Source: Spirochaetaceae bacterium (GTDB lineage Bacteria > Spirochaetota > Spirochaetia > Treponematales > Treponemataceae). Taken from it: DNA of 60,140 nt. Positions 1-60,140 of the stretch are shown here, one piece after another (positions within the stretch are counted from its first letter, which is position 1; every line of letters starts with the position of its first letter). The stretch is taken from the NCBI GenBank assembly GCA_017936665.1, contig JAGBFB010000016.1, positions 1 through 60,140 of the forward strand, read 5' to 3'. A program made the translations under genes and the position numbers. The notes under the pieces are model-generated. The model was not told the DNA's origin. It was given only the letters and a program-made list of their open reading frames with translations, and made no database searches.

Positions 1-372
1 GAAAAAATCTTTTTTGCATATAAAAATTACAAAACTTTCTTTAAGTTCTGTGTAATTTTTGCCTTTCAGTAAAAGGTCGATGTCCATCATGGATTGGTAA
101 TAGCGAGTACGTTTGGGTAAGTTTTCGTCAAGGGAATTTTGGATTTCGATGTCAAAAATTCTGTTTGAATCTTGCACATAGACATCAAGTCGAATTCCCT
201 TTGACTGATAACGCGGTGAAATTGATTTTTGTAATTCTGGATATTCAATTTTTTCAATTTTGATTTCTAGCATTCTTTCAAGAAATCCTTTGCAAATTTC
301 AGCATTTTGCATAACTCGACCGAATAAAAAGTCATCTGTAAAGGTTAATTCTTCGATTGGTTTTAGTTTCAT
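1..372 (-). CDS. Rpn-type PD-(D/E)XK nuclease, 5' part only (runs off left edge)
   Basis: The reading frame starts at the ATG at 372 and stays open for 124 codons to the window edge. The translation opens with a conserved lead (PIEELTFTDDFLFGRVMQNA) and carries the nuclease core motifs of the Rpn family: an Asp in GIRLDVYV and the E-x-Q in FDIEIQN, followed by RTRYYQSMMDIDLLLKG. Known members are DNA endonucleases, often annotated as recombination-promoting nuclease or putative transposase; some act in phage defence. A good ribosome binding site (gggaga) lies just upstream of the start. The DNA is strongly similar to the right end of the window (59715-60140), in the same orientation. The C-terminal tail is outside the window, so it cannot be judged intact. 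Confidence 0.85.
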   Translation of the reverse strand, partial: MKLKPIEELTFTDDFLFGRVMQNAEICKGFLERMLEIKIEKIEYPELQKSISPRYQSKGIRLDVYVQDSNRIFDIEIQNSLDENLPKRTRYYQSMMDIDLLLKGKNYTELKESFVIFICKKDFF

Positions 373-478
373 AAACTTTCTCCCAAAAATAATTTTTTTT
401 ACATCTTTATTATTGAGAAAAAATTGCAAAATTTAGCAAAAAGTATGAAAAAATTTTGAAATTTTTTTGCGTTTATAG

Positions 479-499
479 ATCCTGAATCAAGTTCAGGAT
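479..499. repeat. short palindrome in gene-free stretch
   Basis: Stem atcctgaa / ttcaggat, 8 bp perfect, around the loop tcaag, followed by gacaag. Palindromes of this exact look are common dispersed intergenic repeats in many bacteria. There is no T-run, so it is not a clear terminator. Nothing else was identified between 373 and about 560. Confidence 0.5.
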
Positions 500-568
500 G
501 ACAAGAAGAAGTGCAACCTGTCTACAAATGCCTTTGAGATTTCGCACATTTCTCATACAGCCTCATTC

Positions 569-838
569 TATGCCACTTACTCAAACAAAGCAAGAAACAA
601 TGCACTAAAGTAAAATTCTAGCCAAAAATCGCAACAAAATGTGAATTTACAATTTCGTAAAAAATCCGTAGACAGAAAATGACACAAGTCAGCCTTGACG
701 ACTGAAAGGAGTCTCGAGCTGACTTTGGGGCGTTTTTTGTCGAAAGGATTTTTGTACGAATCTGTTTATACACAATTTCAATGTGATTTTTGTATAAATT
801 CTTCATTTTACAAAATTTCAACTTGCTTTATTTTGTGT
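569..838 (+). ncRNA. candidate structured element, copy 1 (long covarying hairpin)
   Basis: This gene-free stretch folds back on itself along its whole length. Terminal arms: aaagcaag (587-594) with cttgcttt (822-829). Middle: aaaaatcc (660-667) with ggattttt (746-753), extended by ttcgta with tacgaa. Next comes an asymmetric loop, gta (668-670) opposite gaaa (742-745), then gacagaaaatg (671-681) with cgttttttgtc (731-741). The apical arm is aagtcagc with gctgactt. A second copy at 51299-51487 shares both ends (tatgccactt at the left, cttgctttattttgtg at the right) and the gta/gaaa loop, but has different complementary stem sequence. It ends 73 bases before the ABC operon start. It could be an untranslated RNA, a 5' leader, or a MITE-like element; the strand is uncertain. 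Confidence 0.5.
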
Positions 839-911
839 ACTTGTAACTTTCTTAAATCTATTTTATTTTACTATAGATAAGTAATTTTTTAATGTTTATT
901 TTGGAGGATAT

Positions 912-1874
912 ATGATTGAAGTTGAACAGGTTTCTAGAACCTTTGGAACTTTTAAAGCAGTAGATTCCATCAGTTTTTCAATTAAAACTGGCGAAATTGT
1001 TGGATTGCTTGGTCCAAACGGTGCTGGAAAAACTACAACCATGAGAATGATTACTGGTTTTTTGGATATGGATTCTGGTAGCATAAAAATTGATGGAAAA
1101 GACATCCGCGAAAATCCAAAAGAATCAAAAAGAAAAATTGGATATATGCCTGAATCCGCTCCTCTTTATGGAGAAATGATTGTTGCTGATTATCTTGAAT
1201 ATGTTGCTCAAATGCAAGGTGTTAATCCTAAAGAAAAAGTTCCACAACTTGCTTCTGTATGTGGCTTAACTGATGTAATGCACAAAAATGTTTCAGATCT
1301 TTCAAGAGGATATAGACAGCGTGTTGGACTTGCTCATGCTTTGATGAATGATCCAGAAATCTTAATTTTAGATGAACCAACAAGCGGACTTGACCCAAAT
1401 CAAATTATAGAAGTTCGTTCACTTATAAAAGAAATTGGTAAAACTCGTACCGTAATTATTTCCACACATATTTTAAGTGAAGTAGAAATGATTTGTGATA
1501 GAGTAATTATTATTTCGCGTGGAAAAATTGCTGCCGATAGTCCTACTTCAGAATTGCGAACTAGATACGCAGGAAATTCTAATGTGATTGTAAATCTTTC
1601 TGGAGCAGAGAAAACAGAATTTGAAAATGTGATTTCTAAAATTGAAGGCGTTTGTTCAATTTCATTTTTGGATACAAATGACACAGAAAATAATCTTCCA
1701 AAAGAAATTGAAAAACCTCTTATCGCAAGAATCGGAATTAAAGATAACGCAGAAATAAGAAATGTTCTTTCACAAAAAATTATTTCTAATGGTTGGAATC
1801 TTTACGGCCTAACTTTAGAAACAAATACTTTAGAAGATGTATTTAAAACTTTAACAACTGGAGGAGAACAATGA
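912..1874 (+). CDS. ABC transporter ATP-binding protein, GldA-like
   Basis: Nucleotide-binding subunit of an ABC-2 type exporter. It has all the ATPase signatures: Walker A GPNGAGKTTT near residue 35, a Q-loop region, the ABC signature LSRGYRQR, and Walker B ILILDEPTSGLD followed by the switch His in STHILSE. At 320 residues it is longer than a minimal ATPase; the last 100 residues form the accessory C-terminal domain usual in GldA/NatA-type proteins. The start is the ATG at 912 with ggagg five bases upstream. Its stop overlaps the next ATG by four bases (atga), so translation is probably coupled to the permease. The operon ATPase-permease-GldG-DUF4340 is a known bacterial arrangement; its substrate is unknown outside gliding bacteria. 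Confidence 0.9.
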   Translation: MIEVEQVSRTFGTFKAVDSISFSIKTGEIVGLLGPNGAGKTTTMRMITGFLDMDSGSIKIDGKDIRENPKESKRKIGYMPESAPLYGEMIVADYLEYVAQMQGVNPKEKVPQLASVCGLTDVMHKNVSDLSRGYRQRVGLAHALMNDPEILILDEPTSGLDPNQIIEVRSLIKEIGKTRTVIISTHILSEVEMICDRVIIISRGKIAADSPTSELRTRYAGNSNVIVNLSGAEKTEFENVISKIEGVCSISFLDTNDTENNLPKEIEKPLIARIGIKDNAEIRNVLSQKIISNGWNLYGLTLETNTLEDVFKTLTTGGEQ

Positions 1875-2575
1875 TAAGTGTAATAATGAAAAGAGAATTA
1901 AAATCTTATTTTACAAGTCCAGTTGCTTACATTGTAACTTGTGCTTTTTTAATTGTTTCTGGTTTCATGCTTTTTTCGTTTTTCTTTTTAGCAAACAGAG
2001 CAGAACTTAGAGAATTTTTTGTAAACTTACCTTGGTTGTTTGCAATTTTTATTCCAGCTTTAACAATGCGACTTTTCTCTGAAGAACGTGGAAGAGGAAC
2101 AATCGAAACTTTGATGACACTCCCTGTAACTTGTACAGATGTTGTTATCGGAAAATTTTTAGCAGCATTTGTTTCTTCTATAATAATGCTTGTTCCTACT
2201 TTTATTTATGCAATTACTGCAAGCATTTTTGGTGATGTTGATTTTGGTCCACTTTTTTGTGGATATCTTGGAGCAATTTTTTTAGGAGCATGTTTTTCTG
2301 CAATAGGAATTTTTGCTTCTTCAATTACAAAAAATCAAATTGTTTCATTCTTTGTTGCCTTTGGAATTTGTATTCTTCTTGCAATGATTGATAGATTTTT
2401 AATTTTCCTTCCAGCAGGCATTGTTGGATTTTTGCAATTCATTTCTGCAGGAAGTCATTTTACATCAATTTCAAGAGGAATCATTGATTCAAGAGATTTG
2501 CTTTATTTTATTTCAATAACAATTTTATTTATTGCAATTACAGTAAAAGTTCTTGAAAATCGTAGGAGTGCATAA
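1871..2575 (+). CDS. ABC-2 type permease of the GldA/GldG-like exporter
   Basis: Integral membrane subunit of 234 residues with about six hydrophobic helices. Between the first two is the family stretch FFVNLPWLFAIFIPALTMRL followed by FSEERGRGTIETLMTLP, which is typical of ABC-2 permeases of the GldF/NosY type. It overlaps the ATPase gene by four bases and is followed two bases later by the GldG-like gene. It should form the channel driven by the preceding ATPase. Substrate unknown. No unusual features are seen. Confidence 0.88.
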   Translation: MISVIMKRELKSYFTSPVAYIVTCAFLIVSGFMLFSFFFLANRAELREFFVNLPWLFAIFIPALTMRLFSEERGRGTIETLMTLPVTCTDVVIGKFLAAFVSSIIMLVPTFIYAITASIFGDVDFGPLFCGYLGAIFLGACFSAIGIFASSITKNQIVSFFVAFGICILLAMIDRFLIFLPAGIVGFLQFISAGSHFTSISRGIIDSRDLLYFISITILFIAITVKVLENRRSA

Positions 2576-2577
2576 AA

Positions 2578-4677
2578 ATGAAAAAATTTATAAATTGGAT
2601 TACAGGTCCAAAAAGCGATTTTGTTTTATTGATTATCCTACTTGTGTTAATAAATCTTGTAGGTGCAAATTCTTTTTTTAGATTAGATTTAACTTCGCCT
2701 AAATCATATTCTTTATCACAAAGTAGTAAAGAAGTTGTAAAAAATTTAGAAGAGCCTTTGTCTGTAAAAGTTTTCTTTTCAAATAATTTACCTTCTCCAT
2801 ATAACACTGTTGAACAATATCTTGAAGATATTTTAGTTGAATACAAAGGAAGTGCAAACAAAAATTTTAGTTATGAATTTTTTGATATGGACAAAACTGA
2901 AAATGAAGAACTTGCTTCTAGTTATCGAATAAGACAAAAACAAATTCAAGAAGTAAAAGATAACGAAGTAGGTTTTAAAAATGTTTACATGGGTGTTGTT
3001 TTAGTTTATGCAGATTCAATTGAAGTTCTTGATGATATAATTTCGCCAGACGGACTTGAATATAGATTAACAACAACAATGAGCAAAATGATAAATACAA
3101 CAAGTGCATTAGCGGGGTTAAAAGATAATGTAAATGTTACACTTTATTCATCAAGTGATTTAAGTGCATTTGGAATTAAAAATTTTAATCAGTTAGAAAA
3201 TATTGTTTCTAATGCAGTTGCTCAAGTAAACAAAAAAAATATGAATAAAGTTTCTTTTAAAGTTGTTAATCCTAATCAAGATGAAGTTTCTGAACTTTGT
3301 GCAAAATATGGAGTTGATGAAATTTCATGGACTGATGATAAAGCAACAGATGAATCAAAGAAAAATGGAAAAGGAATGATTGCCGCTGTAATGGAATATA
3401 ACGACAACTTCAAACTTTTACCTGTAAAACTTTCTAGAAGTTTTTTTGGTTCTTACGGAATTGCAGGTCTTGATAATTTAGAAACTGTAATTACAGAAAA
3501 TTTACAAACCTTAGTTTCTCGTTCTGACAAAATTGGTTACTTAACAGGTTTTGGAACAAAATCTTTGAACGACGCACAAAATGGTTCCCAGCGATTGCAA
3601 ATGCTTGCAAATGATAAATATCAATTTGTGGAATTAGATTTAGAAAAAGATGAAATTCCTTCTACAATATCTAACATCGTAATTGTTGCACCTACAGAAA
3701 AAATTTCTGAAAAAGTTTTTTATAAACTGGATCAATTTTTGATGCAAGGTGGAAACTTAACTGTCTTTGCAGATATGTATCAAGAAGTTCCAACAGAAAA
3801 TCAATATCAACTTCCAGAATACAAATTGTTAGAAACTGGACTTCCTGAATTTTTAGCAAAGTACGGAATTGAACTTGGTAAAGATTATGTAATGGATATG
3901 AATTGTTATAAAAATTTTCAGCAAGGTTATGGTGAAATTCCAATGTACTATGTTCCAATTACAGAACGCAGTACAATCAATCAGAAAAATCCAATTACAA
4001 AAAATCTTTCATACATTTTGATGTTCCAAAATAGTTCAATTAATTTAAATTTATCTGATGATGTAAAAGGAACTGTTTTGGTAAAATCTTCTGACCAATC
4101 TTGGTTGATGAAAGATAATATCATTATGCATCCATTGTACATAACTCCTGTTGCAGAAAATGAAAGAAGTTCTTATAACTTAGCAGTTTTAGCAGAAGGA
4201 AAATTTGCAAGTCAATTTGATAAAAATATTTTAGAGCAAAATAAAAATGATGTTGCAAAAGATTCTTTAGCAGGTGGAACAGATAATCATCTTACAAAAG
4301 CTGTTCAAAATGGAAAAATTTTTGTTGCTGGAAGTTCTGTGATTGTTAGTCCAATGTTAATTGATGATTCTGGTCGTGAGCCAATTTCAATTTTTGTTAG
4401 AAACGTTTTAGACTACATGAACGGAAACGAAGATTTATGTACAATGCGAACAAAAGGTTTAGCATTAAATACTTTGAAAAAATCTAGTACCGCTTCAATT
4501 AAAGTTGCAAAAATTATAAATCAATATGGAGTTCCTCTTTTAGTTATCATCATTGGATTTATTGTATGGCGCATGAGAGTTGAACATCGTAAAAAAATTA
4601 GAATTCAATATGCTTCAACTGATGAAAGAGAAACAATGAGTATGGAAAATAAAAAGGAAAAGAAAAATGACAAATAA
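2578..4677 (+). CDS. GldG family membrane-anchored protein of ABC exporter operon
   Basis: Protein of 699 residues with one N-terminal membrane segment (about residues 15-33) and one near the C-terminus (VPLLVIIIGFIVW, about 650-665). The long stretch between them is the extracytoplasmic GldG/IFT52-like domain, with the hallmark opening SPKSYSLSQSSKEVVKNLEE and the later PTEKISEKVFYKLDQFLMQG. In Bacteroidetes, GldG works with GldA and GldF; in spirochaetes and other phyla the same trio is found and its job is not established. The tail is very Lys/Glu-rich and its end overlaps the DUF4340 gene by 11 bases. The gene follows the permease by two bases, so it is one transcription unit. Confidence 0.85.
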   Translation: MKKFINWITGPKSDFVLLIILLVLINLVGANSFFRLDLTSPKSYSLSQSSKEVVKNLEEPLSVKVFFSNNLPSPYNTVEQYLEDILVEYKGSANKNFSYEFFDMDKTENEELASSYRIRQKQIQEVKDNEVGFKNVYMGVVLVYADSIEVLDDIISPDGLEYRLTTTMSKMINTTSALAGLKDNVNVTLYSSSDLSAFGIKNFNQLENIVSNAVAQVNKKNMNKVSFKVVNPNQDEVSELCAKYGVDEISWTDDKATDESKKNGKGMIAAVMEYNDNFKLLPVKLSRSFFGSYGIAGLDNLETVITENLQTLVSRSDKIGYLTGFGTKSLNDAQNGSQRLQMLANDKYQFVELDLEKDEIPSTISNIVIVAPTEKISEKVFYKLDQFLMQGGNLTVFADMYQEVPTENQYQLPEYKLLETGLPEFLAKYGIELGKDYVMDMNCYKNFQQGYGEIPMYYVPITERSTINQKNPITKNLSYILMFQNSSINLNLSDDVKGTVLVKSSDQSWLMKDNIIMHPLYITPVAENERSSYNLAVLAEGKFASQFDKNILEQNKNDVAKDSLAGGTDNHLTKAVQNGKIFVAGSSVIVSPMLIDDSGREPISIFVRNVLDYMNGNEDLCTMRTKGLALNTLKKSSTASIKVAKIINQYGVPLLVIIIGFIVWRMRVEHRKKIRIQYASTDERETMSMENKKEKKNDK

Positions 4678-5251
4678 AATATCTTTACGAAAAATAATTT
4701 TACTTTCGTTGATTGCAATTTTACTTGTTGTGTATATTTTGCAACTTGTGATTTCTGGTGCAAATGATGGCTACACTCTTAGTTTAAAAGAAGTTCCAGA
4801 TACAATCGTAATCAAAAACAAAACAAATTCTGAAATAAATCTTATTAACACAAATGGAACTTGGTTGTTAAAAGATGCAAATGAAAATTCAGAAAATGCA
4901 AATTTGATTATTCCTGCAAATGTTGAAACAGTAAAACAGATGATAGATGCAATTTCTAAAATAAATGTTTTAGGTTTGGTTTCTAAAAATGATGATAATG
5001 AGCGTTATGGTTTTTCAGATAATGAACTAATAAAAGTTGTTGTTCAAAAAGATGGAAAAGTTTTACGCACATTGGAACTTGGAAAAAATTCTTCAACATA
5101 TCAACAAGTGTATGGAAAAATCGATAATTCAAAAGATGTGTTATTGATTTCCGGAAATCCAAAATTAACTTTTGATGTAACATTTGAAGATTTAAAATCC
5201 CCTGTTGAAACTGCACCTGAAAATCCTGTTGCAAATTCAATTGCTGAATAA
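4667..5251 (+). CDS. DUF4340 domain protein, membrane anchored
   Basis: A 194-residue protein with one N-terminal membrane helix (about residues 9-29), then an exported domain. The DUF4340 pattern is visible: EINLINTNGTWLLKDA, then ANVETVKQMIDAISKINVLG, then RYGFSDNELIKVVV and LELGKNSSTYQQVYGKI. DUF4340 proteins commonly close GldA/GldF/GldG-type operons, as here. At 194 residues it is a short version. The start overlaps the preceding gene by 11 bases. The function is unknown; it presumably assists the exporter on the outer face of the membrane. Confidence 0.8.
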   Translation: MTNKISLRKIILLSLIAILLVVYILQLVISGANDGYTLSLKEVPDTIVIKNKTNSEINLINTNGTWLLKDANENSENANLIIPANVETVKQMIDAISKINVLGLVSKNDDNERYGFSDNELIKVVVQKDGKVLRTLELGKNSSTYQQVYGKIDNSKDVLLISGNPKLTFDVTFEDLKSPVETAPENPVANSIAE

Positions 5252-5286
5252 TCTTTTTTTTACTGAACGAGTTTGAATGAGATAAA

Positions 5287-6861
5287 ATGAAACTGATAGA
5301 AATTTCAAATTGTGAAATTTGTCAAAATGGAACTAAGGTTTTTCAAAATTTTTCATGGAGTTTTAATCATGGAGAAGTTTGGTTAATTCTTGGTTCCAAC
5401 AATGGCAAAAAAAATATCTTTATTAAAGCTTTAGAAGAATCCTCGATTAAAAAAAATTCAAATCTAACTTTTGAATTTGTTCCAATTGAAAACGGAATAT
5501 TTTCAAATACTTTTACTGATTCGTTAGAAATTGTTTCTTTAGAAAAAGCTGCAAGTTTAATTGAGCAAGAACGAATAAATGATGAAAGTGAATTTATTGA
5601 AGGTGGAATTGATATTGGAAGAACTGCAAGAGTTTTTATTTCAGAAGTTTTAAGTGATGATAAATCAAAATCATTTGAACTTGCAAAAAAATTAGAAACT
5701 TATCCAGAAGTAAAACTTTGTGGAATAGAAAAAGTTTTAGACCGAGGTTTAAAATATCTTTCAACTGGTGAAATTCGTAGAACCTTGCTTTGCCGAGCCT
5801 TGCTTAGTGGAAAAAAATTAATTTTATTAAGCGATCCCTTTGCAGGACTTGATGTTGATTCAAGAAAATTGTTGTTAGAATTTTTTGATAAGATTGCTTC
5901 TAAACAAGGAAATGGATTTCCGTTTATTTTGCTTTCGATGGAACGCTACACAGAGATTCCTTCTTCTGTAACTCATGTTTTAGAATTTACAAAAGATGAA
6001 ATTAGTTTTTGTGGAACAAAAAATGAATTTGAAAAAATTTTAGATAATCGTAAAGAACTACAAAAAAAAGAAAGTGAACAAAAACGGAGGGAATTTTTAT
6101 CAGAATTAAAATCTGTACAAAATGAATATTCTGAAATTAAATTTTTTAATTATCAAAATTTTGATTCATTAGTTAAGATGAATAATGTAACTGTTCGCTG
6201 GGGAGATAACACAGTTCTTGATAATCTTTCTTGGGAATTAAAACCTCTTGAGCACACACTAATTCGTGGACCAAATGGTTCTGGAAAAACAACTTTGCTA
6301 GAACTCATCACTGGGGACAATATGCAAGTTTTTTCAAACAATGTTTCGATTTTTGATCGTCGTCGTGGAACAGGTGAAACCATCTGGGAACTAAAAGAAA
6401 AAATGGGAATTGTTTCTTATCGGTTGCATTTGGAATATAGGATGTTAGGTGGAATTGATATAGAAGCGGTAATTTTATCTGGCTTTCATGATTCTATCGG
6501 ATTGTATCAAAGTCGTTCTCAGGTTGAACAAATTCTTGTAAAAAAATGGTTAAATCTTGCAGGGTTTGCTGGAAGAGAAAAAGAGAATTTTCAAAATCTT
6601 TCATACGGAGAACAACGCGCAATTTTAATTTTACGAGCTGCTGTAAAATGTCCGCCTTTGTTAATTTTGGATGAGCCTTGTCATGGACTTGACGAAGAAA
6701 ACAGAAGAATGGTTTTAGACTTGCTAGAAATTATTGCTTCTACAGGAACAACAACTTTGCTTCATGTTACTCACGAAGTTGATGAAGTTTTGCCCTGCGA
6801 AAAAAACATTATTCAATTATTGCCAGGACAAAAACCCATGTATAAATTGATAAATTTATGA
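5287..6861 (+). CDS. Tandem ABC ATPase, ModF/PhrA-like
   Basis: Two ABC ATPase domains in one 524-residue chain without membrane segments. The second (about residues 295-524) is complete: Walker A GPNGSGKTTLL, signature LSYGEQRA, Walker B LLILDEPCHGLD and switch His in LLHVTHEVDE. The first is degenerate: its P-loop reads GSNNGKKN instead of GxxGxGK(S/T), and its Walker B reads LLSDPFAGLD with no catalytic Glu, although the signature LSTGEIRR remains. This matches ModF-type proteins, which sit near molybdate systems in some bacteria, but no molybdate genes are seen here and the substrate is open. It begins 35 bases after the exporter operon and may be read through from it. The 3' end overlaps the convergent Rpn gene by six bases. 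Confidence 0.78.
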   Translation: MKLIEISNCEICQNGTKVFQNFSWSFNHGEVWLILGSNNGKKNIFIKALEESSIKKNSNLTFEFVPIENGIFSNTFTDSLEIVSLEKAASLIEQERINDESEFIEGGIDIGRTARVFISEVLSDDKSKSFELAKKLETYPEVKLCGIEKVLDRGLKYLSTGEIRRTLLCRALLSGKKLILLSDPFAGLDVDSRKLLLEFFDKIASKQGNGFPFILLSMERYTEIPSSVTHVLEFTKDEISFCGTKNEFEKILDNRKELQKKESEQKRREFLSELKSVQNEYSEIKFFNYQNFDSLVKMNNVTVRWGDNTVLDNLSWELKPLEHTLIRGPNGSGKTTLLELITGDNMQVFSNNVSIFDRRRGTGETIWELKEKMGIVSYRLHLEYRMLGGIDIEAVILSGFHDSIGLYQSRSQVEQILVKKWLNLAGFAGREKENFQNLSYGEQRAILILRAAVKCPPLLILDEPCHGLDEENRRMVLDLLEIIASTGTTTLLHVTHEVDEVLPCEKNIIQLLPGQKPMYKLINL

Positions 6862-7047
6862 TCGTGATAATTGAGATTTTAGTTCATTTATAACTTCAAA
6901 AGAAAGACCAGTTCCTTGAACAACTTGCTCAACGGAAATTCCCATTTGTAGAAAGTTGATTGCTGTTTCGATTGCTTTTTGATGTTCGCCTTGGCTTATT
7001 CCTTCTCTTTTACCCCGTAGAAAGTTATCTTGGTCGTGGATGTTCAC
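6856..7047 (-). other. candidate internal RpnS-like short product (GTG start)
   Basis: Within the Rpn gene, in the same frame, ggag (7057-7060, complement) is followed nine bases later by GTG at 7047. Translation from there would give a 63-residue product holding only the C-terminal tail. Similar short intragenic products are reported for E. coli Rpn genes. Here this is inference from a fair ribosome binding site and position; GTG could simply encode Val. Confidence 0.3.
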
Positions 7048-7665
7048 TGTAGAATACTCCTTTCTGTTGATTTCTTGTTGTTTTATTTTTTCCACAAGAG
7101 AGTTAATTCTATTAGTAAAGTCATCAACAGTTTTCTGATTACAAATATACTCTAAAAATGCAGAAATTTCCACATCTTTTTCTTTTTTGTAAGCAGTTGC
7201 ATTAAAAAATTTTTTGTTACATTTGTCTTTCAATATAACATCTGGATTTTCCAAACAATGATTTTCAAAAGAGTATATTGGCAAGTTTTTACCAAAAGGA
7301 TCATAGTTACAGATAAAGATTATAAAACTTTCTGGTAAATTAGAATAATGTTCACCTTTTAATAAATTATTTGTGTCTAACATTGATTGATAATATCGTG
7401 TGCGTAAGTGAATATCTACATCATTTGCGTTTTGAAGTTCTATATCAAAAACTTTGTTACTGTCTTTTACATAAACATCTAGACGAACGCCTTTTGTTTC
7501 ATAATATGGACTAATTGTTTTTTCAATTTCTGGATATTCTAAATGTTCTATTTTGATTTTCAATAATCGTTCTAAAAGTTCTTGGCAGATTTCTTTGTTT
7601 TGCAAAACCTTTTCAAATATGTAGTGATCTGCAAATGTTAAATCATCAAATTTTTTAAAGTACAT
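6856..7665 (-). CDS. Rpn-type PD-(D/E)XK nuclease, full length
   Basis: Intact 269-residue member of the Rpn (putative transposase / recombination-promoting nuclease) family. The nuclease core has Asp in GVRLDVYVKDSNKVF and E-x-Q in DIELQN, followed by RTRYYQSMLD. A helical C-terminal tail follows: EGISQGEHQKAIETAINFL and then a small putative helix-turn-helix-like end (VVQGTGLSFEVINELK). The start ATG at 7665 is preceded by taggag. It lies tail to tail with the ModF-like gene, overlapping six bases. Rpn proteins are known DNA nucleases; E. coli members also make a short C-terminal protein from an internal start that neutralises them, and a candidate internal start is present here (see 6856-7047). 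Confidence 0.85.
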   Translation of the reverse strand: MYFKKFDDLTFADHYIFEKVLQNKEICQELLERLLKIKIEHLEYPEIEKTISPYYETKGVRLDVYVKDSNKVFDIELQNANDVDIHLRTRYYQSMLDTNNLLKGEHYSNLPESFIIFICNYDPFGKNLPIYSFENHCLENPDVILKDKCNKKFFNATAYKKEKDVEISAFLEYICNQKTVDDFTNRINSLVEKIKQQEINRKEYSTVNIHDQDNFLRGKREGISQGEHQKAIETAINFLQMGISVEQVVQGTGLSFEVINELKSQLSRS

Positions 7666-7835
7666 AATTTACTCCTAAAAATAATTTCTAGTAGAAAAAT
7701 AAATTTTTACTACATACCTTTATTATTGCGAAAAAAATTGATTTTAAATAAAAATTTCAGAAAAAAATTATTTTTTTTAAATAAATATTAAGTGAGTAAA
7801 TTTACAAAAAACTTTTAAAAATTTAAAACCTAGTG

Positions 7836-7841
7836 TAAAAT
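7836..7841 (+). promoter_or_regulatory. -10 box just upstream of GH18 lipoprotein gene
   Basis: taaaat preceded by gtg, eight bases before the ATG at 7850, with no ribosome binding site between. The geometry predicts a transcript starting at or next to the start codon (leaderless). The -35 region is poor. Confidence 0.35.
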
Positions 7842-7849
7842 ATAATAAT

Positions 7850-8941
7850 ATGAAAAATAATTTTACTTTTAAAATTTTGCCTTTTGTTTTGATTTTTTTA
7901 TTTTGTGTTTTTAGTTTTTCTTGTGCAACAAAAACTGTGCCTGTTGAAACTAAAACAGATGATACAACTGAACTTTCTTTGATTTTTCCAAAGGCTATTT
8001 TTGAAAAAGAAAAAATTTCTGATGTTAAACAGAAAGTTGATTCAGAGTTTTCACAGCCTCATCAATTTACAGAAGTGTGGGGATATCTTTTAGACGGAAG
8101 GGAACATGAATTAAATCCTAGTAAAAATGTTGTAACAGATGTTGGATATTTTGGTGCAGGATTAAATACTTTTGGAAAACTAGTTGGTGTTCCTAATCCA
8201 ACAAAAATAAAAGATTTTGCAGGAAGAATTCATCTTGTAATTGTTGATAATAGTCGTTCTTTAACTCATTTTTGTTTAAATCCAAAATACGATGTACGTA
8301 AAAATTTAATTGATGATATTGTAAAATCTTCAAAAAATTTTGATGGAGTTCAAATTGATTTTGAATTAGTTTCTAACCAAGATGAAGAACACTATCTATC
8401 ATTTTTGAAAGAATTAAAACGAAAACTTCCTAATAAAATTTTAAGTGTAGCAATTCCTGCAAGACTTAAAACTTTAGAAAAAGATGCTTATCATTATTCA
8501 AAAATAAATGAAATTGTAGATAGAATTATTGTTATGGCTTACGATGAACATTGGGCAACAAGTAGACCTGGAGCTGTGGCATCAATCAATTGGTGTCAAA
8601 GAGTAATGTCTTATGCTTTATCAGTTATTCCTGATGAAAAATTAGTTATGGGCTTACCATTTTATGGTAGAGGCTGGAATACAGATGATACCGCTGGTGC
8701 CTACAGATTTCCTTCGATAGAAAAATTACAAACAAATAATAAAATTTCAGAAATTGTAAGAGAAAACGCCATTCCATCTTTTGAAATTAAAAAACAAGTT
8801 ACATATAAATTTTACTATGACGATTTATATTCCCTTGTTTTTAGAATGGATATGTACAAAGATAACGGAGTAAAAAATTTAGCTTTCTGGCGCCTAGGTC
8901 AAGAAGAAACTGAAGTTTGGAATTACATCAAGACAAAGTAG
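7850..8941 (+). CDS. GH18-family lipoprotein (YaaH/chitinase-like fold)
   Basis: Exported lipoprotein of 363 residues: hydrophobic signal then the lipobox FSFSC with Cys near residue 25. The body is a glycoside hydrolase family 18 barrel. Motifs are FDGVQIDFELVS (canonical DxxDxDxE, with Gln in place of the first inner Asp but the final Asp and catalytic Glu kept), then RIIVMAYDEHWATSRPG, KLVMGLPFYGRGW, and a C-terminal NLAFWRLGQE. The Gln variant resembles spore-cortex and cell-wall-associated GH18 proteins such as YaaH rather than classic chitinases, so peptidoglycan or N-acetylglucosamine polymers are plausible substrates. It stands alone, with a -10 box directly upstream and no ribosome binding site. 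Confidence 0.8.
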   Translation: MKNNFTFKILPFVLIFLFCVFSFSCATKTVPVETKTDDTTELSLIFPKAIFEKEKISDVKQKVDSEFSQPHQFTEVWGYLLDGREHELNPSKNVVTDVGYFGAGLNTFGKLVGVPNPTKIKDFAGRIHLVIVDNSRSLTHFCLNPKYDVRKNLIDDIVKSSKNFDGVQIDFELVSNQDEEHYLSFLKELKRKLPNKILSVAIPARLKTLEKDAYHYSKINEIVDRIIVMAYDEHWATSRPGAVASINWCQRVMSYALSVIPDEKLVMGLPFYGRGWNTDDTAGAYRFPSIEKLQTNNKISEIVRENAIPSFEIKKQVTYKFYYDDLYSLVFRMDMYKDNGVKNLAFWRLGQEETEVWNYIKTK

Positions 8942-9021
8942 AGTGTAAGGAATACCTAAAAATTACACCTAACCATATATCTTTCTTCTCCTATTTACAA
9001 AAATCATATATTTATATATTA

Positions 9022-9058
9022 TTGCATATTGAAGTGTTTTTTTTGCATAAATATGCAA
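9022..9058 (+). promoter_or_regulatory. candidate operator upstream of cimA-argGH
   Basis: ttgcata-aa-tatgcaa (9043-9058) is a 7-2-7 inverted repeat; half of it (ttgcata) also occurs at 9022-9028, and aagtgttt follows both. Size and AT-rich layout recall ARG boxes bound by ArgR/AhrC, but the match is loose. It sits 25-60 bases before the cimA start. Confidence 0.35.
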
Positions 9059-9083
9059 TTTAAGTGTTTAATAGGAATAAATT

Positions 9084-10715
9084 ATGTGTGCTCGTACAAG
9101 TTTTAATGTAAATATTTTAGATTCAACTCTTAGAGACGGTTCTCAGGGAGAAGGAATTAGTTTTTCTGTGCAGGATAAATTACACATTGTTCAAGCTCTT
9201 GATGAACTTGGCGTAAAATATATCGAAGCAGGAAATCCAGGTTCAAATCCTAAAGATTTAGAGTTTTTTGAAGAAGCTAAAAAACTTTCTTTACAAAATT
9301 CTCAAATTGTAGCCTTTGGAGCAACTCGTCGCAAAGGAATTACTTGCGAAGAAGATTCAAATCTTCAAAGTTTACTTTATGCAGGAACACAAACTGTTGT
9401 AATCTTTGGTAAATCTTGGGATTTTCAAGTTACTGATATTTTGAAGGCAACTTTAGAAGAAAATCTTGCAATGATTAAAGAAACTGTTGAGTTTTTAGTT
9501 GCCAATGGTCGCAATGTAATTTATGATGCAGAACATTTTTTTGATGCTTGGTATGCAAATCCTGAATATACCCTAAAAACCCTAAAAGCCGCTGTGGAAG
9601 GGGGAGCAAATATTCTTGCTTTATGCGATACAAAAGGTGGCACTATGCCAATGGAAATTCTAAAGGCAACAACTGCTGTTACAAGTGAATTTTCTGGCGT
9701 AAAAACTCCCCAAGGACTTCCTGTAGAAATTGGAATTCACACTCACAATGACGCAGGGCTTGCAGTTGCAAACTCTCTTATGGCTGTGGAAGCAGGAGCT
9801 TCTCATATTCAAGGAACTTTGCTTGGTTTTGGAGAGCGCACAGGGAATGCAAATCTTTCTTCAATAATTTCAAATCTTGAATTAAAAATGAATGTTCCTT
9901 GTCTTCCTGAAGGAAAACTAAAACTTTTAACTTCAGTATGTAAGAAGGTTGCAGAAGTTTCTAATCTTCCCTTAGAAAACGGAATGCCTTATGTTGGCTC
10001 AAACGCTTTTGCACATAAAGCCGGAATGCACATTGACGCTGTTACAAAAAATCCTACTGCATACGAACATGTTAGCCCAGAAACTGTAGGAAACGATAGA
10101 GTTTTCTTGATGAGTGAAGTTGCAGGACGCGCTACAATCTTAGAAAAAATCCGTAAGTTTGATGCTGGAATTACAAAAGATAATCCTGTTGTATCAGAAA
10201 TTGTTACAAAAATGAAAGAAATGGAACATAACGGATATCAGTTTGAAGGAGCTGAAGGAAGTTTTGAACTTATGGTACGCAAAATCATCGGAAAGTATCG
10301 ACCTTTTTTCAAACTTCATTATTATAAAACCATTGGTGAACAACCACGAATTGACGGACTTTTATGTTCTTTTGCACAATTAAAAATTGAAGTTGACGGC
10401 CAACTTGCAGTTACTGCTGGAGAAGGGGACGGTCCTGTTCATGCTTTGGATACTGCTTTGCGTTCTGCTTTAGAGCGATTTTATCCAACAGTTAGCACAA
10501 TTAGACTTACTGACTACAAAGTGCGTGTTTTGGATTCAAAATCTGCAACCGGAGCTAAGGTTCGTGTTTTGATAGAAACAACTGACGGCTTGGATATTTG
10601 GACAACAGTTGGAGTTTCAACCGACATTATCGAAGCTTCATGGCTTGCTTTGGTTGATTCATTTGAATATAAACTTATTCGAGATATCGAAAAAAAATAT
10701 AAAAACTACATTTAG
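9084..10715 (+). CDS. cimA: (R)-citramalate synthase
   Basis: Condenses pyruvate and acetyl-CoA to citramalate, feeding 2-oxobutyrate for isoleucine in bacteria that bypass threonine deaminase. The 543-residue length and opening DSTLRDGSQGEGISFSVQDK are diagnostic of the long citramalate synthase branch of the DRE-TIM metallolyase family. Metal-binding HTHNDAGLAVAN and the downstream GERTGNANL are present. The C-terminal third is a LeuA-type regulatory domain (VRVLIETTDGLDIWTTVGVS). 2-isopropylmalate synthase is the main alternative but has a different N-terminal motif. It precedes argG by 22 bases, so transcription with argGH is likely. Start ATG at 9084 has ataggaa upstream. Confidence 0.88.
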   Translation: MCARTSFNVNILDSTLRDGSQGEGISFSVQDKLHIVQALDELGVKYIEAGNPGSNPKDLEFFEEAKKLSLQNSQIVAFGATRRKGITCEEDSNLQSLLYAGTQTVVIFGKSWDFQVTDILKATLEENLAMIKETVEFLVANGRNVIYDAEHFFDAWYANPEYTLKTLKAAVEGGANILALCDTKGGTMPMEILKATTAVTSEFSGVKTPQGLPVEIGIHTHNDAGLAVANSLMAVEAGASHIQGTLLGFGERTGNANLSSIISNLELKMNVPCLPEGKLKLLTSVCKKVAEVSNLPLENGMPYVGSNAFAHKAGMHIDAVTKNPTAYEHVSPETVGNDRVFLMSEVAGRATILEKIRKFDAGITKDNPVVSEIVTKMKEMEHNGYQFEGAEGSFELMVRKIIGKYRPFFKLHYYKTIGEQPRIDGLLCSFAQLKIEVDGQLAVTAGEGDGPVHALDTALRSALERFYPTVSTIRLTDYKVRVLDSKSATGAKVRVLIETTDGLDIWTTVGVSTDIIEASWLALVDSFEYKLIRDIEKKYKNYI

Positions 10716-10737
10716 AGTCTTTTAATAGGAGTATTTT

Positions 10738-12003
10738 ATGAGTAAAGACAAGGTTATTTTAGCTTATTCTGGTGGACTTGATACAACAGTTATCATTCCT
10801 TGGTTAAAAGAAAACTACGATTATGATGTTATCGCTGTTTGTATTGATGTAGGTCAAGGTGACGATTGGAAAGCAATCAAAGACCGTGCATTAAAAACAG
10901 GGGCAAGTGCATGTTATGTTGTTGATGCTCGTGAAGAATATATTACAGATTACATTTGGCCATCTGTAAAAGCAAACGCAGTTTACGAAGACCAATATTT
11001 GCTTGGAACATCAACTGCTCGTCCTTTAATCGGAAAAATTTTGGTAGAATATGCTCGTCAAGAGGGTGCTGTTGCAATTTGCCACGGTGCTACAGGAAAA
11101 GGAAACGACCAAATCCGTTTTGAACTTGCAATTAAAGCTTTTGCTCCAGATTTAAAAGTTATTGCAGCTTGGCGTGATGCAAAATGGGATATGGATAGTC
11201 GTGAAGCAGAAATCAAGTATCTTGAAGATAGAGGACTTGAAGTTCCAATGAAAAAAGACCAATCATATTCTCGTGATGAAAATATCTGGCATCTTTCTCA
11301 CGAAGGTTTGGAACTTGAAAAAACTGAAAACGAACCAAATTACAAACACATGCTTAAAAATACTGTTGTTCCAGAAGAAGCACCAGAAGCAGGTGAATAT
11401 GTAAAGATTGAATTTGAAAAAGGTATTCCAGTTAGTGTAAACGATAAAAAAATGAGTGCCTTAGAAATTATGACTGAACTCAACAAAATCGGTGGAAGAA
11501 ACGGTGTTGGTTTGGCAGATATTTGCGAAAATCGTTGTGTAGGTATGAAATCTCGTGGTGTTTACGAAACTCCTGGTGGAACAATTTTGTACTTTGCTCA
11601 CGAAATGTTAGATCATCTTTGCTTAGACAGAGATACTTATCACTTCAAACAACAAGTTTCTCTAAAAATGAGTGACCTTATCTACGATGGAAAATGGTTT
11701 ACAACTTTGATGGATGCTTGTATGGCTTTTGTTGATAAAACTCAAGAAACTGTTACAGGTTGGGTAAAACTTAAGTTGTACAAAGGTTCTATCCGTGGAG
11801 CAGGAAGTTACTCAAAATACAGTCTTTACAACGAAAGTATTGCTTCTTTTACAACTGGTGATTTATACAATCATCACGATGCTGAAGGATTTATCACATT
11901 GTTCGGATTGCCTTTGAAGGTAAGAGCAATGATGGAACAACAAGTTGGTGAAGGCCAAGCTATCGTTGGAAGCAAAAACTTAAAAAAACGCCCAACAGAG
12001 TAA
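10738..12003 (+). CDS. argG: argininosuccinate synthase
   Basis: Joins citrulline and aspartate with ATP to give argininosuccinate in arginine synthesis. The 421-residue product starts with the PP-loop ATP pyrophosphatase motif AYSGGLDTTVIIPWL, and holds the conserved HGATGKGNDQIRFE, the SREAEIKYL region and SIRGAGSYSKYSLYN near the end. Length and motifs are normal. taggag lies upstream of the ATG. It is followed 19 bases later by argH. No argB, C, D, F or J gene is in the window, so citrulline must come from elsewhere. Confidence 0.95.
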   Translation: MSKDKVILAYSGGLDTTVIIPWLKENYDYDVIAVCIDVGQGDDWKAIKDRALKTGASACYVVDAREEYITDYIWPSVKANAVYEDQYLLGTSTARPLIGKILVEYARQEGAVAICHGATGKGNDQIRFELAIKAFAPDLKVIAAWRDAKWDMDSREAEIKYLEDRGLEVPMKKDQSYSRDENIWHLSHEGLELEKTENEPNYKHMLKNTVVPEEAPEAGEYVKIEFEKGIPVSVNDKKMSALEIMTELNKIGGRNGVGLADICENRCVGMKSRGVYETPGGTILYFAHEMLDHLCLDRDTYHFKQQVSLKMSDLIYDGKWFTTLMDACMAFVDKTQETVTGWVKLKLYKGSIRGAGSYSKYSLYNESIASFTTGDLYNHHDAEGFITLFGLPLKVRAMMEQQVGEGQAIVGSKNLKKRPTE

Positions 12004-12022
12004 TTTGAATAAGGAACAAAAT

Positions 12023-13444
12023 ATGGAAAAAAGGGATGCAATTTCAGGTGGAAATCACGCAGCGTTGTGGCATGGAAGGTTCAAAGAAGGACCTGATGCA
12101 GATGCAGTAGCTTTTGAAACATCAATTCATGTTGATGAAAGAATGGCTTTTGACGATATTTCAGGTAGTAAAGCCCATGTTGCAATGTTAGGTGAATCTG
12201 GAATTATCCCTTTTGAAGAAGCAACTTTGATTATCAAAACTCTTGAAGAAATTTCTCAAGATTTAAAAGATGAAAAACTAAAGATTGATTATTCTGCAGA
12301 AGATATTCATTCTTTTATCGAAGGTACTTTAACAGATAGAATTGGCGAAGCAGGAAAAAAAGTTCACACAGGGCGCAGTCGTAATGACCAAATTGCTTTA
12401 GATGAACGACTCTATCTTCGCCATGCAATTCCTACTTTACAAAATAAAATCATCACTTTAATTGAAACATTAACTTGTATTGCAAAAAATCATAAATCTT
12501 CTTTGATGAGTGGATATACTCACATGCAACGAGCTCAACCTGTAACTTTGGCTCATCACCTTTGTGCTTGGTGTTGGATGCTTACTCGTGATAATGATAG
12601 ACTTTCTGATGCCTTAAAACGAATTGATTTTTCTCCTTTAGGTGCAGGTGCTTTAGCTGGTACAGGTCTTCCGTTGAACAGAGAACTTGTGGCAGAAAAA
12701 CTCGGATTTTCTGGGGTTACACAAAATTCCCTAGATACAGTTTCTGATAGAGATTATTGCATCGAGTTTACTTCCGCTTTTTCTTTATTGATGACTCATC
12801 TTTCACGCTTTTGTGAAGAAGTTGTTTTGTGGTCAACAGAAGAATTTAAGTTCATCAATTTATCAGAAAAATGGTCTACAGGTTCTAGCATCATGCCACA
12901 GAAAAAAAATCCAGATTTTGCTGAATTGATTCGTGGTCGCACAGGAAAAGTTTATGGCGATTTGATTGCTCTTCTTACAATGATGAAAGGACTTCCACTT
13001 TCTTATAATCGTGATATGCAAGAGGATAAGGAAAGTTTATTTGATGCCTACGACACAGTTTCTTCTTGTTTAACAATTTTTACTAAAATGATTGGAACTG
13101 CTTCTTGGAACACAGATAGAATGTTTGCTTCTTGTATTGGAGGTTTTGCCAATGCTACAGATGTGGCTGATTATCTTGTTAGAAAGGGAATGCCTTTTAG
13201 AACTGCCCACGGAGTTGCTGCAAAAGCGGTTCGTATGGGGATTGAATCAAATTGCAATATTGAAGATTTATCAATTCAACAACTTAAAGAATGTTCAGAA
13301 TTAATAGAAGATGATATTTTCTCTATGATTACTCCAGAAGCTTGCGTAAATGTAAGAACTGTTACAGGTGGACCTTCTGAAAAATCAGTAGAAAATCAAA
13401 TTGTTGCTTTAACAAATTATTGTAATGAATTTTCCCGTAAATAA
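12023..13444 (+). CDS. argH: argininosuccinate lyase
   Basis: Splits argininosuccinate to arginine and fumarate. The signature SSIMPQKKNPDFAELIRGR and the substrate loops HTGRSRNDQIA and SGYTHMQRAQPVTLAHH are intact. I place the start at ATG 12023, giving 473 residues, because aagga at 12011-12015 is well spaced to it; a TTG at 12005 in the same frame would add six residues but has no ribosome binding site. The protein belongs to the fumarase/aspartase superfamily with the usual all-helical tetramer fold. It completes the argGH pair and ends 41 bases before the amino acid binding-protein gene. Confidence 0.95.
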   Translation: MEKRDAISGGNHAALWHGRFKEGPDADAVAFETSIHVDERMAFDDISGSKAHVAMLGESGIIPFEEATLIIKTLEEISQDLKDEKLKIDYSAEDIHSFIEGTLTDRIGEAGKKVHTGRSRNDQIALDERLYLRHAIPTLQNKIITLIETLTCIAKNHKSSLMSGYTHMQRAQPVTLAHHLCAWCWMLTRDNDRLSDALKRIDFSPLGAGALAGTGLPLNRELVAEKLGFSGVTQNSLDTVSDRDYCIEFTSAFSLLMTHLSRFCEEVVLWSTEEFKFINLSEKWSTGSSIMPQKKNPDFAELIRGRTGKVYGDLIALLTMMKGLPLSYNRDMQEDKESLFDAYDTVSSCLTIFTKMIGTASWNTDRMFASCIGGFANATDVADYLVRKGMPFRTAHGVAAKAVRMGIESNCNIEDLSIQQLKECSELIEDDIFSMITPEACVNVRTVTGGPSEKSVENQIVALTNYCNEFSRK

Positions 13445-13485
13445 ACGGTAGAAAATATTTTATCAACTTTAAACGGAGGTTTAAA

Positions 13486-14250
13486 ATGAAGAAAATTTTA
13501 GTTGTTTTAATGGCTTTGTTAGTTTTATTTTCAGTAACAGGCTGTAAAAAACAAGATGCATTTGTTCTTGGACTCGACGATTCTTTTCCACCAATGGGAT
13601 TTAGAAACGATGCAAACGAAATTGTTGGTTACGACATTGATTTGGCTTCAGAAGCTTGTAAAAGATTAAATCTTAAACTTGTTTGCCAACCAATCGACTG
13701 GGCTGCAAAAGAACAAGAACTTGCAACAGGTAGTATCGATTGTATTTGGAATGGATTTACAATCACACCAGAAAGACTCGAAGCAATGTCATTTTCAAAA
13801 CCATATCTTGACAATGCTCAAGTTGCAATCGTAAGAACAGATTCAGGATTTGAAACATTAGCAGATTTAGCTGGTAAAAAAATTGGTCTTCAAGCTGGTT
13901 CAAGTGCAGCAGAAGCTGTAGATTCATTACCTGAATTCAAAGCATCTGTAGCAGAAATTGTTGAATTTAAAGACAATTTAACAGCTCTTATGGATCTTGA
14001 AATTGGTGGTGTTGATGCTGTAATCATGGATATTGTTGTAGGAAGCTATAGCATTCAAACATCTGGAAAAGATTTTGTAGTTCTTGATGAACACTTAACA
14101 ACAGAAGAATACGGAATCGGTTTCCGCAAAGAAGATACAGAATTAAGAGATGCTTTCCAAAAAACACTTGAAGAAATGGCTGCTGACGGAACAGTTGCAG
14201 AAATTTCTACAAAATGGTTTGGAACTGATATTTCTGTAATCGGAAAATAA
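13486..14250 (+). CDS. amino acid ABC transporter substrate-binding lipoprotein
   Basis: Periplasm-facing solute-binding protein of the polar amino acid (SBP family 3) class, 254 residues. It has a signal peptide with lipobox VTGC, then GLDDSFPPMGFRNDANEIVGYDIDL cut here as the family-typical binding-site start (first part GLDDSFPPMGF), WDGF-like IWNGFTITPER, and the C-terminal GFRKEDTELRDAFQKTLEEM. It follows argH by 41 bases with a strong ribosome binding site (ggaggt), and is separated from the permease by a hairpin with a T-run, which may let the binding protein be made in excess. Context next to argGH suggests arginine, citrulline or a related basic amino acid, but the sequence does not settle this. 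Confidence 0.88.
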   Translation: MKKILVVLMALLVLFSVTGCKKQDAFVLGLDDSFPPMGFRNDANEIVGYDIDLASEACKRLNLKLVCQPIDWAAKEQELATGSIDCIWNGFTITPERLEAMSFSKPYLDNAQVAIVRTDSGFETLADLAGKKIGLQAGSSAAEAVDSLPEFKASVAEIVEFKDNLTALMDLEIGGVDAVIMDIVVGSYSIQTSGKDFVVLDEHLTTEEYGIGFRKEDTELRDAFQKTLEEMAADGTVAEISTKWFGTDISVIGK

Positions 14251-14285
14251 TTAATATAAAATCGTATTTTAACGAATTTTTATAG

Positions 14286-14322
14286 AATGGCTGTCGGAAT
14301 TGTTCTGGCAGCTATTTTTTTT
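14286..14322 (+). terminator. partial terminator between binding protein and permease
   Basis: Hairpin atggctgtcggaa / ttctggcagctat (with G-T pairs) followed by eight Ts. It lies inside the transporter gene set, so it probably reduces rather than ends transcription into the permease. Confidence 0.65.
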
Positions 14323-14386
14323 ATTTTTGTTTTATGATATAATTTTCATAATAAATAATTTTTAGAAAAATTTTAAGTAGGTTATT

Positions 14387-15061
14387 ATGGAATCTCAAGG
14401 TTTTAGTTCTTTTATGTCACTTATGACCGCATTATCTGGTGGAATGTGGGTTTCTGTAAAAGTATTTTTCCTAACGCTTTTGTTTTCACTTCCTGGTGGT
14501 TTGCTGATTGCTTTTGGAAGAATGTCTAAATTAAAAGTTATTTCTGTTCCTGTAAATATTTTTATGTTAATCATTCGCGGAACTCCTTTGATGTTACAAA
14601 TAATTTTTGTGTACTTTGCACCTGCTCATCTTTCTCAAATTTTTGGTCAAAGGTTTCATTTTGATAGATTTATTGCTGTAATAATTGCCTTTGCTGTAAA
14701 TTATGCTGCTTATTTTGCAGAAATTTATCGTGGTGGAATTGAATCTATTCCAAAAGGTCAATACGAAGCTGCAAAGGTTTTAGGTTTTACCAAAAAACAA
14801 ACTTTTTTTAAGATAATTCTTCCTCAGGTAATTAAACGAATTTTACCTGCCACAGGAAACGAAGTTATCACTCTTGTAAAAGATACTTCTTTGGCTCAAG
14901 TTATTGGCGTTGTAGAACTTTTCCGTGTTGCTTACAACTTTGCAAGTAGTAGAGTTTCTGTTGCACCTCTTTTTGTGGCAGGCGTGTTCTATTTCTTTAT
15001 GAACTGGGTTGTGTCTTTCACTTTTGAAAAATTAGAAAAGAAATTATCATATTACAGATAA
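14387..15061 (+). CDS. amino acid ABC transporter permease (HisM/GlnP type)
   Basis: Membrane subunit of 224 residues with about five helices. It has the polar amino acid permease signature: [11 protein letters not shown] early on, [20 protein letters not shown], then the ATPase-docking EAA loop [20 protein letters not shown]. It follows the binding protein after a partial terminator and precedes the ATPase by 23 bases. Together they make a complete importer. The start ATG at 14387 has aagtagg upstream. Substrate is probably a basic or polar amino acid. Confidence 0.9.
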
Positions 15062-15084
15062 TCAAACGATTTACGGGAGAATTT

Positions 15085-15825
15085 ATGGAAGTTATATCCG
15101 TTCAAAATGTTAAAAAATCCTTTAAAAAATTTGAAGTACTAAAAGGAATTTCTTTTACAGTAAAAGAAGGTGAAGTTCTTAGTATCATAGGACCTTCTGG
15201 TTCAGGAAAATCAACCTTATTGCGCTGTATCACTCAATTAGAAACTGTTACCGATGGAAGTATTTCAATTTGTGGACAAACTCTTGTAAAAGATTCAGTT
15301 TATGCATCAAAAGAAGATTGTTTGAATATCGGTTTGAAAGTAGGTCTAGTTTTTCAAAATTTCAATCTTTTTCCTCATATGAATGTTTTAGAAAATATTA
15401 TTTGTGCTCAAATTAATGTTCTAAAACGCTCAAAAGATGAAGCAATTCAAATTGCAAGAGAATTACTTAAAAAGATGAATTTATCTGATAAAGAAAATTC
15501 CTATCCTTGTGAGCTTTCTGGAGGTCAGCAACAGCGTGTTTCTATTGCTAGAGCCTTAGCAATGAAGCCTGAAGTTTTGTTTTTTGATGAACCAACTTCT
15601 GCACTTGACCCTGAACTTACTGGCGAAATTCTAAAAGTAATTCGCTCTTTGGCAGAAGAAAATATGACCATGGTTGTTGTAACTCACGAAATGTCCTTTG
15701 CTAGAGATTTATCTGATAAAATTATTTTTATGGATAAGGGAGTAATTGTAGAGGAAGGAACTCCAGAGCAAGTTATCAATAATCCTCAAAATGAACGAAC
15801 AAAGGCTTTTTTGTCTAGATTTTAG
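15085..15825 (+). CDS. amino acid ABC transporter ATP-binding protein (GlnQ/HisP type)
   Basis: ATPase of the importer, 246 residues. Walker [15 protein letters not shown]-loop [16 protein letters not shown], signature [19 protein letters not shown], Walker [16 protein letters not shown] and switch [14 protein letters not shown] are all canonical for the polar amino acid family. Between Walker A and the Q-loop there is a slightly longer stretch ([14 protein letters not shown]) than in the shortest relatives. It closes the three-gene transporter; the next feature is a tRNA with its own promoter. Confidence 0.92.
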
Positions 15826-15891
15826 TTTTTTTTAGAATTATTGAAGAAGTTGTAAATAAAATTTATTTTTAAGAATTTAGTTCAATACATA

Positions 15892-15920
15892 TTGACCTAA
15901 AACTTAATTTAATATAAAAT
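15892..15920 (+). promoter_or_regulatory. promoter of tRNA-Leu
   Basis: -35 ttgacc (15892-15897), 17-base spacer, -10 taaaat (15915-15920), eleven bases before the tRNA. A clean vegetative-sigma type promoter. Confidence 0.75.
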
Positions 15921-15930
15921 GTTATTTGTC

Positions 15931-16017
15931 GCCGGGATGGTGGAATAGGTAGACACAAGGGACTTAAAATCCCTCGGCATTTAAAACGCCGTGCCAGTTC
16001 GATTCTGGTTCCCGGCA
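15931..16017 (+). tRNA. tRNA-Leu (anticodon TAA)
   Basis: An 87-base cloverleaf. The acceptor arm is gccggga / tcccggc with discriminator a. The anticodon stem aggga / tccct encloses the loop cttaaaa, anticodon TAA at 15965-15967. A long class II variable arm (cggcatttaaaacgccg) and a T arm with ttcgatt are present. The long variable arm and anticodon identify leucine. CCA is not encoded and must be added later. It reads UUA and UUG codons, heavily used in this AT-rich genome. Confidence 0.97.
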
Positions 16018-16020
16018 AAA

Positions 16021-16052
16021 AAAAGCAGTTTCTTTTGAAACTGCTTTTTTTT
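16021..16052. terminator. bidirectional terminator after tRNA-Leu
   Basis: Perfect 12-bp stem aaaagcagtttc / gaaactgctttt with a tttt loop, T-run on both strands. It ends the tRNA transcript and can also serve the minus-strand operon ending at 16075. Confidence 0.85.
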
Positions 16053-16074
16053 ATCTTTTGAACTTTTGTCTAAT

Positions 16075-16491
16075 TTATTTTACTTGGCTATATGTGTTTG
16101 CAATTTCTGAGCGCCATTCGTAAGTTGCTTCTCGTTTTTCCCACTCAATAACTCTTTTTATTGTAAAATGTCTTAAATCATGGGGATTTTCAAAGAAAAC
16201 TACAGCAAATCTTCCTTGTCCAATATAAGTAATTTTTTCGTTATCAGCTAATTTTTCGGTTTCGTTTATTTTAGAAAGAACGCAGTCAAAATGTGCAGGA
16301 TTTCCTGTGTCTTTGTTTGCAATAGCAGAAGCTAGTTCTTCGATTGGTTGATTGCAATATTCACAAATATGAGTTTCAAAAACTGTTTTTAATTGAGTTT
16401 CTTCATTTTTGTTTTGGTTAAAATTTTTGTGAGAATTATTTTTTCCTGAATACCATTTGTTTTTGTTTGGGTATGAGTGTTTTCGGTCCAT
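16075..16491 (-). CDS. conserved small protein with CxxC...HxxC zinc-like motif
   Basis: Function not recognised. I start it at ATG 16491 (138 residues) because aggaag lies directly before it; an ATG 15 bases upstream would overlap that site. The first 40 residues are polar and basic, rich in Lys, Asn, His and Ser, and probably disordered. Then comes a likely zinc site, CEYCNQPI about 27 residues before HFDC, followed by a compact domain with ITYIGQGRFAVVFFENP. It is the last gene of the minus-strand rpsP-to-yraN gene string and starts two bases after the stop of the 55-codon gene. Basic tail plus zinc knuckle suggest nucleic acid contact, but that is inference. Confidence 0.6.
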   Translation of the reverse strand: MDRKHSYPNKNKWYSGKNNSHKNFNQNKNEETQLKTVFETHICEYCNQPIEELASAIANKDTGNPAHFDCVLSKINETEKLADNEKITYIGQGRFAVVFFENPHDLRHFTIKRVIEWEKREATYEWRSEIANTYSQVK

Positions 16492-16492
16492 T

Positions 16493-16660
16493 TTACTTCC
16501 TTTCAAAATCGTTGTCTTCTATGAGTTTACGACTTAAAATCATTGCTATTCTATGAATAGCTCCATCAAGATACGTTGCATCGTGAATTTTTTCTCGTAT
16601 CTCAAGAATATAAGGTGATACTTCCTGTTTTTTGCTTCTGTTAACTTGTACTGAATTCAT
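16493..16660 (-). CDS. small 55-codon gene between yraN and the zinc-motif gene
   Basis: A complete small frame, ATG at 16660 and TAA at 16493-16495. Its ATG overlaps the stop of yraN (atga), and its stop lies one base before the ATG of the next gene, so it is packed like a real coupled cistron. The product is helical and charged, with IREKIHDATYLDGAIHRIAM in the middle and ending DNDFERK. No known domain recognised. The tight packing on both sides is the main support; its own end also supplies the ribosome binding site (aggaag) of the next gene. Confidence 0.7.
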   Translation of the reverse strand: MNSVQVNRSKKQEVSPYILEIREKIHDATYLDGAIHRIAMILSRKLIEDNDFERK

Positions 16661-17043
16661 AATGGCTCCGAAAAAGCATTTTCTAAATGATATACGCTGT
16701 CAAAACCAGGCATATCAATGACAATCACATCAAATCTAATATAGCTGTCATTATATTGTCGATATAAATTTAGAAAACGTTTAGTCGTTTCTGCAATTCT
16801 TTTTTGTTTTATTTTACCTAAAATATGTTCTAATGTTTCTAGGCAGCCAGAAGGCAAAGTTTTTACTTCAACAAAAACAATAGTATCATCAATTTGTGCT
16901 ATTATATCAATTTCTCCTCTTCTTGTCCTCCAATTACGATGAAGAATTTTATAGTTTTTTGATATTAGATAATCAGCCGCTCTTTGTTCACCATTACTTC
17001 CTAGTTTTTTGGTGTTACGTTTATAATTATAATTTGTATTCAT
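16657..17043 (-). CDS. yraN: YraN/UPF0102 family endonuclease-like protein
   Basis: A 128-residue member of the UPF0102 (YraN) family, a small PD-(D/E)XK nuclease-like fold of uncertain role, thought to act in DNA processing. Motifs: GSNGEQRAADYLISKNYKIL, then RRGEIDIIAQ and VFVEVKT, which supply the acidic and E-x-K active-site residues, and YIRFDVIVID near the end. In many bacteria yraN lies near rplS, rnhB and trmD, as it does here. It overlaps the end of the HD-GYP gene by 17 bases and the start of the next gene by four. Confidence 0.85.
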   Translation of the reverse strand: MNTNYNYKRNTKKLGSNGEQRAADYLISKNYKILHRNWRTRRGEIDIIAQIDDTIVFVEVKTLPSGCLETLEHILGKIKQKRIAETTKRFLNLYRQYNDSYIRFDVIVIDMPGFDSVYHLENAFSEPL

Positions 17044-18238
17044 CAGGATGTAAAACCTTTATGATACATAAATTGCGTTTTTCTTTTAATTTTATAATAT
17101 TACCTATAAAAAATTCATTTTCATCTTGTTCTGTTTTATCTTGATTAGTGTTTTCGGTTAAAATTTTAACGTCAGGCATAAAAGGCATTTCAGGATTTGA
17201 ATTTATTACCTGTGCAATTAAAGAATTATTTAGCAATACAATTGAGCCAATAGGATAGGCACCCATCATTTTTACAAAGGCTTGAATTAAATCTGGATCA
17301 AATTGTTTTTGTGTATCACTCATTAAATTTTTGATTGCGTCATATCCAATTAATGAATCTCTGTAGTTCTTTTTTGAAATCATTGCAGTGAAAGCATCTG
17401 CAATAGCCAATATTCTAGCACTTTTTTCTATGGAGTTTTCTTTTAATCCACTTGGATATCCTGTACCATTCCATGCTTCATGATGTTGATTAATAATCAA
17501 TGCAACTTCTTTTGAAAAAAACAATGTTTCAGAAACAAATCTTGATGAGCGTAGTGGATGAAGTTTTACCATGTTGTATTCACTTGTAGAAAGAGAAGAT
17601 TTCTTTTTGATAATTTGTTCTGAAGTATTTAGCATTCCTATGTCATGAAAAATTGCAGCACCTATAAGTTGTAAAACTTCTCTTTTTGTAAACCCAAGGA
17701 TAATCGCCAATGAAGATGAAAATATTGCTGAATTTAAGGCTGCTTTTGCTAAGTCTGTTTCAGGATCTAAAGACATAATATAGCCAATGATATTCATGCT
17801 ATCCTGAAAAGTGATTTTATATATTTCTTCAATAGTGATATCAACTTCGCTTCTAGATATATTTATATTATTTTTTGCATTGTTAAAAAATTCTCGAATT
17901 TTCTTTTTGCATTTAGAATAGGTTTCTCTTGTGGTTTTGTCAATTAAAGAAAGATTATCTGCAATAATCTGTAATGTACTTTTTGCAAACATATTTTCTA
18001 AAATTGTTTTGTTTTGGTCAGGAGTTTCTGTTTTATCATTTATGTTGATGATTTTTTCTTCTTCTAAAATTTTTCCGTTGGTTATTACATATTCAATATT
18101 TAAATTTTTAATTAGTTCAATATGATTTTCTGTGAGTGGATTGTTTTCTGATAAAAACATATTTATCCCATCATCAAAAAAAACTGGAGAGGTAAACTTC
18201 ATATTTGTTTTCAATTCTGAACTTTTTATTTTTTGCAT
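17027..18238 (-). CDS. HD-GYP domain protein (cyclic di-GMP phosphodiesterase type)
   Basis: Predicted to hydrolyse cyclic di-GMP. The 403-residue protein has an N-terminal region (about 1-140) that resembles the DUF3391 part found in such proteins, then an HD-GYP domain. Metal ligands are seen in IFHDIGML and in NQHHEAWNGTGYPSGL, followed by ARILAIADAFTAMISKKNYR. All key residues are present, so activity is plausible. There is no membrane segment. It sits between an FlhB-like and a FliK-like gene on one side and yraN on the other, which points to motility-linked signalling. It begins four bases after the FlhB-like gene stop. Confidence 0.85.
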   Translation of the reverse strand: MQKIKSSELKTNMKFTSPVFFDDGINMFLSENNPLTENHIELIKNLNIEYVITNGKILEEEKIININDKTETPDQNKTILENMFAKSTLQIIADNLSLIDKTTRETYSKCKKKIREFFNNAKNNINISRSEVDITIEEIYKITFQDSMNIIGYIMSLDPETDLAKAALNSAIFSSSLAIILGFTKREVLQLIGAAIFHDIGMLNTSEQIIKKKSSLSTSEYNMVKLHPLRSSRFVSETLFFSKEVALIINQHHEAWNGTGYPSGLKENSIEKSARILAIADAFTAMISKKNYRDSLIGYDAIKNLMSDTQKQFDPDLIQAFVKMMGAYPIGSIVLLNNSLIAQVINSNPEMPFMPDVKILTENTNQDKTEQDENEFFIGNIIKLKEKRNLCIIKVLHPDEYKL

Positions 18239-18241
18239 TTT

Positions 18242-18487
18242 TTATCCTTCCTTCATTTTTATAAAAGCAAATATTTTTGCAAGTATGGTGTAAGTTTCTT
18301 CTGGGATAAATTCTCCAATTTCTTGCAAACTAATTATCTCTGTTGTTTCTACATTTTTTACTATTGGAATTGAATTTTCTTTTGCTAATTGAATTATTTG
18401 TTCAGCAATATGATTTTTTCCTTTCGCTGTTAGAAAAGGGGCTTCAACTCCTTCTGGGTATGATAATACAACTGCTTTTTTATTCAT
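18242..18487 (-). CDS. FlhB C-terminal-domain-like protein (FlhX/YlqH type)
   Basis: Only 81 residues, equal to the cytoplasmic C-terminal part of the flagellar export switch FlhB. Alignment by eye: VVLSYPEGVEAPFLTAKGKN matches the FlhB stretch after the NPTH cleavage site, then HIAEQIIQLAKENSIPIVKN, and the end IPEETYTILAKIFAFIKM. No membrane part and no NPTH motif are present, so it cannot self-cleave. Bacillus subtilis has the same kind of protein (YlqH) near rplS. It overlaps the FliK-like gene by four bases. A role in hook-length control or export specificity is inferred from homology and neighbours. Confidence 0.8.
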   Translation of the reverse strand: MNKKAVVLSYPEGVEAPFLTAKGKNHIAEQIIQLAKENSIPIVKNVETTEIISLQEIGEFIPEETYTILAKIFAFIKMKEG

Positions 18488-19536
18488 GCATTGTACTCCA
18501 CAATAGTTATTGGTAAATCTTCAGTAAACAATCCTTGAGTTTTAGCTTCTGAAGAAAATTCAATATCTAAAAATTCCTTATCATCTGAAAACAGATTTTT
18601 TAGAATTAAAATATCAGTTTTTTCAATTTCTGGTTCACAAAAATATTTTATGTTTTTGTACTTTTGCAAATCATCGCATTTGTAGTATATCATAAAATAA
18701 TAGTTTTTATTGCCATTTGTACAAAATATGTATGTTTTTTGTAATTTTTTTTCATCTAAATCTATTAAAAATCTAATATTTCCAGTGAATTTTGTTTTTG
18801 TAAGGTTGATTTCAAAAGGAAGTAAAATCCAATGATATTTTGAATCCTTATTTTTAATTTGATTTATTAAGGTCAAATTATTTTTTGTTTCTTGATTTTC
18901 TTGTTCTTCTTTTTTTTCATATTGTGAATTTTCATCTTCAATTAAATGTAAATATTTTGCTAGGTTTTCAAGTTTTTCTTCTGAAAGAGAAAATCCTTTT
19001 GTTGCAAAATTTAAATCTAGTTGGGATAAATTTGATAATTCATCTTCTGTTTTAGGTGTATTTGGATTTTTATTTTTTGTTGATAAAATATTTTTTGCTT
19101 TGCTTCTGCTTTTTTTTATTTGTGGAATATTTAATTTTAACTGATGTTGCTGAAAAAATTGAATTAAGTTTAGCGAAATTTTATCTTGTGGTAAATTTAA
19201 GTTTTTTAATAATTCTATTATTTGTTGGTTGTTTTGCGTAAATGATTTTACATCAAGTTTGTTAATTTGGTTTTCAATTTCTTTGGAATCAGATATAGTT
19301 GTTGGAATAAGGTGTAATGTTTTTCCTTGCATCTTGATTGTTGCTTTAAAAGTATTTCCTGATAAAAGAGTTTCTTTTGATGAAACTTCAAACATTGTTC
19401 CTGCAAAAGAAGCGATGTATTTATTTGGAGTGTCAGTTGTGTTTAAAATTCGTACAAAAACCGAAGAACCATCTTTTAAAACATTTTGAGAATTATTAAA
19501 ATTAACAATGTTTATTGAGTTATGTATTCTATTCAT
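18484..19536 (-). CDS. FliK-like / YlqG-like flagellar hook-length control protein (putative)
   Basis: A 350-residue protein with low sequence conservation. N-terminal beta-rich stretch GSSVFVRILNTTDTPNKYIA, a polar, Asn/Lys/Gln-rich middle (about 90-230), and a C-terminal region with YHWILLPFEINLTKTKFTGN that fits a FliK C-terminal domain. In B. subtilis the YlqG-YlqH pair has the same order downstream of rplS. The call rests mainly on that context and architecture. The assigned ATG at 19536 directly follows the T-run of a strong hairpin and lacks a ribosome binding site, so the true start or its regulation is uncertain. Confidence 0.6.
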   Translation of the reverse strand: MNRIHNSINIVNFNNSQNVLKDGSSVFVRILNTTDTPNKYIASFAGTMFEVSSKETLLSGNTFKATIKMQGKTLHLIPTTISDSKEIENQINKLDVKSFTQNNQQIIELLKNLNLPQDKISLNLIQFFQQHQLKLNIPQIKKSRSKAKNILSTKNKNPNTPKTEDELSNLSQLDLNFATKGFSLSEEKLENLAKYLHLIEDENSQYEKKEEQENQETKNNLTLINQIKNKDSKYHWILLPFEINLTKTKFTGNIRFLIDLDEKKLQKTYIFCTNGNKNYYFMIYYKCDDLQKYKNIKYFCEPEIEKTDILILKNLFSDDKEFLDIEFSSEAKTQGLFTEDLPITIVEYNA

Positions 19537-19577
19537 AAAAAAACGGATTACAATAGATTTATTCTATCATAATCCGT
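19537..19577 (-). terminator. terminator after rplS, T-run touching the FliK-like start codon
   Basis: Minus-strand stem acggatta / taatccgt (outer, 8 bp) plus ataga / tctat (inner, 5 bp), followed by seven Ts at 19543-19537. The next three bases are the ATG of the FliK-like gene. It should end most rplS transcripts and could attenuate the downstream genes. Confidence 0.8.
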
Positions 19578-19609
19578 GGTATAAAAATATTCAATCTGTT
19601 TTGTAAAAA

Positions 19610-19978
19610 TTATTTTTCTACTTTGTCAGATTTTTTTACGATAAGTTCTTTAATTTTTGCGCTCTTACCAACTTTATCGCGAATGTAATAAAGTTTTGAA
19701 CGGCGAACTTTACCTGGGCGTACTACTTCAATTTTAGCAATACGAGGTGAGTTCATTGGGAATACACGTTCTACACCAACGCCATAAGAGTTTTTGCGAA
19801 CTGTGAAAGTTCTTCTTACTCCAGCGTTTTTGAAACAAATTACAAGTCCTTCATAAACCTGAATTCTTTCTGTTTTTCCTTCAACGATTTTGAAGTGAAC
19901 TCTTACTGTATCTCCAATTTTGAAAGAATCAAGATCTGTTCTTCTCTGTGATTCTTCGATGGTTTTAATTAAATCCAT
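19610..19978 (-). CDS. rplS: 50S ribosomal protein L19
   Basis: Large-subunit protein at the interface with the 30S. The 122-residue product has the L19 pattern: [20 protein letters not shown], then [32 protein letters not shown] and [15 protein letters not shown]. Aggggaac precedes the ATG at 19978. It follows trmD by two bases as last gene of the rpsP operon and is followed by a strong terminator. Confidence 0.96.
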
Positions 19979-19980
19979 AA

Positions 19981-20763
19981 TTAGTTCCCCTTTATAATTT
20001 CCTCAATCATTTGTTCCGCCTCTTGTGTTAACTTACCTGAACTTCGAGCAGAACTTATCATGTCTGGCCGATTTTTTAAGGTTTTAGCTAAACGTTTTTT
20101 TAGGCGCCACTTTCGGATATTTTCATGATGTCCTGATAATAAAACATCAGGAACTTTCATTCCCTGAAACACTTCGGGACGAGTGTACTGGGGATATTCC
20201 AAAAGTCCGTCAGAAAAGCTTTCTTCTTCTAAAGATTCACTAGAAATTACACCGTCAACAAGTCTGTAAACAGAATCTATAATAACAGTTGCCGCAATTT
20301 CCCCAGATGAAAGTACATAGTCGCCTATGGAAATTTCATCATCAACATAGGAATCAATAATTCTTTGGTCGATACCTTCGTATCTTCCGCAGATGAATAC
20401 AAGTTCTTCTTCCTGACTAAGTTCGTAGGCTAATTTTTGTGTTAAAGGTTTTCCAGAAGGAGTAACGTAAATCACTCTCTTGCTTTTTTTAGTTTTAGAT
20501 TTTTTTGCTTTTTTAGCATCTAAAACTTTGGGTTTTACTTTAACAGATTCTAAAGCCTTACACAGTGGTTCTGTTTTCATTAACATTCCAGCACCACCGC
20601 CATATGGACTGTCATCACATGTTTTGTGTTTATCAAAGGCAAAATCCCTGATATTCACCATTTCGTAGGCAATAATTCCTTTTTCTACCGCCTTTGCCAT
20701 GATTGAGTTTTCAAAAAAAGCACGGGGTATTTCAGGAAATAAGGTCAGCACGTAAAACTTCAT
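19981..20763 (-). CDS. trmD: tRNA (guanine-N1)-methyltransferase
   Basis: Methylates G37 of tRNAs with S-adenosylmethionine, preventing frameshifts. The 260-residue protein shows TrmD motifs [14 protein letters not shown], the knot region [20 protein letters not shown] and [13 protein letters not shown], then [20 protein letters not shown]. Between EPLCKALES and RVIYVTPSG there is a Lys-rich insertion (about residues 75-96) absent from standard TrmD, which may give extra tRNA contact. It sits between rimM and rplS in the usual order. Confidence 0.95.
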
Positions 20764-20768
20764 GGATT

Positions 20769-21401
20769 TTACTCCAGAATCCAGAGGTGCATCAGTTGAA
20801 TAACCTTGTCTTTTATATCGACCGTACCGATAAACTCCTTTTTGAAAGGAACCAAAACTGTTTTAGTTTTTGCTTTATCTGTGCTGTCTGACGGGATTTT
20901 CAAACTCTCGGAGAGTTCAACTTCTAAAAGTTTACCTGCTCCGCCTTCCAATACGTCTGTGATAGTTCCTGCAATTATTGCAGACTCAGTATTTTCTGCC
21001 AGTCCAGAAATTTTTGCTGGTTTCTTCTCATTTGGAAGATATACCAATTTACATTGTTTAAGATCCTCAACATAGAACTCGCCTTCATTTAAAGGACAAG
21101 CCTTGTCGCGGGTAACTAGAATTTCGCTACCAGAAAGTTTTTTTGCGTCTTCTGGTGTGTTGATTCCAGATAATTTCATAATCAAAGAATTGACATTCCC
21201 TTCAACTGATTCAACTTTATAAGTTTTTTCAGTTGTGCCAATCTTCAAAGTAACTTCTTGTAGTTCAAAAAAATGTTCACATTCACCGGAAGTACTTTCT
21301 ACTTTAAACTTACCCGATAAACCATGAGTTCCACGGATAATTCCAATAATCAACTTCTGCATCTCTTGTGCAGGTTGATTTTTTTTTCCTAATAGCGCCA
21401 T
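20769..21401 (-). CDS. rimM: 16S rRNA processing protein RimM
   Basis: 30S assembly factor acting on the 16S 3' domain near S19. The product is 210 residues; the N-terminal RimM barrel is seen in LIIGIIRGTHGLSGKFKVES, and the PRC-barrel-like C-terminal half has EFYVEDLKQCKLVYL and LVPFKKEFIGTVDIKDKVIQ. It overlaps khpA by one base and precedes trmD by five, the conserved order. It is somewhat longer than many RimM proteins. Confidence 0.9.
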   Translation of the reverse strand: MALLGKKNQPAQEMQKLIIGIIRGTHGLSGKFKVESTSGECEHFFELQEVTLKIGTTEKTYKVESVEGNVNSLIMKLSGINTPEDAKKLSGSEILVTRDKACPLNEGEFYVEDLKQCKLVYLPNEKKPAKISGLAENTESAIIAGTITDVLEGGAGKLLEVELSESLKIPSDSTDKAKTKTVLVPFKKEFIGTVDIKDKVIQLMHLWILE

Positions 21402-21634
21402 TAATCTAGAATTTCCAGAGTGTATCGTTTGCCAGCTTTGTTAGCAGAAGCACTAAGAACAGTTCTCAAAGCTTTTGCAATTCTACCGTATTTTCCGATA
21501 ACTTTACCAATGTCGCTTTGTGCAACGCGTAATTCGATTACTGTTGATTTTTCGCCCTCAACTTCTTGTACTGAGACGCTACTTGGATCATTGACCAATG
21601 ATTTTGCAATGTATTCAATCAGGTCTTTTTCCAT
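21401..21634 (-). CDS. khpA: KH-domain RNA-binding protein KhpA/YlqC
   Basis: A 77-residue single KH domain. The RNA-binding GxxG loop is in DIGKVIGKYGRIAKALRTVL. Members of this family, encoded between rpsP and rimM as here, bind RNA and influence translation and cell division in Gram-positive bacteria. gagca lies upstream of the ATG at 21634, 17 bases after rpsP. Confidence 0.9.
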   Translation of the reverse strand: MEKDLIEYIAKSLVNDPSSVSVQEVEGEKSTVIELRVAQSDIGKVIGKYGRIAKALRTVLSASANKAGKRYTLEILD

Positions 21635-21651
21635 TTTTTGCTCCTCAAATA

Positions 21652-21897
21652 CTAAGCGTTAAATTGTTTTTTTGTAAAAATTTTGCGAACAGTGTCTGTA
21701 GGTTGAGCTCCAACACCAATCCAGTAACGAGCACGATCTTCATTGAATGAAATCTGTTTATCTTCTGCTTCAATTGGATGATAGATACCGATTTCTTCGA
21801 TAACAGTTCCATCTCGTGGTGCACGTGAATCCTGTACTACGATTCTGTAGTAAGGGCGTTTTTTTGATCCAAACTTCTTAAGTCTGATTTTAACCAC
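21652..21897 (-). CDS. rpsP: 30S ribosomal protein S16
   Basis: Small-subunit assembly protein, 81 residues: [35 protein letters not shown], and [15 protein letters not shown]. The frame is open further upstream, but the family starts at VKIRLK. I place the start at GTG 21897, with ggagg ideally spaced before it. First gene of rpsP-khpA-rimM-trmD-rplS. A strong promoter and a small hairpin precede it. Confidence 0.95.
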
Positions 21898-21942
21898 TTC
21901 TTTCCTCCATGTTAAAATTTTGCACACATAGTGTGAACATAT

Positions 21943-21971
21943 TTTATAGCATAAAACGGGGATTTGGTCAA
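21943..21971 (-). promoter_or_regulatory. promoter of the rpsP operon
   Basis: Minus strand: -35 ttgacc (21971-21966), 17-base spacer, -10 tataaa (21948-21943). A short cacac-ata-gtgtg hairpin follows in the leader (21922-21934), about where the transcript begins. Confidence 0.8.
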
Positions 21972-22025
21972 TCGACACTACAAAATTTTGCAAAATAGTA
22001 ATTACTATCAGAAAAATATGTTATT

Positions 22026-22256
22026 CTAAAAAAAACAAACTGCATTGCTTCCTTGACGCTTCGCTAGACGGTCGCACTACAGTTTGTTTTTTTTAGTTTA
22101 CCGAGTTTTTTCTGAAACTATTGTGATTTTGCAAACTTTTTGCGTTCGGGTAGATGGCTACGTTTCGCTAGACGGTCGCACTACAGTTTGTTTTTTTTAG
22201 TTTACATAGTTTTTTTAGTTTAATTTATTTTGCAAACTTTTTGCGTTCAGGGTAGG
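22026..22256. repeat. tandem repeat, unit about 104 bases, with long inverted repeat
   Basis: The stretch 21994-22337 holds no gene. The segment ttcgctagacggtcgcacta plus cagtttgttttttttag occurs at 22057-22101 and again at 22161-22205; gcaaactttttgcgttc also occurs twice (from about 22131 and 22231). The sequence ctaaaaaaaacaaactg (22026-22042) is the exact reverse complement of 22080-22096, giving a 17-bp stem with a T-run that can end minus-strand transcription from the lipoprotein gene at 22338. Confidence 0.75.
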
Positions 22257-22337
22257 AAATTGGGCTTGTTGTGGTTTGTGGCTGTTTGTAAAGGTTTTTA
22301 AGTGTGTTTTATAGACGCCTTTTTTTTTACAAATTTG

Positions 22338-23519
22338 TTATTTAGTTATTTCAGTATTATCAATAATGTCAAGCATTTCATTTGTTGGATAGGTATTGCA
22401 ATTATGTTGTGTAATACTGCTACTTTGTCCGATACTTGTATAATCATGTACTGCGTCCAAAGAATCCATAACAAATGAGAAGTTAATCATATTTTGTAAA
22501 TCATTTACGTTTACATTCATTCTTGAAGCAGCTTTAGTTAACATTGAATTAATGTGTTGTATTGCTTCGGGGTTAAGTTTCTCTGTACCGTTTTCTGAAA
22601 TGTAAATATTGAAAGGAGATGTAGCACCATAATTAGAGTCAGTACTATAAATCCAATTCCAACCATCAATGATTTGTTGTTTTTCTGTATCGTAATAATC
22701 TTTTCCGAAAGTGTTATAACCACTGCTGTTTTCAAAATCTTTGTAGGCTTTTTTATAATCTTCAAGTTTAAATGCTCGATAACAAACCCATAAGCTATCT
22801 TTGTCAAGTGCGGGATTATCTGAAGTAGCAATTATATTTTGCGTAATATCTTCAAAGATTGGTTTGCAAATATCGTTGATGCTTTTGTTGTAATCGTCGG
22901 TTGTTGAACCAATTAAGTAATCGAAATTATTTTTGTAACTAGTGGTTTCTGTTGAAAGACCAGATGTATATTCATCAAATGTTTTGAAATCAATGTCGGC
23001 AGGGGTTTGGTAACCTTTGTCAGTGCAATACGCTTTGAATTTGTCACTAAATTCCAAACTATTGATATAATTTTCATAATTATCCTGGAAATCTTGCATC
23101 ATTTTTAATGGATCAACTTCGCCAGTAAAAGTGCTACGGTAATCATTCCAATTAGGATATGCAACTTTATACGCGCTACCTTCGCCACCAATGGTTTCAA
23201 CGTGGAAGTAGTGGCTTGCGTCGGTTTGTGTCCCTTCGCAAATATCACAAATATCCGTTGCTGGAGGGCAGGTGTGGTTAGGGTCGGTTTGAATATCATC
23301 ACAAGTATCGCAGTAATCGTGTTGGTGGTCTTTATCCTGAACACCATCACAAATTTTGCAGTAGTCAGTTGGAGCGTTGTTGTTTTGTTCTTCGTTTGTG
23401 TTATCATTTGGAGAATTTCCATTATCGCAACTTGTAAATAAAATCATATTAGTAATCAAAAATAATGAAAGAACACAAAAAGTTATAAATTTTGTAAAAT
23501 AATCTGTCTTAGTTTTCAT
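22338..23519 (-). CDS. lipoprotein with three CxxC-xxxQxD-xxH motifs
   Basis: Function not recognised. I start it at ATG 23519 (393 residues) with taggag upstream. The signal ends in the lipobox LFTSC, Cys31. An Asn-rich linker follows, then three repeats of a motif CxxC-(x)3-Q-x-D-xx-H (from Cys54, Cys70 and Cys91), for example DICDICEGTQTDASH. Such Cys/His sets could bind metal or form disulfides. The remaining 280 residues are soluble and helical, with no known domain. Its leader carries two copies of a 71-base repeat, each with a tiny ORF and a ribosome binding site. No neighbour shares its orientation closely enough to form an operon. Confidence 0.7.
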   Translation of the reverse strand: MKTKTDYFTKFITFCVLSLFLITNMILFTSCDNGNSPNDNTNEEQNNNAPTDYCKICDGVQDKDHQHDYCDTCDDIQTDPNHTCPPATDICDICEGTQTDASHYFHVETIGGEGSAYKVAYPNWNDYRSTFTGEVDPLKMMQDFQDNYENYINSLEFSDKFKAYCTDKGYQTPADIDFKTFDEYTSGLSTETTSYKNNFDYLIGSTTDDYNKSINDICKPIFEDITQNIIATSDNPALDKDSLWVCYRAFKLEDYKKAYKDFENSSGYNTFGKDYYDTEKQQIIDGWNWIYSTDSNYGATSPFNIYISENGTEKLNPEAIQHINSMLTKAASRMNVNVNDLQNMINFSFVMDSLDAVHDYTSIGQSSSITQHNCNTYPTNEMLDIIDNTEITK

Positions 23520-23551
23520 AAATACTCCTATAAGAAGTTGTGAGAAAAATT

Positions 23552-23638
23552 TCAATTTTTAGAACAACTTCTTAGACGCAAGTTTGCATCGCAAACTTGA
23601 TTTGAATTGAGAGGCACTATATGTGCCGAACAATTCAT
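23552..23638 (-). CDS. repeat-borne small ORF (28 aa), leader of lipoprotein gene
   Basis: aggag precedes an ATG at 23638. The product begins MNCSAHIVPLNSNQVC and ends KN. Most of it lies in the repeat 23579-23649, in which two palindromes (ggcac...gtgcc and caagtttgc...gcaaacttg) are part of the coding sequence. A hairpin (aagaagttgt / acaacttctt) overlaps its end and precedes the lipoprotein ribosome binding site. A second copy of the same opening lies at 23732-23794. Expression is unproven. Confidence 0.4.
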   Translation of the reverse strand: MNCSAHIVPLNSNQVCDANLRLRSCSKN

Positions 23639-23649
23639 AAAATCTCCTA
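23579..23649 (-). repeat. 71-base direct repeat, copy A
   Basis: Almost identical to 23735-23805: only three bases in the loop of the caagtttgc / gcaaacttg hairpin differ. Read on the minus strand it carries a ribosome binding site, an ATG, and two hairpins. Confidence 0.85.
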
Positions 23650-23734
23650 TTGGAAGTAACTGAGGAATTTTCAAATTCCGAAGGAACTCCCAAGTCGCTG
23701 TTTCGTAATTAAATGAGAAACAGCAGTAAATCTA
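23650..23734 (-). repeat. hairpin modules shared with the split Rpn locus
   Basis: Between the two 71-base repeats lie gaggaattttcaaattcc (hairpin) and ctgtttcgtaat...gagaaacag (hairpin). Both, in the same order, recur at about 59595-59665, inside the broken Rpn gene. This is a dispersed modular repeat family. Confidence 0.7.
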
Positions 23735-23794
23735 CAAGTTTGCTTTGCAAACTTGATTTGAATTGAGAGGCACTATATGTGCCGAACAATTCAT
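23732..23794 (-). CDS. repeat-borne small ORF (20 aa)
   Basis: ATG at 23794 after aggag; product begins MNCSAHIVPLNSNQVC as in the ORF at 23552-23638, then KANL and stop. It is the upstream one of two copies. The conserved reading frame, ribosome binding site and spacing suggest translation is possible, but the identical DNA could be conserved simply by recent duplication. Confidence 0.35.
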   Translation of the reverse strand: MNCSAHIVPLNSNQVCKANL

Positions 23795-23805
23795 AAAATC
23801 TCCTA
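23735..23805 (-). repeat. 71-base direct repeat, copy B
   Basis: Second copy of the element at 23579-23649. The rest of 23806-24035 holds a gcacaaa...tttgtgc inverted repeat (23823-23861) and AT-rich sequence with no recognised gene. Confidence 0.85.
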
Positions 23806-24035
23806 GATTTCATAATTTTATGGCACAAACTTTGTTTAAAAATATAAATTTTTATTTGTGCATAACATACTACAGTTATTCTATATCAAAAAAAGAAATA
23901 TAGATAGAGAAAAGAGAAATTTTTGCAAAAATTTTTTCAACTTTACATCATTTTTTGCAAGTTTGCGCCTATTAATATATGTGTATAGAAAATATTTTTT
24001 CTGACACGAAAATTTATTTTATTGGAGAAAAACCT

Positions 24036-24905
24036 ATGCTCGTTTCACAAAACTCAACTCGTCGCAATTACAAGGATTCAGTTTTTGTAGATTTATTCGC
24101 TCACGACATATCTGCAAAAGAAAATTTTATTTCGTTGTACAATGCCTTGCACGGAACAAATTTAGATGTCGCAACTACGGAAATTCAACCAGTGATGATT
24201 GAAAAAGTCTTGTATATGAAATACTACAACGATGTGGCTATGCTAGTTGATGGAAAAATCGTTGTCATGATTGAACATCAGTCCACCATCAACGAAAATA
24301 TGCCCTTTCGCTTTTTGGAATACATCGCCCGTATTTACGAAAAAATTACTAATCCAAAGGAAAAGTTCGAGCGGAAGTTAATGAAACTCCCAGTTCCAGA
24401 ATTTTATGTTTTTTACAACGGAAAAGAAGATTTTCCATCCGAAAGCGAAATGAAATTATCCGATGCCTTCATAAAACTTGATGAAAATAAAAACTTTCCT
24501 CTTGAAATTTGCGTAAAAGTGATTAATATTAATGTAGATAAAGAAAATCCTGTTTTAAATCGTTGTGAGGCACTAAAAGAATATTCAGAATTTATGGAGC
24601 AAGTTCGGTTCAATCTTGAAAACAAAATTCCAGAGGCACTTACAGTCGCAATAAAACAATCGATAAAACAAGGCTTTCTTTCAGATTATCTTAGCCGAAA
24701 ATCCACGGAGGTTGAAAACATGTTATTAACAGAATACGACTATGACACAGATATCGCTGTTCAACGACAGGAAGCCTACGAAGATGGTGCTCAACAAACA
24801 AAAATCGAAACGGCTAAAAATTTATTAAACTTTGGTGATTCAGTTGAAAAAGTTGCACAGGTTACAGGACTTTCTATCGAAGAAATAACCGCTCTCGTAA
24901 AATAA
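24036..24905 (+). CDS. Rpn-type PD-(D/E)XK nuclease, second subfamily
   Basis: A 289-residue Rpn family protein of the RNYKDSVFVDLFAHD subfamily, different in its N-terminal half from the gene at 6856-7665. Core motifs: YNDVAMLVDGKIVVMIEHQS, with Asp and the E-x-Q, then NMPFRFLEYIARIYEKI, and the family-typical PEFYVFYNGKEDFPSE. The start is ATG 24036 after ggagaa; the frame is open 19 codons further upstream but without a ribosome binding site. The C-terminal tail (AQQTKIETAKNLLNFGDSVE, then KVAQVTGLSIEEITALVK) is of the same type as the tails of the other Rpn genes here. An ideal ribosome binding site precedes an in-frame ATG at 24720. Confidence 0.85.
   Translation: MLVSQNSTRRNYKDSVFVDLFAHDISAKENFISLYNALHGTNLDVATTEIQPVMIEKVLYMKYYNDVAMLVDGKIVVMIEHQSTINENMPFRFLEYIARIYEKITNPKEKFERKLMKLPVPEFYVFYNGKEDFPSESEMKLSDAFIKLDENKNFPLEICVKVININVDKENPVLNRCEALKEYSEFMEQVRFNLENKIPEALTVAIKQSIKQGFLSDYLSRKSTEVENMLLTEYDYDTDIAVQRQEAYEDGAQQTKIETAKNLLNFGDSVEKVAQVTGLSIEEITALVK
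24720..24905 (+). other. candidate internal RpnS-like short product (ATG start)
   Basis: ggagg at 24707-24711, eight bases, then ATG in the frame of the nuclease gene (residue 229). The product would be 61 residues, exactly the C-terminal tail after the catalytic domain. E. coli Rpn genes are known to make a short C-terminal protein from an internal start that binds and blocks the full nuclease. The strength of this site inside a coding region supports the same arrangement here. Confidence 0.5.
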
Positions 24906-24963
24906 AGCAATTTTTTTCAATAAAGACACAAAAATAATCATACTAGAAGTTTTAGCTTTACTG

Positions 24964-24972
24964 TGATAAAAT
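24964..24972 (+). promoter_or_regulatory. extended -10 directly upstream of tatD
   Basis: tga-taaaat (24964-24972), seven bases before ATG 24980, no ribosome binding site. Predicts a leaderless transcript. Confidence 0.45.
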
Positions 24973-24979
24973 CCAAACT

Positions 24980-25849
24980 ATGTTTACGGATACTCATTTT
25001 CATCTTCATAGACTTTTTGAATTAGGTTGTGATTGCGTTGAACTTTTATCTTCTTGTGCAATTCACAATTTTCCTTTTTTACTTGATATCGGAACTGATT
25101 TTGATGATTTACCAGTTCGTATTGAAATTTCACAAAAAGTGTTAAACAAAATTCAAGATGAAAGTTTAAAAAATAAAATTTCTTCAAGTTTGTTTTTTTC
25201 GGCAGGACTTTGGCCCTCTCCAGAAGCGATAAAAAATCGTTTTTATCAGATGAAAGAATTAGAAAAAAATATTGAAAAGGCTGAATCTACTGGTACAAAA
25301 ATAATTGCAATAGGTGAGTGTGGCTTGGATCATCATTGGAATATTGCAAATCCTGATAAAAGAAATGCTGATGATTTTACTGAAGAATTATTTCAAGGTG
25401 AAAGTAAACTTTTTGAAATGCAACTTTCATTTGCCAAGGATAAAAATCTTCCTGTAATTGTTCATTCAAGGGATGCTTTTGAAGGAACTTTATCTTGTAT
25501 AAAAAATGTGGGTTATCATAATGGAGTAATTCATTGTTATTCCTATGGACTTGAAGAAGCAAAAGAATTTTTAGATTTGGGTTGGTATATTGCTTTAGGT
25601 GGTGGTGTAACTTATACTAAAAAATCTAAAATGGAACAAATGCAAAACCTTATAAAATTTATTCCACAAGATAGATTGCTTTTAGAAACTGATGCTCCTT
25701 ATCTTGCTCCAGTTCCTTATCGAGGACAACAAAATACTCCACTTTTGATAGAATCAACTTATGAATTCATATCAGAAATTTTGAACATCAGTATTGAAGA
25801 TCTTGCTTCACTTGTAATTAAAAATACAAAAAACTTATTTTTAGTTTAA
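24980..25849 (+). CDS. TatD family metal-dependent hydrolase
   Basis: Metal-dependent hydrolase of the TatD DNase family, 289 residues. Metal ligands can be followed: TDTHFHLHRL at the start, AIGECGLDHHWN, VIVHSRDAFEGTL, GVIHCYSYGLEEA and LLETDAPYLAPVPYRGQQN. Known TatD proteins are 3'-5' DNases or tRNA-quality enzymes. It is slightly longer than E. coli TatD, with an insert near residues 70-110. The gene starts seven bases after an extended -10 box. Confidence 0.9.
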   Translation: MFTDTHFHLHRLFELGCDCVELLSSCAIHNFPFLLDIGTDFDDLPVRIEISQKVLNKIQDESLKNKISSSLFFSAGLWPSPEAIKNRFYQMKELEKNIEKAESTGTKIIAIGECGLDHHWNIANPDKRNADDFTEELFQGESKLFEMQLSFAKDKNLPVIVHSRDAFEGTLSCIKNVGYHNGVIHCYSYGLEEAKEFLDLGWYIALGGGVTYTKKSKMEQMQNLIKFIPQDRLLLETDAPYLAPVPYRGQQNTPLLIESTYEFISEILNISIEDLASLVIKNTKNLFLV

Positions 25850-25860
25850 TCTTTGCTTCC

Positions 25861-25889
25861 TTGCAGATTAAGATTTTTAGTGATATAAT
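25861..25889 (+). promoter_or_regulatory. promoter of trpR-like gene, leaderless geometry
   Basis: -35 ttgcag (25861-25866), 17-base spacer ending in tga, -10 tataat (25884-25889). The start ATG is six bases further, at the expected transcription start. Confidence 0.6.
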
Positions 25890-25895
25890 GTTTCT

Positions 25896-26222
25896 ATGGA
25901 TAATAACTCAGACTTAATGAATGAGCGCTCAAAAACTGCTCTTGATGAAATTATTGGTTGTATAGCCTCTATTTCTGATAAAAATCTCCTTAGTGAATTT
26001 TTTGACTGTCTTTTTACTCCCAGTGAACTTTACGATATTGGTAAGAGATGGCTTTTAGTAAAAGAAATTGATAAAGGTACAACTCAGCGAGAAATTGCTA
26101 AAGAATTTAAGATGAGTTTATGTAAAATTACTCGTGGTTCAAAAGAATTAAAAAAGCAAGATAGTGCTTTTAGAAAAATGTTAGATATGATAAATAAAAT
26201 GCAAAACGATGACAAAATATAG
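25896..26222 (+). CDS. TrpR/YerC-family transcriptional regulator
   Basis: A 108-residue DNA-binding protein of the Trp repressor family. The helix-turn-helix is clear: TPSELYDIGKRWLLVKEID, then GTTQREIAKEFKMSLCKITR and GSKELKK. TrpR proper responds to tryptophan and controls trp or aroH genes; the YerC branch in other bacteria has no fixed ligand. There is no trp gene nearby. tyrS follows 59 bases later from a promoter that overlaps this gene's end, so a link to aromatic amino acids is possible but unproven. The ATG coincides with the predicted transcription start. Confidence 0.8.
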   Translation: MDNNSDLMNERSKTALDEIIGCIASISDKNLLSEFFDCLFTPSELYDIGKRWLLVKEIDKGTTQREIAKEFKMSLCKITRGSKELKKQDSAFRKMLDMINKMQNDDKI

Positions 26223-26237
26223 AAAAAATGATATGAT
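26209..26237 (+). promoter_or_regulatory. promoter of tyrS
   Basis: -35 atgaca (26209-26214), 17-base spacer, -10 tatgat (26232-26237). The -35 overlaps the end of the TrpR-family gene. The leader is only about 35 bases, too short for a T-box. Confidence 0.6.
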
Positions 26238-26281
26238 TTGCGTGTTTTATTTGTAATATAGTTTTATTAGGAAGGAAAATT

Positions 26282-27517
26282 ATGACTTTATACGAAGATT
26301 TACAATGGCGTGGATTAATTAAAGATGTTGCTGGTGAAGACATTAAAGACAAATTAAATAATGAAAAGATTTCTTTTTATTGGGGAACTGACCCAACAGC
26401 TGATAGTTTGCACTTGGGACATTATTCAAGTTTAATTACTGCAAAACGTTTGGCAAAGGCTGGACATCATCCGATTTTGTTGGTGGGTGGAGCAACTGGT
26501 TTGATTGGAGACCCTCGTCCAACTGCGGAACGGGAGCTTATCGCAAAAGAAACTGTTGAAAAAAATATTGAGGGCATTAAGGCACAAGTTCTTCGCATTT
26601 TTGATGGAAATGCTGAAATCGTAAACAACTATGATTGGATGAAGGATTTTAGCTTTTTGGATTTCTTGCGGGACATCGGTAAGTACATCAATGTAAGTTA
26701 TATGCTTGGAAAGGATATTATTTCTCGTCGTTTGGAAAGCGGTATTACTTTTGCAGAATTTTCTTATACTTTGATTCAGGGTTATGACTTTTTGCATCTT
26801 TTCCGCAGCAAAAATTGTGTTTTACAGGCTGAAGGTGCTGACCAATGGGGAAATATTACAACTGGTCTTGAATTGATTCGCAAAATCGAAGGAAAAGAGG
26901 CTTACGGTTTTACTATGCCTTTGGTTTTGGACAAATACGGTAACAAATTTGGTAAATCTGCTGGAAATGCTTTGTGGCTTGATATTAACAAAACTTCTAG
27001 TTATGAGCTTTATCAATACTTAATCAATGTTGATGATAGTATGGTTGTTTCTTATTTGAAGATTTTTACTTTCTTGTCACGGGAAGAAATTGAAGAATTG
27101 GAAGCAAAAAATGCAGCTAATCCTGAATTGCGGGAAGCTCACAAGGCTTTGGCTCGTGAAATCATCACTGACTTACATGGAGAAGCTGAATACGAAAAAG
27201 CTGTAAATATTTCTAATGCTTTGTTCTCTGGAAATGTGAAGGCTTTGTCTTTGGCTGATATTAAGGTTGGTTTTAAAGATGTTCCAACTGTGGAAATTGA
27301 AGATAATGGCACAACACTAATTGACGTGCTTGTAAACAACAAAATCTGTTCTAGCCGCCGTGAAGCTCGTGAATTTTTGAACGCTGGTTCTATCACTTTG
27401 AATGGTGATAAAGTAACAGACGAAAATCTTGCTATCACTCGGGATTTAGCTATCGAAGGTGAAGTTATTGTTCTTCGTCGGGGAAAGAAAAAGAACTACA
27501 TTGTGAAATTTGCGTAA
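26282..27517 (+). CDS. tyrS: tyrosyl-tRNA synthetase
   Basis: Charges tRNA-Tyr. The 411-residue class I synthetase has the HIGH-type motif HLGHYSSL, tyrosine pocket EFSYTLIQGYDFLHLF and QAEGADQWGNITTGLELIRK, and the KMSKS-type motif KFGKSAGNALWLD. The C-terminal S4-like RNA-binding domain is visible from SSRREAREFLNAGSITLNGD to the end. Codon use is richer in preferred codons than nearby accessory genes. Start at ATG 26282 after aggaagg. Confidence 0.96.
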   Translation: MTLYEDLQWRGLIKDVAGEDIKDKLNNEKISFYWGTDPTADSLHLGHYSSLITAKRLAKAGHHPILLVGGATGLIGDPRPTAERELIAKETVEKNIEGIKAQVLRIFDGNAEIVNNYDWMKDFSFLDFLRDIGKYINVSYMLGKDIISRRLESGITFAEFSYTLIQGYDFLHLFRSKNCVLQAEGADQWGNITTGLELIRKIEGKEAYGFTMPLVLDKYGNKFGKSAGNALWLDINKTSSYELYQYLINVDDSMVVSYLKIFTFLSREEIEELEAKNAANPELREAHKALAREIITDLHGEAEYEKAVNISNALFSGNVKALSLADIKVGFKDVPTVEIEDNGTTLIDVLVNNKICSSRREAREFLNAGSITLNGDKVTDENLAITRDLAIEGEVIVLRRGKKKNYIVKFA

Positions 27518-27532
27518 GGATTTTTGATAAAT

Positions 27533-27609
27533 AAAAAAAGACTGTTTAATAGTATGGTCGTTTTGAAAAATTTTCAGTATGACGATACTTTTTTAAGCAG
27601 TCTTTTTTT
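27533..27609. terminator. bidirectional terminator between tyrS and ankyrin gene
   Basis: Outer stem aaaaaaagactg (27533-27544) with cagtcttttttt (27598-27609); inner imperfect stem around agtat...atact. T-runs on both strands serve the two convergent genes. Confidence 0.8.
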
Positions 27610-27623
27610 TATATTTTAGACTT

Positions 27624-30449
27624 TTACAATAAATCTACAATATCTTTTCTTTGCCAACGAATTGCAATATCTCGTGGAGTTTCACCTGAGATGTTTCTTA
27701 CAGTTCTATCTAAGCCTTTTTCAAGAAGTTTTTGGATTGTTTTTGCATCTGCAATACGGGCTGCATAGTGTAAAATTCCTTCACCTTGATAATCAGTTTT
27801 ATTTCCTGCAAGTTTTACAATATCGTTTAAAATTTCTTCCCTTATTGCATCATCTTGTTTTTTTAGAACTATAGAAATTGCACATTCTTTTTCATTGTCT
27901 GTTATAAATGGATCTGCACCATTTTCAAGTAAAACTTTTGATTGTCCTACTAAATTCTTAGAAACTGCAACTGATAAAGGTGTAATTCCGTCTTTATTTC
28001 TTGTATTAATTGGATAATTCATATCTACAAGAAAATCTAAAATCTCAACAGAAACATCATTTTCTAATGCAATATGAAGTGGTGTATTACTATCAGAATC
28101 CAAGAGTTTTGAGTTTGTTCCAAGGACTGCCTTTATTAAATTTTTGTCCTTTCCTTGTAAAATAATTGAAAAAGGTGTTATTCCTTGGGCATCACGGGCA
28201 AGAGGATTTCCTCCTGCTTTTTGCACAACTTCAATCATCTGTATATTTCCAGTGGATGCAGCTTCATGATAGGCGTTTCTTCCGTACATTTCTTGAATAT
28301 GAGGGGAAGCACCTTTTTTTACCAAAAGATTAACAATATCTAAATTTCCACTTTGTATTGCATCCATTAAAACTGTTTTTCCTGTGGCATCTGTTGCATC
28401 AACATTTGCCCCATTGTCTGTAAGAAGTGTAACCATAGCAATTCTTCCAGAACGAGCGGCTTGTGCTAAAGGAGTTTTTCCTGCTAAATTTTGTACATTT
28501 AAATCGGCTTTCCATTGGATGAGTTTCATTGCAGAATTTTTTGAATCCCAGCGAACACAAGCGTGTAAAGGTGTGTTTCCTAAATAATCTCTTGAATTTT
28601 TCTGAGCTCCTTTTCTCATCAATAAATCGATGGTAGAAGAACTATCAGATTTTATCGCATTAAAAATTGCGGTCTCTCCATTTGCATTCCTGATGTTAGG
28701 ATTTGCTCCTTTTTCTAAAAGAACAGCAACAGCATTATCAAGTTTCCATTCGGCAGCGTAATGTAAAGGAGTGTTTCCTGTTCCATCAGTTTTTTTGATT
28801 ACTTCTGATGTTAAAATCCATTCTTGTGCTTCACCACCACCTGCTAATGCCATTCTTAAAGGAGAATAATTTTCATTGTTTGTTGAAAAAACATCAGCAC
28901 CTTTTGCTAAAAGCATTTCTCCTGGGACTCGTCTGTTTTTTTGAACGGCTATATAAAGAGGTGTATCACCATTTCGGTTACGAACATCAATATCATTTGT
29001 TAAAGTAAGAAGATATTTTAATTGTTCTGTATGAGCATTGTTACTTATTGCAATGTGTAATGGTGTGTTTCCGTAAGAATCTCTAGAATTTATATTTTTT
29101 TTGTTCACCATTATTTTTAGTAATTCTGTTCCAGTTGTTTTATCTTTTGTTTCAATAATTCTTGAAAGAGGAGTGTTGCCTTCGTTATCTTCTGCATGAA
29201 TATCTGCTCCTGCCTTTGCGTAAAATGCAACATGTTCTTTGCTAAGTCTATCTACAGCCAAAGCCATAGGAGTAATTCCTTTTTTATTTCGTTCGTTTAT
29301 GTCAGCACCACCGTTTTTTAAGTTTTCTAACATTTGAACTTCCATTCCACTCATGGTTGCAATGTGAACAGGTGTGTCTCCATACATATCTTTTGCATTT
29401 GGGTTTGCTCCATGAGTAATCAATAAAGAACTGATTTCAATTCGTGAATTTTTAGGAATTACCAATAAAAGTGGAGTTTTCCCTAAACTATCTTGGGAAT
29501 TTGGGTCTGAGCCCTTATCTAAAAGTAAATTTACAATTTCTGTGTGTCCGTATCTTACTGCTTCGTGTAAAGGAGTTGAACCTAAAACATCTTTTGCTTT
29601 TATAGATGCACCTTGTTCTAATAAATATGAAGTAATTGCTTCGTGTCCATAAATTGCAGCAAAGTGTAAAGGAGTTTGTCCATCGTCAAATCTTAAAGTA
29701 GGGTTTCGAGTTTTTATTGAATCCTCAAAGTAACTATATTGACCTCTTTCTGGGGCTGCTCCTGCTAAAATTAATTTAGAAGCTAATGTAATCCCTTTTA
29801 AACTTTCTTTTGAATAAGCAATAGATAAAGGAGTTTCGCCATTTATATCCACATAAGAAAGTGGAATTTCTTTTTGTAAACAATAATCAAGGGCACTTTC
29901 ATTTTCTGATTCAACTAGGTAATGTACAAGATTTCTTTCTTTATCATCTTTTGCAAGTCCTGTTTTTGTGGTAATCAAGGCATCGTAATATTCGTAGCCT
30001 TTTGCAAGACCAAGTTCTAAGGCAGTTTTTCCATTTCCATCTCGAGCAAAAATATTTGTTTTTACTGCGGCTAAAATTGATGTACATTCTTTTGCATTAT
30101 TTTTTATAGCAATATGAAGTGGTGTATCTCCATCATGATTTTTTAATTCTACATTTGCACCTTTATAAATTAAAAAAGTAACTAAATCAGCTTCATTTAT
30201 TCTTGCGGCAGTATGAAGGGCCGTGTTTCCATTTTCGTCCATTTCATTTATATCAATTTTTGCCTGAAATAATTCTTTTGCTTCTGTAGTTCTACCTTCA
30301 AGAATTAGTTTTTGTATATTTTGAGTTTCTTCTTGAACAGGTGGTGTTACAGGAGTATTTGCAACTTCTGTATTCTTATTTGAAACACAAGAAAATAATA
30401 CACATAAAATAATAGATACCAATATTGTTAAATTAATTTTTTTTGACAT
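27624..30449 (-). CDS. very large ankyrin-repeat lipoprotein
   Basis: A 941-residue surface or periplasmic lipoprotein. I start it at ATG 30449 with gggagtaa upstream. The signal ends in a lipobox around FSC. From about residue 50 to the C-terminus the protein is almost entirely ankyrin repeats of about 33 residues, roughly 25 of them, with recurrent GNTPLHIA and INARDKDG-like turns, for example DGDTPLHIAIKNNAKE and GKTPLAQAARSGRIAMVTLL. Ankyrin repeats bind other proteins; the partner is unknown. It stands alone between a terminator and perR. Some repeat units in the middle lack the full consensus. Confidence 0.88.
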   Translation of the reverse strand: MSKKINLTILVSIILCVLFSCVSNKNTEVANTPVTPPVQEETQNIQKLILEGRTTEAKELFQAKIDINEMDENGNTALHTAARINEADLVTFLIYKGANVELKNHDGDTPLHIAIKNNAKECTSILAAVKTNIFARDGNGKTALELGLAKGYEYYDALITTKTGLAKDDKERNLVHYLVESENESALDYCLQKEIPLSYVDINGETPLSIAYSKESLKGITLASKLILAGAAPERGQYSYFEDSIKTRNPTLRFDDGQTPLHFAAIYGHEAITSYLLEQGASIKAKDVLGSTPLHEAVRYGHTEIVNLLLDKGSDPNSQDSLGKTPLLLVIPKNSRIEISSLLITHGANPNAKDMYGDTPVHIATMSGMEVQMLENLKNGGADINERNKKGITPMALAVDRLSKEHVAFYAKAGADIHAEDNEGNTPLSRIIETKDKTTGTELLKIMVNKKNINSRDSYGNTPLHIAISNNAHTEQLKYLLTLTNDIDVRNRNGDTPLYIAVQKNRRVPGEMLLAKGADVFSTNNENYSPLRMALAGGGEAQEWILTSEVIKKTDGTGNTPLHYAAEWKLDNAVAVLLEKGANPNIRNANGETAIFNAIKSDSSSTIDLLMRKGAQKNSRDYLGNTPLHACVRWDSKNSAMKLIQWKADLNVQNLAGKTPLAQAARSGRIAMVTLLTDNGANVDATDATGKTVLMDAIQSGNLDIVNLLVKKGASPHIQEMYGRNAYHEAASTGNIQMIEVVQKAGGNPLARDAQGITPFSIILQGKDKNLIKAVLGTNSKLLDSDSNTPLHIALENDVSVEILDFLVDMNYPINTRNKDGITPLSVAVSKNLVGQSKVLLENGADPFITDNEKECAISIVLKKQDDAIREEILNDIVKLAGNKTDYQGEGILHYAARIADAKTIQKLLEKGLDRTVRNISGETPRDIAIRWQRKDIVDLL

Positions 30450-30562
30450 ATTTACTCCCATGAAAAGTCAATAAGAAAGATTGCAACGCAAACTTTACAG
30501 TTTTACATTTAATTATCGAAAAAAAATGATTTTAGGTTGAGTAATATTTAAATTGATTTTGT

Positions 30563-30982
30563 TTATTTACAATTTGGGCATAGACCCCAGATGTTGTACT
30601 GGGTTTTGTTTGCTTCAAAGCCTTGAGGAAGTGAAAATTCTGGTCTAAAGTGATTTTCTGGTGGATTTTGTTCTACAAAAATATCGTGAATGGTTTTACA
30701 GTTTGTGCATTTAAAATGTATGTGTTCTAAAATTTCTGCGTCAAATCTTAGTTCTTCATCATCAATAAGAATTGTTTGAACAAGACCATTTTCAATAAAA
30801 AGTTTTAGTGTGTTATAAACTGTAGTTTTAGAAAGTGTTGGCATTGAAGGATGTAAATCTGAATAAATCATATCTACAGTTGGATGATTTTTTCTTTCTA
30901 ATAAATATGAATAAATTGCTAATCTTTGTAGAGATGGTTTTATGTTATGTGCTGATAATTTTTGTATTATTGCTTCCTGCAT
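30563..30982 (-). CDS. Fur-family peroxide-type regulator (PerR-like)
   Basis: A 139-residue metal-dependent repressor. The winged-helix part has IKPSLQRLAIYSYLLERKNH and TLSKTTVYNTLKLFIENGLV; the C-terminal part has HIHFKCTNCKTIHDIF and GLCPNCK, the two CxxC zinc pairs of PerR/Fur. I use ATG 30982, with ggaggtg six bases upstream; the frame is open to a TTG at 30997 that would overlap this site. It is next to reverse rubrerythrin, whose promoter carries a PerR-box-like site, so a peroxide regulator is more likely than an iron one. Confidence 0.85.
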   Translation of the reverse strand: MQEAIIQKLSAHNIKPSLQRLAIYSYLLERKNHPTVDMIYSDLHPSMPTLSKTTVYNTLKLFIENGLVQTILIDDEELRFDAEILEHIHFKCTNCKTIHDIFVEQNPPENHFRPEFSLPQGFEANKTQYNIWGLCPNCK

Positions 30983-31003
30983 TTTTTTCACCTCCAAAAG
31001 ACT

Positions 31004-31062
31004 TAAAAAAAAGTCTGTCTAAAAAGTTTTGTCATATTGAATGATTCTTATTAGACAGACCT
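31004..31062 (-). terminator. terminator after reverse rubrerythrin
   Basis: Minus strand: gtctgtctaa (31060-31051) pairs with ttagacagac (31022-31013) across a 28-base loop, followed by a T-run (31012-31004 region). It separates rubrerythrin from perR. Confidence 0.65.
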
Positions 31063-31075
31063 TTGTTAAAATATA

Positions 31076-31621
31076 TTAGTTACCAAAGTAGCGTGCCAAA
31101 AGTCCTCTGAAACCTGCACCATGGCGAGCTTCGTCTTTACACATTTCATGAACTGTGTCATGAACTGCATCATAGTTAAGTTCTTTTGCTCTTTTTGCTA
31201 ACATCAATTTGCCTTCGCAAGCACCTGCTTCTGCATCTGCTCTAAGTTCAAGATTTTTCTTTGTGCTTGTTGTTACAACTTCACCAAGAAGTTCTGCAAA
31301 ACGAGCTGCATGGTCTGCTTCTTCAAAAGCGTATCTTTTGAAAGCTTCTGCAATTTCTGGATATCCTTCTCTGTCTGCTTGACGACTCATTGCAAGATAC
31401 ATTCCAACTTCTGTACATTCACCCATGTAGTTGTCTCTTAAACCTTGAACAACTTCTGCATCTAAGCCTTTTGCAATTCCTACTTTGTGTTCATCAGCAA
31501 ATCCTGCAAATGCTTCTTTTTCCTTGAATTTGTCTTTTGCAACTTTACATTGTGGACATTGATCTGGAGCTTCATCTCCTGTGTGAACATAACCACAAAC
31601 ACTACATACCCATTGTTTCAT
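31076..31621 (-). CDS. reverse rubrerythrin (rubredoxin domain at N-terminus)
   Basis: Reduces hydrogen peroxide and oxygen in anaerobes. Residues 1-40 are a rubredoxin domain with two CxxC pairs (CSVCGY, Cys6 and Cys9; CPQC, Cys22 and Cys25). The rest is a ferritin-like di-iron four-helix domain with the ligands in [13 protein letters not shown] and [12 protein letters not shown]. In ordinary rubrerythrin the rubredoxin is C-terminal; the reversed order defines the revRbr type known from Clostridium. I start at ATG 31621 (181 residues) with ggaggaa upstream. The promoter overlaps a PerR-like box. Confidence 0.93.
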
Positions 31622-31669
31622 AATAAATTCCTCCAAAAAAAAGTTAAATAAAATATAATTGTTTTATAT

Positions 31670-31718
31670 TTATAATGATTACAATTTTGATATTATAGCA
31701 ATATTGTGATTCTGTCAA
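31670..31718 (-). promoter_or_regulatory. rubrerythrin promoter with PerR-box-like operator
   Basis: Minus strand: -35 ttgaca (31718-31713), 15-base spacer, -10 tataat (31697-31692). The plus-strand site ttataatgattacaa (31670-31684) differs at one position from the PerR box ttataatnattataa and covers the predicted start of transcription. Confidence 0.6.
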
Positions 31719-31748
31719 TAATTTTTTTGTTTTTTTCTAGGAAATTTT

Positions 31749-32855
31749 TTATTTTCTTATTTTTTCCTGAACAGATTCTTGGGCAGACTTAAAAAATATT
31801 TTTATTGTTTCAAAAATAATTTCTTTTGTGTCAGAATCAAGGTTTCGTAGATGATGGATTATTTTTGCAGAAGATTTAAACCAATTGTCTGTAATTTCTG
31901 TGATATTATTTGCTTCAGCAGATTCAATAACATTGAATAAGGCTTCTATAAAAGTTTCTCGCTTATCTTTATCAGTTTGTTTTAACCAAGTTTTAAGAGT
32001 TTTATCGATAAATATACTTTCTTTTGAAAGTTCTTCTGTTGTTACAAAATTAGTTCCTAAAACATTCCATGTTAATGGGTCATGTTGCATAATTCCGTTG
32101 TTGGAACTTTCTACAATTGTTTTTTCAATTCCTGTATCAAATAAAATTCCTACAACTGATTTTTTTGGAACAAAGTTTTTTATTTTCTTCTGAATTGATA
32201 AAAATCTTTTATTTTTCAAAACTATTTCTTCAAAACCAGGCCCATCAAAATTGTAAATTTGCAAAATGCGTTTTTGATTTTTTATGTTACAGTAAGTTCC
32301 AGAAAATAAGGCAAGATTTCCACCTTTAGAGTGTCCTCCAAGATAAAATTTTCCGCGTAAATTTTTGCAGGCATCATCAAAATATTTTACAGCTTCAATT
32401 TGTGCAGGAATAGGAAGTTTAAACGCCATATTAAAATCTTCTTTCCAGCCAACAATACTTTGGTCTGTTCCTCTGTAAATTATAAAGTTTGTTTTATCTG
32501 GCAAAATAAAATTTATGGCTGCAAATTGTTTTTCTTGTTCAATGTCTGTGGAACTTACAAATCCACAAAGTTGAATGTTACTAAATCTTTTTGATTCTCC
32601 TGCTTTTTGTAACAAAGTTGTAATTTCTGAATTGATTAAAGGTCCAAAATTTATTCGTTTTTCATAATCTGATGCAGTTGCTAAAAATACGCAGGTTTGC
32701 CTTAAAGAAATTTTTTCAGAAAAATCTGCACTTACTATATCAGAAAAATCTATATAAGCTAGTTGGCTTAAAATTACTGCGTCAATTTCATTTAAAGGTG
32801 AAATTTTAAATGATAAATCACCACGCCAATCAATGTAATCAATTATATTATTCAT
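31749..32855 (-). CDS. DUF2974 (Mbeg1-like) alpha/beta hydrolase
   Basis: A 368-residue cytosolic protein with the lipase-like nucleophile motif GGHSKGGNLALF, after TNFIIYRGTDQSIVGWKED, the region that precedes it in lipase class 3 and DUF2974 proteins. The opening NIIDYIDWRGDLSF and DAVILSQLAYIDF is typical of DUF2974, common in gut bacteria and of unknown substrate. It has no signal peptide. The gene begins 21 bases after the Cys/His protein upstream and may share its transcript. Confidence 0.8.
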   Translation of the reverse strand: MNNIIDYIDWRGDLSFKISPLNEIDAVILSQLAYIDFSDIVSADFSEKISLRQTCVFLATASDYEKRINFGPLINSEITTLLQKAGESKRFSNIQLCGFVSSTDIEQEKQFAAINFILPDKTNFIIYRGTDQSIVGWKEDFNMAFKLPIPAQIEAVKYFDDACKNLRGKFYLGGHSKGGNLALFSGTYCNIKNQKRILQIYNFDGPGFEEIVLKNKRFLSIQKKIKNFVPKKSVVGILFDTGIEKTIVESSNNGIMQHDPLTWNVLGTNFVTTEELSKESIFIDKTLKTWLKQTDKDKRETFIEALFNVIESAEANNITEITDNWFKSSAKIIHHLRNLDSDTKEIIFETIKIFFKSAQESVQEKIRK

Positions 32856-32876
32856 TGTAATTCCTTTTAATCTTTA

Positions 32877-33758
32877 TTACGGTAAGTTTAATTCAATTTT
32901 TCCATCTAATTCAAGCCAAACCAAATGGCAATAAGTATTTTCGTATCTTGATAACAAGTAATCAAAGGAAGTTCTTCGAGTTCGCTCTAAAACAGGAAGT
33001 CTAAAAATTCCATCTTTGTTAAAATACGGAAAAAAAACTGCAATGTGGTAATGTTGAATCATTGTAGGATTTTCGCCAAAATCTCCATTAATAGAAACCA
33101 AATACCATCGATTTGGATACAACAAAGTTTGTTCTTTTAATACTTCTGGAATTTTTTCTATTGGAAATCCTCTATCTTTTACATATTCGGCTTTGAAGGA
33201 AAAAGTTACGTCATGACTATTATAAAAAAAATTTTTTTTGTATTTTTCTTCTGCAAGTTCTTTTGCAATATTTCTTGTCCAGTCTAATCCAAAAAAAGGG
33301 GCTCTAGATTCTTCATATTGAAAAGTAAATTTATTTCCTCGCAAAAAAGGGTAGGGTTTTCGTAAATCTTGAATAGACATATATCTGAGTCTAGTGTGAT
33401 TTTTTTTTCTAAGTGGATAGTAAAATCCGTCAGCAATCCATTTTGCGTAACCCGAGCAGCAAAGCCCAAAACTTCCATTTTGTTCGTTTATATATTTTCC
33501 TGTTGCATCAATAACTCCAACTGATGAATCTGGAATTAACATACTTAAATTATCAATTTGAACTACCCGTTTATAGGCTAAATCATAATATTCTTCGATT
33601 GAATTTTTTATTGAAGGATTTACAACTGAGTTTTTTTCAAAATTATTTTTGTTAATTAAGTTTTGCAACCAAGTTGGCAAAGAAATTTCTGAGTGTATTG
33701 ATTGCAAAACTATAAAAATGTAAAAAATCTTTGAAAAGAATTTTTTATCGTTCTTCAA
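32877..33758 (-). CDS. exported protein with Cys and His candidates for a peptidase-like site
   Basis: Function not recognised. The 293-residue product starts at a TTG (33758); no ATG is available near the N-terminus, and aagg lies upstream. A hydrophobic signal (about residues 8-22) leads to an exported protein. A Cys pair sits in SFGLCCSGYAKWIADG and a late His cluster in QHYHIAVFFPYF, an arrangement that recalls NlpC/P60 or papain-like peptidases, but this is weak inference. It overlaps the end of the PDZ-OmpA gene by 14 bases, so the two are likely co-expressed and may act together in the envelope. Confidence 0.55.
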   Translation of the reverse strand: MKNDKKFFSKIFYIFIVLQSIHSEISLPTWLQNLINKNNFEKNSVVNPSIKNSIEEYYDLAYKRVVQIDNLSMLIPDSSVGVIDATGKYINEQNGSFGLCCSGYAKWIADGFYYPLRKKNHTRLRYMSIQDLRKPYPFLRGNKFTFQYEESRAPFFGLDWTRNIAKELAEEKYKKNFFYNSHDVTFSFKAEYVKDRGFPIEKIPEVLKEQTLLYPNRWYLVSINGDFGENPTMIQHYHIAVFFPYFNKDGIFRLPVLERTRRTSFDYLLSRYENTYCHLVWLELDGKIELNLP

Positions 33759-34914
33759 AAAAACAAACCTTTATTTCTGCTCGTCGGTTCATTGCATAAT
33801 CACGAGGAGTTGTTTCTTTTTCTACTGCTTTTTTATCCCAACTAAAACCTTGAGTTATAATTCTATGTTGTGGGATATTAAAAGCTGTATTCATAATTTT
33901 TTTAATCCATAGGGCTCGGCGCTCAGAAAGTTTTTGATTAAAGTCATGTGGGCTTACGCTATCTGTATGACCGTCAATTGTAAAACATGCAGAATCTAAT
34001 TTATCAGAAGGAATTTTTGATAAAAGATTTGCAATGGCAGCGGCAGTTTCATAAAAACGCATTTCATCATAAATGTTTCCTGCTAAAAGATATTTACCTC
34101 GTCCAGGATATTTATCTGAAGGTTCAAGCCATTCTCCATAATCAAAATAAATTTTTCCTAAATCTACAGATTTAATTTTTGCTAACAATTTTAGAGTTTC
34201 ATCATCAACTTCATTTATGTTATATCCACGAACTAAAGATGATTCTGTATCAAGGGAATCTACAACTGTAAACATTTTACGCCAAGAATATTCATTTTGT
34301 AAAACTGTATCAAACAAGGCATAATCCTCAGAATTAAGTGCTAGATACAAAATTTCGTTTTCAAAAGCGTTGCTTGAACGAATTAATTGTTCTATTTTTG
34401 TCCATTTTTGTTCTGGAGTTTCAATTTCTTCTGTAGGTAATTGTTCATTTATTTCTGTTGATTCAACTGCTATATTTTCAGAATTTTCTGGAACTTCATC
34501 CATTTTATTGGCAGAAACTAACATAAAAATTATTACAGCAAGTGTGATAACAACTAAACAAAAAATTCCAAGAATTACTTTATCAATGAAGTTTTTAATT
34601 TTTCGTTTTTGCTTCTTTTTTTCACAGTGTTTACAATTTTCTTTGTAAATAATTTGGTCTGTAAAAAATCCATCAGAATCTGGAACTAAAAACATCAATT
34701 TTTGGTTTTTACGTTCTACTTTTACGCTTACAAGACCATTCACTTGTTCGTGGGCAATAATATCCGCATTGGTTTCTACAGGAATTTTATTTATTTCAAG
34801 AATTTTGTCGCCGATTTTCAAACTTGTTTTTTCAGCATCGCTATTTGGAACAAATCCTTCGATAATAGTTGAGATTACAAGACTAGAACCGCATTTTTTA
34901 CAATTATTTACCAT
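33745..34914 (-). CDS. zinc-ribbon / PDZ / membrane / OmpA fusion protein
   Basis: A 389-residue mosaic. CxxC at residues 5 and 8 (NCKKCG) and a second CxxC at 94 and 97 (NCKHCEKK) bracket a PDZ-like segment (SLKIGDKILEINKIP). A membrane helix follows (about 108-133), a Glu/Thr-rich linker, and a C-terminal OmpA domain with TIDGHTDSVSPHDFNQKLSE, then RRALW and the late NRRAEI. The OmpA part should bind peptidoglycan outside the membrane while the ribbon and PDZ face the cytoplasm. This combination is unusual. It starts at ATG 34914 and overlaps the next gene. Confidence 0.75.
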   Translation of the reverse strand: MVNNCKKCGSSLVISTIIEGFVPNSDAEKTSLKIGDKILEINKIPVETNADIIAHEQVNGLVSVKVERKNQKLMFLVPDSDGFFTDQIIYKENCKHCEKKKQKRKIKNFIDKVILGIFCLVVITLAVIIFMLVSANKMDEVPENSENIAVESTEINEQLPTEEIETPEQKWTKIEQLIRSSNAFENEILYLALNSEDYALFDTVLQNEYSWRKMFTVVDSLDTESSLVRGYNINEVDDETLKLLAKIKSVDLGKIYFDYGEWLEPSDKYPGRGKYLLAGNIYDEMRFYETAAAIANLLSKIPSDKLDSACFTIDGHTDSVSPHDFNQKLSERRALWIKKIMNTAFNIPQHRIITQGFSWDKKAVEKETTPRDYAMNRRAEIKVCFFEER

Positions 34915-35009
34915 GAAATACCTCTTACATTTTAATGATAATATTTTACTTTATGTTTACTTATTAAGCAATAGAAAAAAATTTTAGTATTTATTATTTT
35001 TTTTTAATG

Positions 35010-35018
35010 TGATATATT
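35010..35018 (+). promoter_or_regulatory. extended -10 directly upstream of pflB
   Basis: tga-tatatt (35010-35018) and then six bases to ATG 35025. No ribosome binding site; predicts a leaderless pflB transcript. Confidence 0.45.
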
Positions 35019-35024
35019 CGTTTT

Positions 35025-37385
35025 ATGCGTTTTAAAGATATTGAATTTCAAGGAATTGCTCCAGAATGGGAAGGTTTTAAACTTGGCCGATGGAGTAATG
35101 GACCAGTTAATGTAAGGGATTTTATCATAAAAAATTATACTCCCTACGATGGTGATGAAAGTTTCTTGTGTGGAGCAACTAACGCCACAAAAGATTTATG
35201 GAATCAAGTTTTAGATTTATCTAAACAAGAAATTGCCGCAGGTGGTGTTTTAGATATGGACACAAAAATCATATCTACTATTACTTCCCATGGACCTGGA
35301 TATTTAGATAAATCAAAAGAAAAAATTGTTGGGCTTCAAACTGATAAACCTTTTAAACGAGCATTAATGCCTTTTGGTGGAATCAAAATGGCTCAAAAAG
35401 CTTGTGAACAAAATGGATATAAGGTAGATCCTGAAGTAACAGAAATTTTTACAAAATATAGAAAAACTCATAACCAAGGTGTTTTTGATGTTTACACTCC
35501 AGAAATGCGTATGGCTCGTCACGCAGGAATTATTACAGGTTTACCTGATGCTTACGGACGTGGTCGTATCATTGGAGATTACAGAAGAGTTGCTCTTTAC
35601 GGAATTAATCGCTTAAAAGTTGAACGACAATATCAAATTGATACTTGTCTTAAAGAAATGAATTACAGAAATATTCGTTTGCGTGAAGAGCTTGCAGACC
35701 AAATGCGTGCCTTAGATGAACTTGCGGAACTTGGTCGTATTTACGGATTTGATATTACTCGTCCTGCAAGTAATGCACAAGAAGCACTTCAATGGATGTA
35801 TCTAGGTTATCTTGCTGCTGTAAAAGAACAAAATGGCGCTGCAATGTCATTAGGACGAACTTCAACTTTTATTGATATTTATATTCAACGAGATATTGAA
35901 AAAGGAATTTTGACAGAAGAACAAGCTCAGGAATTAATCGATCATTTTATCATGAAACTCCGCTTGGTACGTTTTGCTCGAACTCCTGAATATAATTCTT
36001 TGTTCTCAGGGGATCCTCAGTGGGTTACAGAATCTATCGGTGGTGTAAATGTTGACGGGAATCACATGGTAACAAAAACTTCCTACCGATATTTGAACAC
36101 TCTTGATAACTTAGGAACTTCTCCTGAACCAAACCTAACTGTTTTATGGTCTGAAAGATTACCAGAAAACTTCAAAAAATACTGTGCAAAAATGTCTATC
36201 AAATCTTCATCAATTCAATATGAAAATGATGATTTAATGCGCGTTATTCATGGTGATGATTACGCCATTGCTTGTTGTGTTTCTTCAATGGTAGTTGGAA
36301 AAGAAATGCAATTTTTTGGAGCAAGAGCAAACCTTGCAAAATGTTTGTTGTACGCAATCAATGGTGGAGTAGACGAAAAAACAAAAGAACAAGTTGGTCC
36401 AAAATATCGTGCAGTAGAAGGTGATTATCTTGACTACGATGATGTTTTAGAAAAATTTGAAGCAATGATGGATTGGCTTGCTGAACTTTATGTAAATACA
36501 TTGAATGTAATTCATTATATGCACGATAAATATTCCTACGAAAAATTGCAGATGGCTTTACATGATAGAGATGTAAAACGCTACTTTGCAACTGGAATTG
36601 CGGGGCTTTCAATCGTTGCTGATTCTCTTTCTGCAATAAAATATGCAAAAGTAAAATGTATTCGTGACGAAAACGGCGTTGTAGTGGATTATCAAATTGA
36701 AGGGGATTTTCCAAAATACGGTAATAACGATGATAGAGTAGACCAAATTGCTGTAATGATTTTGCGTCATTTTATCAATAAAATTAAGGCAAATCATACT
36801 TATCGTGATGGTGTTCCAACAACTTCAATTTTAACAATTACATCAAATGTTGTTTACGGCAAAAAAACAGGAAATACACCAGACGGAAGAAAAATGGGTG
36901 AACCAATGGCACCAGGTGCAAATCCTATGCATGGTCGTGATACAAATGGTGCTGTTGCATCTTTGGCATCTGTTGCAAAACTTCCATTTAGATATGCACA
37001 AGACGGAATTTCAAATACTTTCTCAATTATTCCTGATGCTTTAGGAAAAGATAGTAGTATTGATTTAGCAAGTATAAAAAATTATGGTGCTTGTTTGTCT
37101 TGTGATACAGCAACTATTATGGCAGCTCCTACAGTGGCAGAAACACTTGCAAATCCTGTTCAAATTGAAAATCTTGTTTCTTTGATTGATGGCTATGCTA
37201 AAAAAGGTGGGCATCACTTAAATGTAAATGTATTCACAAAAGAAACTTTACTTGACGCTCAATCCCATCCAGAAAAATATCCACAATTAACAATTCGCGT
37301 TTCTGGATACGCTGTAAACTTCATTAAGTTGACAAAAGAGCAACAAGACGATGTAATTTCTAGAACTTTCCACAATAAGATGTAA
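35025..37385 (+). CDS. pflB: formate C-acetyltransferase (pyruvate formate-lyase)
   Basis: Cleaves pyruvate with CoA to acetyl-CoA and formate in fermentation. The 786-residue glycyl radical enzyme has the active-site Cys pair ([11 protein letters not shown], Cys417-Cys418) and the radical Gly in [11 protein letters not shown] (Gly761). It also has the PFL-typical [20 protein letters not shown]. The domain and cysteine pair distinguish it from glycerol dehydratase and related enzymes. The ATG at 35025 coincides with the predicted transcript start. The activase pflA lies downstream, but is separated by an oppositely oriented signalling gene. Confidence 0.95.
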
Positions 37386-37387
37386 GA

Positions 37388-40318
37388 TTATTCTTCATCA
37401 AGAGCGGTAAGTTCTTCAAGAATTTCATCGTTACCAAGATTAAGTTCTGCTTTTGCAAAGCCCTCAGGAGGTCTGTCTTCTATGAGGGCTTTTTCAAATT
37501 CTGCCAAAGGTAGAGGTTTTGAAAAATAAAATCCCTGAGCGTAAAAACATCCTGCTTCATGTAATAATTTTACATGACGAGAAGTTTCTATTCCTTCGCA
37601 AATAACAGTAAGTCCAAGTTTTTGTGCAAGTTGTATAAGTGAAATTAAAATTTCATACTCACGGGCTGATGTATAATTTGCCTGTAAAAATGATTTATCC
37701 ATTTTAATTACATCAATATTCATTTGTTCTAGTAAAGTTAATGATGAATAACCAGAACCAAAATCATCAATGGAAATAATGAAGCCCATTTCTTTGAATT
37801 TCTTAAAATGTCTTAATACAACTTCCATCTTTTCCATTGCAATACTTTCTGTAATTTCAATTTCTAGCAAGTGATGTGGAATATTGTACATATCTGCAAT
37901 AATTTGAACTTTTTCTGGGAAGAGATCATCTTTTGCGTGTAAACGCGAAAAGTTACAAGAAATAGGAACAACTTTTATACCTTGATCCATCCAACGACGA
38001 AGATTTTGACAAGTTTTTTCAAAAACATAATAATCTAATTCTGTGATAAATCCACATCGTTCAAAATATGGTAAGAAAAAAATAGGTGGAATTATACCTT
38101 TTTCTGGATGAATCCAACGAACTAAGGCTTCTGCTCCGCAAATTTTGTTTGTGTTAATATCGTATTTTGGTTGATAATATGGCTGAAATTCTTGATTCTT
38201 AAAAGCTTGTATCATATTCTGGTCAACAAGTTTAAGTTCTTCAATTTCTTTTGACATATCTGGAGTGAAAAAAACAATTTGTGATTCAAAAGGATCTGAA
38301 ATTGTATTTACTGCGTGATTTGCTCTTTCAAGAAGTGAAGAAAATTTTTCTATATTTGTTTCAGCAATAACAGCTCCAGATTTTATAACAAATCTAAAAC
38401 TACAAACTTTTTCTGCATTGAGTTGAAATGCTTGAACAAATTTTTCAAATCTTATTCTTATTTCATCTTCAGTTGTAAATTTTAAAAATACTACAAAATA
38501 ATCCGCCCACAAAGAACCATAATTTTCGTCCTTTTGAATAAGATCTGTTTTTAGAGTTTGCGCAAAAAGTTTTAAAACCTCATTTCCTTTTTCTCTTCCA
38601 AAAGTATCATTTAAGAATCTGAAACGAGATATATTCATATTTAATAAAACATATCGGTCTTTTTCTTCTTTTAGTTTTTTTGTTATTTCATGTTCAAATT
38701 TTGAGCTATTCCAAATTTCCGTGTTGCTATCAAAATATAAGGCACGTTGTGTTTTTTGGTGTTCCAAGAATGTATAAATTACAACTCCCATTATCACTGT
38801 TATTGATAGTAACATTATTAAAATAAAATAAACTGTATATTTTGTAATAAAAAGAGAAAATGTTAGAGGAGGTGACATTCTGCTTGCTGAGTCAAAATAT
38901 CCTGAAATTTCAGAAGGTAAAATAGACAAAAGAGCTTTTTCTATGATTGTGTATAACTCTATAGGTGCGGAATTTGATACTCCAACATAAATAACTGTTT
39001 TTGAATCATCTTGGAATGAAATATCTAAATTTTTGTAGTTTCCTGTTTGAAATAAATATTTACGGATTGTTGTGTTTAAATAAAGATGTTCAGCCTCTCC
39101 TTTTCTTACAGCTTCAAGACATTCTTTATTTGTTTCTTTTAGCATAATATTCGTTGTAGAGGCCAATTTATTCAAATTTTCAGGATTTATTGAACCGTAT
39201 GTAAAAGCCGAAATATTATTTTTAGCCTTAGGATTTGAAATTTTTTCCATCGGTATTGTATAGTATGGTTTTGTAACATTAATTTGATACATTTCTGCAG
39301 CTTGTAATGAATTATCGAAAGCAGTATCAATTAACGCTTTTCCATTTTGTAAGGCTTCAATTGCTTCTGATTTAGTTTTTACAGGAATAAAATTAAATGA
39401 AAGACCTGTAATTTGAGATATTTTATCAAAAACTTTTCTAGCTGCACCATCAAACTCATCATTTTTATTTTTGAATTCTATCGGAGTCCAATATTCACGG
39501 TAAACTGCATTTATTGAAGGATTATTATTTATAAATTCTTGTTCTTTGCGAGTTAATACAATTTGTTTTTGTGAATCACCTACAAAATAATATGAATGTA
39601 AAAGGCTATTGTAATCGGGATGGAAAAGTAATAAATTTTCGTAAGCTTCTTCTAATTCGTTAATAAGTTCTGTATTTTTTTTACTTGTACAAATGTAAAG
39701 ATGCTCTGATTCAAAATGATGAATAATTTTTGTGTTAGGTTCATTTTGATATGTGACATTTGCCCCTGCGTCAATTTCTTTATTTGCTAAAGCTTTAAGG
39801 ATATCCTTATTTGCAAAGTAATATTTTTTATTTATAGTAATTCCATTTTTTTTACAATAATCGTCTAATTCTTGTTCTATTAATCCTCCACGAATTAAGC
39901 CGATTGTCTTTTTGTTTATTGTGATTGGGTCGTTATAAAAAAATCTGTCATCATCGCTACGAATAAAAATACTAGAATCAGAAACACCTGTGTGATTTTT
40001 GGAATAATATAAAGTTTCTTGTAAATATGAAACTTTAGGAATCATTCCTGAAAAATCTATTTCTCCTGTTTGTAATGATGATAGTGCTTCTGTCCAAGTC
40101 ATAGGGATGAATTCAATCTCCCATTGAGCTCTTAGGGCAATTTGATTAAAATATTCACACATGTATCCATGAGGTTCGCCATTTTCGTTGATAATTTGCA
40201 TTCCTTCGATAGGAACAAAAGCTACTGTGACTTTTCGTTTTTCTGCAAAAAGAGAAAAATTACATACAACCATAAAGAGAAAAATGATAGGAAATAATTT
40301 AAATCTTAGTTTTGCCAT
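37388..40318 (-). CDS. membrane sensor with two SBP domains, degenerate GGDEF, and EAL
   Basis: A 976-residue inner-membrane signalling protein. After a signal segment come two periplasmic solute-binding-protein family 3 domains (about 28-250 and 262-485), a membrane helix (about 497-520), a GGDEF domain and an EAL domain. The GGDEF loop reads LWADYFVVF, so it should not make cyclic di-GMP. The EAL is intact: GAEALVRWIHPE, ITESIAMEK, IDDFGSGYSSL, MDKSFL, CEGIET. Expected action: cyclic di-GMP phosphodiesterase controlled by an outside small molecule, probably an amino acid or similar ligand. Its end lies two bases from the pflB stop. Confidence 0.88.
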   Translation of the reverse strand: MAKLRFKLFPIIFLFMVVCNFSLFAEKRKVTVAFVPIEGMQIINENGEPHGYMCEYFNQIALRAQWEIEFIPMTWTEALSSLQTGEIDFSGMIPKVSYLQETLYYSKNHTGVSDSSIFIRSDDDRFFYNDPITINKKTIGLIRGGLIEQELDDYCKKNGITINKKYYFANKDILKALANKEIDAGANVTYQNEPNTKIIHHFESEHLYICTSKKNTELINELEEAYENLLLFHPDYNSLLHSYYFVGDSQKQIVLTRKEQEFINNNPSINAVYREYWTPIEFKNKNDEFDGAARKVFDKISQITGLSFNFIPVKTKSEAIEALQNGKALIDTAFDNSLQAAEMYQINVTKPYYTIPMEKISNPKAKNNISAFTYGSINPENLNKLASTTNIMLKETNKECLEAVRKGEAEHLYLNTTIRKYLFQTGNYKNLDISFQDDSKTVIYVGVSNSAPIELYTIIEKALLSILPSEISGYFDSASRMSPPLTFSLFITKYTVYFILIMLLSITVIMGVVIYTFLEHQKTQRALYFDSNTEIWNSSKFEHEITKKLKEEKDRYVLLNMNISRFRFLNDTFGREKGNEVLKLFAQTLKTDLIQKDENYGSLWADYFVVFLKFTTEDEIRIRFEKFVQAFQLNAEKVCSFRFVIKSGAVIAETNIEKFSSLLERANHAVNTISDPFESQIVFFTPDMSKEIEELKLVDQNMIQAFKNQEFQPYYQPKYDINTNKICGAEALVRWIHPEKGIIPPIFFLPYFERCGFITELDYYVFEKTCQNLRRWMDQGIKVVPISCNFSRLHAKDDLFPEKVQIIADMYNIPHHLLEIEITESIAMEKMEVVLRHFKKFKEMGFIISIDDFGSGYSSLTLLEQMNIDVIKMDKSFLQANYTSAREYEILISLIQLAQKLGLTVICEGIETSRHVKLLHEAGCFYAQGFYFSKPLPLAEFEKALIEDRPPEGFAKAELNLGNDEILEELTALDEE

Positions 40319-40410
40319 AATAATACATTTTATGATATGATTTTAAAAGCTGTCAAGAAAAAAAATGATATTTTACATAAATTTTACATAATGGAGAAAT
40401 TTGATAAATT

Positions 40411-41238
40411 ATGAAGAATGATGAAGAAAAATTAGTTTTAACTGAAAAACAAGGAAAAATTCACTCTATAGAAACTTTTGGTTCTGTTGATGGTCCTGGG
40501 GTGCGATTGGTTGTCTTTTTTCAAGGATGTGTAATGAGATGTAAATATTGTCACAATCCTGATACTTGGAACCTTGATTCTGCAAATAATACTTCTATAA
40601 AGAAAATGACTGCCTCAGATATTCTACAAATTTATGAAAAAAATATGGAATTTTACAAAAAAGGTGGAATTACTGTTACTGGAGGAGAACCACTTTTACA
40701 AATTGATTTTTTAATTGAACTCTTTTCAAAGGCAAAAAAATATTTTCTTCCTTCGGGTTTTGTTACAGGAAAAAATAATGGAATTCACACAACATTAGAC
40801 ACCTCAGGTATTATGTTTTCTTCTTCACAAAATGAAATTTCAAAATTCGATAATCTTTGTGAAGTTACAGATTTAGTTATGCTAGATATAAAACATATAG
40901 ATGATGAAAAACATCGGGAACTTACAGGTCATTCAAACAAAAATGTTTTGGCTTTTGCAAATTATCTTTCTAAAAAAAATATTCCAACTGTTATTCGATA
41001 TGTTTTAGTTCCTTCTATAAATGATGATGTTGAATCTTTAGAAAAATTGGCAGATTTTGTTTATGCTTTGCAAAGTGTACAAAAAATTGAAATTCTTGCT
41101 TATCACGATATGGCAAAGCCAAAATACGAAGCTTTAAAAATAAAATATCCTCTTGAGAGCATAAAACCAGCTACAAAAGAGGACGTAAAACGCGCTGAAC
41201 AAATTATCAGCAATCGGATAAGATCAAATCTAGGTTAA
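40411..41238 (+). CDS. pflA: pyruvate formate-lyase activating enzyme
   Basis: Radical SAM enzyme that installs the glycyl radical on pflB. The 275-residue protein has IETFGSVDGPGVRLVVFFQG and the CxxxCxxC cluster motif (CVMRCKYCHNPDTW), followed by TVTGGEPLLQIDFLIELF and the typical late VLVPSINDDVESLEKLADF. Near residues 105-125 it has an insert (FVTGKNNGIHTTLDTSGIMF). The gene is not in an operon with pflB; a sensory GGDEF/EAL gene lies between them on the other strand. The upstream ggag is rather far (about 14 bases) from the ATG. Confidence 0.92.
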   Translation: MKNDEEKLVLTEKQGKIHSIETFGSVDGPGVRLVVFFQGCVMRCKYCHNPDTWNLDSANNTSIKKMTASDILQIYEKNMEFYKKGGITVTGGEPLLQIDFLIELFSKAKKYFLPSGFVTGKNNGIHTTLDTSGIMFSSSQNEISKFDNLCEVTDLVMLDIKHIDDEKHRELTGHSNKNVLAFANYLSKKNIPTVIRYVLVPSINDDVESLEKLADFVYALQSVQKIEILAYHDMAKPKYEALKIKYPLESIKPATKEDVKRAEQIISNRIRSNLG

Positions 41239-41239
41239 A

Positions 41240-41950
41240 TTACAAAGCACTTTCTACAATTTTTTGTACTTGTGCTGGAATTTCTCGTAATTCTTCTTTG
41301 CTTAATCCTTCTGTTTTTACCACAGGATGAATTGTAAGTTTGATTTTTGCAGGTTTAATGTTTTTGTGTTCTTCGTAGATTTTCCAAGTTCCATCTATTG
41401 TAACAGGAACAATATCTGCACCTGATTGAAAAGCTAGTTTGAAACTGCCTGGTTTAAACTCTTTTACAGGACCACCTTTACTACGAGTTCCTTCTGGAAA
41501 AATTACCATGGAATATCCTTTTTTTACATTTTCCATTCCTTGATGCATTGCTTCAACTGATTGCCGTGGATTTTTTCTTGCAAGAAAAACACACTTCATT
41601 AATTTCATCCAATCAGAAAGTATTGGAACTTTTAAGATTTCGATTTTGGCGATAAATGCTTTTTGATATGGAATGTATCCTAGCAAAAGTGGAATATCCA
41701 TAAGACCTTGGTGATTTCCAATATACACAACACTTCTATCTGATGGAATATTTTCTAATCCTACAACTTCAACTTCTGCACCTGTAACATCAACGCAATA
41801 TTTTGCCCAATCTATTACAAGTGGAGCGATTTGTTCTTTAACTTCCTGTTCTTTTCCTTCTTTTTCAAGTTTTTTTACTTCTTTTAATTTTTTTTGTTTT
41901 TTGAACATATAAAAAATGATTTTTAACAAAACTCCAAGAGTTCTAAACAT
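41240..41950 (-). CDS. plsC: 1-acyl-sn-glycerol-3-phosphate acyltransferase
   Basis: Adds the second acyl chain in phosphatidic acid synthesis at the membrane. The 236-residue protein has the catalytic NHQGLMD block and FPEGTRSKGG, and an N-terminal membrane anchor (FRTLGVLLKIIFYMF). A Lys/Glu-rich stretch follows. It runs convergent with pflA, two bases apart. Family PF01553 also includes lyso-lipid acyltransferases with other partners, so the exact chain specificity is unknown. Confidence 0.88.
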   Translation of the reverse strand: MFRTLGVLLKIIFYMFKKQKKLKEVKKLEKEGKEQEVKEQIAPLVIDWAKYCVDVTGAEVEVVGLENIPSDRSVVYIGNHQGLMDIPLLLGYIPYQKAFIAKIEILKVPILSDWMKLMKCVFLARKNPRQSVEAMHQGMENVKKGYSMVIFPEGTRSKGGPVKEFKPGSFKLAFQSGADIVPVTIDGTWKIYEEHKNIKPAKIKLTIHPVVKTEGLSKEELREIPAQVQKIVESAL

Positions 41951-42002
41951 AATATTTGCCTCGCAAAAAAAATAATCTATAAAAAAGTATACAAGATAAT
42001 GT

Positions 42003-42037
42003 AAAAAAAATAAAGGGAAGGCTTAAAACACCTTCCC
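42003..42037 (-). terminator. terminator of ilvC
   Basis: Minus strand stem gggaagg / ccttccc (42037-42031 and 42021-42015) then ttta and a run of Ts down to 42003. An aaattagtt-a-aactaattt palindrome lies between it and the gene end. Confidence 0.8.
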
Positions 42038-42062
42038 CTACAAATTAGTTAAACTAATTTAA

Positions 42063-43547
42063 TTATTTTCCAATGATTGCTTTCATAGCTGTCATGTAAC
42101 CACGAAGTTTTTTACCTACGATTTCAACTGGGTGATTTCGGATTTCTTCGTTTACTGCAACTAATTCTGCATTTGAAACACTGTTGTCTTTTACATTTAA
42201 GCCTTTACCAATAACATCTGTATCGATTTTTGCCATAAAGTCTTTAAGTAGTGGACGGCAAGCATTGTCAAATAGGTAACATCCATATTCAGCAGTATCT
42301 GAAATAACTTTATTCATTTCGTAAAGTTTTTTGCGGCTGATAAGATTTGCAATAAGTGGAGTTTCATGTAGTGATTCATAGTAAGCACTTTCGTCTTTGA
42401 TTCCTGCGTCTGTCATTGTTTCAAAAGCAAGTTCAACACCAGCTTTTACCATTGCAACCATCAAGATACCTTTATCAAAATATTCTTGCTCAGAAATTTC
42501 TTCGTTTCCTGCTGGAGTTTGTTCAAAAGCAGTTTTTCCTGTTGCTTCTCTCCAATCAAGAAGATTTTTATCTCCATTATCCCAGTCAATCATCATAGTT
42601 TTTGAGAATTCACCAGAGATGATGTCATCCATGTGTTTTTGATAAAGTTTTGCCATGATTGATTTTAATTCTTTTGAAAGCTCATTTGCTTTGAGTTTTG
42701 CAGGATTTGAAAGTCTATCCATCATTCCTGTAATTCCACCCCATTTTAGAGCTTCTGTAATTGTTTCCCAACCATATTGAATGAATTTTGCTGCGTAACT
42801 TGGAGCAATTCCTTTTTCAACCATTTTATCAAAACACAAAAGAGAACCAGTTTGCAACATACCACAAAGAATTGTTTGTTCTCCCATAAGGTCTGATTTT
42901 ACTTCTGCAACAAAACTTGATTCAAGAACACCTGCACGGCTTCCACCACATCCAACTGCCAAAGCTTTTGCGATTGCCCAACCTTTTCCTTCTGGGTCAT
43001 TTACTGGGTGAACAGCGATAAGAGCAGGAACACCAAATCCACGAACATATTCTGTTCTAACTTCTGAACCTGGACCTTTTGGAGCCATCATAACAACTGT
43101 GATATCAGGACGAATTTGCATTCCTTCTTCAATCATGTTAAATCCGTGGCTATACCAAAGACTAGCACCTTTTTTCATTAAAGGTTGTACATTTGCAAGT
43201 ACATTTGAGTGCTGCTTGTCTGGAGTAAGGTTTCCAACTAAGTCTGCTGTAGGAATCATTTCTTCGTATGTTCCAACTTTGAACCCGTTTTCTGTTGCGT
43301 TTTTCCAAGATTGTCTTTTTTCTTTGATTGCACTTTCTCTTAAAGCATAAGAAACATCAAGACCTGAATCTCTTAAGTTCATACCTTGGTGAAGTCCTTG
43401 AGCACCACAACCAACAATAACGATTTTTTTACCTTGAAGAGCTTTTGTTCCATCAGCAAATTCATCTTTTGACATGAATCTACAATGTCCTAATTGTAAT
43501 CTTGCTTCTCTCCATGGGATTGAGTTAAAATAATTTTTCTTTTCCAT
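42063..43547 (-). CDS. ilvC: ketol-acid reductoisomerase, class II
   Basis: NADPH-dependent isomeroreductase of valine, leucine and isoleucine synthesis. At 494 residues it is the long class II form (as in E. coli) rather than the short class I form of most bacteria. The NAD(P) binding site is [20 protein letters not shown], with [18 protein letters not shown] and the C-terminal knotted domain repeated (for example [17 protein letters not shown]). Starts at ATG 43547, ggaga upstream. Together with citramalate synthase at 9084 it feeds the branched-chain pathway. Confidence 0.93.
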
Positions 43548-43614
43548 AATTGAAATATCTCCAAAAAAAATTTGATTAAAATTTTTATTACTACTGAAAG
43601 TATCCTTACTCTAC

Positions 43615-43643
43615 ATAATATCGAAAATAGGATATTGCGTAAA
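43615..43643 (-). promoter_or_regulatory. candidate promoter of ilvC
   Basis: Minus strand: -35 tttacg (43643-43638), 17-base spacer, -10 tattat (43620-43615), about 70 bases before the ATG. Confidence 0.5.
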
Positions 43644-43727
43644 GTAATTAGAATAAAATATATAGAAGAATTTTATTTTTTTGCAAAATCTTAATTCATA
43701 AATTATATTTTTGTGTAGAGGTATTTT

Positions 43728-44270
43728 ATGAAGAAATTAATATTTTCATTATTTATAATGATGGCTTTATCAGGATTTATTTTTGCTGATAAAAATGTTG
43801 CACTTTCAGACTTGCCAACAACAATTACTGATTTTATGAAAACTTATTTTCCAGAATCAACAGTGGATTATGCTGAATATGACGATGGAAAATATGAAAT
43901 TTGGTTTTCTGTAGAAAAAGATAATAATGTTGTAAAAGGGGAAGCTGAATTTTCTAAAAGAGGTGATTGGAAAAACCTAGAATTTTATCTTGGTGTGCCA
44001 GAAACTCTTTTGCCAGAACCAGTTTTAACAACTTTGCGTCAAAATTTTTCTGATCAAGCAATTGTTTCTTTAGAGCGTGATAAACGAGGTTTTGAACTTA
44101 CATTATCAGATTCAACTGAAATTGATATTTCTGATGAAGGTAAAATTTTAGACTTAGACAAAGAACATCGTCACAGAAAATTTGATAAAAATAAATCTGA
44201 TAAGGCAAAGAAATTTAAGGAGCCTAAACAAGATTCTTCTGCAACGATGGATTCTGTAGACGCTCTATAA
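43728..44270 (+). CDS. exported PepSY-like protein
   Basis: A 180-residue exported protein with a clear signal peptide (first 20 residues, ending GFIFAD). The body has two copies of the PepSY-like/BLIP-like small beta fold: FMKTYFPESTVDYAEYDDG with YEIWFS, and again LRQNFSDQAIVSLERDKRG with FELTLSD. Related periplasmic proteins bind or inhibit peptidases or act in metal sensing; the role here is unknown. The tail is charged (His/Arg/Lys-rich) and probably flexible. It stands alone, divergent from ilvC. Confidence 0.75.
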   Translation: MKKLIFSLFIMMALSGFIFADKNVALSDLPTTITDFMKTYFPESTVDYAEYDDGKYEIWFSVEKDNNVVKGEAEFSKRGDWKNLEFYLGVPETLLPEPVLTTLRQNFSDQAIVSLERDKRGFELTLSDSTEIDISDEGKILDLDKEHRHRKFDKNKSDKAKKFKEPKQDSSATMDSVDAL

Positions 44271-44274
44271 TATT

Positions 44275-46503
44275 TTATTTAACTTCCATTTTGAAAACTC
44301 CGTTCCACTGATTTGGTGGCGGAGTTATTTTAAAATGAGCAATTCTATCTAAAAAAACTGCGGAAGGTTTATCTCTGTATCTGTTCCAACATTCGCCAAA
44401 GAATTTTTCTGCTTTGTCCCAGAGTTTTCTTCTGTAGCAAGAAAGACCTTTTTCAAAAAGTGTTTTAATTTGAATTGCACTTTCTGGAGCAGAATTTACT
44501 GGATATAAAAGTTCGTAAATTCTAACAGGTTTATTTTTTCCTTTTACGGCGATAAAATCTAATTCTCTACAAACAAACATATCCTGAAGTTTGTCGTAAA
44601 CTGCTTCTGAAATAATTGCTTTAGAACTATAAACTTTATTAGCACCTTCTAATCTTGCAGCTAAATTTACTGTGTCTCCAATTGAGGTAAAATCCATTCG
44701 ATTTGAAGAACCTACTGAACCAAAAACAACTTTTCCAGTGTTTATTCCAATTCCCATGGAAATTACAGGTTCTCCTTCAGAAATACTGTGTTGCTGTTCC
44801 GCAAGCATTGCAGAGCGAATTTCGATAGCAGCTTTACAAGCATTGATTTCTCTTCTTGGACCTGCAAAAAAAGCCATCACTTCATCCCCAACAAATTTAT
44901 CAACATCACCACCATTTTTTAGGATGATTTGAGTTTGTATATCTAAATAATGATTGAGGATAGAAACAATTTCTTTTGGTTGCATTCCTTCGCATAAGGT
45001 TGTAAAACCACGAATATCAGTAAATAAAAAACATAATTCCCTTGTGCTACTTTTTCTTGTTTCTTTTTCTGCATTTCTTAATGTAGAAACTGAAATATAT
45101 GGAACAATTCCTCTGATTATAGAAATCATATTTCCAATTTCAACTGATAAATCTTTTATTTCATCTGTGGTACTTACAGAATCTTCAAAAACAAGGGAAT
45201 CTGGTTGAATATTTGCAGAACCTGACATCATTGAAGTTAGAGAATTTGAAGTTTTACTTACACTAGTTCGTAAAAATAACAAAGGATTTACAATGTAATC
45301 ACAAAGAATGATAGTTAATACGATTGAAATATACAAAAAGAAAATTACGATAGCAATTACCGAAACAAAAGTTTTGAAATAAGGTTGCATCAAAACTTCT
45401 TCTTTGTAAGTAACAACTGAAAAACCGATAAGTCTTTGACCTGCATTTCTTGATAAAGTTACAGGATAAATGTATTTGAAAGTTCCTAATTTTTTGTTAA
45501 TTACAGGTTCTGTTCTGTAAGTTCCAGTTTGGTATCTGTTTATGTAATCTTTTGCTAAAATTGAAGAAATTGTTTTTTCTTCTGCATCTATTTTTGAAGG
45601 GCGACCTGTTGTGTATGCAAAAACATTGTAATCTGGAAAAACTGTACTTGAATCAATTTGTTCAAGATAAATTAACTCTGAACTATTAGATATAATAATA
45701 TCAATTCTATCATAAGGATATTCGGAAAAAGTATTTGTGTTTTTTTGTTCATTAAAGAAGGCAGAAATTTTATCATTTTTTCCGTCGGCACTGTCGTAAA
45801 CTGAAGCAGTTTGCTCTGCTTGGGTTTTTCCTGTGGCACTTACGGCTTCTATCATCATTTTTTGATATCTATTCAATATGATTGCCGAAAAAGTAACCAA
45901 AATTATAGTTATTGAACCAATTACAGTTATAAAAAGTTTTGTTTTAATTTTTGTCTTTTTTTGTTGAAGTTCTTTTTCTTTAGATTCTTGTTTTGATTTT
46001 AAATAAAGTTCTTTATATTCAGCGTACAAAGGATTTTTCTTTCTTAAATGATTAATTCCAACAAAAGAAAGTCCCATCAAAGAAAGCAAAGTTACAAAAA
46101 ATGAAATGTAAATTATGATTGGAAGTTCTAAAAACCATCTGAAAGTGTTTGCACTTAAAACCATTGCCGTAGTTTGACAAAATATCATAAAGATGATGGC
46201 AATGTGACTAACTAGATAAATCGCTTTATCAGAAATTTTTTTTACAAAAACTGAAACTAATAAAAATATTGCTGCTAAAGGAACAAAGTAAATAGAATAA
46301 AACAGCACTGACAAAATTGGTGAATAAAAAAATTGGGATATTTTTAATGGTAAATTCCATCCGTAGAACAAAATTGGATTAGAAGTTTCGTTAAATAAAT
46401 CTAAACTATTCATTCCAACAGGAAGCAAAAACCAAGCAACAAAAAGAATTATGAAATATATTCTGTTGAAATAAAATTTTTCCGTTGAATTTAATTTTTT
46501 CAT
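44275..46503 (-). CDS. membrane class III adenylate cyclase
   Basis: A 742-residue membrane protein predicted to make cyclic AMP. The N-terminal 165 residues have several membrane helices; a Lys-rich loop follows, another helix (about 195), an extracytoplasmic sensor region, a helix near 370-395 and a HAMP-like linker. The cyclase domain holds both metal Asp residues (LFTDIRGFTTLCEGM and DKFVGDEVMAFF), with Lys in the purine-binding position and MDFTSIGDTVNLAARLEG, features of adenylate rather than guanylate cyclases. A tetratricopeptide-like end follows. The ATG at 46503 directly follows a T-rich stretch after a large hairpin and has no ribosome binding site. Confidence 0.85.
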   Translation of the reverse strand: MKKLNSTEKFYFNRIYFIILFVAWFLLPVGMNSLDLFNETSNPILFYGWNLPLKISQFFYSPILSVLFYSIYFVPLAAIFLLVSVFVKKISDKAIYLVSHIAIIFMIFCQTTAMVLSANTFRWFLELPIIIYISFFVTLLSLMGLSFVGINHLRKKNPLYAEYKELYLKSKQESKEKELQQKKTKIKTKLFITVIGSITIILVTFSAIILNRYQKMMIEAVSATGKTQAEQTASVYDSADGKNDKISAFFNEQKNTNTFSEYPYDRIDIIISNSSELIYLEQIDSSTVFPDYNVFAYTTGRPSKIDAEEKTISSILAKDYINRYQTGTYRTEPVINKKLGTFKYIYPVTLSRNAGQRLIGFSVVTYKEEVLMQPYFKTFVSVIAIVIFFLYISIVLTIILCDYIVNPLLFLRTSVSKTSNSLTSMMSGSANIQPDSLVFEDSVSTTDEIKDLSVEIGNMISIIRGIVPYISVSTLRNAEKETRKSSTRELCFLFTDIRGFTTLCEGMQPKEIVSILNHYLDIQTQIILKNGGDVDKFVGDEVMAFFAGPRREINACKAAIEIRSAMLAEQQHSISEGEPVISMGIGINTGKVVFGSVGSSNRMDFTSIGDTVNLAARLEGANKVYSSKAIISEAVYDKLQDMFVCRELDFIAVKGKNKPVRIYELLYPVNSAPESAIQIKTLFEKGLSCYRRKLWDKAEKFFGECWNRYRDKPSAVFLDRIAHFKITPPPNQWNGVFKMEVK

Positions 46504-46515
46504 AAAAAGAAATCG

Positions 46516-46577
46516 TAATGTCTAGTAAATCAAATATCTATTAAAAATATAAAATTTACTAGACATTATTTTTTTTT
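46516..46577. terminator. long hairpin between HU and cyclase genes
   Basis: taatgtctagtaaat (46516-46530) pairs perfectly with atttactagacatta (46554-46568), 15 bp with a 23-base loop. The plus strand has nine Ts after it; the minus strand has gatttcttttt running into the cyclase ATG. It can end HU transcripts and may also attenuate the cyclase gene. Confidence 0.65.
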
Positions 46578-46580
46578 AGA

Positions 46581-46856
46581 CTATTTGTTTACGCTATCTT
46601 TAAGAGCTTTACCAGCCTTAAATTTAGGACATTTTGAAGCTTTAATTTTGATTGTTTCACCTGTTTTAGGATTACGACCAGTTCTTTCACCTCTTGTGCC
46701 TACATCAAAAGTTCCAAAACCTACAAGTTGTACAGATTCACCTTTTGCTAAAGATTCTGTAACAGCTTCAATAAAAGCTTTTAGAGTAGCGTCTGTGTCT
46801 TTTTTTGTAAGACCAGTTTTTTTTGTAATTTCATCAATAAGTTCAACTTTGTTCAT
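46581..46856 (-). CDS. HU-family DNA-binding protein
   Basis: A 91-residue nucleoid protein. The HU/IHF pattern is complete: ELIDEITKKTGLTKKDTDAT, VQLVGFGTFDVGTRGERTGR, NPKTGETIKIKASKCPKFKA. It bends DNA and packs the chromosome. The gene starts at ATG 46856 after gggg-taata and is followed by a large hairpin. It cannot be split into HU or IHF subtype by eye. Confidence 0.93.
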   Translation of the reverse strand: MNKVELIDEITKKTGLTKKDTDATLKAFIEAVTESLAKGESVQLVGFGTFDVGTRGERTGRNPKTGETIKIKASKCPKFKAGKALKDSVNK

Positions 46857-47020
46857 TTTATTACCCCAAATTTAGAATTTCATCAAAAATGATGTATCTA
46901 ATATGGTAACGCATATTTAAAGAAAATCCAATGCTTTTTTATTATTTTTTTTAAAACTATAGCATTTTTATTGAAAAGTGTTTATACTAAAACACATCAA
47001 AATATAACGGAGTGATTGTT

Positions 47021-47722
47021 ATGGTATATTCTGCAGAAGTAGAACACATGTGTCCATTGGCAAAAGCTGCTTATCATGGACCAGCTCCCATTCCAGAAGA
47101 AGGAAAATGGGTACAAGCAAAAGAAATTAAAGATATTTCTGGTTTTACACACGGTATCGGTTGGTGTGCACCACAACAGGGAGCTTGTAAATTAACTCTT
47201 AATGTAAAAGATGGAATTATTGAAGAAGCTCTTGTTGAAACAATTGGTTGTTCAGGAATGACACACTCAGCTGCTATGGCTTCAGAAATCTTAGTAGGAA
47301 AAACTCTTCTTGAAGCATTAAACACAGACTTAGTTTGTGATGCTATCAACACAGCTATGAGAGAACTTTTCTTGCAAATCGTATACGGAAGAACTCAGTC
47401 AGCTTTCTCAGAAGGTGGATTAGTTGTAGGTGCTTCTTTGGAAGACTTAGGAAAAGGACTTCGTTCTCAAGTTGGAACAATGTTTGCAACAAAGGCAAAA
47501 GGACCTCGCTATCTTGAAATGGCAGAAGGTTATGTAGAAAAAATTGCTGTAGATAAAGACGGTGCAGTTGTTGGATATAAATTTATCCACTTTGGAAAAA
47601 TGATGGACTTTATCAAAAAAGGTGATGATCCAGCAACAGCTATGGATAAAGCTCGTGGTCAATACGGAAGAACTACACCAGAACAAGGTGTTGCAAAACT
47701 CATTGATCCAAGACACGAATAA
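47021..47722 (+). CDS. IscU/NifU-like iron-sulfur scaffold-type protein paired with GGGtGRT
   Basis: A 233-residue protein with an IscU/NifU N-terminal-like core: GACKLTLNVKDGIIEEALVE, then the Cys site TIGCSGMTHSAAMASEILVG and KTLLEALN. Another Cys is in GIGWCAPQQG. It is longer than classic IscU and has an unusual N-terminal extension and C-terminal region (KGPRYLEMAEGYVEKIAVDK). I use ATG 47021 with cggagtg upstream. It is 16 bases before the GGGtGRT gene, and the two are found together in many anaerobes. Codon use is that of a highly expressed gene. Involvement in Fe-S chemistry is inferred from the fold only. Confidence 0.8.
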   Translation: MVYSAEVEHMCPLAKAAYHGPAPIPEEGKWVQAKEIKDISGFTHGIGWCAPQQGACKLTLNVKDGIIEEALVETIGCSGMTHSAAMASEILVGKTLLEALNTDLVCDAINTAMRELFLQIVYGRTQSAFSEGGLVVGASLEDLGKGLRSQVGTMFATKAKGPRYLEMAEGYVEKIAVDKDGAVVGYKFIHFGKMMDFIKKGDDPATAMDKARGQYGRTTPEQGVAKLIDPRHE

Positions 47723-47738
47723 GGCGGAGGAAATATAA

Positions 47739-48749
47739 ATGGCAGAAAAAATCACATTTGAAAGCTATGAACGCCGTATTGATAAAATCAACAAGGCATT
47801 AAATGAAAACGGAATTTCTTCTATTGAAGAAGCAAAAGAAATCTGTGATAAAGCAGGTATCGATCCATATAAAACAGTTGAAGAAACACAACCAATCGCA
47901 TTTGAAAATGCTAAATGGGCTTACGTTGTAGGTGCTGCTATTGCAATCAAAAAAGGATGCAAAAATGCCGCAGACGCAGCTGAAGCAATCGGAATTGGTT
48001 TACAAGCATTCTGTATTCCTGGTTCTGTAGCAGAAGACAGAAAAGTTGGTCTTGGACACGGAAACTTGGCTGCTCGTCTTCTTCGTGAAGAAACAAAATG
48101 TTTTGCTTTCTTGGCAGGACACGAATCATTTGCTGCTGCTGAAGGTGCTATCAAAATTGCACAAAAAGCAGACAAAGTTAGAAAAGAACCACTTCGCTGT
48201 ATCTTGAACGGTCTTGGAAAAGACGCTGCTCAAATCATCAGCCGTATCAACGGATTTACTTATGTTCAAACACAATTTGATTACTACACAGGTGAACTCA
48301 AAGTTGTAAAAGAAATTCCATACTCAAATGGAGAAAGAGCAAAAGTTAAATGTTACGGATGTGACGATGTTCGCGAAGGTGTTGCAGTAATGTGGCACGA
48401 AGGAGTTGACGTTTCTATCACAGGAAACTCAACAAACCCAACTCGTTTCCAACACCCAGTTGCTGGTACTTACAAAAAAGAATGTGTTGAAAAAGGTAAG
48501 AAATACTTCTCTGTAGCATCAGGTGGTGGTACAGGTCGTACACTTCACCCAGACAACATGGCTGCAGGTCCTGCTTCTTACGGTATGACAGATACAATGG
48601 GACGTATGCACTCAGACGCACAATTTGCTGGTAGCTCATCAGTTCCAGCCCACGTAGAAATGATGGGATTCTTAGGAATTGGTAACAACCCAATGGTTGG
48701 TGCAACTGTAGCTGTAGCAGTTGACGTTAGTACAGTTTTATCAAAATAA
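47739..48749 (+). CDS. GGGtGRT family protein
   Basis: A 336-residue protein named for the motif FSVASGGGTGRTLHPDN near its C-terminus. It also has CIPGSVAEDRKVGLGHGNLA and, late on, FAGSSSVPAHVEMMGFLGIG. The family is widespread in anaerobic Firmicutes and spirochaetes and has no assigned function. It is always, as here, next to the IscU-like scaffold gene, with ggagg before its ATG. The high share of preferred codons implies strong expression. The sequence is Ala- and Gly-rich and has no membrane segments. Confidence 0.85.
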   Translation: MAEKITFESYERRIDKINKALNENGISSIEEAKEICDKAGIDPYKTVEETQPIAFENAKWAYVVGAAIAIKKGCKNAADAAEAIGIGLQAFCIPGSVAEDRKVGLGHGNLAARLLREETKCFAFLAGHESFAAAEGAIKIAQKADKVRKEPLRCILNGLGKDAAQIISRINGFTYVQTQFDYYTGELKVVKEIPYSNGERAKVKCYGCDDVREGVAVMWHEGVDVSITGNSTNPTRFQHPVAGTYKKECVEKGKKYFSVASGGGTGRTLHPDNMAAGPASYGMTDTMGRMHSDAQFAGSSSVPAHVEMMGFLGIGNNPMVGATVAVAVDVSTVLSK

Positions 48750-48811
48750 ATTTAGTTTTATAGACTAACTTTTTCCGAAAGCCACTTCAGTTTTTGAGGT
48801 GGCTTTTTTTT
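48743..48811 (+). terminator. terminator of GGGtGRT gene; repeat copy T1
   Basis: Starts inside the stop codon region (aaaataaatttag) and continues through actaactttttccgaaag to the hairpin gccacttca / tgaggtggc with eight Ts. Repeated almost exactly at 49427-49493 and more loosely at 50467-50524. Confidence 0.9.
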
Positions 48812-48896
48812 GTATTCATATAAGGTATCTTTCTATATGAAAAATTATCTAGCAAAAACACAAAACTAAGTGTATATTATACTTAGAGGTATTGAT

Positions 48897-49166
48897 ATGA
48901 TGTATCCATTTATGACACTTAATGACGACACAGAAATAGTTCATTCTGAAATGAAAGATGGCATTGTGAAAGTATATATTGAAACGCCTGACGAAAAACT
49001 CGGTTTTAAGTCTGCTACTTGTTATTTACCAGAAAAAAAGTGGGAAAATATCTATGGCTATACAGAAGATGAATTTGAATATTTAAAAGATGTTGTATAT
49101 TCAGAAGCACATTTAATACTTGAATTTTCTCAAACTGGAGGGCTTTTGAGTGCCTCAAGTATTTAA
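48897..49166 (+). CDS. DUF2442 domain protein
   Basis: An 89-residue protein, start at ATG 48897 with agaggt upstream (the next codon is also ATG). The DUF2442 pattern is seen: a short beta start, VKVYIETPDEKLGFKSATCY and an acidic C-terminal half. DUF2442 proteins are usually found beside DUF4160 proteins as two-gene units that are suspected toxin-antitoxin pairs. Here it comes first and overlaps the DUF4160 gene by 17 bases. It lies between terminator copies T1 and T2. Confidence 0.7.
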   Translation: MMYPFMTLNDDTEIVHSEMKDGIVKVYIETPDEKLGFKSATCYLPEKKWENIYGYTEDEFEYLKDVVYSEAHLILEFSQTGGLLSASSI

Positions 49167-49428
49167 GCTTGGTTCTTATTGGGTTTATTTTTGGACAAAT
49201 GAAAATAATCCTACAGAACCTATACATGTCCATATTTCAGAGGGAAAACCTGTTCCTCATGCTACTAAAGTGTGGATTACAAAAGACGGAAAATGTTCAT
49301 TAGCAAATAATAACTCCAAACTTCCTGTTGTTGTTTTAAACAAACTTCTTCGTGTAATTGAGGCTCGTACTTTTGAAATTATTGCAAAGTGGAAAGAATA
49401 TTTTGGTGAAATAAAATTTTATTGTTAA
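49150..49428 (+). CDS. DUF4160 domain protein
   Basis: A 92-residue protein starting at GTG 49150 after ggagg (49137-49141), which lies inside the DUF2442 gene. The DUF4160 motif is typical: YWVYFWTNENNPTEPIHVHI followed by SEGKP, then an alpha-helical C-terminal half (LNKLLRVIEARTFEIIAKWK). The family is usually linked to DUF2442, possibly as toxin and antitoxin. Its stop codon is immediately followed by a duplicate of the GGGtGRT terminator. Confidence 0.75.
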   Translation: MPQVFKLGSYWVYFWTNENNPTEPIHVHISEGKPVPHATKVWITKDGKCSLANNNSKLPVVVLNKLLRVIEARTFEIIAKWKEYFGEIKFYC

Positions 49429-49493
49429 AATAAATTTAGTTTTATAGACTAACTTTTTCCGAAAGCCACTTCAGAATTGAGGTGGCTTTTTTT
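49427..49493 (+). terminator. terminator; repeat copy T2
   Basis: Matches T1 base for base from aaaataaatttag to ccgaaagccacttcag, then differs only in the loop (aat instead of ttt) and the T-run. It lies directly after the DUF4160 stop codon and also faces the end of the minus-strand XRE gene. Confidence 0.9.
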
Positions 49494-49494
49494 C

Positions 49495-49818
49495 TTATAG
49501 TTTTTCATCTAAATATTTTAGAATACTTTCATTTATGCGATCATAAATTTCAGAAGAAACTTCTTTTACAAATTCTTTTTTATCAAATCGGATAGTATTT
49601 CTTGGACATCCTTGTTCTTCAAACAGTTGTGCAGGTATTATATTTAATGCTTTGGCTATTGCGTCTATTGTTTCTGGTTTTGGAAATATATTACGACTTT
49701 CAATTTCAGAAATATATCCCCCTCCGTAACCTATTTTTTCAGAAAGTTGTTCTTGCGTAAGATTAGCTTTATTTCGCCAATACTTTAAATTATCCTTGAA
49801 TATTTCTCTAACACCCAT
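49495..49818 (-). CDS. XRE-family helix-turn-helix regulator
   Basis: A 107-residue repressor-like protein. The helix-turn-helix covers about residues 8-66: LKYWRNKANLTQEQLSEKIG, then GGYISEIESRNIFPKPETID. The last 40 residues are acidic and probably oligomerise. It is read away from the exported-protein gene at 49989, with three matching operator-like sites between them. It likely controls its own and the divergent gene. Confidence 0.85.
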   Translation of the reverse strand: MGVREIFKDNLKYWRNKANLTQEQLSEKIGYGGGYISEIESRNIFPKPETIDAIAKALNIIPAQLFEEQGCPRNTIRFDKKEFVKEVSSEIYDRINESILKYLDEKL

Positions 49819-49853
49819 AATATAATAATAATTTTTTACAAGTAAATTCTTTA

Positions 49854-49932
49854 TAGTTTAATAAGCGTATTTTATTTTATCATTGACAGATTACGCTTTA
49901 TAAACTAGAATAAAGACAGTTTAATAAGCGAT
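49854..49932. promoter_or_regulatory. three-site operator and divergent promoter of XRE gene
   Basis: tagtttaataagcgta (49854-49869) recurs as cagtttaataagcgat (49917-49932) and, in reverse, as tacgctttataaacta (49892-49907). The plus-strand promoter is ttgaca (49883-49888), 17 bases, tagaat (49906-49911). The second site covers its spacer and the third the predicted start. Confidence 0.7.
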
Positions 49933-49988
49933 TTCTAGTTTTATAATCTTCTAAAATGGGAGTTGAACTAGGAGTAAAGGAGTGTTTT

Positions 49989-50423
49989 ATGAAGAACAAG
50001 ATTTTATTAGTTTTAGGAATTGTATTGTTATGTATAATGTTCTGTGCCTGTACAAAAAAGTACGAAATTGGTGATACTGGTCCTGGTGGTGGAATTGTAT
50101 TTCAAATTTCAGAAGATGGAACAAATGGGTACGAAGTAAGTGAAGTGCTTGGAGAAGAGTCATGGAAAAATGCAAAAGAAATCTGTGAAAAGTATGATGG
50201 GGGAGGATATTCAGACTGGTTTCTTCCTACCAGCGAAGCACTACGTTTGGTATATCAAAATTTAGTAAGGTCAAGAAGAATTTCTGACACAACTTTACAT
50301 TGGACAGCGAACAATCGATTTGATAGACCTTATATGATTATGTGTCTTGATTTTAGCAATGGTGAAATGTACTCCTACAACGAAGAATTTCCTAAATCAG
50401 TACGTGCCATTCGGGCTTTTTAG
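49989..50423 (+). CDS. DUF1566-like lipoprotein
   Basis: A 144-residue lipoprotein. I start at ATG 49989 after aaggag; the open frame extends 11 codons upstream without better signals. Lipobox CACT-like with Cys near residue 20. The body has the DUF1566/Lcl pattern: GDTGPGGGIVFQISEDG, ESWKNAKEICEKYDGGGYSD, WFLPTSEALRLVYQNL and the end SVRAIRAF. Such proteins are common surface lipoproteins in spirochaetes. Control by the divergent XRE regulator is likely from shared operator sites. Confidence 0.75.
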   Translation: MKNKILLVLGIVLLCIMFCACTKKYEIGDTGPGGGIVFQISEDGTNGYEVSEVLGEESWKNAKEICEKYDGGGYSDWFLPTSEALRLVYQNLVRSRRISDTTLHWTANNRFDRPYMIMCLDFSNGEMYSYNEEFPKSVRAIRAF

Positions 50424-50466
50424 ATATTAATCTATAAAGAATGCGTAGCAATTTTCAATCCGTGTG

Positions 50467-50524
50467 ATTTAGTTTTTCAGACTAGATTTTACAAGCCACT
50501 TCAGTTTTGAGGTGGCTTTTTTTT
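50467..50524 (+). terminator. terminator; diverged repeat copy T3
   Basis: atttagttttt-cagactag-atttt, then aagccacttcagttttgaggt and ggc plus eight Ts. Similar to T1 and T2 but with several changes in the left part. Confidence 0.8.
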
Positions 50525-50525
50525 C

Positions 50526-50584
50526 TTAGTCAACTTGACTAACTATATAACTTGTGATATATTTATCTTAGTCAACTTGACTAA
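50526..50584 (+). promoter_or_regulatory. toxin-antitoxin promoter between two identical operators
   Basis: The perfect palindrome ttagtcaa-c-ttgactaa occurs at 50526-50542 and 50568-50584, start to start 42 bases (four helical turns). The -35 ttgact (50535-50540) is inside the first; 17 bases on is -10 tatatt (50558-50563) with tga before it; the transcript should start inside the second. Ideal for autorepression by the antitoxin. Confidence 0.8.
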
Positions 50585-50605
50585 TTTTGTGTCAGGAGGA
50601 GAGTA

Positions 50606-50851
50606 ATGTGTAAAGTTAATGTTTTAGAAGCAAAAACAAATTTTTCAAAATTACTTTCTATGTTGGAAAACAAAGAAGAGAATGAAATTATCATTTGCAA
50701 AAATAATAATCCTGTGGCAACACTTTGCCTTGTTCCTCAAGTTGATGTAAATAAAAGAATTGGAATTGCAAAAAACAAAATATCTGTTCTTGATTTAGAT
50801 GAATTTAATTCGGTTGATTCTGAAATTACTTCTTCCTTTTTAGGTTTATAG
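50606..50851 (+). CDS. Phd/YefM-type antitoxin
   Basis: An 81-residue antitoxin and likely repressor. The N-terminal Phd fold is seen in VNVLEAKTNFSKLLSMLENK and IIICKNNNPVATLCLVP. The C-terminal part is acidic and would bind the toxin. aggagga lies upstream of the ATG. The PIN toxin gene starts 14 bases later. Two palindromic operators precede it. Confidence 0.85.
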   Translation: MCKVNVLEAKTNFSKLLSMLENKEENEIIICKNNNPVATLCLVPQVDVNKRIGIAKNKISVLDLDEFNSVDSEITSSFLGL

Positions 50852-50865
50852 TTGGGAAAATCTAT

Positions 50866-51264
50866 ATGGATTATTTGCTTGATACACATCTTTTACTTTG
50901 GGCTTTAGCTGATTCAGAAAAATTACCAAAAAAAGCTTTTGAAGTATTAATGAATCCCAAAAACCAGATTTTTTATAGTGTTGCTTCTATGTGGGAAGTA
51001 TCAATTAAAAACGAAAAGAAAAAACTTGGAGTTTCAGGAACTGAATTTATGCATTATTGCGAACAAGCAGGATATAAAAAACTTCCAATTGATGAAAAAC
51101 ATATTTTAGCCTTGGAAACATTAGAAAAGAAAGAAAATTCCCCAGAACACAACGACCTCTTTGATAGAATTTTACTTTCTCAGGCAAAATCAGAAACTAT
51201 CCAATTATTAACCTGTGACAAAAGTTTTTTATTTTACAATGAATTGAATTATACTGTTATTTAA
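50866..51264 (+). CDS. PIN-domain toxin (VapC-type ribonuclease)
   Basis: A 132-residue PIN nuclease. Acidic residues of the active site are visible: MDYLLDTHLLLWALAD at the start, SVASMWEVSIKNEKKKLG in the middle, and NDLFDRILLSQAKSE with TCDKSFLFYN near the end. PIN toxins cut RNA, often tRNA or rRNA; the target is unknown here. It pairs with the Phd-type antitoxin upstream. Confidence 0.88.
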   Translation: MDYLLDTHLLLWALADSEKLPKKAFEVLMNPKNQIFYSVASMWEVSIKNEKKKLGVSGTEFMHYCEQAGYKKLPIDEKHILALETLEKKENSPEHNDLFDRILLSQAKSETIQLLTCDKSFLFYNELNYTVI

Positions 51265-51298
51265 TTTAAATTTGTGGGTACCCAATCTCCGCCCATCC

Positions 51299-51487
51299 TA
51301 TGCCACTTGTTCAAAACAAAGCAAGAATCAATGTGTAAACACAAAATTGTAGCCAACGCGTAGACGGAAAATGGAACAGTGAAGTCTTGCAAGCGTAAGC
51401 GCAGCACTAACGAACTGGGACATTTTTCGTCGAAAGCGTTGGCTGAAAATTATTCATTTACAAAATTTCATCTTGCTTTATTTTGTG
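51299..51487 (+). ncRNA. candidate structured element, copy 2 (long covarying hairpin)
   Basis: Second copy of the element at 569-838, shorter by about 80 bases. Terminal arms aaagcaag / cttgcttt as in copy 1. Middle stem agccaacgc (51351-51359) with gcgttggct (51436-51444), perfect 9 bp and different in sequence from copy 1. The gta / gaaa loop is kept, then gacggaaaatg (51363-51373) with catttttcgtc (51421-51431). The apical part has gc-gtaa-gc. The rest of 51265-51577 holds an ATTGATGA / TCATCAAT hairpin (51527-51553) before the next gene. Confidence 0.5.
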
Positions 51488-51577
51488 CAAAAATTTGAAA
51501 ACCTATTTTCTCTGTACTAAACTTTTATTGATGAGGCTTTAAGTTTCATCAATAATTTCTTTTTACAGGAGAGAGGT

Positions 51578-52180
51578 ATGAATTATAAGAAAATCATTTT
51601 GGCTAGCGTTTGTGTTTTATTTGCAACTTTTACATTTGCACAAACTCTTACAGTTACAGGTGGAAAATTTGCAGACGAAAATCCAACAAAAATTATTTTG
51701 AACGCTGTAAATGATAAAAGTACAAAAATTTTTATTGTTGAATCACTTTATAACACAGAAGGAACAACTGTGGCCTTTAGTGATGGATATTTCGTTCCAA
51801 TTACAACTAGTTCCACATCAGAAAAAACTAGATTGATTTGCGATACTCCAGCGGAATTAACTCTTGATAAAGGAGCAATCACTTTGTTAGCAGGAAATTC
51901 TACAGAAATTTCTGATGAATTTACAATAAAAGCCACAGGTGGAACTCAACATTGGAATATTAAAGCAGAAAATCCTGCACTATATTGGACAGGAATTGCA
52001 CTTTCTATCGTAGGAACTTGTTTTTGTACTTACGGTATGATGGATTGGATTTTCGAAGCTCAAGAACCTACAGTATTTAATACAATTAGTACTTTTGGAG
52101 GTGCTGCAGGACTTGCAGGTGGTATTGTGATGGGAGTTTTAGGTTCTCCTAAGGCAACTTTAGTTAAAATAGAATATTAG
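51578..52180 (+). CDS. exported protein with C-terminal membrane segments
   Basis: Function not recognised. The 200-residue product has a signal peptide (first 21 residues, ending TFAQ), a beta-rich domain of about 110 residues and two hydrophobic segments near the end: WTGIALSIVGTCFCTYGMM and GGAAGLAGGIVMGVLG. A protein of this kind with a C-terminal hydrophobic pair may sit in the membrane facing outside. ggagagag precedes the ATG. It lies 90 bases after the foldable element, just as the ABC operon lies 73 bases after the first copy. Confidence 0.6.
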   Translation: MNYKKIILASVCVLFATFTFAQTLTVTGGKFADENPTKIILNAVNDKSTKIFIVESLYNTEGTTVAFSDGYFVPITTSSTSEKTRLICDTPAELTLDKGAITLLAGNSTEISDEFTIKATGGTQHWNIKAENPALYWTGIALSIVGTCFCTYGMMDWIFEAQEPTVFNTISTFGGAAGLAGGIVMGVLGSPKATLVKIEY

Positions 52181-52215
52181 TAGTGTAAAAATCTTTTAGA
52201 AGATTTAGTTGTTTT

Positions 52216-52254
52216 AGCTACTTTGCATCATAAAAAATGTAAAGTAGCTTTTTT
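52216..52254 (+). terminator. terminator after exported protein gene
   Basis: agctacttt (52216-52224) pairs with aaagtagct (52241-52249), followed by six Ts. Confidence 0.8.
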
Positions 52255-52333
52255 AATTCAAATCGCATAAAAAATTACTTTTATTCTATAAAATGTGGTA
52301 TCATGTAATCAAACTTATTTTAGGAAGATTACA

Positions 52334-54061
52334 ATGAAATCAATTTTTACAAAAAAACTTTCAATTATATTATTATTTTTTGTTACAATTTTAATAATTT
52401 CTTGTGTAACCTCACAGCCTTCTAAACCAAATGATATTTCAAAAAACTTTACAAATTCCAACAATTCAGAAATATTTTTAGATTCATCTCAAAGTGAAGT
52501 AAAAACAAAACGGCCTAACACTACAACAAGTAAGATAATTTCAAAAGAAGATTTAACAAAACTTTATTGGTCAGAAAATAAGGTGGAACTTAACCCAAAA
52601 TATTCTTCAAGAACAGAATCCTTAGATAATATTTTTAATCCAGACGCTTTAGGACAAATTGTTTTAGTTTTTGACCGTTCAGAATGGAATAAACATTTAG
52701 ATTATTGCGATTTAAATATAAATCATGAAGAAAGTGTTGTTGCAAAGGGATTTTATTTTACAAAAGATAACAAAGAATGGTTTTTCAAAGACATCGGATT
52801 TAGAATTCGTGGAAATACAAGCCGTCGCCGTCCACAAAAAGGAAACGGTATGAATAAAAATGATTATGTACAAGCCCACTTTTCACTTGATTTTGAAGAA
52901 TGGCTTACAGATGAACAAGAAGATGCTGGTATAGAAAAAAAACTTGCAGACTGCATGAAAGGTCTTATCTTAAAAAGATTTAAAGATGATGGAACCTACA
53001 GTCGCGAAATTTATGGATATAATCTTTTCCGCCAAAATGGAATTTGGATTGCACCACGTGCCGCCTATACTCGATTGATTATTCAGATTCAAGATGATTT
53101 AGATTTGGACAAAGACGGAAACACTACCGAGTTTGAAAGCATTGATTACGGCATTTACGGAATGATAGAAGAAATCAAAAAGCAATTTTTAAAAGAACGC
53201 ACAAGTAAAGAAGGAGGAGGCTATCTTTCTTCAAATAAAGGAAACCTTTGGAAATGTTTATTCAAAGGTGGAAGTGGTACAGATTTTGTTCTTTCTCATA
53301 TTGATTCAATGGGCGAAGAATATAGCAAACCAATAAAAAATAAAAAAGGAAAAATAATTGATTTTTCTGTTAGAAGTTATTCTTACGATTACAAAGGTGA
53401 TAACGAATTTTTTGAAGGCGAAAATCAAATTAAAGGATTTATGTATGAACTAAATAATCTTCCAGATTGCACAGACGGAAAAAATGATGAAGAAGATAAA
53501 CTAGTTATCAAAAATTTCTATACACAAAGGATGGCTGGAGACTTATTTTTAAGAACCTATGCAATCAATGTTATTCTTGGAATGTGGGATGATTATTGGA
53601 TAAACAAAAACAACTTTTATTTTTATTTTGATAAAGACGGAAAAGCATATTTTATTCCTTATGATTACGATAATGTTCTTGGAGTTTCTCATCTTGGAAT
53701 TGATGCAGGAAGACAAAATCCTCTTGAATGGGGAAGTTTAGATTCTAGGAATCGTCCATTAATTCAGAAAATCTTACAAGTTCCAGAATTTATGGATTTA
53801 TATAGAAGATATCTTATACAATATTCATCCGAAGAAAGTTTTTTTGATGATGACAAAAGCATTGAACAAATAAAAAAATGGCATAAGATGATAGAACCTT
53901 TTATTAATAGTTCAAATTTAATTTATAGAGATACAACAAATGAATTTATCGATAAACCTGCTTCTTGGGGTGATACATATAAGCCTTACACCTTGTACAC
54001 TGAAGGCAAATTTAATTATTTTACGATAAGACAAGAAACTATAAAAAATTTTGCAAAATAA
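52334..54061 (+). CDS. CotH kinase-like lipoprotein
   Basis: A 575-residue lipoprotein, start ATG 52334 after aggaag (the frame is open 13 codons further upstream). The lipobox is IISC. A Ser/Asn-rich linker precedes a CotH domain: GFRIRGNTSRRRPQKGNG, RFKDDGTYSREIYGYNLFRQ, YGMIEEIKKQFL and the hallmark YFIPYDYDNVLGVSHLGID. CotH of Bacillus is an atypical protein kinase; in Gram-negative lipoproteins its target is not known, but it is often linked to surface polysaccharide or spore-coat-type structures. It may act with the following envelope genes. Confidence 0.85.
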   Translation: MKSIFTKKLSIILLFFVTILIISCVTSQPSKPNDISKNFTNSNNSEIFLDSSQSEVKTKRPNTTTSKIISKEDLTKLYWSENKVELNPKYSSRTESLDNIFNPDALGQIVLVFDRSEWNKHLDYCDLNINHEESVVAKGFYFTKDNKEWFFKDIGFRIRGNTSRRRPQKGNGMNKNDYVQAHFSLDFEEWLTDEQEDAGIEKKLADCMKGLILKRFKDDGTYSREIYGYNLFRQNGIWIAPRAAYTRLIIQIQDDLDLDKDGNTTEFESIDYGIYGMIEEIKKQFLKERTSKEGGGYLSSNKGNLWKCLFKGGSGTDFVLSHIDSMGEEYSKPIKNKKGKIIDFSVRSYSYDYKGDNEFFEGENQIKGFMYELNNLPDCTDGKNDEEDKLVIKNFYTQRMAGDLFLRTYAINVILGMWDDYWINKNNFYFYFDKDGKAYFIPYDYDNVLGVSHLGIDAGRQNPLEWGSLDSRNRPLIQKILQVPEFMDLYRRYLIQYSSEESFFDDDKSIEQIKKWHKMIEPFINSSNLIYRDTTNEFIDKPASWGDTYKPYTLYTEGKFNYFTIRQETIKNFAK

Positions 54062-54156
54062 AAAAATAAAATTTGATATTTTGGAGATTCACCCTTATAA
54101 TATACTAAAGTTTATGTTGTAAACTTTTCTATTTGACTTTTTATGGGAGCGATAAG

Positions 54157-54630
54157 GTGAAAAAATCTTTATTGTGTGTATTGTGTTTTTTTTGTTTAAT
54201 TGGAGCAAGCTTTGCACAATTTTCAATCGATAAAATCGATGCAGGTGGAAACCTTGGTACTAATATGAACAGTCGTACTGGTTGGGCTTTTGGTTTTGGT
54301 ATTCATGGTGATTATGAAATTATTGATAACCTAAAAGCAGGTTTACAACTAGGCTTTAGTTTTTCTGATGATATGTTTGTTTTTGAACCATCAGTATACG
54401 GAAAGTATTATTTTCCATTTTTAAGTTTTTTTGGATTTACTCCTTTTGCACAAGTTGATTTAGGAGCTTCTGTTCTTAATATTACTGAAGAAAAAACTTA
54501 CGGAAGATTTTTAGTTGGAATTGGAGCAGGACTTCGCTATGAAATTGGTAAACTTTATATTGAACCAAAAATTACATGGGGATATCCATTTATGTTAGCT
54601 ATTAACGCTGCTGTTGGTTATACATTTTAA
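54157..54630 (+). CDS. small outer-membrane beta-barrel protein
   Basis: A 157-residue protein. I start at GTG 54157 with ggag upstream; the open frame extends eight codons further without a ribosome binding site. Signal peptide ends ASFAQ. The body is made of alternating short beta strands and aromatic residues (WAFGFGIHGDYEIID, LKAGLQLGFSFSDD, VYGKYYFPFLS) and ends with an aromatic residue (VGYTF), as in OmpW or small porin-like barrels. It lies 16 bases before the GH13 gene and is likely expressed with it. Confidence 0.75.
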   Translation: MKKSLLCVLCFFCLIGASFAQFSIDKIDAGGNLGTNMNSRTGWAFGFGIHGDYEIIDNLKAGLQLGFSFSDDMFVFEPSVYGKYYFPFLSFFGFTPFAQVDLGASVLNITEEKTYGRFLVGIGAGLRYEIGKLYIEPKITWGYPFMLAINAAVGYTF

Positions 54631-54646
54631 TACAGGAGGAAGTTAA

Positions 54647-57600
54647 GTGAAAAAATTCACAAAATCAGTTTTATTTTTATTACTTGTGTCAATTTTTTTA
54701 GGTGCAAGTTTATTCGTTGGATGTAGGAATCCTTTTATGCCAGATGCTCCTGTTGATGCAGTGATACCTACTATATCAGTACAGCCTAAAGATTCAACAG
54801 TTCTTTCAGATGCTAAATATACTGTATCTGTAAGTGCTACAGTTACTGATGGAGGAACTCTTTCTTATCAATGGTATGAAGCTAATGATGAAAAAAGTGA
54901 AGGTGTCTTAATAGAAGGCGAAACAAAATCTAGTTTACAATCTACTTACATTTTGCAAAATAATGAAACTGAAAAGATTTTCTACTATTACGTTGTAGTT
55001 ACAAATACAAATAATAATGCTACTGGTACAAAAACTGCTACAGTTACATCAACTAGAGCAAAAATTACAATAACAAAATCCTCTTCAGATAAAGAAGATG
55101 AGAAAAATAATGCAGTAACACCTAATATTACAACTCAACCACTTTTAGAACAAACAGTTTCTTCAGGTGAAAATTATACTGTATCTGTAAGTGCTACAGT
55201 TACTGATGGAGGAACTCTTTCTTATCAATGGTATCAACTTGATACTGTAGATGGCGAAGGTTCTTTAATTAACGGTGCTACAAGTGCAACATACACAACA
55301 AGTTATACTTTACAAAATGAAACTGAAAAGATTTTCTACTATTACGTTGTAGTTACAAATACAAATAACAATGCAACAGGTACAAAATCTGCTACAGTTA
55401 CATCAACTAGAGCAAAAGTTACTGTAAATAATCTTATTAATGCTAAAGCCCCTACTATTACAGAACAACCAATTGTTTTTACAGGTTCTGATGAAACAAA
55501 AAGTATCAAATTGTCTGTTAAAGCGGAATCGCTAGATAACGGAACTCTTACTTATCAATGGTATAAATCTGATTCAGCTAATGGAGAGGGGACTCTAATT
55601 GAAGGTGCTAAAGAAACTTCATATACAGTTGAAATTATTGACCAAGGATATTATTATTGGTGCGCTGTTACTAATTGGATTTATGATAATGGTGATGGTG
55701 GAAGTAAGAATGTAACTGTATTTTCAAAAATATTATTAGATAATTTTATCGGATATATACATCCTATGGCGGAGTTAAATTCTTCTTTTGCTCCTGTTGA
55801 TTTAAATGGCGAAGAAGAATGTTATGGATGGGATTCTCAAACTTGGAAACTTGGTGCAACAGTTAATGGTAATGATGTAGAAATTGCTGTTTATTCTAAA
55901 AATGCAGAAAAAATCCTTCTAGAAATCTATAAAGAAGCCAATGGAAGTGATGCAACATATGATTATTGGATGGAAAAAGGTTCTGATGATATTTGGCGAG
56001 CAAAATTAAGTGATGTTCCTGTTGGAACTCTCTATGCTTTCCGTGCTTGGGGACCAAACTGGACATTTGATGAAGACTGGACACGTGGTGGAAGTAACGA
56101 GGGATTTATTTCTGATGTAGATTCAAAAGGTAATCGTTTTAATCCAAATAAGGTTTTATTTGACCCTTATGCAAAAGAAATTTCTCATGATAAATCACAT
56201 CCTGATGTTTTAGGAAACTATTCTGGTACAATTTATGCTACGGGTGAAAAAAATCTAATCGATGGAAATCCAAGTCGTGAATTTGATACTGGTAAATATG
56301 CTCCTAAAGCTGTAGTTATCGAGGACATGACAAGTTTTGGAATAAAACCACAAATTCCACAAGAAAAAGCAATTATTTACGAAGCTCATGCTCGTGGAAT
56401 TACAAAACATTCTTCATCTGCAAATCTTTCTACAATATTAAATGGAATTGAAGGCTTTGAAAATGTTGTAGATATTCCTGTTGAATACCAAGGTACATAC
56501 AAGGGTGCTGGGATGTTGGCTCCTTATCTTAAAGCTCTTGGTGTAAATACAATCGAACTTTTGCCAGTACATGAATCTGACAACGATGGTAATCCAGATA
56601 ACTCTCCTGGTGGAAACTACTGGGCTTATATGACTTACGGATATTTTGCCCCAGATAGACGCTATTCTAGCGATAAATCTTTGGGTGGACCAACTAAAGA
56701 ATTTAAAGAAATGGTTGCTGCCTTCCACGAAGCAGGAATGGAAGTTTATCTTGATGTAGTTTTCAATCACTCTGGTGAAGGTGGGCTTTGGTATAGTAAA
56801 ACAAAATGGGTTGATGGTAAAGAAGTATCTAATCCTGAATTTGATAATTATCAAACTGTAGAACTTACATTTATGCGTGGTTTAGATAATAGTTCTTGGT
56901 ATTGTTTACCACCTGCTGCTAAAGGTTCATATTGGGAAACAACTGGATGTGGAAATAACCTTCAGTGCGATAATCCGATTGTTGGACAAATGATTCTTGA
57001 TTCTTTGGAATATTGGATTGACGAAATGGGCGTAGATGGTTATCGATTTGACCTTGCTCCTGTTGTTGGTCGTGAATTTGATGGTACAAATTGGAATTAT
57101 AACCCTAATGCACAACTCTTAAAAGATATTGCTTCTCTTGGTGCTTCTCGAAATGCTGAAATGATTGCAGAAGCTTGGGATATTGGTGCTTATGGTGTAG
57201 GAACATTCCCTGCTGGTTGGGGTGAATGGAATGGACGCTATCGTGATGCTTTACGAGGATTTGTTGGAACAGGTAACAAAAGTGGTACTGATAAGGGAGA
57301 TTTCCTTCAATACATGAACGGTGATTACAACAATTTTAATGATCAAGGTGGACCTCACAAGACAGTAAACTTTGTTGTTGCTCATGATGGATTTACCCTT
57401 GCTGACCTTTGTAGTTATGAAGGAAATGGAAATGCTCAAAACTCAAAACTATCCTGGCCTTTTGGTCCAAGTGATGGTGGTAATGGAGATTATAACTCTT
57501 TAGGTTTTGGAACAACACAAGCTGCTAAACGTCAGGCTAACCGAAATTACATAGCAATTCAGATGATGAGCCGTGGTGTGCCTATGATTGTTTGGGGTGA

Positions 57601-59002
57601 TGAGTTTAGCCGTACACAAAACGGAAATAATAACCCATATAACATTGACTCAGTTGCAACTTGGTCAAATTACAATATGATTAATACAAAATCACCTCAT
57701 CTTGTTGAAACTGGAGGGGCTGGTTCATATCATAATAACTTTGGTACATTTAATAATACTGAAGATGTAAACGGTAACTTCATGTTTATGAAGTATATGT
57801 TAGACTTAAAAGCCAACGAACCTGCTCTTAACCAAACTGGTTATGGTGTTGGTTATGATTTCAAAGGTGCCAATGGTAAAACTGAATTAACAGATAGCGA
57901 TAGATGTGTTTGGGTTCGTATCAATGGTTCTGGTGTAACAGGTACCGATTCTGAAGGTAACACCGTTCAAGGAAGCGATTATCTTGTATTTATGAATATG
58001 TATACAGAAGCTGTTTCTTTCTCAGTTCCTACTGCAAATGGTGAAGAATGGAAACTTATGGTAGATACATCTTCTACAAACGAAACAAACTTCAATTATT
58101 GGGAAGTTTCTGATTCATCAGATGTTTATAGTTCTTCAACATATAGTGTTCCTGCTTGGTCTGTTGTTATTATGAAAAACTACGGAACTCCAACAACATC
58201 TACTCCTGTAATTGAATACGAGGCAGATGCAGAAAGTAAAACTATGAATGTTACAATAAACTGTAGTACAGATGGTGCAACTATTTACTACAAAGAAGGT
58301 AATGGTTCATATCAGGTTTATAATGGATCATTTGAAATTGATGCTTCTTCTGCTAAAACAATAACAGCATATGCAGAAAAAGAAGGCTATGCTGATTCTT
58401 CTACTACAAGTAAAACATTGTTTATTGATGTATACACAATTTATTGTAAACCAAGTTTTAATGGAACTCCTTATATTCATGTTTGGAAAAATGGCTCTGA
58501 TTCATTAACTACTTGGCCTGGAGCATCAATGACTGCTATGGGTGATGGTTGGTATGAATATGAAGTTGTTGATGTAAATCAAGGATACGATAGAGTTATC
58601 TTCAATGATGGTTCTAGTGAAGAAGGAAAGAAAACAGCTGATTTAACATTTGATAAAGCAAAACCTTACTTTAAGATGACAGGTTCATTTACTGGTGGTT
58701 GGGTTGCTGGTAAAGATGCACTTCCACCAGCAACAGTAACTTTAACTGCTAATGCCGATGTTGGTATGGGAAATGCTGTTTATTTCTTTGGCTCTTTTGT
58801 TGAAGGTAATAACTGGAATACTCCAGTTAGAGGTGAATATTCTAATGGTAGTTGGTCTGTAACAGTTACAGTTCCTGACTCAGGTTCTTTTGAATGGAAA
58901 ACTGCAAAGGGCTCTTATGAGAATCAATCTGGTGATAAGATTTGGTCTTCAAATCAAAACTGTAAATATCCAGATCAAACTTCTGTTACGCCTAACTTTT
59001 AA
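54647..59002 (+). CDS. multidomain GH13 starch-active lipoprotein (isoamylase/pullulanase type)
   Basis: A 1451-residue exported lipoprotein starting at GTG 54647 (aggagga upstream), lipobox FVGC. Order: three Ig-like repeats (about residues 40-370), a CBM48-type domain (about 385-500, with YAFRAWGPNW), and a GH13 barrel. Catalytic Asp is in GYRFDLAP (Asp802), Glu in IAEAWD (Glu842), the third Asp in VVAHDGF (Asp914). The pattern YEAHARGITKHSS and LLPVHESDNDGNPDNSPGGN is that of isoamylase or debranching enzymes. A chitobiase-like beta domain and two starch-binding modules close the chain. It would cut alpha-1,6 links of starch or glycogen outside the cell. Confidence 0.88.
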   Translation: MKKFTKSVLFLLLVSIFLGASLFVGCRNPFMPDAPVDAVIPTISVQPKDSTVLSDAKYTVSVSATVTDGGTLSYQWYEANDEKSEGVLIEGETKSSLQSTYILQNNETEKIFYYYVVVTNTNNNATGTKTATVTSTRAKITITKSSSDKEDEKNNAVTPNITTQPLLEQTVSSGENYTVSVSATVTDGGTLSYQWYQLDTVDGEGSLINGATSATYTTSYTLQNETEKIFYYYVVVTNTNNNATGTKSATVTSTRAKVTVNNLINAKAPTITEQPIVFTGSDETKSIKLSVKAESLDNGTLTYQWYKSDSANGEGTLIEGAKETSYTVEIIDQGYYYWCAVTNWIYDNGDGGSKNVTVFSKILLDNFIGYIHPMAELNSSFAPVDLNGEEECYGWDSQTWKLGATVNGNDVEIAVYSKNAEKILLEIYKEANGSDATYDYWMEKGSDDIWRAKLSDVPVGTLYAFRAWGPNWTFDEDWTRGGSNEGFISDVDSKGNRFNPNKVLFDPYAKEISHDKSHPDVLGNYSGTIYATGEKNLIDGNPSREFDTGKYAPKAVVIEDMTSFGIKPQIPQEKAIIYEAHARGITKHSSSANLSTILNGIEGFENVVDIPVEYQGTYKGAGMLAPYLKALGVNTIELLPVHESDNDGNPDNSPGGNYWAYMTYGYFAPDRRYSSDKSLGGPTKEFKEMVAAFHEAGMEVYLDVVFNHSGEGGLWYSKTKWVDGKEVSNPEFDNYQTVELTFMRGLDNSSWYCLPPAAKGSYWETTGCGNNLQCDNPIVGQMILDSLEYWIDEMGVDGYRFDLAPVVGREFDGTNWNYNPNAQLLKDIASLGASRNAEMIAEAWDIGAYGVGTFPAGWGEWNGRYRDALRGFVGTGNKSGTDKGDFLQYMNGDYNNFNDQGGPHKTVNFVVAHDGFTLADLCSYEGNGNAQNSKLSWPFGPSDGGNGDYNSLGFGTTQAAKRQANRNYIAIQMMSRGVPMIVWGDEFSRTQNGNNNPYNIDSVATWSNYNMINTKSPHLVETGGAGSYHNNFGTFNNTEDVNGNFMFMKYMLDLKANEPALNQTGYGVGYDFKGANGKTELTDSDRCVWVRINGSGVTGTDSEGNTVQGSDYLVFMNMYTEAVSFSVPTANGEEWKLMVDTSSTNETNFNYWEVSDSSDVYSSSTYSVPAWSVVIMKNYGTPTTSTPVIEYEADAESKTMNVTINCSTDGATIYYKEGNGSYQVYNGSFEIDASSAKTITAYAEKEGYADSSTTSKTLFIDVYTIYCKPSFNGTPYIHVWKNGSDSLTTWPGASMTAMGDGWYEYEVVDVNQGYDRVIFNDGSSEEGKKTADLTFDKAKPYFKMTGSFTGGWVAGKDALPPATVTLTANADVGMGNAVYFFGSFVEGNNWNTPVRGEYSNGSWSVTVTVPDSGSFEWKTAKGSYENQSGDKIWSSNQNCKYPDQTSVTPNF
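54818..55425 (+). repeat. intragenic duplication of Ig-like repeats
   Basis: tatactgtatctgtaagtgc and the next about 45 bases are identical at 54818 and 55175. gaaactgaaaagattttcta and onward are nearly identical at 54965 and 55319. The unit is about 355 bases and the two copies look recent. Confidence 0.85.
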
Positions 59003-59031
59003 ATTCTAATTTAGTTGATAATTAAAACACT

Positions 59032-59078
59032 AAAAGCACTCCTTAGCCAAATCTGGTTTTGGAGTGCTTTTTTTTTGT
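59032..59078. terminator. terminator between GH13 gene and split Rpn locus
   Basis: aaaagcactcc (59032-59042) pairs with ggagtgctttt (59061-59071), T-run after it. It serves the GH13 gene and possibly the minus-strand tail genes. Confidence 0.85.
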
Positions 59079-59093
59079 TTTTAATAATTAAAA

Positions 59094-59324
59094 CTATTTT
59101 ATTAAGGATTTTATTTCTTCTTCTGATAAACCCGTAACCTGTGAAATTTTTTCAATAGAATCACCGAAAGTTAGCATATTCTTAGCCGTTTCGATTGTCT
59201 TTTGTTGAGCACCTTGAGATATGCCTTGTTGGATTCCTTGTGAAATTCCATCTGAAAGACCGGCAGAGTAACCTTCTTTTTTACCGCGTCGTTCGGCGTC
59301 AAATTCTGCAAGTCCCCAAGCCAT
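59094..59324 (-). CDS. free-standing Rpn C-terminal tail (RpnS-like), copy 2
   Basis: A 76-residue protein with its own ribosome binding site (agaggtg) and ATG at 59324. It is homologous only to the C-terminal tail of Rpn nucleases: MAWGLAEFDAERRGKKEGYS, then repeats of GIxQG and AQQKTIETAKNMLTFGDSIE, and the end KISQVTGLSEEEIKSLIK. There is no nuclease motif. Upstream codons in the same frame read EIFRGDY-like (here QIFRGDY), just as in an intact gene, but a stop occurs before the nuclease part. It starts ten bases after the stop of the sister copy. In E. coli such tails are antitoxins to the full nuclease. Confidence 0.7.
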   Translation of the reverse strand: MAWGLAEFDAERRGKKEGYSAGLSDGISQGIQQGISQGAQQKTIETAKNMLTFGDSIEKISQVTGLSEEEIKSLIK

Positions 59325-59334
59325 GTAATCACCT

Positions 59335-59574
59335 CTAAATATTTGTAGAATTTTGTTCTTCTGCAAGTTTTTGTATGGCATCTAAAGAAATACCTGTTGC
59401 TTTTGCAATATTTTCAAATGAAAGTGCCATTGATAATAAATTCTTAGCCGTTTCGATGGCCTTTTGTTGAGCACCTTGAGATATTCCTTGTGAAATTCCA
59501 TCTGAAAGACCGGCAGAGTAACCTTCTTTTTTACCGCGTCGTTCGGCGTCAAATTCTGCAAGACCCCAAGCCAT
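59335..59574 (-). CDS. free-standing Rpn C-terminal tail (RpnS-like), copy 1
   Basis: A 79-residue product, ATG 59574 after aaggag. The first 45 residues match the sister at 59094-59324 nearly exactly (MAWGLAEFDAERRGKKEGYS, GISQG repeats); the C-terminal helix is different (ENIAKATGISLDAIQKLAEE). It lies directly after a hairpin-rich insertion that has separated it from the nuclease gene at 59715. The two tails form a tandem pair and are likely co-translated. Whether it is an active antitoxin or a remnant cannot be told from the sequence. Confidence 0.7.
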   Translation of the reverse strand: MAWGLAEFDAERRGKKEGYSAGLSDGISQGISQGAQQKAIETAKNLLSMALSFENIAKATGISLDAIQKLAEEQNSTNI

Positions 59575-59579
59575 ATAAT

Positions 59580-59732
59580 CTCCTTATTAAAAAATAATTG
59601 AGGAATTTTCAAATTCCGAAAGAATTTTTTTACGCAGTTTCGCAATAAAATGAGAAACTGCAATATATTTCAAAGTTTGTGTTACAAACTTTAATCAAAA
59701 ACTTCGACGCTATATTAGGAGAAGTTTTTGAT
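59580..59732 (-). repeat. hairpin-rich insertion splitting an Rpn gene
   Basis: Four perfect or near-perfect hairpins in a row: gaggaattttcaaattcc, gcagtttcgc...gagaaactgc, aaagtttgtgttacaaacttt, and atcaaaaacttc (59694-59705) with gaagtttttgat (59721-59732). The first two modules recur at 23650-23734. It lies between the truncated nuclease frame and the tail gene and supplies the tail's ribosome binding site. Confidence 0.7.
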
Positions 59733-60140
59733 ACAGCCTCTAAAAATTTCGTTAAGTTTAGTTTTTTCTACAAGGGAATTAAGTTTGTTTGTAAAATCAG
59801 TTGTAGAAGTCCTATCACTAATATACTCCAGAATTGATTTTTTTTCTACATTTTTTTCTTGTTTAAAAGCAGAGGCGTTGAAAATGATTTTATGGGCTTC
59901 ATCTTGTAAAAATAAATCTGGTTTTTCTTTGCAAGTATTTGAAAAACTATAGCAAGGCAAATTAAAGCCGAAAAAATCATCTTTGCAGATAAAAATAACA
60001 AAACTTTCTTTTAACTCGGTGTAATTTTTGCCTTTCAGTAAAAGGTCGATGTCCATCATGGATTGGTAATAGCGAGTTCGTTTTGGTAGATTTTCATCTA
60101 GGGAATTTTGGATTTCGATGTCGAAAACCCGATTTGAATC
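59715..60140 (-). CDS. Rpn-type nuclease, truncated at C-terminus; 5' end beyond right edge
   Basis: The visible 141 codons read from the window edge: FDIEIQNSLDENLPKRTRYY, then QSMMDIDLLLKGKNYTELKE, the nuclease core with E-x-Q. It ends EIFRGCIKNFS and a stop at 59715. The intact relative would continue EIFRGDYMAWGLAEF, so the frame was interrupted at RG by the hairpin-rich insertion. The catalytic domain appears whole apart from the part outside the window. The tail is now encoded separately by two downstream genes. Nearly the same DNA is at 1-372. Confidence 0.8.
   Translation of the reverse strand, partial: DSNRVFDIEIQNSLDENLPKRTRYYQSMMDIDLLLKGKNYTELKESFVIFICKDDFFGFNLPCYSFSNTCKEKPDLFLQDEAHKIIFNASAFKQEKNVEKKSILEYISDRTSTTDFTNKLNSLVEKTKLNEIFRGCIKNFS

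Follow-up and report, generated by a model that had tools for sequence, protein, structure and literature searches.

Probable splitting of an Rpn toxin-antitoxin gene by a mobile TD-1-like hairpin element at the internal Shine-Dalgarno sequence of its antitoxin

Rpn nucleases are DNA-cutting defence proteins with a built-in antitoxin. In Escherichia coli, the Rpn toxin-antitoxin system (RpnL/RpnS) is a gene-within-gene arrangement, with RpnS made from an internal start and restraining RpnL through matched repeats in the tail helix that the two share (Zhong et al. 2023, PMC10327210). How, then, did the gut-type Treponema analyzed here come to carry an Rpn nuclease gene that closes before its tail, followed by tail genes standing alone? 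The window, the whole stretch of 60,140 nucleotides that we analyzed, is the entire contig C5 and ends inside this nuclease gene. The minus strand of its last 1 kb carries, in this order, the nuclease fragment, an insert, tail 1 and tail 2, as listed in Table 1. The original prediction placed the nuclease stop at the tail junction, followed by two tandem tail-only ORFs of 79 and 76 residues, each with its own ribosome-binding site (RBS). Coordinates and pairing with the Shine-Dalgarno (SD) sequence agree with the two ORFs, and the nuclease frame does stop at the junction, after six insert-derived residues, CIKNFS. The nuclease had also been described as lacking its tail. The tail is indeed out of frame, but it is not simply absent, and a repeat of ~155 nt intervenes.

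Table 1. Features of the split Rpn locus, in window coordinates
Feature	Position	Strand	Details
Nuclease fragment, Rpn subfamily A	59715..60140	(-)	C-terminal 141 codons; ends in EIFRG-CIKNFS-stop
TD-1-like four-hairpin element between nuclease and tail 1	59572..59731	(-)	R1 covariance model, 140.5 bits, E=8.8e-26
Tail 1, stand-alone RpnS-like gene	59335..59574	(-)	79 aa; C-terminal half of NIAKATG type
Tail 2, second stand-alone RpnS-like gene	59094..59324	(-)	76 aa; SD AGAGGTGA; C-terminal half of GDSIEK type
Direct repeat of 59474-59584	59224..59334	(-)	94% identical ungapped; RBS and N-terminal half common to both tails

The nuclease fragment matched NCBIfam TIGR01784 (E=5.4e-19; 69.1 bits, curated cut-off 52.1) and Pfam PF12784 (E=2.5e-8; 34.4 bits, curated cut-off 27.4). 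From the PD-(D/E)XK residues, as read from the sequence, the E-x-Q (DIEIQ) lies in the window, and the preceding D (RLDVY) lies in contigs C20 and C27. These two contigs carry the N-terminal part of the nuclease, and their starts are identical to the last 141 nt of the window. The loss of the N-terminus is thus only apparent, a result of the contig ending there, and the exact 141-nt dovetail rules out a biological truncation in favor of an assembly edge. In an RpnL, the tail is in frame with the nuclease; here, a stop follows six codons past EIFRG, and then comes the insert.

Alignment of the window with intact paralogues from the same genome revealed a clean insert of ~155 nt between EIFRG and DYMAWGL, and the subfamily A paralogues L064, L062 and L065 have no insert, their EIFRG-DYMAWGL being continuous. 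A second Rpn subfamily, B (~52% identity between full-length members), has the same kind of insert at locus C13, between NRKEY and MNLHDRD, and none at C17 and C18, where the frame runs on through the junction. An insertion therefore split the gene, and the split recurred in a second Rpn subfamily. The clean insert rules out a frameshift or point mutation as the cause, and closure of the frame after six codons rules out the insert as a coding extension of the nuclease. Insertion targeted to Rpn genes as such is unlikely, given that copies also stand in front of unrelated genes.

The inserted sequence is a member of a dispersed four-hairpin family, in which 24 of the 41 predicted pairs show double-sided change(s). 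Scanning the genome itself with the R1 covariance model yielded 46 matches at E<=1, some of the weak ones being reverse-strand shadows of palindromic copies, and 23 matches at E<=1e-16. Copies were located one at a time, and in this genome the strong ones examined end either at an SD plus the start codon of an ORF or at another tandem copy. The genes downstream, named by eye from the sequence, include DnaK, FusA, MurG, FadD-like, OadB-like and lipoprotein genes, as well as both Rpn tails (window and C13). At the window copy, the 3' end carries the SD AAGGAG abutting the start codon of tail 1, whose ATG makes up the final bases of the range in Table 1. Among relatives, copies opened directly into an ORF in 32 of 39 cases (ORFs of at least 50 aa) and, in a second set, in 13 of 19 (at least 60 aa), against 13% for random positions; of the six copies in the latter set that did not, two precede the same short TGA-interrupted frame. 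Within the bacterial family, 72 of 145 genomes have the element; in 23 genomes from other families of the order, none was found.

The element is a divergent member of the Rfam TD-1/TD-2 clan. We call it TD-1-like because the window copy scores 46.3 bits against Rfam TD-1 (RF03155), under the gathering cut-off of 64.5, which five of the 20 loci tested did pass.

Several other features of the family were noted. At 23517-23794 (-) of the window, a 393-codon lipoprotein-like ORF is immediately preceded by two tandem TD-1-like copies. The 5' ends of the elements at L098, L100, L104 and L107 start with SD-ATGAAA, from which a short frame, MK(S/C)xAQIVLxFSxQVC, runs across hairpins 1-2; it is either a leader peptide or a mere by-product of the palindromes. 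Some copies lie off start codons, contrary to the general pattern; most of them belong to one subtype, often tandem with AAGGAACG-like flanks, in G005, G015, G045 and G001 (L233, L234, L235, L241, L248, L250 and L254). At L336 and L338, the element stands upstream of a short gene in which a TGA breaks the frame behind GGCRT and which may encode a selenoprotein. The same ACT-domain gene is preceded by the element in two genera (L111 in G000 and L220 in G006), reflecting either an old insertion or repeated insertion.

Is the element mobile? Both dnaK and fusA have a copy in this genome, and an R1 scan of 29 dnaK/fusA loci from relatives, two congeners included, found no copy. Empty sites together with dispersed copies, as in MITE-like elements, were thus found at the rpn paralogues, dnaK and fusA; clear terminal inverted repeats were not seen by eye. 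When the SDs flanking a copy were compared, the two of one copy resembled each other more than those of different copies did, both in this genome (mean score 13.0 vs 8.7; 0 of 5000 permutations) and in relatives (9.9 vs 8.1; 0 of 5000); in either comparison, some left flanks may be remnants of tandem copies. Such likeness on both sides of a copy fits a short SD duplication, and we infer that the element is mobile, with SD-like DNA as the target of its insertions. Our literature searches, whose coverage did not extend to the original TD-1 description, found no known SD-targeting element. For TD-1-type treponeme RNAs at large, we put the chances as evenly balanced that they form an SD-targeting mobile class and are not, or not only, cis-regulators. 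Such a class would re-supply or duplicate the SD, and so be tolerated before essential genes; it would split genes-within-genes at internal SDs and, in Rpn loci, free antitoxin tails with reassorting C-terminal halves.

Why did the insertion fall here? Six intact rpn genes of this genome, from subfamilies A, B and C, have their strongest SD-ATG where the tail begins (-8.8 to -12.6 kcal/mol); the exception is a diverged intact gene, B2 (C5:6860-7669), which has no strong internal SD. In the stretch with the split gene, no ATG pairs better with its SD than those of the tails, at -8.2 kcal/mol for tail 1 and -12.1 kcal/mol for tail 2, the next best reaching -3.9. After insertion, the SD before the tail ATG is weaker than the original one, at -8.2 in the window and -5.2 at C13. 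If the element favors SDs, the internal SD is its natural target within an rpn gene. Considering the start-codon position of the copies, the repeat of the event at the junction of the second subfamily and the presence there of the best internal SD, the element probably hit the SD inside the gene that serves the hidden RpnS, turning a gene-within-gene into separate genes.

We then turned to the two tails. Both match TIGR01784 exclusively at its C-terminal end (positions ~223-273; E=5.6e-8 and 9.3e-10). The tail profile matches 7TH0, the RpnA small protein of known structure (E=0.0015), and structure prediction gave one long helix and two short ones (residues 3-48, 53-60 and 64-77; pLDDT 77.8). 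A Foldseek search with the tail model returned no match at E<=0.001, and 7TH0 was absent among the 50 matches listed. The profile match and the predicted helices agree with the earlier view of the tails as RpnS-like, and each tail has an SD of its own. An E. coli-type DUF4351 protein is ruled out for tail 2, there being no PF14261 match. At the DNA level, the N-terminal halves of the two tails are 97% identical (120 aligned nt) and the C-terminal halves 65%, just as near-identical and different halves had been predicted. Within the N-terminal half, they differ by a 12-nt (four-residue) indel, and GISQ repeats are present.

The paralogue C41 has both tails and no insert, with 1-nt losses in the nuclease and in tail 2. 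The second tail is therefore independent of the split, and its duplication as a consequence of the split is ruled out. Tail 2 represents an older, downstream copy; such copies are known from E. coli and occur as well in a second genome of the Treponemataceae (G016). There, locus L204 has a full-length rpn followed by a tail whose N-terminal half is 100% and whose C-terminal half is 71% identical. At L205 (1145-1810) of the same genome, rpn is followed by two further tails, a three-tail array of which the last has a different C-terminal half.

In the genome under study, C-terminal halves cross nuclease subfamilies: those of C34 (B) and C2 (C) show no difference over 81 nt, and those of C37 (A) and C21 (C) are 96% identical. 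The C-terminal half of tail 2 is of the type found in the intact gene L064 and at C5:24768, and that of tail 1 is of the C17 type. Compared with C41, the tail 1 half gave a dN/dS of 0.14, from changes that may predate the insertion. The C-terminal half of tail 2 is drawn from a pool that Rpn genes exchange with one another. The supposed change of tail specificity in the original prediction fits this wider exchange across Rpn subfamilies (C34/C2 and C37/C21).

Taking these results together, we consider it quite likely that an Rpn gene with an extra tail was split by a mobile TD-1-like element on the internal SD of RpnS. The starting point would have been an ordinary Rpn gene, in which an internal start also yields the tail by itself (RpnS), plus an extra downstream tail gene. 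A mobile hairpin element that inserts at SD sequences, leaving an SD before the abutted start codon, would have landed here on the RpnS internal SD. The nuclease frame would then run six codons into the element before it stops, and what had been the internal product would become the free-standing tail 1. What underlies this sequence of events was observed directly: the insert, the empty sites, the start-codon position, the best internal SD at the junction and the open, constrained frames. Both tails are presumably translated and, by analogy with RpnS, may bind and restrain Rpn nucleases. Unable to make the tail-helix contact, a nuclease without its tail would have lost the tail-to-tail contact between RpnS and RpnL, and we therefore expect it to be poorly active or uncoupled from its antitoxin. 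If the free tails act at all, they would do so in trans, their targets being intact Rpn proteins in the same cell.

The original prediction offered two options, a two-component toxin with duplicated antitoxins or a decayed locus. The tails are indeed RpnS-like, equipped with their own SDs and duplicated, with exchanged C-terminal halves; the cause, insertion of an element, lies outside both options. Three things had not been foreseen: that a TD-1-like element with dispersed copies had inserted at the internal SD, that a second Rpn subfamily was split in like manner at C13, and that the second tail is independent of the split. As regards decay, the insertion would have ended toxin function and left the tails as passive remnants, yet without stops. 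This is a serious but less probable reading. TD-2 or TD-2-like insertions in L206 (G016) and in L212 and L316 (G002) accompany loss of nuclease sequence with an open tail, from which it follows that antitoxin-like tails can outlast their nuclease, and the 1-nt losses of C41 point the same way. No stop or frameshift is visible in the window ORFs, and the nuclease and tail frames are open both in the window and at C13, contrary to what decay predicts. The nuclease dN/dS is 0.07 between the window and the intact paralogue L064, and private changes are 11 synonymous to 3 non-synonymous in the window nuclease and 20 to 6 at C13. All of these substitutions, and with them the constraint, may predate the split, because the insertion cannot be dated.

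A working split toxin-antitoxin, with an active tail-less nuclease held in trans by tail 1 or tail 2 in an ordinary two-gene operon, would agree with two independent splits (window and C13) whose frames both stayed open, with an SD for each tail and with the separate translated rpnS genes of E. coli (PMC10327210). We regard it as unlikely: specificity of E. coli RpnS needs matched tail-helix repeats in both partners (PMC10327210), which is impossible for a tail-less nuclease, and the cistrons are separated by the insert, the upstream frame stopping ~140 nt before tail 1, so that translational coupling is not expected. It is similarly doubtful that TD-1-like elements are conserved, non-mobile cis-regulatory RNAs whose Rpn copies serve as regulatory leaders of the tails. 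Compensatory base changes in the element, the cis-regulatory classification of TD-1 in Rfam and the ACT-domain gene with a copy in two genera (G000 L111, G006 L220) speak for such a role. The downstream genes (DnaK, FusA, MurG, FadD-like, lipoproteins) are functionally unrelated, rpn paralogues include empty sites, and copies are absent at dnaK and fusA of relatives, which we count as refuting it; mobility and regulation are compatible with each other.

Under the preferred reading, in which a mobile element inserted at the internal SD, its two insertions at this junction, one in each of two Rpn subfamilies, would serve as natural reporters of a genuine RBS at the hidden start of the antitoxin outside E. 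coli. The locus would also offer a concrete route from an overlapping toxin-antitoxin gene to two genes. Should the element truly seek out SDs, what has been catalogued as an RNA motif would prove to be a mobile element, and one whose target is unusual.

Like E. coli Rpn, the genes described here encode a PD-(D/E)XK nuclease and a variable tail with four-residue repeats; intact paralogues have an internal SD and ATG for the tail, and the tail profile matches RpnA-S (7TH0). Unlike in E. coli, an element separates nuclease and tail, and two stand-alone tails have different C-terminal halves. Stand-alone downstream rpnS genes are known in E. coli as rpnE-S/ypaA and rpnC-S, and downstream tails there cluster with their own upstream tail (PMC10327210). 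A tail-only gene directly 3' of rpn is likewise found here and at two loci of G016, one with three tails. In contrast to the E. coli genes, the tails here have no DUF4351 (PF14261) match, and in the window and at L204 of G016 the N-terminal half is near-identical while the C-terminal half differs (97%/65% and 100%/71%, respectively). Concerning TD-1 RNA (RF03155, in clan CL00124 with TD-2), hairpins 2-4 of the element align to the whole TD-1 model. Compared with the Rfam model, the present family carries one more hairpin on its 5' side and ends at an SD plus a start codon, with empty sites and with similar SDs on both sides.
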